33,058 nucleotides of DNA from Rhodocyclaceae bacterium (lineage in GTDB: Bacteria; Pseudomonadota; Gammaproteobacteria; Burkholderiales; Rhodocyclaceae): positions 1 through 33,058 of the forward strand of contig JADFDU010000025.1 of NCBI GenBank assembly GCA_018262775.1. The letters run 5' to 3'. Below, piece by piece: positions 1 through 33,058 of the stretch. How positions within the stretch are numbered: position 1 is the first letter of the stretch; each line of letters opens with the position of its first letter. The notes below the pieces were generated by a model. The model searched no databases, had not been told where the DNA came from, and saw nothing but the letters and a program-made list of their open reading frames with translations. A program made the position numbers and the translations under genes.

Positions 1-15
1 GGGGAGGCGGGCTAA
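1..15 (+). CDS. 3' end of an upstream gene (partial)
   Basis: Frame 1 reads four codons and then a TAA stop at 13-15. Given the PilN-, PilO- and PilP-like genes that follow, the expected neighbour would be a PilM/GspL-like ATPase-fold protein, but nothing in these few codons identifies it. This is only a positional guess. Confidence 0.2.
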   Translation, partial: GEAG

Positions 16-38
16 TGCAACGGGCCGGATATGCTCCC

Positions 39-114
39 CGTCATTCCGGACGCCGCCTCAGCGGCGAGCCGGAATCCATACGGCTGATGGATTCCCGCCT
101 GCGCGGGAATGACG
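39..114. repeat. Palindromic intergenic repeat, CGTCATTCC...GGAATGACG
   Basis: The terminal arms CGTCATTCC (39-47) and GGAATGACG (106-114) are inverted repeats. Inside are further complementary blocks (CCGGAATCCAT against ATGGATTCCCG, plus a GC-rich hairpin near 92-106). Dispersed elements with this hallmark (GTCATTCCCGC...GCGGGAATCCA) are common between genes in beta- and gammaproteobacteria. It sits directly before the PilN-like gene, so it may form an mRNA hairpin in the operon. Confidence 0.6.
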
Positions 115-151
115 AGTCGAGCGCCACAGGCTCTCACACGACCATCAGATC

Positions 152-670
152 ATGGCCCGCCTGAAAGTGAATTTCGTTGACGATCCCCAGGCCGGCGGCT
201 GGGCGCGCTGGGCGTTGCTGGGTCTCGGACTCCTGCTCGCGGCGGATGTCGGGCGCACCATCGTCGAGACCCACGACGCGCTCGACACCGCGCAGTCGCG
301 CGCCGCGCGCGTGGCGCGCCAGGCGCCGGTGGCGCTGCCGAGCGATCCCGAGGCGCTAGAGCGGCAGACCGTCGCGGCGCAGGAGATCGTCGAGCGCATG
401 GCGCTGCCCTGGAACACCCTCTTCGTCGAGCTGGAGCGGGTGCGCGTGGAGAACGTCAGCCTGCTCAGCGTCGAGCCGGACGCGGCGACGCGCGCGCTGG
501 CGCTCTCCGGCGAGGCGAAGGACCTCTACACCATGGCGAGCTACGTGGCGACATTGAAGGAATCCAAGCAACTCACCGACGTGCACCTGGCGCGGCACGA
601 GCAGCGCCGCAACGAGCCGCTCAAACCGATCGCCTTCAACGTCAACGCCAGTTGGAAGACCCTGCAATGA
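152..670 (+). CDS. PilN-like inner-membrane assembly protein
   Basis: This 172-aa protein has a short cytoplasmic N-terminus, one membrane segment at about residues 18-36 and a periplasmic part rich in Ala/Glu/Arg helices (about 37-95), followed by a small alpha/beta domain. That is the architecture of PilN/GspL-C type proteins, which link the cytoplasmic ATPase platform to the periplasmic ring. Its stop overlaps the next start by ATGA, so the two are translationally coupled. The assignment rests on topology and on the following PilO-like, PilP-like and secretin genes. Sequence similarity to textbook PilN is weak, and it could equally serve a type II secretion system. Confidence 0.6.
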   Translation: MARLKVNFVDDPQAGGWARWALLGLGLLLAADVGRTIVETHDALDTAQSRAARVARQAPVALPSDPEALERQTVAAQEIVERMALPWNTLFVELERVRVENVSLLSVEPDAATRALALSGEAKDLYTMASYVATLKESKQLTDVHLARHEQRRNEPLKPIAFNVNASWKTLQ

Positions 671-1185
671 AAGCCCGGCTCGAACGCTTGCGTGCACTGT
701 TGGGCTGGCCCGGCCTGCTCGGGCTGGTGTTGCTCGTCGGCGGGCTGGCCGCCGACGCCCTGGTGCGCCAGCCGCTGGCGAATCGCCTGGCGGCGCTGGA
801 TCAGCGCGCCGGGCAGGCCGAACGCGATGCGCGCCGCCCGGCCGTGGCGATGGCTACCGAGCTCGGCCGCTTCTACAAGCATTTCCAGCGCGAAGAGGAC
901 ATCAACGACTGGCTGGCGGTGCTCTATCACGCGGCGGAGGAGAGCGGCGTCGAGCTGGGCGTGGCCGACTACCGCCTGGTGGCGCATCCGGTCCTGGCGC
1001 TGGCCTCCTATGAAATTACCGTGCCGCTGACGGGCCAGTACGGCACGCTGCGGGCCTTTGCGGAAACCCTGCTCAACAACATTCCGGTCGCTTCCGTCGA
1101 TGCCCTGCGCTTCGCGCGCAAGCGCGTCGGCGCCGGGCAGGTCGAGGCGGAAATGCGCCTGACGATTTACGTGCCGAGGAAATGA
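667..1185 (+). CDS. PilO/GspM-like inner-membrane protein
   Basis: The ATG at 667 is chosen because it overlaps the previous stop (ATGA) and gives a 172-aa protein. One membrane segment lies at about residues 15-35, then a coiled-coil-like stretch (about 36-75) and a ferredoxin-like periplasmic domain. The end reads as a beta-rich segment finishing in a Tyr-Val-Pro-Arg-Lys tail. PilO/GspM proteins pair with PilN/GspL in the periplasm to form the alignment complex. The next gene starts inside this stop codon (ATGA at 1182-1185), so the three inner-membrane genes form a tight operon. Confidence 0.6.
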   Translation: MKARLERLRALLGWPGLLGLVLLVGGLAADALVRQPLANRLAALDQRAGQAERDARRPAVAMATELGRFYKHFQREEDINDWLAVLYHAAEESGVELGVADYRLVAHPVLALASYEITVPLTGQYGTLRAFAETLLNNIPVASVDALRFARKRVGAGQVEAEMRLTIYVPRK

Positions 1186-1706
1186 ACCTTCGCCTTCCCT
1201 TTGCCATCCCCCCGCGTCGCACGCTGATGCTCATGCTGCTGCTCGGCGCGACGGTCTGGTTCGCCTGGAGCCGCTGGGACGAGATTACGTCGATTGCCCC
1301 GGTGCGGGCGGACGAACCGGCGCATGAATCCCGCACCGAGCCGGCGGCGAAACCGCTGCGGCTGGAAGTGGCGCGGCTCGAACGCCCCAAGACCCAGGAA
1401 ATCGGCGGCGATCTCTTCGGCCAGCCGAAGTGGCTGGAGCCGCCGCCCCCGCCGCCGGTGGCCGTGAAGCCGCCGCCCCCGCCGCCGCCCAAGCCGCCGG
1501 AACTGCCGTTCATCTATATCGGCCAGATGACCGACAAGGGCGTGCTCAAGGTGTTCCTTGCGGCGGGGTCGGAAACGCACACGGCGAAAGCCGGCGATAC
1601 GCTGCGCGGCACGTACGTGGTGGAGAGCGTTTCGCCCGAGGTCGTGGTGTTCACTTACCTGCCGATGAAGATGCAGCAGACGCTATCCATCGCACCGGCG
1701 AACTGA
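1182..1706 (+). CDS. PilP/GspC-like protein with polyproline linker
   Basis: This is a 174-aa protein with an N-terminal membrane anchor (about residues 13-30). A long low-complexity periplasmic linker carries two runs of six to seven prolines (about 86-106). It ends in a compact beta domain beginning near Phe-Ile-Tyr-Ile-Gly and resembling the PilP/GspC homology region. Such proteins bridge the inner-membrane complex to the secretin N-domains, which fits the secretin gene next door. The polyproline linker probably spans the periplasm. Start and previous stop overlap. The family is known for low sequence conservation, so the name is functional rather than exact. Confidence 0.6.
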   Translation: MNLRLPFAIPPRRTLMLMLLLGATVWFAWSRWDEITSIAPVRADEPAHESRTEPAAKPLRLEVARLERPKTQEIGGDLFGQPKWLEPPPPPPVAVKPPPPPPPKPPELPFIYIGQMTDKGVLKVFLAAGSETHTAKAGDTLRGTYVVESVSPEVVVFTYLPMKMQQTLSIAPAN

Positions 1707-1730
1707 CGGGGCGCTGGCATGTACGCTTCT

Positions 1731-1816
1731 CCCCTCTCCCTGGTCCTCTCCCCGCAAGCGGGGCGAGGGGGCTACCCCCTCTCCCGCCTGGGCGGGAGAG
1801 GGTTGGGGAGAGGGTG
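1731..1816. repeat. Nested CCCTCTCCC / GGGAGAGGG hairpin repeat
   Basis: The stretch is built of nested inverted repeats: CCCCTCTCCC at the left against GGGGAGAGGG at the right, with inner hairpins CCCCGC-AAGC-GGGG and CCCTCTCCCGCC-TGGGCGGGAGAGGG. It lies in the 128-bp gap between the PilP-like gene and the secretin inside one operon. It looks like a dispersed intergenic element and may act as an RNA hairpin tuning expression or stability. Confidence 0.65.
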
Positions 1817-1834
1817 GGCGATAGGGAATTACAT

Positions 1835-4090
1835 ATGAAACCAAAAGCCTTGATGGCCTTCCTCCTCGCCGCCGCGCTGCTTGCCGGCTGCGCCGCACAG
1901 CGCAAGTACGAGGAAGGCCGGGAGCTGATCTCTGCCGGCCAGTACGAGGAGGGCCTGGCGAGCATCGCCGAGGCGCAGAAGCTCGAACCGGGCGACCTGT
2001 CGTTCCGCGCCGGCTACATGCGCAGCCGCGACAGCGCCGTGCAGCGCCTGCTCACCCAGGCGGATGCGGCCCGCCAGCAGGCGCGCTGGGAGGAGGCCGA
2101 GGCGCTCTATAAACGCGTGCTCGGCATCGACACGGCGAATGCGCGCGCCCGCCAGGGCATCGAGGGTCTCTCGGCGGCCAAGCGGCAGCGCGCCGCGCTC
2201 AAGGAGGCCGAAGCCAAGCTCAAGGCCAACCAGCCGATGGCGGCCGAGGCGCTGGTGCGCGAAGTGCTGCGTGACTCGCCGCAGCACCGCGAGGCGCAGG
2301 CGCTGATGCGCCGCGTCGAGGAGAAATCGGCGCGCGAATCGACCGCCGGCCCGGCGCTGAAGGCGAGCATCCGCAACCCGATCAGCCTGGAATTCCGCGA
2401 CGCCAGCATCCGCCAGGTGTTCGACATCCTGGCCCAGAACGCCGGCATCAACTTCATCTTCGACAAGGACGTCAAGCCCGATCTCAAGACCACCATCCTG
2501 GTGCGCGACAAGACCATCGAGGACGTCATCCGCTATATCCTCGTCACCAACCAGTTGTCGCAGAAGGTGCTCGACGAGGACACGCTGCTGATCTACCCGA
2601 CGGCGGCCGCCAAGCAGAAGGAGTACCAGGACCTCGTCTTCCGTACCTTCTATATCAGCAATGCCGACGCCAAGGTGACGGCCAACCTGATCAAGACGGT
2701 GGTCAAGCCGAAGGAACTGTTCTTCGACGAGAAGCTCAACCTGATTGTTATTCGCGACACGCCCGAGGCGGTGCGCATGGCCGAGCGCCTGATCGCCAAC
2801 CAGGACCTGGCCGAGCCGGAAGTCGTGCTGGAAGTGGAGGTGCTCGAGATCGGCAGCGATGTGCTCAGCGAGATCGGCCTGCGCTGGCCGGATCAGGTGA
2901 GCTACAGCGCGGTGGGCGCGGTCGGCACGGCCGGCGTGCTTACCTTGCCGGAGTTGCTCAAGCGCAATTCCGGTCTGGTGCGGGTGGCGCTGACCGATCC
3001 GCTGATGATCGCCACCCTGCGCGGCACCGACAGCAAGGCGAGCATTCTGGCCAATCCGCGCATCCGCGTGAAGAACCGCGAGAAGGCCAAGATCCATGTC
3101 GGCGACAAGGTGCCGGTGTTCACGGCAACCACGACGGCGACGGGGATCATCACCGAATCGACCAACTTCCTCGATGTCGGCCTGAAGCTCGACGTCGAAC
3201 CGACGGTGCACCTCGAAGACGAGGTCAACATCAAGGTCAATCTGGAAGTCAGCAGCATCGTGCGCGAGATCCGCAGCCCGCTCGGTTCGCTGACCTATCG
3301 CGTCGGCTCGCGCTCGGCCGGCACGGTGCTGCGCCTGAAGGACGGCGAGACGCAGGTGCTGGCCGGACTGATCAGCGAGGAAGAGCGCAAGAGCGTCTCC
3401 AAGGTGCCGGGGCTGGGCGACATCCCGCTGTTGGGGCGGCTTTTCTCCAGCCACAAGGACACCGCCGTCAAGACGGAGATTGTGCTGCTCATCACGCCGC
3501 GCGTGGTGCGCTCGCTGCCGCGTCCCGGCTTGCGCGATGAGGAGTTTCTTTCCGGCACCGAAGCGGCCATGGGGGCCGCACCGCTGGCCTTCCGGCAAAG
3601 TCAGTCTGCGGAAGACGGCGAGGCGCAGGCGAAGCCGGCCTCGACGGCCGCGCGGCCGCCGCGCGCGGCATCGCGGGCCGCCGTGCTCACGGGTGTCGGA
3701 CTGGTGGCCGGCAACGCCGGGCAGATCGGCAGCGAGTTCGAGGTGTCGCTCGAATTCGCCACGGCCTCGACGGTGCGCAGTGCGCTGCTGGATCTCGCCT
3801 ACGAGCCGGCGCGCTTCCAGGTGGTGAAGGTCGAGGAGGGCGAGATGGTGAAGCAGGCCGGCGCGTCGCTGAAGCACAGCGTCGAGGAAACCAAGGGGCG
3901 CCTCAGCCTGAACCTGGCGTCGACGGCCGATCTGCCGGGGCGCGGCCAGGTGGCGAAGATCACCTTCAAGCTGGCGGGCGAGCCCGGCCCGACCGTCATG
4001 CGCATCGACGCCATCACGCTGATCGACGGCTCGGGCAAGGTGGTCCCCGTCAGCCTGCCGCCGGCGCATAACCTGACGTTGCTGCGTTGA
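1835..4090 (+). CDS. Secretin lipoprotein with C-terminal cohesin-like domain
   Basis: This 751-aa protein starts at ATG 1835. The upstream open frame is read through a repeat and has no typical start. A lipoprotein signal ends in Leu-Ala-Gly-Cys (Cys19). TPR-like helical repeats follow (about 25-165), then an STN/secretin N-domain starting with ISLEFRDASIRQVFDILAQ at about 183, further N-domains, and the secretin pore domain at about 380-560 (RIRVKNREKAKIHVGDKVPV and GDIPLLGRLF motifs). From about 618 to the end is a beta domain with cohesin-like features (Leu-x-Tyr-Glu-Pro-Ala-x-Phe, a Gly-rich turn, a final beta repeat). It would form the outer-membrane channel for the pseudopilus encoded beside it. 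The extra C-terminal domain is not part of E. coli GspD or PilQ. Confidence 0.85.
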   Translation: MKPKALMAFLLAAALLAGCAAQRKYEEGRELISAGQYEEGLASIAEAQKLEPGDLSFRAGYMRSRDSAVQRLLTQADAARQQARWEEAEALYKRVLGIDTANARARQGIEGLSAAKRQRAALKEAEAKLKANQPMAAEALVREVLRDSPQHREAQALMRRVEEKSARESTAGPALKASIRNPISLEFRDASIRQVFDILAQNAGINFIFDKDVKPDLKTTILVRDKTIEDVIRYILVTNQLSQKVLDEDTLLIYPTAAAKQKEYQDLVFRTFYISNADAKVTANLIKTVVKPKELFFDEKLNLIVIRDTPEAVRMAERLIANQDLAEPEVVLEVEVLEIGSDVLSEIGLRWPDQVSYSAVGAVGTAGVLTLPELLKRNSGLVRVALTDPLMIATLRGTDSKASILANPRIRVKNREKAKIHVGDKVPVFTATTTATGIITESTNFLDVGLKLDVEPTVHLEDEVNIKVNLEVSSIVREIRSPLGSLTYRVGSRSAGTVLRLKDGETQVLAGLISEEERKSVSKVPGLGDIPLLGRLFSSHKDTAVKTEIVLLITPRVVRSLPRPGLRDEEFLSGTEAAMGAAPLAFRQSQSAEDGEAQAKPASTAARPPRAASRAAVLTGVGLVAGNAGQIGSEFEVSLEFATASTVRSALLDLAYEPARFQVVKVEEGEMVKQAGASLKHSVEETKGRLSLNLASTADLPGRGQVAKITFKLAGEPGPTVMRIDAITLIDGSGKVVPVSLPPAHNLTLLR

Positions 4091-4102
4091 GGGGAATCGC
4101 CG

Positions 4103-4570
4103 GTGCGCGCGCGCGGCTTCACGCTGATCGAACTGCTCGTCTCGGTCGCCATCGTGGCGGTGCTGGCGGCCATCGCCCTGCCGCTGGCGGAACTCAAGAG
4201 CCAGCGCGAGAAGGAACGCGAACTCAAGACCGCCCTGCGCGAGATACGCGCTGCGCTGGATGCGCACAAGGCGGCCACCGACGAAGGCCGCATCGCCAAG
4301 CCGCAAGAGCAGTCGGGCTATCCCGCTTCGCTGGCGGTCCTCGTAGAAGGCGTGCCCGACATCCGCAGCCCGCGCGGCAGTCGCATCTTCTTCCTGCGCA
4401 AGGTGCCGCGCGACCCCTTTGCCGAAGCCGGCCAGCCGGCCGAAGCCACCTGGGCCAAGCGCTCCTATGAATCGCCGCCCGACAAGCCGCGCGAAGGCAA
4501 GGACGTCTTCGACGTGTTCTCGCGCAGCGAACGCGTCGGCCTCAACGGCATTCCGCTCAGGGAGTGGTGA
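4103..4570 (+). CDS. Pseudopilin (GspG-like), first of three
   Basis: A GTG start at 4103 gives 155 aa beginning with a four-residue leader and then Gly/Phe-Thr-Leu-Ile-Glu, the prepilin peptidase site with the conserved Glu at +5. A roughly 20-residue hydrophobic helix and a long amphipathic helix follow. The C-terminal part holds an R-D-P-F motif and a Glu-Trp end, typical of GspG-like major pseudopilins. It follows the secretin stop by 12 bp, with a GGGGAA ribosome site. The next gene starts 1 bp after its stop. All three pseudopilins here share this operon and probably make one fibre. Confidence 0.85.
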   Translation: MRARGFTLIELLVSVAIVAVLAAIALPLAELKSQREKERELKTALREIRAALDAHKAATDEGRIAKPQEQSGYPASLAVLVEGVPDIRSPRGSRIFFLRKVPRDPFAEAGQPAEATWAKRSYESPPDKPREGKDVFDVFSRSERVGLNGIPLREW

Positions 4571-4571
4571 C

Positions 4572-4943
4572 GTGCGGATTCGTGGCTTCACGCTGATCGA
4601 ACTGCTCGTCGCGCTGGCGATCATTGCTACCCTGCTGACGCTGGTGACGCCGCGCTACTTTGGCAGCATCGACAAGGCGGAGGAAGCGACGCTGCGGCAG
4701 AACCTCGCCGGCCTGCGCGATGTACTCGACAAGCACTACGCCGACACGGGCAAATACCCCGTGAGCCTGGATGAACTGGTGACGAAGCGCTATCTGCGCC
4801 AGGTGCCGCAGGACCCCATCACCAAGAGCACTCAAACCTGGGTGCTGGTGCCGCCCGAGGATAAGGCGCTGGGCGGCGTCTTCAATGTGCGCAGCGGTGC
4901 GCAGGGCGTCGGGCGCGACGGCACGGCCTACCGCGAGTGGTGA
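4572..4943 (+). CDS. Pseudopilin (GspG-like), second of three
   Basis: The GTG at 4572 gives 123 aa with the leader Val-Arg-Ile-Arg and the cleavage site Gly/Phe-Thr-Leu-Ile-Glu. Then come the hydrophobic helix, a YPVSLDEL segment, a VPQDP motif and a C-terminal Tyr-Arg-Glu-Trp. This closely follows the GspG layout (helix, helix, calcium-loop region). Longer frames exist upstream, but they would put the prepilin site deep inside the protein. The ending Glu-Trp matches that of the preceding pseudopilin, which suggests tandem duplication and divergence. Confidence 0.87.
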   Translation: MRIRGFTLIELLVALAIIATLLTLVTPRYFGSIDKAEEATLRQNLAGLRDVLDKHYADTGKYPVSLDELVTKRYLRQVPQDPITKSTQTWVLVPPEDKALGGVFNVRSGAQGVGRDGTAYREW

Positions 4944-5437
4944 TGATGGTTACACCTCCGTTGCGACCAAGTAGGCAGGGTGGCTTCACCTATCTGGCGC
5001 TGCTGTTCTCGGTGGCGCTGTCCGGCGCTGCGCTGGCGGCGGTCGGCACCTGGTGGTCGCATGAGCGCCAGCGTGAAAAGGAGGCTGAGTTGCTCGACAT
5101 CGGCAATCAGTTTCGCCGCGCCATCGCCAATTATTACGAGCGCTCGCCGGGCACTGTGAAGCGCTATCCGCGCAAATTGGAAGAACTAGTGTTCGACACC
5201 CGCTACCTCACCATTCAGCGCCACCTGCGCCGTGTTTACCGCGATCCGGTGACGGGCGAGGCCAAGTGGGGCATTGTAACGGCGCCGGATGGCGGCATCA
5301 TGGGTGTCCACAGCCTCTCGGAAATGAAACCGATCAAGACTGCCGGGTTTGGGGTGCACAATGCGGACCTTGCCGATAAGTCGCGTTACAGCGAATGGCG
5401 GTTCGTGTACTACCCTGAGATCACAAAGACAAAATGA
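4943..5437 (+). CDS. Pseudopilin-like protein, third of three
   Basis: The ATG at 4943 overlaps the previous stop (TGATG) and gives 164 aa. A roughly 13-residue leader ends in Gly-Gly, followed by Phe-Thr-Tyr-Leu and a hydrophobic helix. The usual Glu at +5 is replaced (GGFTYLALL), which is typical of minor or non-canonical pseudopilins such as GspK-like ones. The C-terminal domain has YPRKLEEL, a YRDPVTGE motif like the RDP/QDP motif of the two preceding pseudopilins, and ends near a Ser-Glu-Trp-Arg. It is the last gene of the operon. Base composition changes sharply after it. Confidence 0.75.
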   Translation: MMVTPPLRPSRQGGFTYLALLFSVALSGAALAAVGTWWSHERQREKEAELLDIGNQFRRAIANYYERSPGTVKRYPRKLEELVFDTRYLTIQRHLRRVYRDPVTGEAKWGIVTAPDGGIMGVHSLSEMKPIKTAGFGVHNADLADKSRYSEWRFVYYPEITKTK

Positions 5438-5507
5438 GCGAGTTGCCTGTACCAGCACAATATCTTCAACCAGATTGCGGGACGCATGAGGCTAGTGAGT
5501 TGTCGGT

Positions 5508-6014
5508 CTAATTCTTGTCTTTGAAAGTACGCGCGGTAAGATTTGTTAACTCGTACTCTGTCCAGAAAATGCGCTTCCGCATGGACAGAAACCGCACAAC
5601 ACCGAGATCCCATTCTCCGCTGCCGCCGGCCAATATTGCCATCAGTGGTTTGTTCGTGCGGGATGCCGGCTCTTGGGCGATCCGCGCCAAAGTCCGCTTG
5701 TCCAATGTGCTTGGCGAGTTGTCGCTCTTGGGGTGGGTATGCCAGTCGCCTAGATATGTTTCGCGCCCCTCGGTTGCCCAATAATGGTTTTCTAGTTCGG
5801 CTTGCTGAAATTTCCCGTCTGGCGTGAACCGGAAAAGGCCATGCTTCGCCTTTGGACCAGGGCCGATGACCTTTGTCACTACTGCGGCTCCGCTATCAAC
5901 CTCATAGCCTAGCAGCATGCCACCGGTCTCCAGTGGCGCGTGCTGCTTTGCAAGCTGAAGCATTTCGGCAAAGGCTGTTTCGGCGATCCAGACGTTCGAA
6001 TCACCGGCGCTCAT
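5508..6014 (-). CDS. JAB/JAMM metallopeptidase (Cap3-like deconjugase)
   Basis: The ATG at 6014 lies 14 nt inside the end of the E2-E1 gene and gives 168 aa. All JAMM zinc-site residues are visible: Glu29 in the ETGGMLLG segment, then His92 and His94 in WHTHP, with Ser102 and Asp105 completing H-x-H-P-x7-S-x2-D. In type II CBASS and Bil/Bub systems such peptidases process the modifier precursor or cleave its conjugate, opposing the E1-E2 enzyme. The overlap with the E2-E1 gene implies balanced co-translation. It looks catalytically intact and has no extra domain. It is the last gene of the minus-strand operon. Confidence 0.9.
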   Translation of the reverse strand: MSAGDSNVWIAETAFAEMLQLAKQHAPLETGGMLLGYEVDSGAAVVTKVIGPGPKAKHGLFRFTPDGKFQQAELENHYWATEGRETYLGDWHTHPKSDNSPSTLDKRTLARIAQEPASRTNKPLMAILAGGSGEWDLGVVRFLSMRKRIFWTEYELTNLTARTFKDKN

Positions 6015-7710
6015 GGTCGCGACACTCGGGATGCTTATCGAGCTTGTAGGTCTTCCAGCTAGGCGCAATGGGTGCACCCAGGTCCGACCAGATGTTGACC
6101 ACTCCAACATCCCAGTCAAAGTCGGGATAGCCCTGATCGGCACCGGAACATAGCGTACTGACAGCCAAGCGGACGGCGGCGAGCGTGACGTGATCCATGT
6201 CGAAACCAGCGCCTGTGAACGTCGGGTGGAAGCAACCTACCGGCTGTACGTTAGGCGTATTTGCATGGTGGGGAAGCTGGATCGCTCCATCGCCCAACAT
6301 ATGCTGGTAGCACCTCCAACAGCCTGCAGTCTGCCCCGGAACGACCCGGCCTATGGTTCCACCCCATGCGCCTGGTGTCCCAGTTGCCCAGGTGTAAGGA
6401 ATGCCCCGATCCCGTGCCAGTTCAGAAATATAATTGCTCACGCACCACTCGGCCGTCGCATCGAAAATCAGATCTACACCATCAAGGGCTTCAGGGAGAA
6501 TGTCGAGATCACCGTGGTGCATATCAGAATACTTCGGGCTGCCGATCCGATGCGGCCACGCTTTGAAGTTGCCAAACGGGTATTGCGTGCCGAGAAAATT
6601 GGCGAGCAGCCCTGCTTTATCGAATCCTGCGGCATTCCAACCGAGCAGCCAGCGAGGCGCGTTGCCGAGTTGCACATGGTCGAAGTCGATCATGTGAATT
6701 CCGCCAATGCCTGCTCTCGCCATTTGCCACGCGAAAGCCGATCCAATGCTGCCCAGGCCTACCACGAGTACCTTTTTCGTGAAAATGGGCGCTAGGTTGG
6801 GTGTGCGGGCCTGAAGAACTTTCAAGCTGGCTTGGTCGGACCGCGCGAAATAGCCCCGTATCGTGGCTTGCCCCCGGCGCCCATCCTCCCGCACCTTCTG
6901 GCGAACCATGAAAACCCAGTTGTCGTGGAACCGCTCGTAATCCACTTCTTCTGGAATAAGGAACCCAAGAATGTCGGGGGCGCCATCGAATTGCGGATTG
7001 GCGAGGGCTGGCCAAGCTTTGATGGCGTGCGCTTGCGCTTCATGCTCGTCGAAGGGTAGCGCTACGGACGGGCGAAGCCAGCGACCTTTAGCCGTTTGTG
7101 TGTAGCGGCCCCTGAGCCGATCATCCAGACGCGCGATCACATTCCGCTTTTCGTCCTGAATTTCCAGGACGGCGCACCGGAGAACTGCGTTGGGATTCCA
7201 GCCATCCTCAAGTCCAAGAATTAAGTACCCGCGCGTAAGTGTCTTTGGGATTTCCCAATCGCCGGTGAAAACAACAGCCCCGGGTCGGTAGCGGAAGTAC
7301 CCGGTCACTTGGGAGGCCTCGTGCGCCTCGATGTCTTTGGCGTTGTCGGGTCTGAGGTGAGCTTCAGCAAGTTTGGCGACTTGGGTTTTGAGAAAGCCCG
7401 CCAGCCTGTCGTTCATTGCGCTCCAGTTCTGCTGCGGGTCTTTCAAGAGACAGAGCTGCCCGCTGTGGGGATCCTTGTGCCGCCCACCTGGAAACGACTG
7501 CGAGGTGATCTCGAAGGGGAAGTATGGGTAGGTCTCGGGAAAACGCACTACCAGTTCATGCGTCTCCCCGTTTAAGGGGTAATTGACGGTGATGACAATT
7601 CGGCCCGTCTGTCGCGCAGCCTTATCAATCCGATACTCGTACCCCGCTTCCCCTAGTTCCCGAAATTCCTCCTCCAGGCGCCGAGAGAAGCGGTGAAACC
7701 ACGGCTTCAC
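6001..7710 (-). CDS. Fused E2-E1 ubiquitin-type conjugation enzyme (Cap2-like)
   Basis: This is a 569-aa protein with a GTG start. Residues about 1-130 form an E2/UBC-like domain: Phe-Pro-x-x-Tyr-Pro at 58-62, then His78/His82 and the candidate catalytic Cys87 in SGQLCLL. Residues about 140-300 are a linker domain with alternating strands. From about 312 comes a ThiF/E1 adenylation domain: GLGSIGS (318-324), IDFDHVQLGN with Asp342/Asp344, Asn350 and Arg353 for ATP, DATAEW at 417-422, a CxxC pair at 464/467 that may hold zinc, and Cys493 in GCFHP as a candidate E1 thioester cysteine. The order matches Cap2 of type II CBASS, but no CD-NTase is encoded nearby. It starts 2 nt after the 47-aa gene. 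Confidence 0.9.
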   Translation of the reverse strand: MKPWFHRFSRRLEEEFRELGEAGYEYRIDKAARQTGRIVITVNYPLNGETHELVVRFPETYPYFPFEITSQSFPGGRHKDPHSGQLCLLKDPQQNWSAMNDRLAGFLKTQVAKLAEAHLRPDNAKDIEAHEASQVTGYFRYRPGAVVFTGDWEIPKTLTRGYLILGLEDGWNPNAVLRCAVLEIQDEKRNVIARLDDRLRGRYTQTAKGRWLRPSVALPFDEHEAQAHAIKAWPALANPQFDGAPDILGFLIPEEVDYERFHDNWVFMVRQKVREDGRRGQATIRGYFARSDQASLKVLQARTPNLAPIFTKKVLVVGLGSIGSAFAWQMARAGIGGIHMIDFDHVQLGNAPRWLLGWNAAGFDKAGLLANFLGTQYPFGNFKAWPHRIGSPKYSDMHHGDLDILPEALDGVDLIFDATAEWCVSNYISELARDRGIPYTWATGTPGAWGGTIGRVVPGQTAGCWRCYQHMLGDGAIQLPHHANTPNVQPVGCFHPTFTGAGFDMDHVTLAAVRLAVSTLCSGADQGYPDFDWDVGVVNIWSDLGAPIAPSWKTYKLDKHPECRDHERR

Positions 7711-7712
7711 GA

Positions 7713-7856
7713 TCAGGCCACCGGACGATGTCCGGGAGGACGCGGCGGTTCGTGCGGGCCGATCGGGCGGTTGTCAGGCGGGCCGGGTGGCACATGAGGA
7801 TGCTCGGGACCCGGATGCTGTTTGTCGGGTTTGTGGTCTTTCTGGTCATTGCTCAT
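7713..7856 (-). CDS. Small Pro/His-rich protein, 47 aa
   Basis: An AGGAG ribosome site sits 7 nt before the ATG at 7856. The product has about 30 percent Pro and nine His, with no Cys and no hydrophobic segment: a charged start (MSNDQKDHKPDKQHPGPEH) and then repeated PPGPP, GPHEPP and RPPGH units ending Arg-Pro-Val-Ala. It is predicted to be disordered. It is not a beta-grasp fold and lacks a C-terminal Gly-Gly. Its stop is 2 nt before the E2-E1 start, so it is co-translated with the conjugation enzyme. It could be the modifier or target peptide, a scaffold, or a metal binder. No family name is recalled with confidence. Confidence 0.75.
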   Translation of the reverse strand: MSNDQKDHKPDKQHPGPEHPHVPPGPPDNRPIGPHEPPRPPGHRPVA

Positions 7857-7907
7857 TTGCGTTCTCCTGTAGGAGGCTGGGTTGGAAAGAAGTGGAGCGC
7901 CCTAAAG

Positions 7908-8279
7908 TCAGACGCGCCCCACCAGGGGCAGGCCCTTGGATGTGAAAGCATCCATGGCCAAATGCGTGAGGAAAGCCCCGCCGGCGGCGAGTAGGAGGAA
8001 GCGCGTCAGCGCTTCGCCCTCGGTTTTTGCTTCCCATCGGTAAAGTCGATGGAACACAAGTCCAATCAGGCCTGCACATGCCAGGCTGTGGAAGAAATCC
8101 CGGTGGTTAGGATGCAGAGCCGGCTCCAAAACGTCGGGGAGAGTTCCCAGGGCGGCGCCGACGCAAGCAGCCACCAAGGGGTGGGAGGTTTGCGCGCCAC
8201 TCTTCTGGTCCTCGTGCGCCGCGGCAACGGCCAAGGTGATTGCGGCGCCGAATCTGTGGGTGGCGGCGTTAGGCATCAT
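7908..8279 (-). CDS. YdjM/DUF457-family membrane metal-dependent hydrolase
   Basis: This 123-aa protein has two or three membrane segments (about 10-21, 36-48, 66-80 and 93-108). It carries the signature of the YdjM (LexA-regulated, inner-membrane) putative hydrolase family: His8 near the N-terminus, LPDVLEP (Asp49, Glu52), HRDFFHS (His59, His64), and a C-terminal HLAMDAFTSKGLPL with His106 and Asp110. The clustered His/Asp/Glu probably bind metal at the membrane face. The start overlaps the upstream small gene's stop (ATGA). E. coli ydjM is SOS-induced. In this operon the protein could be the membrane effector, but its activity is unknown. A 51-nt gap separates it from the 47-aa gene. Confidence 0.8.
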   Translation of the reverse strand: MMPNAATHRFGAAITLAVAAAHEDQKSGAQTSHPLVAACVGAALGTLPDVLEPALHPNHRDFFHSLACAGLIGLVFHRLYRWEAKTEGEALTRFLLLAAGGAFLTHLAMDAFTSKGLPLVGRV

Positions 8280-8449
8280 TTCTCCTTCCGCACACCCTTG
8301 AAGGGCTGCCCATTGTTCTTTTGGTCCATGAATTTGCCGGAGTCGGCGTCCCGTTTGACCCAGCGATCCATCAGAGGGTTGAAGGTCTGCGAACGATGCC
8401 GCACCGCGCCGTTGCGATGCCCGTCGCCTTTGGGAGGATTTGTCGCCAT
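8276..8449 (-). CDS. Small basic protein, 57 aa (DGHRxGAVR family)
   Basis: The ATG at 8449 has an AGGTGA site 4 nt upstream. The product is a polar, basic 57-aa protein with the segments GDGHRNGAVRHRSQTFNP, WVKRDADSGKFMDQK and PFKGVRKEK. I recall very similar small uncharacterised proteins widely in proteobacteria, but no named function. The gene is first in the minus-strand operon, and its stop overlaps the DUF457-type gene's start. It has no obvious fold, Cys or membrane segment. Possible roles include nucleic-acid binding, or acting as substrate of the conjugation enzyme; both are speculation. Confidence 0.8.
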   Translation of the reverse strand: MATNPPKGDGHRNGAVRHRSQTFNPLMDRWVKRDADSGKFMDQKNNGQPFKGVRKEK

Positions 8450-8470
8450 GCCGTCACCTACTTGGGTTAG

Positions 8471-8479
8471 TTATCCACA
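8471..8479 (+). other. Perfect DnaA box TTATCCACA
   Basis: TTATCCACA is the exact high-affinity DnaA box. It lies in the predicted 5' leader of the minus-strand operon, about 22 bp before its first start codon. A single box may be chance, but it could couple expression to DnaA or to replication stress. No other box or AT-rich unwinding region makes this look like an origin. Confidence 0.4.
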
Positions 8480-8524
8480 GTCCGCAATAGTGGGAATTCC
8501 GCCTTGAATTCGGACGTTAATATA

Positions 8525-8553
8525 ATAGTAACGGATCAATAAGATCGCGTCAA
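8525..8553 (-). promoter_or_regulatory. Promoter of the E2-E1/JAB operon
   Basis: On the minus strand, TTGACG (8553-8548) and TACTAT (8530-8525) are separated by exactly 17 bp. They match the sigma-70 -35 (5 of 6) and -10 (4 of 6) elements. The predicted start near 8518 leaves a leader of about 69 nt before the 57-aa gene. Confidence 0.6.
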
Positions 8554-8563
8554 GTGATCAATA
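8534..8563. promoter_or_regulatory. Direct repeat GATCAATA x2, candidate operator
   Basis: GATCAATA occurs at 8534-8541 and 8556-8563, 22 bp apart (about two helical turns). One copy lies between the -35 and -10 of the minus-strand promoter and the other lies just upstream of the -35. This places it well for repression by the divergently encoded WYL regulator. The link to that protein is inferred from position. Confidence 0.45.
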
Positions 8564-8595
8564 TACTGTTTGAAAGTATCATTGTGATTCGATAC
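8563..8595. promoter_or_regulatory. Inverted repeats ATACT-N7-AGTAT and GTATC-N10-GATAC
   Basis: Two overlapping inverted repeats share the half-site AGTATC: ATACT(8563-8567)/AGTAT(8575-8579) and GTATC(8576-8580)/GATAC(8591-8595). They overlap the -35, spacer and -10 of the WYL gene promoter, as an autoregulatory operator would. CapW/BrxR-type WYL proteins are known to bind inverted repeats in defence-operon promoters. Confidence 0.45.
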
Positions 8596-8598
8596 ACT
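8570..8598 (+). promoter_or_regulatory. Promoter of the WYL regulator operon
   Basis: TTGAAA (8570-8575) and TACACT (8593-8598) are separated by 17 bp and match the sigma-70 -35 and -10 hexamers at 4 to 5 of 6 positions each. A start near 8605 would give a short leader before the GGAGG site at 8617-8621. Confidence 0.5.
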
Positions 8599-8632
8599 CG
8601 CGCTAACTTTAGACTTGGAGGCGCATGGCGCG

Positions 8633-9529
8633 ATGGAAGCCCCCCTTGACAGGATCAGTCACGCACAAATGGAGCGCTTGGCCTACATTGAATTCCGGGC
8701 TTATTTTCTTGGCGAAATCACCCGCAGCGACATTATTAAGAGATTCGGCATTGCAACTGCGGCCGCGACCCGAGACCTGGCGCTGTATCGATCAGTGTCA
8801 AATGACAACATCGAACTTGATTCTCGAACAAAAAGCTACGTTCTCGCCAAGAGCTTCAGACCGATATTCGAGCATCCTGCGGATCGAGTTCTGTCGGCGC
8901 TCTCGCAAGGCTTTGGAGAGGGGATTGGCGGGCAATCACGCTCCCTCATTCCTTGTGAGATTCCCCGGCAGTTGAACTATCCGGACGTTTCAGTCCTTGC
9001 GCCGATCACTCAGGCGATTCACCGCAAGAAGATCGTACGCATTGCATATCACTCGTTCTCCAGTGGTAGGAGCGAGCGCGATATGGTGCCTCTGGCACTT
9101 GCGAACAATGGCTTGCGGTGGCACGTGCGCGCGTTTGATCGCAAGAGATCACGGTTTCTGGATTTTGTTCTGACCAGGATCGAGGCCTCAGAGCTGCAAC
9201 CCGAATGCCGCGTAGAAGAACATGAAGAGGTTGCAAGCGATATTCAATGGAGCCGGATTGTGGAGTTGGAACTGATTCCGCATCCGAAGGAGAGACATCC
9301 CGAAATCGTTGCGATGGACTACGGTATATCGAAAGAGGAGCGCTTACTCAAGGTGCGTGTTCGTGCCGCGTTGGCCGGATATTTCCTTCGACAGTGGAGC
9401 GTCGATTGCTCCGAGGATCATTGCCTAGACGGCCCCGAGATTCGATTGTGGCTTCGCAATCCCTTGTCGCTTTATGGCGTCGAGAGTTCGAACTTGGCGC
9501 CAGGATATGTCTCCCGGGAAAATAAATAG
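8633..9529 (+). CDS. WYL-domain transcriptional regulator (CapW/BrxR type)
   Basis: This is a 298-aa protein. The ATG at 8633 is preferred, with GGAGG 11 nt upstream; a TTG at 8615 is the alternative. Residues about 12-75 are a winged helix-turn-helix (an EITRSDIIKRFGIATAAATRDL recognition region, then a strand-wing). About 120-190 is a WYL Sm-like domain in which the name-giving triad is Trp-His-Val (RWHVRAFD), followed by the FVLTRI strand. Residues 200-298 are a WCX-like dimerisation region. This three-part layout and length are those of CapW and BrxR, which control CBASS and BREX operons. Transcribed divergently from the E2-E1/JAB operon, it probably represses both directions through the shared intergenic repeats. 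Confidence 0.85.
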   Translation: MEAPLDRISHAQMERLAYIEFRAYFLGEITRSDIIKRFGIATAAATRDLALYRSVSNDNIELDSRTKSYVLAKSFRPIFEHPADRVLSALSQGFGEGIGGQSRSLIPCEIPRQLNYPDVSVLAPITQAIHRKKIVRIAYHSFSSGRSERDMVPLALANNGLRWHVRAFDRKRSRFLDFVLTRIEASELQPECRVEEHEEVASDIQWSRIVELELIPHPKERHPEIVAMDYGISKEERLLKVRVRAALAGYFLRQWSVDCSEDHCLDGPEIRLWLRNPLSLYGVESSNLAPGYVSRENK

Positions 9530-9543
9530 ATCGGTGAACCGAA

Positions 9544-10149
9544 ATGAGTTCGGTCAAAGGACAGCTCCCGGTTGCCTGGAAGAACACCGAAAGGTTCAAT
9601 GGGCGGCTACCGCTGAAGCTTGACCGAGAGCAGCACGGTCTTGCCAAGAAATTTCGTAAGCCGCGAAATGCCGATCCATTTCAATCCCTGGCTACGCTCT
9701 ACGATTATCTGGACCGGTTCATGTCATATGCAGTTGGTCTTATGGCGTGCGCAAAAGGATGCTCCTATTGCTGTCACTCGGAGATTGGATTGTCTCAAAT
9801 CGAAGCGGACTACATAACCGCTCGAACCGGCATCCCCGCCAAGCGTATGAGGCAGGATCCAACTCGCGTCGGAGCTGCACCTTGGGTAGATCCGAATAGA
9901 CCCTGCCCATTCTTAAATCTTGGTGCCTGCGCTATCTACGAGTTCCGGCCCATGCTCTGCCGGACCCATGTCAATTTCGATGCCACCAATGCTTTATGCC
10001 GGTTCGACAGTGAAGCAGAATCAATATTGCTGCTTGATCGCGAGAGTAGCCTTCCTGGAGCGATGAAGGCTTATGGAGAATTGGCGGCCAGTTACGGTGG
10101 GGGGATCGGAGACATTCGTGATTTCTTCTGTACTATATATGCGCCATGA
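9544..10149 (+). CDS. YkgJ-family cysteine-cluster protein
   Basis: This 201-aa protein carries the YkgJ-type cysteine cluster: Cys73, Cys76 and Cys77 (KGCSYCCHSE), Cys121 (RPCPFL), Cys129 (GACAIYEFRP), Cys139 (MLCRTH) and Cys152. This pattern is annotated in the family as an iron- or zinc-chelating fold of unknown activity; the ACAIYEFRPMLCR segment is highly typical. It begins 14 nt after the WYL gene and overlaps the next gene by ATGA, so all three are one operon. YkgJ proteins have been linked to metal handling and protein modification, but no role in defence is established. Confidence 0.8.
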   Translation: MSSVKGQLPVAWKNTERFNGRLPLKLDREQHGLAKKFRKPRNADPFQSLATLYDYLDRFMSYAVGLMACAKGCSYCCHSEIGLSQIEADYITARTGIPAKRMRQDPTRVGAAPWVDPNRPCPFLNLGACAIYEFRPMLCRTHVNFDATNALCRFDSEAESILLLDRESSLPGAMKAYGELAASYGGGIGDIRDFFCTIYAP

Positions 10150-11192
10150 ACGGTGCTGCGCATACTACGCACTGTGCTTACTCAATGGGTCCCAGCCGAT
10201 TTCCGGCACATCAAGAGATGGTTAGCAAACGACCGAAAAATCTCTTCAAATATCTGAGTTTCAGCGATAGGCTGCTCCAACAGCTTTGCTACGACCAGGT
10301 CTACTTCGCCGATCCCGTGAGCTTCAATGACCCACTCGACTGCCTACCGGTCGTCGAGGCTGATCTTGCGGCGGTTGACCTCGAGGCGCTGCTTGCACAG
10401 CTCGTGTTGAACAGATCGGCTAAAGAGATCGACGCCGCCATGAAGAAGTTGCGACTGCGCGGTGAGAAGGCGATGGCAAGGCGCGAAAAACTGACCGATA
10501 CAGAGGTACGCCGCCTGATTGGCAACATCAACTATCACGCGACAAATCCAGATCTGAACGACCCGCAGACCTACATTTGCAATGCCCTTAGCCGGGAGAT
10601 TGAACGCGAGTTGCGCGGGGCGCATGAGACTGGTGTCTTTTGTTTGAGCGCAAAATTCGACAGTCCACTAATGTGGTCACACTACGCAGACCAGCATCGA
10701 GGCGTATGCGTCGAATACGGTGTGTCCAGCCTTGCCGCAAAGAAATTGCACCCGGTGGCTTATGGTGATTCACGCAAGGTGAAAGCCAGTCAGATACGCA
10801 ATTGGATTCTAAATGACGATTCTGATGCGCAACAAACGATCGACAAGATCAGTCTGCTCACGAAATCGAAAGAATGGGCATACGAGCGCGAGTGGCGTTT
10901 GTTAGGGCCTGTTGGCCTAAACTACTCACCAATCAGCCTGAAGTCGGTGATCTTCGGTATGCGATGCCCTCAAGTGATCAGGTACACCATCGTGAGGGCC
11001 CTTGAAGGGCGAGCCGACATAAAGTTCTGGGAGATCGCTCAGCCTAGCGATCACTTCAAGCTGAAAAGGGTGAGACTAAACATCGAAGAGATGAAGGCAG
11101 GACTACCCTATTGCTCGGTGGTCGATGAATTCGAGAACCTGGACGCGTTGGAGCACGTCGCTCAGACGGACCCAAAGCTACCTGCAAGTTGA
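10146..11192 (+). CDS. DUF2971 protein
   Basis: This 348-aa protein has the DUF2971 hallmarks: LFKYLSFSDRLLQQL and YFADPVSFNDPLDC near the N-terminus, VFCLSAKFDSPLMWSHYADQHRGVCVEY in the middle, and SKEWAYEREWRLL towards the C-terminus. The start at 10146 overlaps the YkgJ-type stop; an internal ATG at 10218, just before the first DUF2971 motif, is an alternative. The biochemical function is unknown. DUF2971 genes often occur in accessory and defence islands. Long helical segments (about 80-150) separate the two conserved blocks. Last gene of the plus-strand operon; a terminator-like hairpin lies 325 bp on. Confidence 0.8.
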   Translation: MNGAAHTTHCAYSMGPSRFPAHQEMVSKRPKNLFKYLSFSDRLLQQLCYDQVYFADPVSFNDPLDCLPVVEADLAAVDLEALLAQLVLNRSAKEIDAAMKKLRLRGEKAMARREKLTDTEVRRLIGNINYHATNPDLNDPQTYICNALSREIERELRGAHETGVFCLSAKFDSPLMWSHYADQHRGVCVEYGVSSLAAKKLHPVAYGDSRKVKASQIRNWILNDDSDAQQTIDKISLLTKSKEWAYEREWRLLGPVGLNYSPISLKSVIFGMRCPQVIRYTIVRALEGRADIKFWEIAQPSDHFKLKRVRLNIEEMKAGLPYCSVVDEFENLDALEHVAQTDPKLPAS

Positions 11193-11943
11193 ATGCAGCA
11201 GTCAGTGGCTCCCAATCAAAGTAACATCCATAGTGCGGCTGTGGCTCGATCGTGTGTCTAATGAATTGATAAAGCAAGACAAATCGCCCAGTGAATTACG
11301 CGGCAGATTTATGCTTCCGAAACTGGTGAGTCGGCAAGGTTATGCTTCTCGATTTTTACGTAGTCGGATAAAAGCGGCCTTAAATTGCGCAGAATCGGCA
11401 ACGATATGGTTCCGATCACCGGCAAAGATATCGTTCCCGGGACATTACTACACGCATAAGTTGGTCATCTTTATAAGCGGTATGTAGTTAAAACGTAGTG
11501 CGCGCCGCAAACGCTAAGGGCCGGAGTCAAGCTGGCCCTTTTTCTTTTAATCGATGCGAACAGCCAGTGATGGCCTTGAAGTTAATTTGAGGATTGTCGC
11601 AGGCAACTCCCTATCTTCGACCTTTACGGTCATTCTGAAATTGCAGAAGTCGCGCACTGTTCAGCCGTCCCGAATTTCAACTTCTGAAAAAACAAACTGG
11701 CACTAACGGCGCAAAGTCGTTGTAAACATGCCTAGAAAATTCTGGACGATTCACTGTGCCCAGCAACAGTAGGGAAACGATGAATTTTAAAATTTCGTGA
11801 AATAGTTCCTTGAAATGCTTCAAAGGACCCCTTAGCGTTGATCGCTAATTGACACGACGCACCCAGGTCCGGGAGCGTACGATCTCTTAAAATAACCATA
11901 AATTCCATGCTGTTACGGCTGCATGGATATGAGGGGGAGGAAG
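11193..11943. other. Non-coding or degenerate stretch of about 750 bp
   Basis: AT-richer sequence with no recognisable protein. An open frame running out of the DUF2971 gene on the plus strand (to 11487) and one on the minus strand (11732-12025) have no family features or ribosome sites. A terminator-like hairpin at 11516-11550 is the only clear element. Confidence 0.55.
11516..11550 (+). terminator. Rho-independent terminator-like hairpin
   Basis: AGGGCC (11517-11522) pairs with GGCCCT (11534-11539) across an 11-nt loop and is followed by TTTTTCTTTT. It probably ends the plus-strand transcript from the WYL/YkgJ/DUF2971 operon. Confidence 0.65.
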
Positions 11944-12078
11944 ATGGTGTCCAGGCGGCATACCGGTCGGTGCTTGTGCATGCTTTTCTTCGGAGCTGCC
12001 CGCGCTCAACTCCTCGTGACGCCAATTATGGCTCCGTCAGCAGGTCGAGCAGGTAGTTGCGTGTCAGAGCGCGCATGA
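11944..12078 (+). CDS. Possible 44-aa leader ORF coupled to the histidine kinase
   Basis: A strong GGGGGAGGAAG ribosome site precedes the ATG at 11944. The 44-aa frame ends in a TGA that overlaps the kinase ATG at 12075 (ATGA). The product has a basic start (MVSRRHTGRC) and a moderately hydrophobic middle, with no recognised family. The kinase start itself has a poor ribosome site, so coupling through this ORF is plausible. It could also be a remnant of a lost upstream gene. Confidence 0.35.
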   Translation: MVSRRHTGRCLCMLFFGAARAQLLVTPIMAPSAGRAGSCVSERA

Positions 12079-14147
12079 CCGAGAACTACTCCGATCCCGG
12101 ATCGACACCTTTCCAATCCATGCTGCAGTCCCTCCAGCGTCAGAATGCCATTCTCCAGGCGGTGAGCTACGCTGCCGAGCGCTTTCTCGGCAGCGAGCCG
12201 ATCGAATCCGTTCTCTCCGAGGTGCTCGAGCGGCTCGGGCGGGCCGCCGAGGTAGGCAGCGCCACCGCCCTCGAGCTTGTCGGCGATCCGGAGAACGGGG
12301 GCGCGTTGGTGCCGCGCCATTCGTGGACAGTCGCCGGCGGCCAATCGGTGTTCGATTACGCCCCCCAGGGGTTCCCTACCCAAGGCACGGATTTCGAGCA
12401 TCTGTTCACTATGTTGCAGGCGGGGAAGGCTGTGGTTGCGCGCACAGTCGAACTTCCGCCAGGGCTGCAGACTTTGTTGTCGAGTGAGGTGCGCACCCTC
12501 GCCGCCCTGCCCATTTTTACTAGTGATCAACTTGTTGGCGTCATCGCTCTTTCACAACGCCAGACCGAGCGTGATTGGTCGGAAGCTGAGCTCAGTGGGC
12601 TTAAAACCGCGGCCACCGTGATTGGTGCCGCCCTGGAAAGAAGTCGGGCGCGACATGCAGTGCGTAAGCGCGATGCGATGCTTCGGCTCTTTGTCGATAA
12701 TGCGCCGATCATGGTGGCTTACTACGACCTGAAGATGCATTGTCGATTTGCCAACCAACGCTATTCAGAATTCTTCGGCTTCTCCGGTCGAAACACCATC
12801 GGTAAAACACTAGAGGAGATCATAGGCGAGAAAGCATTCGCTATTTCTCTTCCTTACCTGAAACGCGCCTACGCAGGCGAGCAGGCCATCTTTGAAAGGA
12901 CGCACCTCGATCGGGACGGTTCGGTCAAGCATCTGGAGATCAAGATGGTCCCGCATATAGATGAAACCGGAGAAATGGTTGGCTGCTACGCAATCCTCGC
13001 CGACATCACCGAACGCAAGTGGAACGAGGAGGAACTGCAACACATCGCTGCGGAGAATGCCGGTATTCTGGAAAACACAGTTTCCGGCATCGCTATGATT
13101 AAGGATCGGTGCATCATGCGGTGCAACAAAAGCTTTGCGGCGCTGCTCGGCTATGAGCCGGATGAGCTTCAGGATCAGTCTACATCCCTGCTTAACGTCT
13201 CCGAGGAAAGCCATCTGCAGATCGGTGAAGATGTGTATCCGCGGGTAGCAGCGGTTGGACACGCAACGGGTATCGTCCAGAACAGGCGGAAGGACGGCTC
13301 ACTACTCTGGATACACTACAGCGCTACAGCGCTTGACCGCACCGACCTGTCCAAGGGCATCATCTGGGTCGCTCAGGACATCACGGAGCAAAAGGCTACC
13401 GCTACGGCGCTCCAGGAAGCGCACGACCATCTGGAGGAAAAGGTTCAGGAACGTACCGAGGAACTGGCTGCGCTGAATCTCGAACTGGAGGCCTACAGCT
13501 ATTCGGTTTCCCATGATCTACGCGCACCCTTGCGCGCAATCGGTGGTTTTACCCATCTTTTGGAAGAACAATTGGCGGGCAGACTGGACACGGAAGCCGA
13601 GAAGCATCTCGGCAAAGTTCACGCCGCCGTACAGCGCATGTTCCGGATGATCGAAGCCCTTCTGGATCTTGGACGCGCTTCTCGCAAAGAGATGGCTGCA
13701 AGTCAGGTTGATCTCTCGGCCTGCGCCAGGGAGATCATCGCGGAACTTGCCGCCCGAGACTGTTCGCGCCAGGTTAAATTCGTGGTCGAGAGCAGGATCA
13801 GGGCGACAGGCGATCCGCAGCTTCTGCGATTATTGCTGCAGAATCTGCTTGAGAATGCCTGGAAGTACACTTCGAAGATGCCGACCGCACGCATCGAGTT
13901 CGGGGAGTCGAACGATTCTGAGGGGAAGCGGATCTTTTGGGTCCGGGATAACGGCGCGGGTTTTGACATGGCCTATGCTTCAAGGCTGTTCCAGCCGTTC
14001 CAGCGCCTTCATAGTGCGCATGAATTCGAGGGAACCGGAATAGGGCTGGCCACAGTCGCCCGCATCGCTAAGCGTCACGGCGGTGAGGTTTTGGCTGAGG
14101 GCGCAGTGGACAATGGAGCGACATTCACGTTTTCGCTGGCTCGTTGA
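12075..14147 (+). CDS. GAF-PAS-PAS sensor histidine kinase
   Basis: This is a 690-aa cytoplasmic kinase without membrane segments, counted from ATG 12075; a TTG at 12057 is less likely. Order: a short coiled coil, GAF domain (about 20-185), PAS (about 200-318, ending ADITERK), PAS (about 325-440, ending AQDITEQK), a coiled linker, HisKA with phospho-acceptor His480 in VSHDLRAPLRAIGG, and an HATPase domain with the N box ENAWKYT (Asn594), DNGAGFD and GTGIGLA. The dimerisation region resembles bacteriophytochrome-type kinases. The bilin-binding Cys cannot be judged without alignment. No response regulator is adjacent, so it is an orphan whose partner lies elsewhere. Confidence 0.9.
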   Translation: MTENYSDPGSTPFQSMLQSLQRQNAILQAVSYAAERFLGSEPIESVLSEVLERLGRAAEVGSATALELVGDPENGGALVPRHSWTVAGGQSVFDYAPQGFPTQGTDFEHLFTMLQAGKAVVARTVELPPGLQTLLSSEVRTLAALPIFTSDQLVGVIALSQRQTERDWSEAELSGLKTAATVIGAALERSRARHAVRKRDAMLRLFVDNAPIMVAYYDLKMHCRFANQRYSEFFGFSGRNTIGKTLEEIIGEKAFAISLPYLKRAYAGEQAIFERTHLDRDGSVKHLEIKMVPHIDETGEMVGCYAILADITERKWNEEELQHIAAENAGILENTVSGIAMIKDRCIMRCNKSFAALLGYEPDELQDQSTSLLNVSEESHLQIGEDVYPRVAAVGHATGIVQNRRKDGSLLWIHYSATALDRTDLSKGIIWVAQDITEQKATATALQEAHDHLEEKVQERTEELAALNLELEAYSYSVSHDLRAPLRAIGGFTHLLEEQLAGRLDTEAEKHLGKVHAAVQRMFRMIEALLDLGRASRKEMAASQVDLSACAREIIAELAARDCSRQVKFVVESRIRATGDPQLLRLLLQNLLENAWKYTSKMPTARIEFGESNDSEGKRIFWVRDNGAGFDMAYASRLFQPFQRLHSAHEFEGTGIGLATVARIAKRHGGEVLAEGAVDNGATFTFSLAR

Positions 14148-14487
14148 GTAGCTAGACAGGCATCCAGCGTGAATAGTCGTTCTCGATGTATTCACCCCCC
14201 TGTCTGCGGTCAGGAAAGACTGATGAGAACTAGTGCATTGTGAATTCTGTTGCAATCTGACCTTGGCGAGGCCGAGCAGTGTAAAAACGCTCGTCGAGTT
14301 AGAGAGGTGATCACAGGTCGGATCTCGGCCAAAGCGGACACAACATCATTCCTCAACAAGCGATGTAGCGTCCGCTGTTGCATTCTTAGACAATCGTGCA
14401 ATTGAAAAAGCGTCAGGGTAGGGCCTGAGAAGGGCGTGTGCCAGGGCTCCCAATAATCGTTAGTATTGAACGGACATCCCCGAGGTG
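14148..14487. other. Intergenic stretch without recognisable genes
   Basis: About 340 bp of mixed composition between the kinase and the IS remnant. No terminator with a T-run, RNA gene or protein motif was seen. It may be decayed mobile-element sequence, given the IS3 end that follows. Confidence 0.5.
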
Positions 14488-14640
14488 TGAGGTAGACCGG
14501 CTTTCCCGGACAGTTCAATCGAGGCACACATTCTGCTTCTCGAATTTCTGTGGGCTCAAATAACCCAAGGACTGGTGAATCCGTTGGCGATTGTAGAACG
14601 GCTCGATGTAACTGAAGATGGCCGCCTTGGCGTCCTCGCG
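14488..14640 (-). mobile_element. IS3-family right-end remnant (transposase C-terminus)
   Basis: On the minus strand, 14640-14515 encodes EDAKAAIFSYIEPFYNRQR, then IHQSLGYLSPQKFE and a stop. This is the C-terminal end of an IS3-family OrfB integrase (the rve region with the YNRQR...LGY.SP motif). Just past the stop, 14488-14513 reads TGAGGTAGACCGGCTTTC... on the plus strand, which looks like the terminal inverted repeat of an IS3-group element. The DDE catalytic region and left end are missing, so the element is dead. It marks past insertion next to the accessory region. Confidence 0.75.
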
Positions 14641-14773
14641 GCAGATTGGCTGAGTGCCCATAGGGCCTGTGCTGTCGACCCACTGATGGGCCATGTCCGA
14701 AATATTGCAGCCAATCGCCTTCGGAGGCACAATCGCTGACGGTACATTGATTCCTCGACATGAGCGCCCAGGC

Positions 14774-15145
14774 ATGCCTGATCAACGCGACCCAAGAATT
14801 TTTTTCGCCGCAGAACGAACCCTGCTGGCCTGGAATCGCACGGCCCTCTCCCTCATGGCCTTTGGTTTCGTGATCGAGCGATTTGGCCTGTTCATGGAAA
14901 TCGTCGGCAAGGAGGAAGTGAAGGTGCTCCAAAGGCACATCTCCCTGCTGATCGGCGTTACGTTCGTCCTTTTTGCGGCATTGATTGCGGGCCTCGCGGT
15001 GCTGCAACACAGGCGATTCGTGAAAACGCTGCCTCCAGCTGATATCCCGAACGGATATAACGCGACAGTCGGCCTCTTCACAAGCGGGCTTATCGCCTTG
15101 CTGGGCGTGCTCCTGTCCCTCTACATATTGCGCGGCTTTGTCTGA
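14774..15145 (+). CDS. yidH: YidH-family (DUF202) inner-membrane protein
   Basis: The ATG at 14774 gives 123 aa beginning MPDQRDPRIFFAAERTLLAW, the conserved DUF202 start; the upstream open frame has no family similarity. Three membrane segments lie at about residues 26-46, 58-76 and 101-121. The AERTLLAWNRTALSLMAFGF motif is characteristic. The function of YidH/DUF202 proteins is not established. The gene stands apart from its neighbours, with a 100-bp gap before the lipoprotein gene, and an IS3 remnant lies immediately upstream. Confidence 0.85.
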   Translation: MPDQRDPRIFFAAERTLLAWNRTALSLMAFGFVIERFGLFMEIVGKEEVKVLQRHISLLIGVTFVLFAALIAGLAVLQHRRFVKTLPPADIPNGYNATVGLFTSGLIALLGVLLSLYILRGFV

Positions 15146-15245
15146 TGCGGCGGGGCATGACGCCAGTCGATACGGTTTCGTTTCAGCCTGTGCCTCAGGG
15201 CGTCGATATGCGATCATTCGCCCTGCAGCAAGAATCGGATAGCGC

Positions 15246-15758
15246 ATGAAACCAAACATTTTCATTTCCGCCGCATGTGTATTGGCAGCTTGCGGTTGCG
15301 CGGGGCCGCTGCCGTTTGGCTTAGCCGGTAGCTCGCCGGAAGGCGAACAGGTGGTTGTGCCCGGGCCTGCGTCGCCCGCCGTGGCGCCGCAGGCGAAGGT
15401 TGCCCCGCCCGAACCGGTGCCGGACGACCATCCTGCGCCGGATGCCGTCATCAAGCTCAATCCCGGCAGTGGCCGCCTGTCCGGTGAGATGGAGGCCCGC
15501 CTCGCCCGCATCGCGCAACAGGCCCGCGAGAACGAGCAACTCATGCTGCGCCTGGAAAGCTATGTACCCGATGGCGGCAGCCATGCCTTGAATCTCGGCC
15601 TTGCGGAGCAGTCGCTGCAGGTGATCAGGAAGCGGCTCGTGGAATTGAGCGTCTCGCCGCGGCGGATATTCCTCGCCCCGTTTGGCGAGGAGCACCGCAA
15701 GGAGCGCGACCGGCGCATGTATTGGGTGGAGATCTACCTCGTCAGGCCGCGGCTTTAG
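15246..15758 (+). CDS. OmpA-like-domain lipoprotein
   Basis: This 170-aa protein has a lipoprotein signal (Leu-Ala-Ala-Cys, lipidated Cys16) and then a Pro/Ala-rich linker (about 25-70). A C-terminal domain from about 75 has the spacing of an OmpA-like peptidoglycan-binding fold (VIKLNPGSGRLSGEMEARLARIAQ, ALNLGLAEQSLQVIRKRLVE, then PFGEEHRKERDRRMYWVEIYL). The last part aligns with the usual NR..DRRVEI strand, here RDRRMYWVEI. It probably tethers the outer membrane to peptidoglycan. The usual catalytic-like Asp in the TD..G motif is not obvious (it reads YVPDGGSHA), so the domain is divergent. Confidence 0.7.
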   Translation: MKPNIFISAACVLAACGCAGPLPFGLAGSSPEGEQVVVPGPASPAVAPQAKVAPPEPVPDDHPAPDAVIKLNPGSGRLSGEMEARLARIAQQARENEQLMLRLESYVPDGGSHALNLGLAEQSLQVIRKRLVELSVSPRRIFLAPFGEEHRKERDRRMYWVEIYLVRPRL

Positions 15759-15812
15759 ACACCGCCCCCGTCCCTATCGTCGAAGAAGCGCACCACGCGC
15801 AGCCGGCGCCCT

Positions 15813-15937
15813 GTTATGTATTTTTTTGCATAAATAATCCGCACGCATGTGAGATTTTCTGCATATTTCATTGACCGTACAACCCGACTAGACTCGTGAT
15901 ACGAAAACATAATCAACGGCTGTTGGTTATGTATCAC
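15813..15937 (+). promoter_or_regulatory. Regulatory region before the molybdoenzyme: direct and inverted repeats
   Basis: GTTATGTAT occurs at 15813-15821 and again at 15926-15934. The second copy is the right arm of an inverted repeat: GTGATAC (15896-15902), a 6-nt insert, ATAATCAAC, loop, then GTTGGTTATGTATCAC ending at 15937. Arms of 16 bp match with one mismatch. The structure ends 8 bp before the AAGGAG ribosome site, so it is either a regulator-binding array or an mRNA hairpin controlling the gene. No clear FNR box was found. Confidence 0.5.
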
Positions 15938-15959
15938 GCTGACAAAGGAGGGCGAGGCC

Positions 15960-18683
15960 GTGGGTGCAAAGGACAATGAAAAATGGGTGCCGACCTACTG
16001 TTTCAATTGCGTAGCCGGCCCGGACCTGCTGGCGGTGAAGGTGGAAAATGGCGTCGCCACCGAGGTCGCGCCGAATTTTCGCGGCCGCGGCATCCATCCC
16101 GGTGACGGCAAGCCCTGCGTCAAGGCCTACGGGCTGATTCAGAAGACCTATTCGCCGCACCGCGTGCTTTCGCCGATGCGGCGCACCAACCCGAAGAAGG
16201 GCATCAACGAAGATCCCGGCTTCGAGCCGATCTCCTGGGACGAGGCGCTCGGCATCGTTGCTGCGCGCATGCGCGACATTCGCGCCAAGGGCATCATCGA
16301 CGAAGAAGGCCTGCCGCGCGTGGCGGCGAGCTTCGGCCACGGCGGCACGCCCTCCAACTACATGGGCACGTTCCCCGCCTTCCTCTCCGCCTGGGGGCCG
16401 ATGGACTTCAGCTTTGGCTCCGGCCAGGGTGTGAAATGCGTGCATTCCGAGCACCTCTACGGTGAGTACTGGCACCGCGCCTTCACCGTCGCCGCCGATA
16501 CGCCGTACACGGAGTACAACATCGCCTTCGGCGCCAACGTCGAGGTTACCGGCGGTGTTTGCGCCGCGGCCCGCCATGCCGCCGCGCGCGTGCGCGGCAT
16601 GAAGCGCGTCTACGTCGAACCGCACCTGGGCGTCACCGCCGCCGCCTCGGCGGAGTGGATTCCCATCAAGCCGAAGACCGACGGCGCTTTCATGTTTGCC
16701 CTGATCCACGTCATGCTGCACGAGCGGCCGCGCGCGGACCTCGATCTGCCCTTTCTGCGCGACCGCACGGCTTCACCCTATCTCGTCGGACCAAACGGCT
16801 ACTACCTGCGCGAGTTGGCAAGCGGCAAGCCGCTGCTGTGGGATACCCGGCGCAATGCCGCGGTGCCTTTCGACACGCCGGACATCCATCCCGCCCTGGA
16901 GGGTTGTTTCACCGTGCCCGAGGCCTATGAGCAGGGCCCAGACGAGGATCGCTGGCAGCATCGCGACGTCGCCGGCGAGCCGTCCTTTGCCAAACTGGTG
17001 GCGCATGTCGCACCCTATTCCCCGGAATGGGCCGAGAAGATATGCGAGGTGCCGGCGGAGCGCACCCGTCGCATCGCCAACGAGTTCGTCGACCACGCGC
17101 ACATCGGCGAGACCATCGAGATCGACGGCGAGGTGCTGCCCTTCCGCCCGGTTTCGGTGACGCTCGGCAAGACGGTCAACAACGGCTGGGGCGCCTTCGA
17201 CTGCTGCTGGTCGCGCACCGTCATGGCCGTGCTGGTCGGCGCGCTGGAAGTGCCCGGCGGCACGCTCGGCACCACCGTCCGCATCAACCGCCCGCACGAG
17301 GACCGCCTGCAAAGCGTCAAGCCGGGCGAGGACGGCTTCATGGTGCACGGCCTCAACCCGACCGACCCGAAGCGCTGGATGCGCAAGCCGACCGGCCGCA
17401 ATGCCCACCGCACGCTGGTGCCGCTGGTTGGCAATGGCCCCTGGAGTCAGGCGCTCGGGCCGACGCACCTGGCCTGGATGTGGCAGAAGGAGGCGCCGGA
17501 AAACCTCATGAACCCGGCGTTCCCGGAACTGTGGATCACCTTCCGCACCAATCCGGCCATCTCCTTCTGGGATACGCGCGCACTGTCGGAGACGATGGCG
17601 CGTTTTCCCTTCATGGTGTCCTTCGCGTACACCATCGACGAAACCAACTGGATGGCGGACATCCTGCTGCCGGAAGCCACCGACCTGGAGAGCCTGCAAC
17701 TCATCCGCCTCGGCCGCACGAAGTACATCGAGCAGTACTGGGACCATCAGGGCTTCATCCTGCGCCAGCCCGTCGTCGACCCGCAAGGCGACACGCGCGA
17801 CTTCACCTGGATTTCAACGGAGCTTGCCCGCCGCGTCGGCCTCCTCGAGGAATACAACGCCGCCATCAACCGCGGCGCCGGCAGCGTGCCGCTGAAAGGC
17901 GAGGGCTTCGACTACTCGCTTGACCCGAGCGTGCCCCATGCGGTCGATGAAATCTGGGATGCTGCCTGCAAGGCCGCCACCGCAGAGCTCTCAAGCGGCG
18001 AGGATGTGCGCGATCTGATCTGGTTCCGCGAGAACGGCTTTTACAGCAAGCCTTGGTCACGGCGCAGTTGGTATCTCTATCCGAAGCTGGCCGGGCTGAA
18101 CCTGCGTTTCGAGCTGCCCTACCAGGAGCGGCTCACCCGTTCAGGACGCGAGCTGGAACGCCGCCTGCATGAACAGGGCATCCACTGGTGGGACAACCAG
18201 CTCATCGAATACCAGTTCCTGCCGGCCTGGCACGACATACCCGGCATGTGGGAAAAGGCATTGGCGAACCAGGGCGTGCGTCCAGAGGATTTCCCCTTCT
18301 GGCTGCTCACCACCAAGAGCATGCAGTTCCACGCCAGCGGCAACGCCTCGATCCAGCTCATGGACGAATTGTCGCAAAACGTGCGCGGCCACCGCGGGGT
18401 GGTGATGAACACGCGCACCGCGGAGCAGCTCGGCATCGAGGAAGGCGATCTGGTCGACGTCGTCTCGACTGTCAGCACGACGCGCGGACCCGCTATTGTC
18501 AACCAGGGCATCCGCCCGGACACCCTGCTCATCGTCGGCCAGTTCGACCACTGGGCGACGCCCTACGCCAAGGACATCAAGGCGCCGAGCCTGAACACCG
18601 TGGCACCCCTGTCGCTGGAACTGACCGACGCCACCGGCTCCGGCGCCGACGTGGTGCGCGTTGCGCTACGCAAGGTTCACTGA
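15960..18683 (+). CDS. PadB-like molybdopterin oxidoreductase, catalytic subunit
   Basis: This 907-aa protein has a GTG start with AAGGAG 9 nt upstream. It is a DMSO-reductase-family enzyme: N-terminal Fe-S region, CVKAYGLIQ, ISWDEAL, a GKTVNNGWGAF core, and the C-terminal cofactor-binding domain (GHRGVVMNTRTAEQLGIEEGDLV). No Tat signal, so it is cytoplasmic. The overall pattern is what I recall for PadB, the molybdenum subunit of phenylacetyl-CoA:acceptor oxidoreductase. Fe-S ligands visible are Cys14, Cys17 and Cys53; the usual third Cys is replaced by the Gly20-Pro21-Asp22 stretch. Cys160 (GVKCVHSEH) is a candidate metal ligand. PadC/PadD-like electron-transfer subunits are absent. FdhD follows 9 bp later, which suggests it serves this enzyme. 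Confidence 0.75.
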   Translation: MGAKDNEKWVPTYCFNCVAGPDLLAVKVENGVATEVAPNFRGRGIHPGDGKPCVKAYGLIQKTYSPHRVLSPMRRTNPKKGINEDPGFEPISWDEALGIVAARMRDIRAKGIIDEEGLPRVAASFGHGGTPSNYMGTFPAFLSAWGPMDFSFGSGQGVKCVHSEHLYGEYWHRAFTVAADTPYTEYNIAFGANVEVTGGVCAAARHAAARVRGMKRVYVEPHLGVTAAASAEWIPIKPKTDGAFMFALIHVMLHERPRADLDLPFLRDRTASPYLVGPNGYYLRELASGKPLLWDTRRNAAVPFDTPDIHPALEGCFTVPEAYEQGPDEDRWQHRDVAGEPSFAKLVAHVAPYSPEWAEKICEVPAERTRRIANEFVDHAHIGETIEIDGEVLPFRPVSVTLGKTVNNGWGAFDCCWSRTVMAVLVGALEVPGGTLGTTVRINRPHEDRLQSVKPGEDGFMVHGLNPTDPKRWMRKPTGRNAHRTLVPLVGNGPWSQALGPTHLAWMWQKEAPENLMNPAFPELWITFRTNPAISFWDTRALSETMARFPFMVSFAYTIDETNWMADILLPEATDLESLQLIRLGRTKYIEQYWDHQGFILRQPVVDPQGDTRDFTWISTELARRVGLLEEYNAAINRGAGSVPLKGEGFDYSLDPSVPHAVDEIWDAACKAATAELSSGEDVRDLIWFRENGFYSKPWSRRSWYLYPKLAGLNLRFELPYQERLTRSGRELERRLHEQGIHWWDNQLIEYQFLPAWHDIPGMWEKALANQGVRPEDFPFWLLTTKSMQFHASGNASIQLMDELSQNVRGHRGVVMNTRTAEQLGIEEGDLVDVVSTVSTTRGPAIVNQGIRPDTLLIVGQFDHWATPYAKDIKAPSLNTVAPLSLELTDATGSGADVVRVALRKVH

Positions 18684-18692
18684 GGAGCACTC

Positions 18693-19619
18693 ATGGCCAA
18701 ATCTCTGATTCATCAGCATGGCATCCGCGCGTTCAGCGCCCAGCGTTTCGATGCGTCGTCGCGGACCAGCGACGCCTGCTGGGTGGTCGAGGAGGAAACC
18801 CTGACTATCGATGTCGAGGACATCGGTGCCTACACCCTGATGTGGACGCCGACCGAGCCGGTTGCCGCACCGTGCGGTTTCACGCCCGAGGATGGCGTGC
18901 TGGGCAGGGACGGCGTGCCGGAAGCGTTGGCGCTTGCCGCCGGCTTCGCCTTCACCGAGGGGCTGTTCAGCAGCATCGAGGATATCCGCTCGCTGGCCGT
19001 CTGTCCGGACAACCGCGGTCTCGTGCGGCTGGCGCTGGCAGACCCGGAGTGCGCACTGGTGCGCCGCCGCAATGTGGTGGTCGGTTCATCCTGCGGCATC
19101 TGCGGCGGGCGGGAAAGAGTCGAGGATGTCTTGCGCGGCATTCCGCCCGTTGGCGACACGCTGCGGCTGGACTGCACCCGTCTCGACGACATCATGGCGA
19201 CGATGCGCCAGCGCCAGGCTGTCTGGCTCGCCACGGGCGGTACCCATGCCGCCGCGATTTTCGACGGCGAGGGGCGTGTGCGCGTGCTGGCAGAGGACCT
19301 GGGGCGTCACAATGCGCTCGACAAGGCCATCGGCCAGTGCCTGCTCGCCGGCATCCCGCTTGCCGGTTGCGGCACGGCGCTGACCAGCCGCATCACCCTC
19401 GAGATGGCCAGCAAGGCTGCACGCGCCGGGCTGGAGCTGATCGCGGCCGTATCCGCCACCACTTCGCTGGCGATCGAAGTGACGGAACGCTTCGGCATCA
19501 CGCTGTGCGGCTTCGTGCGCAATGGCCGCGCGACCGCCTTCACGCATGGCCGGCGCCTGCGCGCCGGCGACGTCGCGACAGATTTTGGCCAGCTGTGCAA
19601 ACCGCTGCATATTGCTTGA
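18693..19619 (+). CDS. fdhD: FdhD sulfurtransferase for molybdoenzyme maturation
   Basis: This is a 308-aa protein. FdhD carries sulfur from a cysteine desulfurase to the bis-MGD cofactor of formate dehydrogenase-type enzymes. The mobile loop with both catalytic cysteines is present (Cys134 and Cys137 in SSCGICGG), as are FTEGL (86-91), the ATGGTHAA segment and EDLGRHNALDKAIG, all FdhD signatures. The GAGGAG ribosome site is strong, and the gene lies 9 bp after the PadB-like gene. No formate dehydrogenase is encoded in the window, so its client here is probably the PadB-like enzyme. Confidence 0.93.
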   Translation: MAKSLIHQHGIRAFSAQRFDASSRTSDACWVVEEETLTIDVEDIGAYTLMWTPTEPVAAPCGFTPEDGVLGRDGVPEALALAAGFAFTEGLFSSIEDIRSLAVCPDNRGLVRLALADPECALVRRRNVVVGSSCGICGGRERVEDVLRGIPPVGDTLRLDCTRLDDIMATMRQRQAVWLATGGTHAAAIFDGEGRVRVLAEDLGRHNALDKAIGQCLLAGIPLAGCGTALTSRITLEMASKAARAGLELIAAVSATTSLAIEVTERFGITLCGFVRNGRATAFTHGRRLRAGDVATDFGQLCKPLHIA

Positions 19620-19678
19620 TTACAAATAGTTGTGTTCCAATCTATTCTCGAACTTTTGGCGAGTGAGAGGACGGACAC

Positions 19679-20167
19679 ATGAAACGCATTCTGCGCATCC
19701 AGGTGAATGGGCGCTGGCGCGAAGACGCCGTGGCGGACAACACGTTGTTGATCGACCTCCTGCGCGGGCCGCTTCAGCTCACGGGCACCAAGCAGGGCTG
19801 TGACGGTGGCGAGTGTGGCGCGTGCACGGTGCTCGTCGATGGCCGGCCACGGCTGTCCTGTTGCACCTTCGCCGCCTCGGTGGAAGGCCGCCATGTCGAG
19901 ACCATCGAATCCCAGGCACATAACGGAAACTTGTCGCCCCTGCAGCAGGCCTTTCACGAGAAGCTCGGCGCGCAATGCGGCTTCTGCACGCCGGGCATGA
20001 TCATGGCGGCGGAAGGGTTGCTGCGACGCAATCCGGATCCCTCCGAAGCCGAAATCCGCGAGGCGCTCGGCGGCAACCTGTGCCGCTGCACCGGCTATGT
20101 GAAGATCATCGAATCGGTGCAGGCGGCGAGCGCGGTCAAAATGGAAAAATCGGGAGAACCGGCATGA
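19679..20167 (+). CDS. hcrC: 4-hydroxybenzoyl-CoA reductase gamma subunit, 2x[2Fe-2S]
   Basis: This 162-aa protein of the xanthine-oxidase family carries eight cysteine ligands for two [2Fe-2S] clusters: Cys41, 46, 49 and 61 (plant-type site) and Cys100, 103, 135 and 137 (GFCTPGM and GNLCRCTGY). Length and sequence fit HcrC of Thauera aromatica as I recall it ([20 protein letters not shown]). It passes electrons between the molybdenum site and the beta-subunit FAD. An AGAGGA site precedes the ATG, with a 59-bp gap after fdhD that may hold a promoter. The stop overlaps hcrA (ATGA). Confidence 0.9.
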
Positions 20168-22521
20168 ACGCAAAACCGACCAAAGGCGTAGGCGAGCGCC
20201 TGCCGCTGGTGGACGGCGTCGAGAAGGTCACCGGCCGCGCCAAATACACGGCCGACCTGTTTCCCCAGGATGCCCTGATCGGCCGCATCCTGCGCAGTCC
20301 GTACCCGCATGCCGAGCTGCTCGAAGTCGACGTGTCGGCGGCGCGGGCGCTGCCAGGCGTGGTGGCGGTCCTCACCGGTGACGATTGCGATGTGCCTTTC
20401 GGCATCCTGCCGATCGCGCAGAACGAGTTTCCGCTGGCGCGTGACAAAGTGCGCTATTTCGGCGAACCGGTAGCGGCCGTGGCAGCGGTGGATGAGCAGA
20501 CCGCAGAGCAGGCGCTCAAGCTGATCCGCCTGCGCGTGCGCGAGTTGCCGATCATCGAGACGCCCGCCCAGGCGCGCGCAGCGGGCGCCGTACTGCTGCA
20601 CGACAACAAGGCCGGCAACGTCGAGCGCGCCGTGCACAACGAATTCGGCGACGCGGCCGCTGGTTTTGCCGCGGCCGATCTTATCCGCGAGGAAACCTAT
20701 CACACGGCCGAGGTGACGCACGCACAGATGGAGCCGCACGCCGCGATGGCCAGCTACGAGCCGTCGCGTGACCATCTCACGCTGCACACCGTGAGCATGG
20801 TGCCCTACTACGTGCACCTGCGCGTCGCCCAATGCCTGGGCATGGATACCTCACGCGTGCGCGTCATCAAGCCCTATGTCGGCGGCGGCTTCGGTTCCCG
20901 CGTCGAGACACTCAACTTCGAGATCATCGTTTCCCTCCTTGCGCGTGCAGCCGGCGGCACCGTGCGCATGCAGCTCACGCGCGAGGAATCCATCCTCACC
21001 CATCGCGGTCGCCCGGAAAGCGACACGCGCATGAAGATCGGCATGACCCGGGATGGTCGTGTCACCGCCTGCGAATGCGAGGTGGTGCAGCGCGGCGGCG
21101 CCTATGGCGGCTACGGCATCATCACCATTCTTTACGCCGGTGCGCTGATCAACGGCCTGTACGACATTCCTGCCGTGAAGTACGACGGTTATCGCGTCTA
21201 TTCCAATACGCCGCCCTGCGGCGCCATGCGCGGGCATGGCACGGTCAACACCCGCATCGCCTTTGAATCCCTGATGACCTCAATGGCGGGAGAACTGGGG
21301 CTCGACCCGATCGAAGTCAGGCGGCGCAACATGCTGCCCTGTCCGACAGAGACCATCAATGGCCTGCGCGTCGAATCCTACGGCCTGCCCGAGTGCCTCG
21401 ACAAGGTCGAGACGGCAAGCGGCTGGCGTGAGCGCGCCGGCAACATGCCGAAGTGGAAGGGGCTGGGCATGGCCTGCTCGCATTTCGTCAGCGGCTCGGC
21501 CAAGCCGGTGCATTTCACAGGCCAGCCGCACGCGACGATCGTGCTCAAGCTGGACTTCGACGGCGGCATCACCATCCTCACCGGCGCGGCCGACATCGGC
21601 CAGGGTTGCACAACCGTCGTTGCCCAGATCGTGGTGGAGGTGCTTGGCGTGGATTTCCGTCGCGTGCGGGTCATTTCCAACGACAGCGCGCTCACGCCGA
21701 AGGACAACGGCTCCTATTCCTCGCGCGTTACGTTCATGGTCGGCAATGCCTGCCTCGATGCGGCGCAGCAGTTAAAGAAGATCCTGGTCGAAGCCGCTGC
21801 GCGTCGCCTCGAGGTCGCTCCGGAACTGGTGGACTGCATGGGTGAATCCTTCCATGTCGCGACGGACCCGGACCGTTCCATCGATTTCGGCACGGCCGCG
21901 GCCGAGGCGCTGGTGAATACCGGCACGTTGCACGTCAAGGGCACGTTCACCTGTCCGGTCGAATTCCAGGGCGGCAAACACCGCGGCGGTGCGGTGGGCT
22001 CCACCATGGGCTTTTCTTATGCCGCGCAGGTCGTCGAGGTCAGCGTCGACCCGGATACCGGGCAAGTCACTGTGGACAAGGTGTGGGCTGCGCTGGATTG
22101 CGGCTTTGCCATCAATCCGCTGAGTGTCGAGGGCCAAGTGCAAGGCGCGGTCTGGATGGGCATGGGTCAGGGCCTGTGCGAGCAGACGCGCTATGAGAAC
22201 GGCAAGCACGCCAGCGCCAATTTCCTCGATTACGCCGTACCGACCATGGCGGAATCGCCACCCATCGAGGTTTTCATCGTCGAGAGCATTGATCCCAATG
22301 GCCCCTTCGGCGCCAAGGAGGCGAGCGAAGGCCCGCTCTCGGGCTTTCCTGCTGCCCTGGCCGCGGCCGTGCGCGAGGCCACCGGCCTGGACTTCCACGA
22401 TTTCCCGCTTACGCCGGAGCGCATTGTCGAGGCGCTGGAGGCGCGTGAGCGCGCACACCGCGCCGCGCAACGCAAATCCGCCAAGCCCGCCCGCGAAACC
22501 GTCACCGAAGGAGCTGTCTGA
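20164..22521 (+). CDS. hcrA: 4-hydroxybenzoyl-CoA reductase alpha subunit (Mo)
   Basis: This is a 785-aa molybdenum subunit. The ATG at 20164 overlaps the hcrC stop; the longer open frame from 19975 is antecedent read-through. The N-terminal part ([17 protein letters not shown], 'aldehyde oxidase a/b hammerhead') is followed by molybdopterin-binding motifs: GGGFGSRVE near 240, a PCGAMRGHG segment, a DIGQGCTTV segment and the active-site glutamate Glu719 in GAKEASEGP. With HcrB and HcrC it removes the para-hydroxyl of 4-hydroxybenzoyl-CoA to give benzoyl-CoA, using reduced ferredoxin. Slightly longer than the Thauera protein (about 769 aa); the extra is at the C-terminal Ala/Arg-rich tail. Confidence 0.88.
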
Positions 22522-23495
22522 TGCAGCCGCTTGCCATACTCAAACCGGCCTCGCTCAGCCAGGCTGTGACGATGCATCAGGCCGAGCCGCAGCCGCGCTA
22601 CCTCGCCGGCGGCACCGACCTCGTGCCCAATATGCGCAAGAACATCCAGAAGGCACAGACCCTCATCGATATTTCGGGTCTCGCCGAACTGCGCGAGATT
22701 CGCACGGAAAGTCAGTCGCTGCGCATCGGCGCCGGCGTAACACTGGAAGCGTTTTGCGAAGCGCCAGCGGTACGCACGCATGCGCCGCTGCTGGTCCAGG
22801 CTGCATCCCAGGTGGCAGCCGCCACGCACCGCGCAACGGCGACGGTTGGCGGCAACCTGCTGCAGGATACCCGCTGCTATTTCTATAACCAGAGCGACTG
22901 GTGGCGCACGGCCAACGAATTTTGCATGAAGTGCGAGGGTGACATCTGTCGTGTCGCGCCCAAGTCGGATCGCTGCTACGCCTGCTACAGCGGTGATCTT
23001 GCGCCGGCTTTGCTGGTGCTGGATGCCCGGATCGACATTGTCGGGCCCACGGGTACACGGCAGGAGCCGCTCGCTGCCCTTTTCGCGGACGACGGCATGC
23101 ACCATCTCAAGCTCGCCGCGGGCGATCTGCTGGTTTCGGTCGAGGTGCCGGCCCAGGCCGGTTGGTCGGCGGGTTACGAAAAGATGCGCCTGCGCGGCGC
23201 CATCGATTTTCCGCTCGCTGGCGTGGCCGTGGCCCTCAGGCGTGACGGCAATCGCGTTGCGGAGCTGCGCGTTGCCTGCACCGGCGTGAATTCCTATCCT
23301 GGATTGGTGCCGGGGTTGGAGGCTCTGGCCGGCAAGGTGCCGGACGACGCCTTCTATGCCACGCTGGACAAGGCCGTGCGCAAGGAGATCCAGCCGATGG
23401 CCTCCACGTTGACCGCAGCCGGCTATCGCCGGCGGATCGTGTCCGCCATGGCGCGCCGTTTGGTCGGCAAGCTTTTCGCCGCCGCCTGCAACTAG
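22521..23495 (+). CDS. hcrB: 4-hydroxybenzoyl-CoA reductase beta subunit (FAD, [4Fe-4S])
   Basis: This is a 324-aa flavoprotein subunit. The N-terminal FAD motif RYLAGGTDLVPNMR (about 26-39) and ATVGGNLLQD (about 107-116) are typical of the CoxM/FAD family. It also carries the HcrB-specific insert: Cys119, Cys135, Cys143 and Cys152, with spacings 16, 8 and 9. These equal the spacings of the four [4Fe-4S] ligands of Thauera HcrB (122, 138, 146, 155). This insert lets the enzyme work in the reductive direction and separates it from xanthine and CO dehydrogenases. Cys138 and Cys155 are extra cysteines close to the cluster. The ATG overlaps the hcrA stop, and its stop overlaps that of the convergent methyltransferase gene. 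Confidence 0.93.
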   Translation: MQPLAILKPASLSQAVTMHQAEPQPRYLAGGTDLVPNMRKNIQKAQTLIDISGLAELREIRTESQSLRIGAGVTLEAFCEAPAVRTHAPLLVQAASQVAAATHRATATVGGNLLQDTRCYFYNQSDWWRTANEFCMKCEGDICRVAPKSDRCYACYSGDLAPALLVLDARIDIVGPTGTRQEPLAALFADDGMHHLKLAAGDLLVSVEVPAQAGWSAGYEKMRLRGAIDFPLAGVAVALRRDGNRVAELRVACTGVNSYPGLVPGLEALAGKVPDDAFYATLDKAVRKEIQPMASTLTAAGYRRRIVSAMARRLVGKLFAAACN

Positions 23496-24556
23496 AGGAG
23501 CCCGGCGTATCCGGCCCGGCGCTTGCCGCGGAAGTCGCATGCCTCCAGGCTTGTCGTTCCAGGGCTCAGGCGCACGCGTAGTTGACCGCAGCCGCCGTCG
23601 ATATCCTGCCCGGCGGACTGGCGCAGCTTGGTGAGGATGCCGCGCTTGTAGAGCGCGAGCGACATCGCTTCCGCGCTTTCCTGCGCGGGACGCCTGAACC
23701 CCAGGCCGTCCACTGCGTTGTAGAGAATCAGATTCATCACCGCATATTTGCCGGTGAGGAGTCGGGCGATGCCGTCCACCTCCTCCTCGCCATCATTCAC
23801 GCCTTCGAGCAACGTCCACTGATACTGGATCGGGTAACCGGTGGCACGGGCGTATTCCTCGCCGAGTTCGACGAGCTCGACCGGGTCGATGCGTTGCGCA
23901 CGCGGCAGCAGTTTCGCCCGCAATTCGGCGCGCGTCGAATGCAGCGAGAGGGCCAGCGCCGGCTTTACCCTGTTCTGCGGCAGCCTCTCGAACACACGCC
24001 GGTCGCCGACGGTGGAAAAAACCAGATTCTTGTGGCCGATGTCGCCCAGCGTGCCGAGCAGATCGATGGCCTCGAGCACGTTGTCCATGTTGTGCGCCGG
24101 TTCGCCCATGCCCATGAAGACGACTTTCCTGACGGTGCGCCTGGCACGGGCCAGCACCACTTGCGCGATGATCTCGGCGCTGCCGAGCTGGCGCAGCAGG
24201 CCGTCGCGGCCGGTCATGCAGAAGACGCAGCCGACCGCGCAGCCGACCTGGGTGGACACGCACAGGCCGTCCTTCGGCAGCAGCACGCTCTCTACCGCCT
24301 GGCCGTCGGTCAGTTCGACCAGCAGGCGCGAGGAGCCGTCCTCGCCGGCGTGTTCTGAGCGCAGGCGCGCGAGAGTCTGCCATTCCGCCGCAAGGGCCGG
24401 CAAGGCTGTGCGCACCTCAAGGGGAAGATAATTCTCAGGCCGGCTGCGGCCGCTGTCCAGCGGCTGCGCCCGCGTCCAGTTGCGCAGGATCAGTTCTTCG
24501 TGGTCCGGCTTGGCGCCGAGGGCGCGCAGGCGCTGGCGGAGGTCGGCGGTCTTCAT
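23492..24556 (-). CDS. RlmN/Cfr-family radical SAM RNA methyltransferase (paralogue)
   Basis: This 354-aa protein has the radical SAM motif Cys106-x3-Cys110-x2-Cys113 (VGCAVGCVFCMTG), GMGEPAHN, a STVG segment and the C-terminal DIDGGCGQL, whose Cys corresponds to the methyl-carrying Cys of RlmN (ACGQL). Family members methylate C2 of an adenine in 23S rRNA or tRNA. It is somewhat shorter and more divergent than housekeeping RlmN, so it is probably a second paralogue. It converges on hcrB, with their stop codons sharing CTAG and no terminator between. A partial copy of its 5' end lies 1.1 kb away at 25648-25757. Confidence 0.82.
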   Translation of the reverse strand: MKTADLRQRLRALGAKPDHEELILRNWTRAQPLDSGRSRPENYLPLEVRTALPALAAEWQTLARLRSEHAGEDGSSRLLVELTDGQAVESVLLPKDGLCVSTQVGCAVGCVFCMTGRDGLLRQLGSAEIIAQVVLARARRTVRKVVFMGMGEPAHNMDNVLEAIDLLGTLGDIGHKNLVFSTVGDRRVFERLPQNRVKPALALSLHSTRAELRAKLLPRAQRIDPVELVELGEEYARATGYPIQYQWTLLEGVNDGEEEVDGIARLLTGKYAVMNLILYNAVDGLGFRRPAQESAEAMSLALYKRGILTKLRQSAGQDIDGGCGQLRVRLSPGTTSLEACDFRGKRRAGYAGLL

Positions 24557-24743
24557 GAGTGGTGAATGTTAGTGTCTCGGCGGCTGGAGTAGAATCTTCT
24601 CATCATCATCAACTTGTTGCACGCCGAACATGAAACCGTCTTGCTCATCCAGTTTATCCATGAAAAAAGCTGCAATGTACGTTGTGTGACATAGAACCGA
24701 TGCAGTTGACGGTGCGACTGAACTTTAATGTTGCGGGGATACT

Positions 24744-25208
24744 ATGAGAACCGCTTTAAAGATTTTCGGGCTGATTGCATTATTAGTTGGCATTTTCATT
24801 GCCAGCACTTTTACTGGCATTTTAGGCAAAAGCGCTGGTCGCCAAGCAGGGGAAGCTCTTTTTGCAAAGAGTCCCACTGAATCTGAGGTAGAAAGTTCAT
24901 TGGCGAAGCTGGCCAATACAAATAATGCCAAGCCTCGCGAGACTGTTGGTGATAGTCGTATTGAAAGAGAAGAGGCAGGGCCAGGCAGGAAATACACTTA
25001 TCACTTGACGCTTACCGGATACAGCTCGGCTGAGACAAGTCGCGCATCAACAACAGCGTTTGCCACCCAGCTTAAACAAAATGTGTGCGCTAGAAAGGGC
25101 ATGGGCGGTTTTTTTAAGCATGGTATTTCCGTGGTCTATGTTTATAGCGGCAACGATGCGCGCGAAATTGATCGTGTCACCATTACACCTGCTGACTGCG
25201 GATACTGA
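24744..25208 (+). CDS. Unknown membrane-anchored protein, 154 aa
   Basis: The ATG at 24744 is preceded by GGGG. An N-terminal hydrophobic segment (about 6-30) ends in a Gly-rich turn and acts as signal anchor or membrane span. The rest is polar, probably periplasmic, with strand-rich KYTYHLTLTGY and GISVVYVY segments and two Cys near the end (Cys114 and Cys152 approximately). I recognise no family. Codon use is visibly AT-richer than both neighbours (ATT, AAA and TTT are frequent), which suggests foreign origin. It lies in the cassette between the methyltransferase and its duplicated 5' fragment. Confidence 0.65.
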   Translation: MRTALKIFGLIALLVGIFIASTFTGILGKSAGRQAGEALFAKSPTESEVESSLAKLANTNNAKPRETVGDSRIEREEAGPGRKYTYHLTLTGYSSAETSRASTTAFATQLKQNVCARKGMGGFFKHGISVVYVYSGNDAREIDRVTITPADCGY

Positions 25209-25252
25209 TGATCCTTGCCCAAATTTAATGCTGACGAGAGAGAATTAATCAA

Positions 25253-25486
25253 ATGAAAAATTTTACTAGCGGCGGCACGAAAACGACCACAATCGGCTAT
25301 GTCAATCGCAACAATCAACGCTGCTGTGGTCATCGGAAAATCGCTGGAAATGATCATGGTCAGCGTGCCTATCGTATGGAATGCCTTGTGGCAGGCTGTG
25401 GGCATATTTATGGGGCTAATGGTTCCGATATTTTTCAACGCAAGTGCCCTCGCTGCCAAGGCGGCAAGCAGGGAATTAAGTTTTAA
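25253..25486 (+). CDS. Small zinc-ribbon-like protein, 77 aa
   Basis: The product has a Gly/Thr-rich start (GYVNRNNQ), then GNDHGQRAYRMEC, CGHIYGANGSDIFQRKCPRCQGG and GIKF. Cys44/Cys49 and Cys65/Cys68 (approximate) could hold one zinc. I recall similar small proteins with YVNRNGQ, DHGQ, YGANGSDI and RRCP motifs in many bacteria, without an assigned function. The start has only a weak ribosome site 44 bp after the previous gene, and the pair may be one transcript. AT-rich codon use again differs from the surroundings. Confidence 0.7.
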   Translation: MKNFTSGGTKTTTIGYVNRNNQRCCGHRKIAGNDHGQRAYRMECLVAGCGHIYGANGSDIFQRKCPRCQGGKQGIKF

Positions 25487-25647
25487 GAATTACCTGATTA
25501 CCAACGAATCTCAGCCTGCTTTGTGCGAATGACACCGGTCTCTTGGCGCGGGATCCGTTCAGCCGGTCTTCCCTTTGGCCCACAGAAATTTCCTTCGGCC
25601 ACAAAGGAGGGCAAGAAGAATTCTGCAAAGTGGGAAAGACATGCAGC

Positions 25648-25757
25648 GCCTGCCATTCCGTCGCAAGGGCGGGCAGAGGGGTGCGCAGGATCAGTTCTTC
25701 GTGGTCCGGCTTGGCGCCGAGGGCGCGCAGGCGCTGGCGAAGGTGTTCGATCAGCAT
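25648..25757 (-). pseudogene. Partial duplicate of the methyltransferase 5' end, with internal deletion
   Basis: On the minus strand from ATG 25757 this encodes LRQRLRALGAKPDHEELILR and then jumps to TPLPALATEWQAL. In the intact gene (start 24556) those two segments are separated by 24 residues. The missing 72 bp correspond exactly to the interval between two TGCGCA repeats in the intact gene (24409-24414 and 24481-24486), and one TGCGCA remains here at 25682-25687. Similarity extends a few bases past the start codon (GAATGTTAG) and stops after about 110 bp. The rest of the gene is gone, so it is a remnant. Confidence 0.85.
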
Positions 25758-25867
25758 GGGAAGGCGAATGTTAGGGCCTGCTTTCGAAATTTGAAAGCAA
25801 CATCCGGATTGCAGACCCGGGCAGGGTGGGAAATACTGGACCCCGACATGACAATGCCGAATAGCCG

Positions 25868-26920
25868 ATGAATGCGCCATCCCTGCCCGAGCAGCGCTGG
25901 CTAGCCGTGGTTCGCCGCGACAAGCGGGCCGACGGGGTCTTTGTTTACGCGGTTAAAACGACGGGCGTGTATTGCCGGCCCTCCTGCCCCTCCAGGATCG
26001 CGAAGCGCGAGAACGTCGAGTTCTTTGAATCGAACGAGCAGGCAGTGGCGGCGGGCTACCGCGCCTGCAAGCGCTGCCGGCCGGAGGCGCTGTCGCAGGA
26101 TGAGCGCCGCAAGGCGCTGGTGATCCGTGCCTGCCGCGCGATCGAACAAAGCGCTTCGGCCCTGCCGCTCGCCGCACTGGCGCAACACGCCGGCCTCAGT
26201 CCGCACCATTTCCACCGCATCTTCAAGGCAGCCACAGGCCTGACGCCGAAGGCGTACTACAAGTCCGTGCGGGCCGGGCGAGTGACAGCTGCGTTGCAGA
26301 CTGCGCCTTCGGTGACAGAGGCGATCTACGCGGCGGGCTTCAATTCGGCAGGGCGCTTTTACGCGGAATCCGGCGCCCTGCTCGGCATGGTGCCAGCCAC
26401 TTACCGCAAGGGCGCGGCTGGCGAGCGCATCCGCTACGCTGTCGCGCCCTGCGCGCTGGGGTGGGTCATCGTCGCCGCTACGCGCAAGGGCGTGTGTGCC
26501 ATCGAATTCGGCGAGGCGGCGCCGGCGCTGGTCGAGCGTCTGCGCGAACGATTCCCCGGGGCGCAGTTCGAATCAGCCGATGCGAAATTCAAGGGGTGGG
26601 TCGAGCGTGTGCTGGCGTACCTTGACCAGCCGCAGGGCATGCTGGACCTGCCGCTGGATGTGCGGGGCACGGTCTTCCAACATCGCGTCTGGCAGGCGCT
26701 GCGGAAGATTCCCGCCGGGCAGACCGCCAGCTATGCCGAAATCGCCCGGCGCATCGGCCAGCCCAAGGCCTATCGCGCCGTGGCGCACGCCTGCGCGAAC
26801 AATCAGGTAGCGGTGGCAATTCCCTGTCATCGCATCGTACGTAGCGACGGCGGGCTGTCCGGCTACCGCTGGAGCATTGAGCGCAAGGCGGAATTGCTGC
26901 GGCGGGAAAGCGAGTCGTGA
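25868..26920 (+). CDS. ada: Ada: DNA repair methyltransferase and AraC-type activator
   Basis: This 350-aa protein has three parts. The N-terminal Ada zinc domain holds Cys36, Cys40, Cys67 and Cys70 (E. coli 38, 42, 69, 72); Cys36 accepts methyl from phosphotriesters. An AraC-type helix-turn-helix follows at about 85-175 (LSPHHFHRIFKAATGLTPK). The C-terminal O6-alkylguanine methyltransferase has active Cys320 in IPCHRIV. Methylation of the N-terminal Cys turns it into an activator of the adaptive response. All key residues are present. The gene starts just beyond the methyltransferase remnant and stands alone. Confidence 0.95.
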   Translation: MNAPSLPEQRWLAVVRRDKRADGVFVYAVKTTGVYCRPSCPSRIAKRENVEFFESNEQAVAAGYRACKRCRPEALSQDERRKALVIRACRAIEQSASALPLAALAQHAGLSPHHFHRIFKAATGLTPKAYYKSVRAGRVTAALQTAPSVTEAIYAAGFNSAGRFYAESGALLGMVPATYRKGAAGERIRYAVAPCALGWVIVAATRKGVCAIEFGEAAPALVERLRERFPGAQFESADAKFKGWVERVLAYLDQPQGMLDLPLDVRGTVFQHRVWQALRKIPAGQTASYAEIARRIGQPKAYRAVAHACANNQVAVAIPCHRIVRSDGGLSGYRWSIERKAELLRRESES

Positions 26921-26968
26921 CGTCAGGTACCGCCGTACCCGCATCCCGCCAGCATCATTTGCTACGAC

Positions 26969-28801
26969 TTATTGTTTCTTCTGCACGTCGAGACGGAACT
27001 TGACGAAGGAGCCGGGCGCATCTTCGAGGACCTTCAGCTTGCCCTTGGCCGGGTTGCGCGCCGGCACCTTGTCGTCGCCGTTGAGGTTCCCAATCCATTG
27101 CTGCCAGTCGGCCCACCACGAGCCGGTGTGCTGTGTTGCGCCCTCGAACCAGTCGTCCGGCGTGGCCGGCAGGGCCTTCGCCTCGTTGGTCCAGAAGTGG
27201 TACTTGTTGGCTGACGGCGGGTTGACGATGCCGGCGATGTGGCCGGAGCCGCCGAGTACGAAGCGCACCGGGCCGGACAGGCGCGTGGCGCCGAGGTAGG
27301 TGCTCTTCCACGGCGCGATGTGGTCCTCGATGGTGGAAATGAAATAGGCTGGAACCTTCACTTTGCTGATGTCGATGGGCACGCCTTTCAGTTCGATGCC
27401 GCCCGGCTCCTTGAGCAGGTTCTTCATGTACATGTTGCGCAGGTAGAAGCTGTGCATCTTGTACGGCATGCGCGTCGAGTCGGAGTTCCAGTAGAGCAGG
27501 TCGAAGGGGAAGGGCTCTTTGCCCATCAGGTAGTTGTTCACCACGAAGGACCAGATCAGGTCGTTCGAGCGCAGCATGTTGAAGGTGGTGCCCATCTCGG
27601 AGCCTTCGAGGTAGCCGCGCTCCTGCATCTTCTTCTCCAGGCTGGCGACCTGCTGCTCGTCGATGAAGACGCCCAGTTCGCCGGGGATGGAAAAATCCAG
27701 CAGGGCGACGAAAAAGGTCGCCGAGACGATGCGCTTGTCCTTCTTCACGGCGTTGTAGCCCAGCGTCGAGCCGAGCAGCGTGCCGCCGAGGCAGTAGCCG
27801 ATGAGGTTCACTTCCTCCTCGCCGGTCTGCCTGCAGACGGCGTCGAGCGCGGCGAGCGCGCCTTCCGTCATGTAGTCCTCGAACCCCTTTTCGGCGAGGC
27901 GTGCGTCCGGGTTTACCCAGGAGATGACGAAGACGGTGTGGCCCTGGTCGGTGGCGTACTTGATGAAAGAGTTCGACTGGCGCAGGTCGAGGATGTAGAA
28001 CTTGTTGATCCAGGGCGGCATGATGAGCAGCGGCCGGCGGAACTGCTTCTCCGTCGTCGGATTGAATTGCAGCAGCTGGATCAGATCGTTCTGGAACACC
28101 ACTTTGCCCGGCGTGACGGCGACGTTGCGGCCCAGTTCGAAGGCGGTCGGATCGGTCATCTTGACGCGCAACTGACCGTCGCCCTCCTCGATGTCGCGCA
28201 ACAGGTTGTTGAAGCCCTTGAGCAGGTTCTGGCCGTGGCTCTTCACTGTTTCGCGGAAGACTTCCGGGTTGGTCAGCGCGAAATTTGAGGGCGACAGCGC
28301 ATCGATGTACTGGCGCGTGAAGAAGTTCACCTTCCTTTCCGCCTCGATCGGCAGGCCTTCGACGTTGGTCACCACGTCGTGGATGTGACGTGCGGTGATG
28401 AGGTAGGACTGCTTGATGAAGTCGAAGAGGAAATGCTCCTCCCATTGTTCGTCCTTGAAGCGGTTGTCGCCCTTCTTCGGCTCCGCCACCGGCTTCGTTT
28501 CGAGCCCGGAGAAACGCATCATCGAGTGCTGCCACAGCGAGAAGTAGTCCCACACCATGTTCATCTGCGCCTGCGCCAGCTTGTAGGGGTTGGCGAGCAG
28601 CTTGGCCATCATGTCCATGAAGGCCTGGGCAATGCCCAGTTCGTCGCTCGGCGCCGCAATGCCCTGCTTCATCTGCCGTTGCATGTGCGCGGTGATGAGC
28701 TTGGAGGCACGCTGTGCCACCTGAGCATAGGTTTTGGCGACTTCCTGCGGGTCGGGCAGGGCGGGCGTGTTGGACTTATGAGCTTCGGGTTGTGCGGACA
28801 T
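26969..28801 (-). CDS. phaC: Class I poly(3-hydroxyalkanoate) synthase
   Basis: This is a 610-aa enzyme that polymerises (R)-3-hydroxyacyl-CoA into PHA granules. The lipase-box-like GYCLGG carries the catalytic Cys337 (Cys319 in Cupriavidus necator). The catalytic Asp is in STIEDHIAPW and the His in GSGHIAG. N-terminal PhaC domain motifs are present (PLLIMPPWINKFYILDL, NSFIKYATDQGHTVF). Length fits class I enzymes (about 590-610 aa). phaA/phaB are not in the window. It precedes the MBL-fold gene's direction on the same strand with a 14-bp gap, so the two may be co-transcribed from upstream of the MBL gene. Confidence 0.95.
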   Translation of the reverse strand: MSAQPEAHKSNTPALPDPQEVAKTYAQVAQRASKLITAHMQRQMKQGIAAPSDELGIAQAFMDMMAKLLANPYKLAQAQMNMVWDYFSLWQHSMMRFSGLETKPVAEPKKGDNRFKDEQWEEHFLFDFIKQSYLITARHIHDVVTNVEGLPIEAERKVNFFTRQYIDALSPSNFALTNPEVFRETVKSHGQNLLKGFNNLLRDIEEGDGQLRVKMTDPTAFELGRNVAVTPGKVVFQNDLIQLLQFNPTTEKQFRRPLLIMPPWINKFYILDLRQSNSFIKYATDQGHTVFVISWVNPDARLAEKGFEDYMTEGALAALDAVCRQTGEEEVNLIGYCLGGTLLGSTLGYNAVKKDKRIVSATFFVALLDFSIPGELGVFIDEQQVASLEKKMQERGYLEGSEMGTTFNMLRSNDLIWSFVVNNYLMGKEPFPFDLLYWNSDSTRMPYKMHSFYLRNMYMKNLLKEPGGIELKGVPIDISKVKVPAYFISTIEDHIAPWKSTYLGATRLSGPVRFVLGGSGHIAGIVNPPSANKYHFWTNEAKALPATPDDWFEGATQHTGSWWADWQQWIGNLNGDDKVPARNPAKGKLKVLEDAPGSFVKFRLDVQKKQ

Positions 28802-28815
28802 CGACGCGACTCCTG

Positions 28816-29844
28816 TTAACGATTGGCGACGAAACGGAGGATGCCGTTGTCGTCATGGGATTTGCGCACCTTCTGTGCGTGTTCCAGGTAATTCAGGTGG
28901 GCGATGGATTCACCCATGGCGAACATGGTCTGGTGCGCGTCCAGCTCGCGCTGGAACAGGGTCGGGATCAGTTCGCAGGCGGTCTGCGGCGTGTCGCAGG
29001 CGGCAACCAGCGCTGCCAGCCGCTCGCGATGATGCTCGGCGAGCTGCGCCGTGCGGGCATGGATGCCGCGGAAGGGGCGTCCGTGCGAGGGCAGTACGAG
29101 GGTGTCGTCGGGCAGTTCGCTGAGCCGCTCGACGGAATCGAGGAACAGCTTAAGCGGATTGCCGTCCGGCGTGGCGGACATGACGCTGACGTTGGTGGAG
29201 ATGCGTGGCAGCAGCATGTCGCCGGAGATCAGCACCTTCAGCTCCGCGCAGTAGAGCGCGGCATGCTCGGGGGAGTGGCCATAGCCGACGATGACGCGCC
29301 AGTCGTGGCCGCCGATGCGCACAAAGTCAGCCTCCAGGAGACGGCGGTATTGCGTCGGCAGACCGTCCACGCGGTCGCGGTAGGTCGGGCCGCGCCCATG
29401 CAGCATCTCGGCGCGGGCGGGGTCGAGGCCGTGGCGGCGGAAGAAATCCACCATGCCGTCCACATCGTAGTTGGGCAGCTGGTGGAACCAGGCATAGGCG
29501 TTGAGGATCTCGCCCTGGGTGATCCAGGTATCCACCTTGAACTTGTCGCCCAGCCAGCGCGCCAGGCCGAGGTGGTCGGGATGGCAGTGCGTGACGATGA
29601 TGCGCTTGACCGGCTTTTCCCGGCAGTGCGCGTCGAGCACGGCTTCCCAATGACGCTTGAGATCGTCGAGGTTGAGCCCGGTGTCGACGATGGTCCAGCC
29701 GTCGTCCTCCTCGAGCAGCCACAGGTTGATGTGGTTCAGCTCGAAGGGCAGGGGCATGCGCAACCAGCGCACGCCGGGGGCGACTTCCAGCGTCTCGCCC
29801 GTGCCGGGCTGCTGTCCGATGGGGTAGCTGAGCGGTTCGCTCAT
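28816..29844 (-). CDS. MBL-fold metallohydrolase
   Basis: The ATG at 29844 gives 342 aa. The metallo-beta-lactamase metal motif is intact: THCHPDHLG, a second His in GYGHSPEHAALY, the Asp in LISGDMLLPR, and the final His in LPSHGRPF. The last 80 residues form a helical domain (ERLAALVAACDTPQTACELIPTLF, a degradation-of-thioester/LACTB2-like C-terminal helix bundle) that ends with FAMGESIAHLNYLE. LACTB2/glyoxalase II-like members act on esters or thioesters; the substrate is unknown. It is divergent from the MerR gene and next to phaC, which suggests acyl-CoA metabolism. The in-frame extension upstream has no ribosome site. Confidence 0.85.
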   Translation of the reverse strand: MSEPLSYPIGQQPGTGETLEVAPGVRWLRMPLPFELNHINLWLLEEDDGWTIVDTGLNLDDLKRHWEAVLDAHCREKPVKRIIVTHCHPDHLGLARWLGDKFKVDTWITQGEILNAYAWFHQLPNYDVDGMVDFFRRHGLDPARAEMLHGRGPTYRDRVDGLPTQYRRLLEADFVRIGGHDWRVIVGYGHSPEHAALYCAELKVLISGDMLLPRISTNVSVMSATPDGNPLKLFLDSVERLSELPDDTLVLPSHGRPFRGIHARTAQLAEHHRERLAALVAACDTPQTACELIPTLFQRELDAHQTMFAMGESIAHLNYLEHAQKVRKSHDDNGILRFVANR

Positions 29845-29960
29845 TGGTGTGATTGGCTTCTTCAATTGATTTAACACTGAAAAAATGATTAACTCGACAC
29901 GAAATGTCACACTAATGGTCGCGCGAATGCTGCGGCGCACAAAAAGTATTTTACCTGAAC

Positions 29961-30371
29961 ATGGCGCGGGAACAGACTTTTACGATAACTGAACTGGCGC
30001 GGGAATTCGACCTGACCCCGCGCGCCATTCGCTATTACGAAGATCAGGGATTGATTTCGCCGGATCGCGCCGGCCAGAACCGCGTCTATTCCAAGCGTGA
30101 TCGCACCCGCCTGAAACTCACCCTACGTGGCCGCCGGCTTGGTCTGTCGCTTGCGGAGGTCAGGGAACTCATTGATTTGTATGATGTTGGGCGAGATCAG
30201 CGGACGCAATTATCAAAATTTCTGGCGGTATTGGCTGCCCGCCGCGCTGCCCTCGAGCAGCAGCGTGAAGATATCGAGGCCGTCCTCACCGAAATCGTTT
30301 CACTCGAGCGGCGCGCCCATGAGTTGCTGGGCGACCAGGCCGCCCGGAAAAAAAATTTGCCGAAGAGGTGA
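29961..30371 (+). CDS. liuR: MerR-family regulator, LiuR-like
   Basis: This 136-aa protein starts with a MerR winged helix: TITELAREFDLTPRAIRYYEDQGLISP, then RVYSKRDRTRLKLTLRGRRLG, LSLAEVRELIDLYD and a C-terminal coiled coil. It lacks a metal-binding Cys. The sequence fits LiuR, the regulator of branched-chain amino-acid and isovalerate degradation in proteobacteria. Context agrees: its stop codon merges into the first of two palindromes at 30369-30428, and isovaleryl-CoA dehydrogenase is encoded downstream. It probably controls the downstream operon, and may autoregulate. Confidence 0.8.
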   Translation: MAREQTFTITELAREFDLTPRAIRYYEDQGLISPDRAGQNRVYSKRDRTRLKLTLRGRRLGLSLAEVRELIDLYDVGRDQRTQLSKFLAVLAARRAALEQQREDIEAVLTEIVSLERRAHELLGDQAARKKNLPKR

Positions 30372-30388
30372 CGTTGACGTCAACGTCA
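30369..30388. promoter_or_regulatory. Perfect 20-bp palindrome, putative LiuR operator 1
   Basis: TGACGTTGACGTCAACGTCA is perfectly self-complementary. It starts at the MerR-gene stop codon and holds several TGACGT half-sites. MerR-family LiuR sites in proteobacteria are palindromes with ACGT-rich arms. The match to this regulator is inferred from position. Confidence 0.65.
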
Positions 30389-30404
30389 AAGCCCCTTAAG
30401 ATTA

Positions 30405-30428
30405 GTTGACGTTAACGTCAACGTCAAC
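30405..30428. promoter_or_regulatory. 18-bp palindrome plus extra half-site, putative LiuR operator 2
   Basis: GTTGACGTTAACGTCAAC (30405-30422) is a perfect palindrome, followed by another ACGTCAAC half-site (to 30428). Its centre is 35 bp from that of operator 1. The TTAACGT core resembles recalled LiuR motifs. It lies about 50 bp before the thioesterase start, where a MerR activator would be expected. Confidence 0.7.
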
Positions 30429-30478
30429 TTGTTGTCGTAAAGCGCGCAACACCCGTAACGCTCCAGCCCGGAGGAGGC

Positions 30479-30946
30479 ATGCCGCACACCGTACGCCCAG
30501 TCAAAAGCACCTTCGAGACGCGCAACCCGGACTGGGAAGCCGCGGTGCGCGACAGCTTCGCGCGGCAGAAGGTGATGAACCTGATCGGCGCCGAGATGGG
30601 TTTGCTGGCGCCCGGCCACTGCGAAATTCGCCTGCCCTTCCGCGATGACCTGACACAGCAGAACGGCTTTTTCCATGCCGGCATCACCGGCACCATCGTC
30701 GATAGCGCTGGCGGCTACGCCGGACTGACGCTGATGCCGGCCGGGGCCGGTGTGCTGACCGTCGAATTCAAGCTCAACCTGCTGGCGCCGGCGGATGGCG
30801 ATATCCTCGTCGCCGAGGGCCAGGTGCTGAAGTCCGGCCGCAACCTCGTCATCACCCGCGGCGAGGTGTATGCGATCAGGAACGGCAAGGCTACCCATTG
30901 CGCCACCATGCAGCAAACCCTCATGACCATGCACGGCAAGGCTTAA
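30479..30946 (+). CDS. PaaI-type hotdog thioesterase
   Basis: This 155-aa protein starts at ATG 30479 behind a strong GGAGGAGG site. The hotdog thioesterase core shows [20 protein letters not shown] (the conserved Asp/Gly helix start) and [16 protein letters not shown], then the RGEVY strand. The order of strands and the N-terminal [13 protein letters not shown] helix fit PaaI/4HBT family members, which hydrolyse acyl-CoAs. It is the first gene after the LiuR-type operators, 18 bp from the acyl-CoA dehydrogenase, so it probably belongs to the leucine/isovalerate operon, perhaps as overflow control of CoA. Confidence 0.82.
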
Positions 30947-30963
30947 ACCTCGGAGATATCCCT

Positions 30964-32142
30964 ATGCTCGGCATCAATTTCGACCTCGGCGAAGACATCG
31001 ACATGCTGCGCGACGCCGTCTGGCAATTCGCCAGGAACGAGATCCTGCCGCGCGCGGCGGAGATCGACCGCGACAACCTTTTTCCCGCCGACCTGTGGCG
31101 CAAGTTCGGCGATATGGGCCTGCTCGGCATGACCGCCGAGGAGGAGTACGGCGGCACCAAGATGGGCTACCTTGCCCACATCGTCGCCATGGAGGAAATC
31201 TCTCGCGCCTCGGCTTCCGTCGGCCTTTCCTACGGCGCCCACTCCAACCTTTGCGTGAACCAGATTCGCCGCAACGGCACGGCCGCGCAAAAGGCGAAAT
31301 ACCTGCCCAAGCTGATCTCCGGCGAGCACGTTGGCGCGCTGGCGATGTCGGAGTCCGGCGCCGGCTCCGACGTGGTGTCGATGAAACTACGCGCGGATTT
31401 GAAGGGCAACCATTACGTGCTCAATGGCTCGAAGATGTGGATCACCAACGGCGGCGATGCCGACACCCTGGTGGTGTATGCCAAGACCAATGCCGAGGCC
31501 GGCCACAGCAACGCAAAAGCGGGCATGACCGCCTTCATCGTCGAGAAGGGCTTCAAGGGCTTTTCCAAGGGTCAGCACCTCGACAAGCTTGGCATGCGCG
31601 GCTCCAACACCTACCCACTTTTCTTCGACGACTGCGAAGTGCCGGTGGAAAATGTCCTTGGTGGCGTAGGTGCCGGTACCAAGGTGCTGATGAGTGGTCT
31701 CGACTACGAGCGCGCGGTGCTCTCCGGCGGGCCGCTCGGTATCATGGCGGCCTGCATGGACGTGGTGCTTCCCTTCGTGCACGAGCGAAAGCAGTTCGGT
31801 CAGGCGATCGGCGAATTCCAGCTCATGCAGGGCAAGCTGGCCGACATGTACAGCACCTGGCAGGCCTGCCGCGCCTATGTCTACGCGGTGGGCAAGGCCT
31901 GCGACCGCGGTGACCATGCTCGCGCGCTGCGCAAGGACGCCGCCAGCGCCATCCTCTATTCCGCCGAGAAGGCGACCTGGATGGCCGGCGAGGCGGTCCA
32001 GGCGCTCGGCGGCGTCGGCTACACCAACGAGTTCCCGGTCGGGCGCCTGTGGCGCGACGCCAAGCTCTACGAGATCGGTGCCGGCACCAGCGAGATCCGC
32101 CGCATGCTGATCGGCCGCGAACTTTACAGCGAGACGATGTGA
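30964..32142 (+). CDS. liuA: Isovaleryl-CoA dehydrogenase
   Basis: The ATG at 30964 follows a GGAGA site and gives 392 aa; the longer frame from 30898 overlaps the thioesterase. Acyl-CoA dehydrogenase signatures are present: [50 protein letters not shown] and [18 protein letters not shown]. The catalytic base is Glu249 in [12 protein letters not shown], the position specific to isovaleryl-CoA dehydrogenases (Glu254 in the human enzyme). At the usual MCAD position the residue is Gly, in YEIGAGTSE. It oxidises isovaleryl-CoA to 3-methylcrotonyl-CoA in leucine degradation. The stop overlaps the next start (TGATG). Confidence 0.92.
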
Positions 32143-32690
32143 TGAGACAGGACGCCAAAGCCTTGCAGAGCGAATGGCTGGAAGCTGCGCGCGCCGCGCG
32201 CGAGAAGGTGCAGGCGCCCGGCGTGCTGCCGCTGTCGGCCATCCGGGATTGCAGCGGTCTGGAGATTTTCGAGCGCATGCTGCGTGGCGAGCTGCCACCA
32301 CCACCGATTGCCGAAACGCTGGACTTCGCCCTGATCGAGGTGGAGAAGGGCCGGGTCGTCTTCCAGGGCCACCCCGCGCCGGCGCACCTCAATCCGATCG
32401 GCACCATCCACGGCGGCTGGCAGGCGACGCTGCTCGACTCCTGCATGGCCTGTGCCGTGCAGACCCAGCTCGAGGCCGGCCAGGCCTTCACCACGCTGGA
32501 GATCAAGGTGAACTTCCTGCGCGCATTGACCGACAAGGTTGGCCCGGTGCGCGCCGAGGGCAGGGTGATCCAGGTTGGCCGGCAGATCGGCATCGCCGAG
32601 GGTAGCCTCTACGATGCCGCTGGCAAGCTCTATGCCCACGGCACCACCACCTGCCTGATCTTCGACCACGGGAATCTGAGGCAAACATGA
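32142..32690 (+). CDS. PaaI-type hotdog thioesterase, second
   Basis: This is a 182-aa protein whose ATG shares one base with the liuA stop. A roughly 75-residue N-terminal helical extension is followed by the hotdog core: HLNPIGTIHGGWQATLLDSCMACAV (HGG helix with the catalytic Asp) and FTTLEIKVNFLRALTDKVGPVRAEG. The closing strand is YAHGTTTCLIF. The PaaI type with N-terminal extension acts on acyl-CoAs, often aromatic. The last four bases overlap the next gene's start (ATGA). Confidence 0.85.
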   Translation: MRQDAKALQSEWLEAARAAREKVQAPGVLPLSAIRDCSGLEIFERMLRGELPPPPIAETLDFALIEVEKGRVVFQGHPAPAHLNPIGTIHGGWQATLLDSCMACAVQTQLEAGQAFTTLEIKVNFLRALTDKVGPVRAEGRVIQVGRQIGIAEGSLYDAAGKLYAHGTTTCLIFDHGNLRQT

Positions 32691-33058
32691 TCGAGACCGC
32701 CCGCGGCACCGTGCATGAATGGCAGCGCGACCACATGGGCCACATCAACGTGCGCGCCTACCTGGAGTTCTTCGACCATGCTGCCTGGCAAACCTATGCC
32801 GCGCTCGGGCTTACTGCCTCGCTGCTGCGCAGCGGTGCCGTAAACCTGGCGGCGGTGCAACAGAACGTCAGTTACATGAAGGAACTCTATCCCGGCGATA
32901 CCATCGTCGTGCGCACCGGCGTGCTGGAGTTGCGCGAGAAGGTCGTGCGCTTCCGCCACGAGCTCTACAACACCGAAACCGGCGAGATGGCGTCCGCCTG
33001 CGAGTTCACCATCGTCTGTCTCGATGCGCAGACGCGGAAGTCCTGCCCGTTTCCGCCT
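32687..33058 (+). CDS. Acyl-CoA thioesterase, 4HBT type (cut by window end)
   Basis: The frame is open from ATG 32687 to the end of the window (124 codons), so the 3' end is missing. The start VHEWQRDHMGHINVRAYLEFFDHAAWQTYAALGL is the 4-hydroxybenzoyl-CoA thioesterase/FadM-type hotdog motif with the Asp-His-Met-Gly-His-x-Asn helix. The segment YMKELYPGDTIVVRTGVLE is the usual second half. It is the third thioesterase in this operon, coupled by ATGA to the previous gene. Acyl or aroyl substrate preference cannot be told. Confidence 0.85.
   Translation, partial: MIETARGTVHEWQRDHMGHINVRAYLEFFDHAAWQTYAALGLTASLLRSGAVNLAAVQQNVSYMKELYPGDTIVVRTGVLELREKVVRFRHELYNTETGEMASACEFTIVCLDAQTRKSCPFPP

Follow-up and report, generated by a model that had tools for sequence, protein, structure and literature searches.

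A proline-rich peptide as the probable conjugated modifier of a bacterial locus encoding a Cap2-like E2-E1 fusion and a JAMM protein

In the window, the whole 33,058-nucleotide stretch of Rhodocyclaceae DNA analysed here, a proline-rich peptide is encoded directly before a Cap2-like E2-E1 fusion and a JAMM peptidase. It is quite likely that these three proteins work together, the enzyme activating the C-terminal Ala or Gly of the peptide and probably joining it to lysines of targets, with the JAMM protein trimming or removing it. Probably it is this peptide that serves as the modifier, in place of both the CD-NTase and the beta-grasp Ubl, because Cap2, the nearest structural match of the enzyme, charges the C-terminal Gly or Ala of a substrate that lacks the ubiquitin fold; according to PMC10097602, the C-terminal Gly that it binds as a thioester belongs to cGAS, a protein without the beta-grasp fold. 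The features of the locus are the following.

8615-9529, plus strand: divergent regulator with a WYL domain, CapW/BrxR-like (PF13280, 1.2e-13)
8276-8449, minus strand: S38-like (PDC-S38) protein, 57 aa (PADLOC PDLC05010, 1.2e-31, full length)
7908-8279, minus strand: YdjM-type membrane protein, 123 aa (PF04307, 3.4e-9)
7713-7856, minus strand: proline-rich peptide, 47 aa, C-terminus HRPVA, proposed conjugated modifier (ORF; relatives' loci; AGGAG ribosome-binding site upstream)
6001-7710, minus strand: E2-E1 fusion, 569 aa, Cap2-like, GTG start (ThiF 2.3e-18; Prok-E2_B 0.052, sub-threshold)
5508-6014, minus strand: JAMM/JAB peptidase, 168 aa, Cap3-like, proposed protease for deconjugation and tail maturation (Prok-JAB 6.3e-16)

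All five minus-strand ORFs are present and as tightly packed as the earlier note had described. The S38 and YdjM genes overlap by 4 nt, gaps of 51 nt and 2 nt separate the peptide gene from those of YdjM and E2-E1, respectively, and the E2-E1 and JAMM genes overlap by 14 nt; the five genes are probably co-transcribed. The promoter scan indicated two promoter-like sites on the minus strand between the S38 and WYL genes (8525-8588), and in the terminator scan of the locus the terminator-like sites were not above chance. The five-gene operon consists of two modules, peptide–E2-E1–JAMM and WYL–S38–YdjM, the latter counted together with the divergent regulator.

The AF2 model of the E2-E1 protein (pLDDT 91.2) had full-length Cap2 (7to3_A) as its first Foldseek match (E 6.1e-25, TM 0.62, 16% identity, 624 alignment columns, rmsd 7.3), and Cap2 also ranked first in the profile search, where it covered the E1 part. 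Among the best 50 matches listed from the VIA-align comparison, the top rows were single E1 domains and Cap2 was not present. The proposed thioester cysteines of the E2 domain (Cys87, codon 7450-7452) and of the E1 domain (Cys493, codon 6232-6234) are invariant among 34 aligned E2-E1 proteins. In the FastTree phylogeny the family was split from the CBASS enzymes with a support of only 84, and the MBL-type enzyme fell on the same side as the family, as a long branch. Of 36 aligned rows of the JAMM protein, 35 carry Glu29, His92, His94 and Ser102 and 34 carry Asp105, with gaps in the remainder; the window protein's match to the Cap3 model (50 bits) lies under the curated cut-off of 200. The earlier identification of a Cap2-like fusion, a JAMM peptidase with an intact active site, a YdjM-type membrane protein gene and a divergent CapW/BrxR-type regulator thus agrees with the domain matches, the structural comparison and the conserved residues. 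The JAMM gene is present in 35 of 37 loci, and its absence from the remaining two (L011, L022) is an observation that counts against the modifier reading.

The relatives' peptides are 30-59 residues long and end in P-P-x-x-R-x-V-G/A. Their make-up was determined over 36 tails, taken from 34 loci (window included) together with P0126 and P0128; L045, near-identical to L037, and L099 were not entered. Proline accounts for 35.5% of all residues, and neither Cys nor Trp occurs. The last residue is Gly in 32 tails and Ala in 4, two of the 36 reaching this end after trimming of residues beyond Gly (VGQQ in Hymenobacter, VGR in L073). Val stands at position -2 in 34 tails and Tyr in 2, and upstream positions are likewise conserved (Arg at -4 in 31, Pro at -7 in 33, Pro at -10 in 34). 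Disorder is predicted for the peptide. Its ORF evolves as coding sequence: over the stretch compared, six pairs of relatives show 126 nucleotide differences, 102 of them at third codon positions, and a ribosome-binding site was found at 30 of 32 peptide ORFs, as against 23% of random stretches. Start codons in the coding-signature, tail and ribosome-binding-site analyses were set by visual inspection.

In the window itself the tail has a C-terminal Ala, an observation that counts against the modifier reading. On the enzyme tree, the distribution of C-terminal Ala and Gly required 2 changes, a number as low in 38 of 500 shuffles, so the clustering is weak. According to PMC10097602, the cGAS proteins encoded in Cap2/Cap3 operons, 1,583 in number, show high conservation of Gly or Ala at the last position, and in E. 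coli cGAS a C-terminal Ala lowers conjugation in comparison with Gly; a C-terminal Ala is conjugated in the B. cereus CBASS, as described in PMC11153139.

The position of the peptide gene is constant. At all 35 relatives' loci whose 5' side is covered, distributed over seven phyla, an ORF of the same type immediately precedes the E2-E1 gene, in one of them as the tail of a ThsB TIR protein, and no other gene besides E2-E1 was present at each of the relatives' loci open to checking; the E2-E1 loci as a whole spread over at least seven bacterial phyla. This count comprises 32 loci recognized by the first ORF rule, L073 and L099 recognized by the second, and L016, seen separately. Three loci whose 5' side is cut by contig ends (L009, L010, L025) were left out of it, and the rows dropped before counting were L027 (outside the family), L026, L028 and L048 (the window itself) and L100 (the same as L036). 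The background of the rule in the window's own genome was 1 of 250 ORFs. When the same rule was applied to E1 loci outside the family (CBASS, MBL, CEHH, multiubiquitin and viral; L027, L038-L043, L072, L101), the peptide was found in none of the nine. One of them, the CEHH-type locus on pNGR234a, has no peptide, though the plasmid carries two peptide-type copies. The protein search with the 47-mer matched only itself and one relative, P0126 (kept as one further tail in the tail set), owing to the shortness and low complexity of the query; the family rests on position plus motif. At nine plasmid loci with gene tables, a CDS was annotated at the peptide's place in one, the PLSDB tables being incomplete and the original records possibly listing more. 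The viral contigs searched yielded a single distant E1 (L027, 25% identity), and the phage records searched gave no match.

According to the proposed mechanism, the E1 domain would adenylate the C-terminus of the peptide and load it on Cys493, after which the peptide would be passed to Cys87 of the E2 domain and transferred to an amine of a target. The JAMM protein would remove the peptide and also mature the tails with residues past Gly. The divergent WYL regulator would probably turn the locus on under DNA stress, and the locus may serve in phage defence.

The E1 domain could also be engaged in a different chemistry. MccB and PaaA belong to the E1-fold relatives of the E2-E1 protein, its presumed substrate is a short peptide, and MFS transporter matches were found in 3 of 150 flanking ORFs, all of which would suit a RiPP-like system in which the peptide is activated in the manner of MccB or PaaA to give a small bioactive molecule and not a protein tag. 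This is improbable, however, since the fused E2 domain with its invariant Cys87 and the JAMM protein of 35 of 37 loci would then have no role, the tail is also found fused to whole TIR proteins, and the 25 commonest families of 281 and 100 include no transporter or tailoring family shared by the loci. These scans covered 150 flanking ORFs (11 of 161 being left out), picked by a longest-ORF rule and some of them spurious; capP-model matches occurred in 5 and capH-model matches in 3. Alternatively, the peptide might gate the enzyme without covalent attachment, as a cofactor or pseudosubstrate, with another protein as the real substrate. The low complexity of the peptide and its variable Lys content (0-7 per peptide, no universal lysine) leave room for a binding role only. 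Nevertheless, the strict conservation of V-G/A at the C-terminus, the residues found past Gly in two tails and the cGAS precedent all point to C-terminal chemistry, and no other family, among those 25 commonest, occurs in more than 8 of the 150 flanking ORFs; this explanation is also judged improbable.

The locus might, alternatively, be a type II CBASS that has decayed or acts in trans, with E2-E1 and JAMM as a Cap2/Cap3 pair left without its CD-NTase or using a distant one. The Cap2 fold of the enzyme favours such a view, as do the CD-NTase genes near the peptide loci L003, L006 and L015 and the sub-threshold one near L045. Yet in L003, L015 and L045 these genes are encoded on the opposite strand, and in L006 the distance upstream exceeds 4 kb, with intervening genes. 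Of 32 genomes or records, 3 had the CD-NTase family SMODS above the cut-off and one more had it below, outside the peptide–E2-E1–JAMM trio in each, and at E 1e-3 it was absent from the other 28, among them the window's genome (91.8% complete), where Multi_ubiq and Prok_Ub were not found either. Moreover, five loci with a CD-NTase gene before the E1 gene have no peptide, and the active sites of E2-E1 and JAMM are invariant, which argues against decay, since decay would not leave them so. This alternative is therefore very unlikely. Multi_ubiq and Prok_Ub each occurred in 2 of 32 genomes or records, always on other contigs or far away, and a search covering these two families found no beta-grasp Ubl at the peptide loci. 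The earlier note had stated that neither a CD-NTase nor a Ubl was visible, and had proposed their regular presence in homologous loci as a check. A regular CD-NTase, or a Ubl of these two families, was indeed absent from the relatives' loci, but the substrate itself is probably visible after all, as the proline-rich 47-mer, one of the two tiny proteins.

The front part of the operon behaves independently of the trio. In the flanks of relatives' E2-E1 loci (approximately 1.5 to 10 kb per side, one side missing at some loci), S38 and YdjM were found at none of 38, whereas among eight S38 stretches from other genomes YdjM was present in five and the window-type E2-E1 in none; in Vibrio gigantis the S38-YdjM pair precedes SAVED and nucleotidyltransferase genes. 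Close relatives of the WYL regulator adjoin S38 in other genomes, and a WYL regulator also stands beside the peptide loci L008 and L030. WYL–S38–YdjM is a separable cassette standing beside other defence genes, and a literature search on PDC-S38 retrieved no paper. The packing and probable co-transcription in the window notwithstanding, it is most unlikely that the five genes form one system with YdjM as an envelope-attacking effector; the conserved five-gene neighbourhood that the earlier note proposed to look for and the effector role that it suggested for the membrane hydrolase receive no support from the comparison.

The tail also appears on larger proteins. In L007 it is fused to a ThsB_TIR protein (E 1.1e-25) encoded directly before the E2-E1 gene, and P0128 is a second, divergent TIR protein bearing it; the fold of the TIR-tail protein predicted from one sequence (pLDDT 43) was set aside. 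In the ThsB-fused variants the TIR protein bears the tail, a role that falls to the CD-NTase in type II CBASS, and the fusion would connect Thoeris-type signalling with conjugation. On balance, it seems probable that the peptides represent a new class of foldless modifiers conjugated by E1/E2 enzymes, present in at least seven phyla and with a tail swappable onto a ThsB TIR protein, in which the recognition unit is a disordered C-terminal tail and not a ubiquitin domain. Ubiquitin-type systems have been thought to need a folded modifier, and CBASS showed that an enzyme can serve instead. If the proposal is true, ubiquitin-style tagging would do without the ubiquitin fold, with E1-E2 machinery workable from a C-terminal tail alone; it would account for E2-E1/JAMM loci with neither a CD-NTase nor a Ubl, and would constitute a very small bacterial tagging system. 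Such a tiny ORF is easily missed, and the modifiers of other orphan E1-E2 loci may be overlooked likewise. A literature search over titles and the beginnings of abstracts, with few subscription journals or preprints, found no description of such a peptide, and absence from print is not claimed; the accessible part of PMC11354881 contains nothing on it.

Summarizing the relation to known systems, a Cap2-like E2-E1 and a JAMM protein behind a WYL regulator, without a CD-NTase or a Prok_Ub/Multi_ubiq-type Ubl, make a composition unlike CBASS, Bil and Bub, as had been proposed from the sequence. With type II CBASS the peptide loci share the E2-E1 fusion of Cap2 fold, the separate JAMM, the substrate gene directly before E2-E1, the Gly/Ala substrate end and, near some of them, WYL or CapH/CapP-type regulators. 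They differ in lacking a CD-NTase, in a substrate that would be a proline-rich peptide of 30-59 residues with no catalytic domain, and in that no shared effector gene was seen. In Bil, E2 and E1 are separate proteins, and in Bub, E1 is fused to JAMM; both have E1, E2 and JAMM activities within one operon, as the peptide loci do, but the latter carry E2 and E1 in one chain, JAMM separately and no beta-grasp Ubl of the Prok_Ub/Multi_ubiq type. CapW or CapH+CapP regulators are a further trait shared with Bub, according to PMC13373217. An E2+E1 protein and a JAB, often on mobile elements, are also shared with operon classes 6a-6c of Iyer et al. (2006), of which 6a has an MBL, 6b a pol-beta NTase and 6c its prototype on pNGR234a, the plasmid that bears the two peptide-type loci; in the main text of that paper the word "proline" occurs once, in a figure legend on another matter (PMC1779556). 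Metal_CEHH, the marker of class 6c, was found in 1 of 32 genomes or records, and on pNGR234a it adjoins another E1, approximately 97 kb or more from both peptide-type loci. Pup, a short, disordered protein modifier with a conserved C-terminus, resembles the peptide in these respects, but it is joined to targets by PafA, whose fold is unlike E2-E1; the Pup ligase model PF03136 had no match in the window's genome and was positive in the control, Corynebacterium glutamicum. Finally, Thoeris ThsB shares its ThsB_TIR domain with the tail-fused variants L007 and P0128, and differs in that the TIR protein of the peptide loci bears the peptide tail and, in L007, directly precedes the E2-E1 gene.

The earlier note read five minus-strand genes as a single conjugation operon, and these genes, like the divergent WYL gene, are indeed present as it set out:

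5508-6014, minus strand: JAMM protein
6001-7710, minus strand: E2-E1 enzyme
7713-7856, minus strand: proline-rich peptide of 47 aa
7908-8279, minus strand: YdjM
8276-8449, minus strand: S38
8615-9529, plus strand: WYL regulator

Relatives of the E2-E1 enzyme (the family) were collected with an E2-E1 profile, which gave 25 loci in genome contigs; the profile was also run against plasmids and against two whole-genome sets, with matches in 3 of 369 and 2 of 398 genomes, the window's own genome included in both. All 35 loci with the 5' side covered have a short proline-rich ORF that ends at the E2-E1 start or just before it. The rule applied was at least 7 prolines within the last 30 residues and V, Y, L or I followed by G or A within the last five, with the stop codon lying no more than 250 nt upstream or 45 nt downstream of the enzyme start. 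It picks out 32 loci and in addition L073 and L099, the second pNGR234a copy; the 35 also include L016, where the peptide is visible before an E2-E1 with a broken reading frame. Three loci truncated at contig ends (L009, L010, L025) lie outside the count. The named records belong to Pseudomonadota, Actinomycetota, Bacteroidota, Bacillota, Chloroflexota, Planctomycetota (Phycisphaeraceae) and Patescibacteria. Applied to the window's genome as a background, the rule gave a hit before 1 of 250 ORFs of at least 200 aa, and at E1 loci outside the family the peptide was found in 0 of 9:

L038-L040, L042, L043: five plasmid loci that include a CD-NTase gene; peptide absent by rule
L041: MBL-type locus; peptide absent by rule
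L072: multiubiquitin locus; peptide absent by rule
L027: viral contig; peptide absent by rule
L101: E1 adjoining Metal_CEHH on pNGR234a; peptide absent by rule

pNGR234a carries three loci in all (251.9 kb, 296.8 kb, 397.4 kb): two E2-E1 loci of the peptide type, both with the peptide, and an E1 locus of the CEHH type, without it. In a quick tree, the family and metagenomic relatives grouped apart from CBASS enzymes with a support of 84 only, and the MBL-type enzyme formed a long branch on the family side. At L041 (Paenibacillus polymyxa plasmid), an MBL-fold protein precedes a class 6a-like E2-E1; because of its C-terminal MGGQ, it may itself be a candidate C-terminally conjugated substrate.

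The peptide ORF is a gene. Third codon positions hold 102 of the 126 nucleotide differences in six pairs of related loci (six of eight pairwise comparisons, excluding two that repeat a near-identical locus), and 30 of 32 peptide ORFs, their start codons picked by eye, follow a Shine-Dalgarno match of at least 4, compared with 23% for random stretches. The window peptide has AGGAG, ends in HRPVA and is separated from E2-E1 by 2 nt. Among 36 tails (the C-terminal end of the peptide, or the same end on a larger protein), the final residue is G in 32 and A in 4, position -2 is V in 34 and Y in 2, and R at -4 (31), P at -7 (33) and P at -10 (34) predominate. Proline makes up 35.5% of the tails, which contain no Cys or Trp and few hydrophobics beyond Val; without late residues the peptide measures 30-59 aa (median 45), and we infer from its sequence that it is disordered. 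Two tails extend beyond Gly, VGQQ (Hymenobacter plasmid) and VGR (L073), and look like precursors for trimming.

The same type of tail was also observed on larger proteins. At L007 (7334-7975), the ORF before E2-E1 encodes a ThsB_TIR protein (1.1e-25) with C-terminal REVG. The tail recurs on P0128, another TIR protein, which is divergent (62% identity across the tail region used in the search) and whose gene may be a candidate neighbour of that of the E2-E1 protein P0107, because the longest contig is 24,639 bases in both cases. Since a CD-NTase occupies the place of the L007 TIR protein in CBASS, the tail appears to be the recognition unit.

The window E2-E1 matches ThiF (2.3e-18), and Prok-E2_B only below threshold (0.052); the latter is listed as a precomputed domain on several relatives. 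Its AlphaFold2 model is confident (pLDDT 91.2; 34-row input alignment), and full-length Cap2 from Enterobacter cloacae comes first among solved structures (E 6.1e-25, TM 0.62, 16% identity), with Cap2 again first when the profile was compared with the PDB (2e-23, spanning the E1 part). Both Cys87 and Cys493 are unchanged across the 34 aligned rows and, from their position, are the predicted pair of thioester cysteines. A JAMM protein with intact motif occurs in 35 of 37 loci checked; its gene was not detected in two Halomonas loci (L011, L022), which have the peptide and E2-E1.

Cap2 takes up cGAS, a protein without a beta-grasp fold, as a thioester through the C-terminal Gly of cGAS, and among 1,583 cGAS proteins from Cap2/Cap3 operons the final residue shows strong conservation as either Gly or Ala; Ala is tolerated with reduced conjugation, and Cap3 cleaves after this residue (PMC10097602). 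The B. cereus cyclase is joined via Ala to PspA lysines (PMC11153139). The peptide has these published substrate features. Conjugation would resemble that of type II CBASS, with the bare tail standing in for the cyclase.

The earlier note saw neither a CD-NTase nor a Ubl, and this absence holds for the window's genome (91.8% complete), where SMODS, Multi_ubiq, Prok_Ub and Pup ligase gave no match; the probable substrate is instead the product of the proline-rich ORF, which precedes E2-E1 wherever the 5' side is covered. A SMODS search of the complete genomes or records belonging to 32 loci gave matches in 4, 3 over the cut-off: near L003 and L015 on the strand opposite to the trio of peptide, E2-E1 and JAMM genes, at L006 upstream by several kilobases, beyond intervening genes, and near L045 sub-threshold on the opposite strand. 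Multi_ubiq and Prok_Ub matched in 2/32 each, always distant or on other contigs.

The idea of five genes as one conserved set was not borne out: neither S38 nor YdjM occurs in any of the relatives' 38 E2-E1 loci (phmmer, E 0.01, DNA obtained around each locus). S38, the PADLOC candidate PDC-S38 (1.2e-31), is present in 13 of 339 genomes of the source organism's class, its own included, and on 64 plasmid records. Eight larger S38 stretches contain YdjM in five, a close WYL relative in five and a window-type E2-E1 in none; among their neighbours are helicases (SNF2- or DrmD-like, BrxHI-like) and a protein resembling Orf5, and in Vibrio gigantis SAVED and nucleotidyltransferase genes follow S38-YdjM. 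S38 and YdjM are a module distinct from the trio; the locus in the window is therefore a composite of a WYL-S38-YdjM front cassette and the trio, which are probably transcribed together. Whole or partial WYL-S38(-YdjM) cassettes adjoin diverse defence genes at L046/L060, L047/L061, L049/L062, L066 and L067, and at L069. Two small genes lie between S38 and YdjM in L060 (4088-4610; 87-100 aa) and L062 (9461-10022; 82 aa), alike in size and sequence start; the one scanned matched no PADLOC family. L072, a Methylomagnum plasmid, has multiubiquitin and ThiF-family genes near S38, another ubiquitin-type locus.

Beyond the trio, no common gene was found among the 25 commonest families of flanking ORFs. 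In the 150 of 161 flanking ORFs scanned, PADLOC gave RmrA models (8), capP (5) and capH (3), and Pfam gave Peptidase_M78 (5) and MFS_1 (3); WYL genes also adjoin L008 and L030. CapW or CapH+CapP occur on 219 of 544 Bub operons, for which phage protection is described as still undemonstrated (PMC13373217). A putative defence role of the trio is thus plausible. Past the WYL gene, at 9544-11192 (plus strand), follow genes for a metal-cluster protein with CxxCxxCC and for a protein with DUF2971 (PADLOC PDC-S31, 5e-48), as would fit a defence island.

No published account of the peptide was found in the literature searched, a collection with only a minority of subscription papers and preprints. Iyer et al. 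placed pNGR234a in classes 6b and 6c, and 'proline' occurs once in their main text, where a figure legend uses it for an unrelated matter (PMC1779556). The trio is not a member of pupylation, of Iyer class 6c, as it has no CEHH, or of Bil or Bub, as no Ubl was found. Having no CD-NTase, it also stands outside type II CBASS, but its conjugation mechanism would be alike if the proposal holds.
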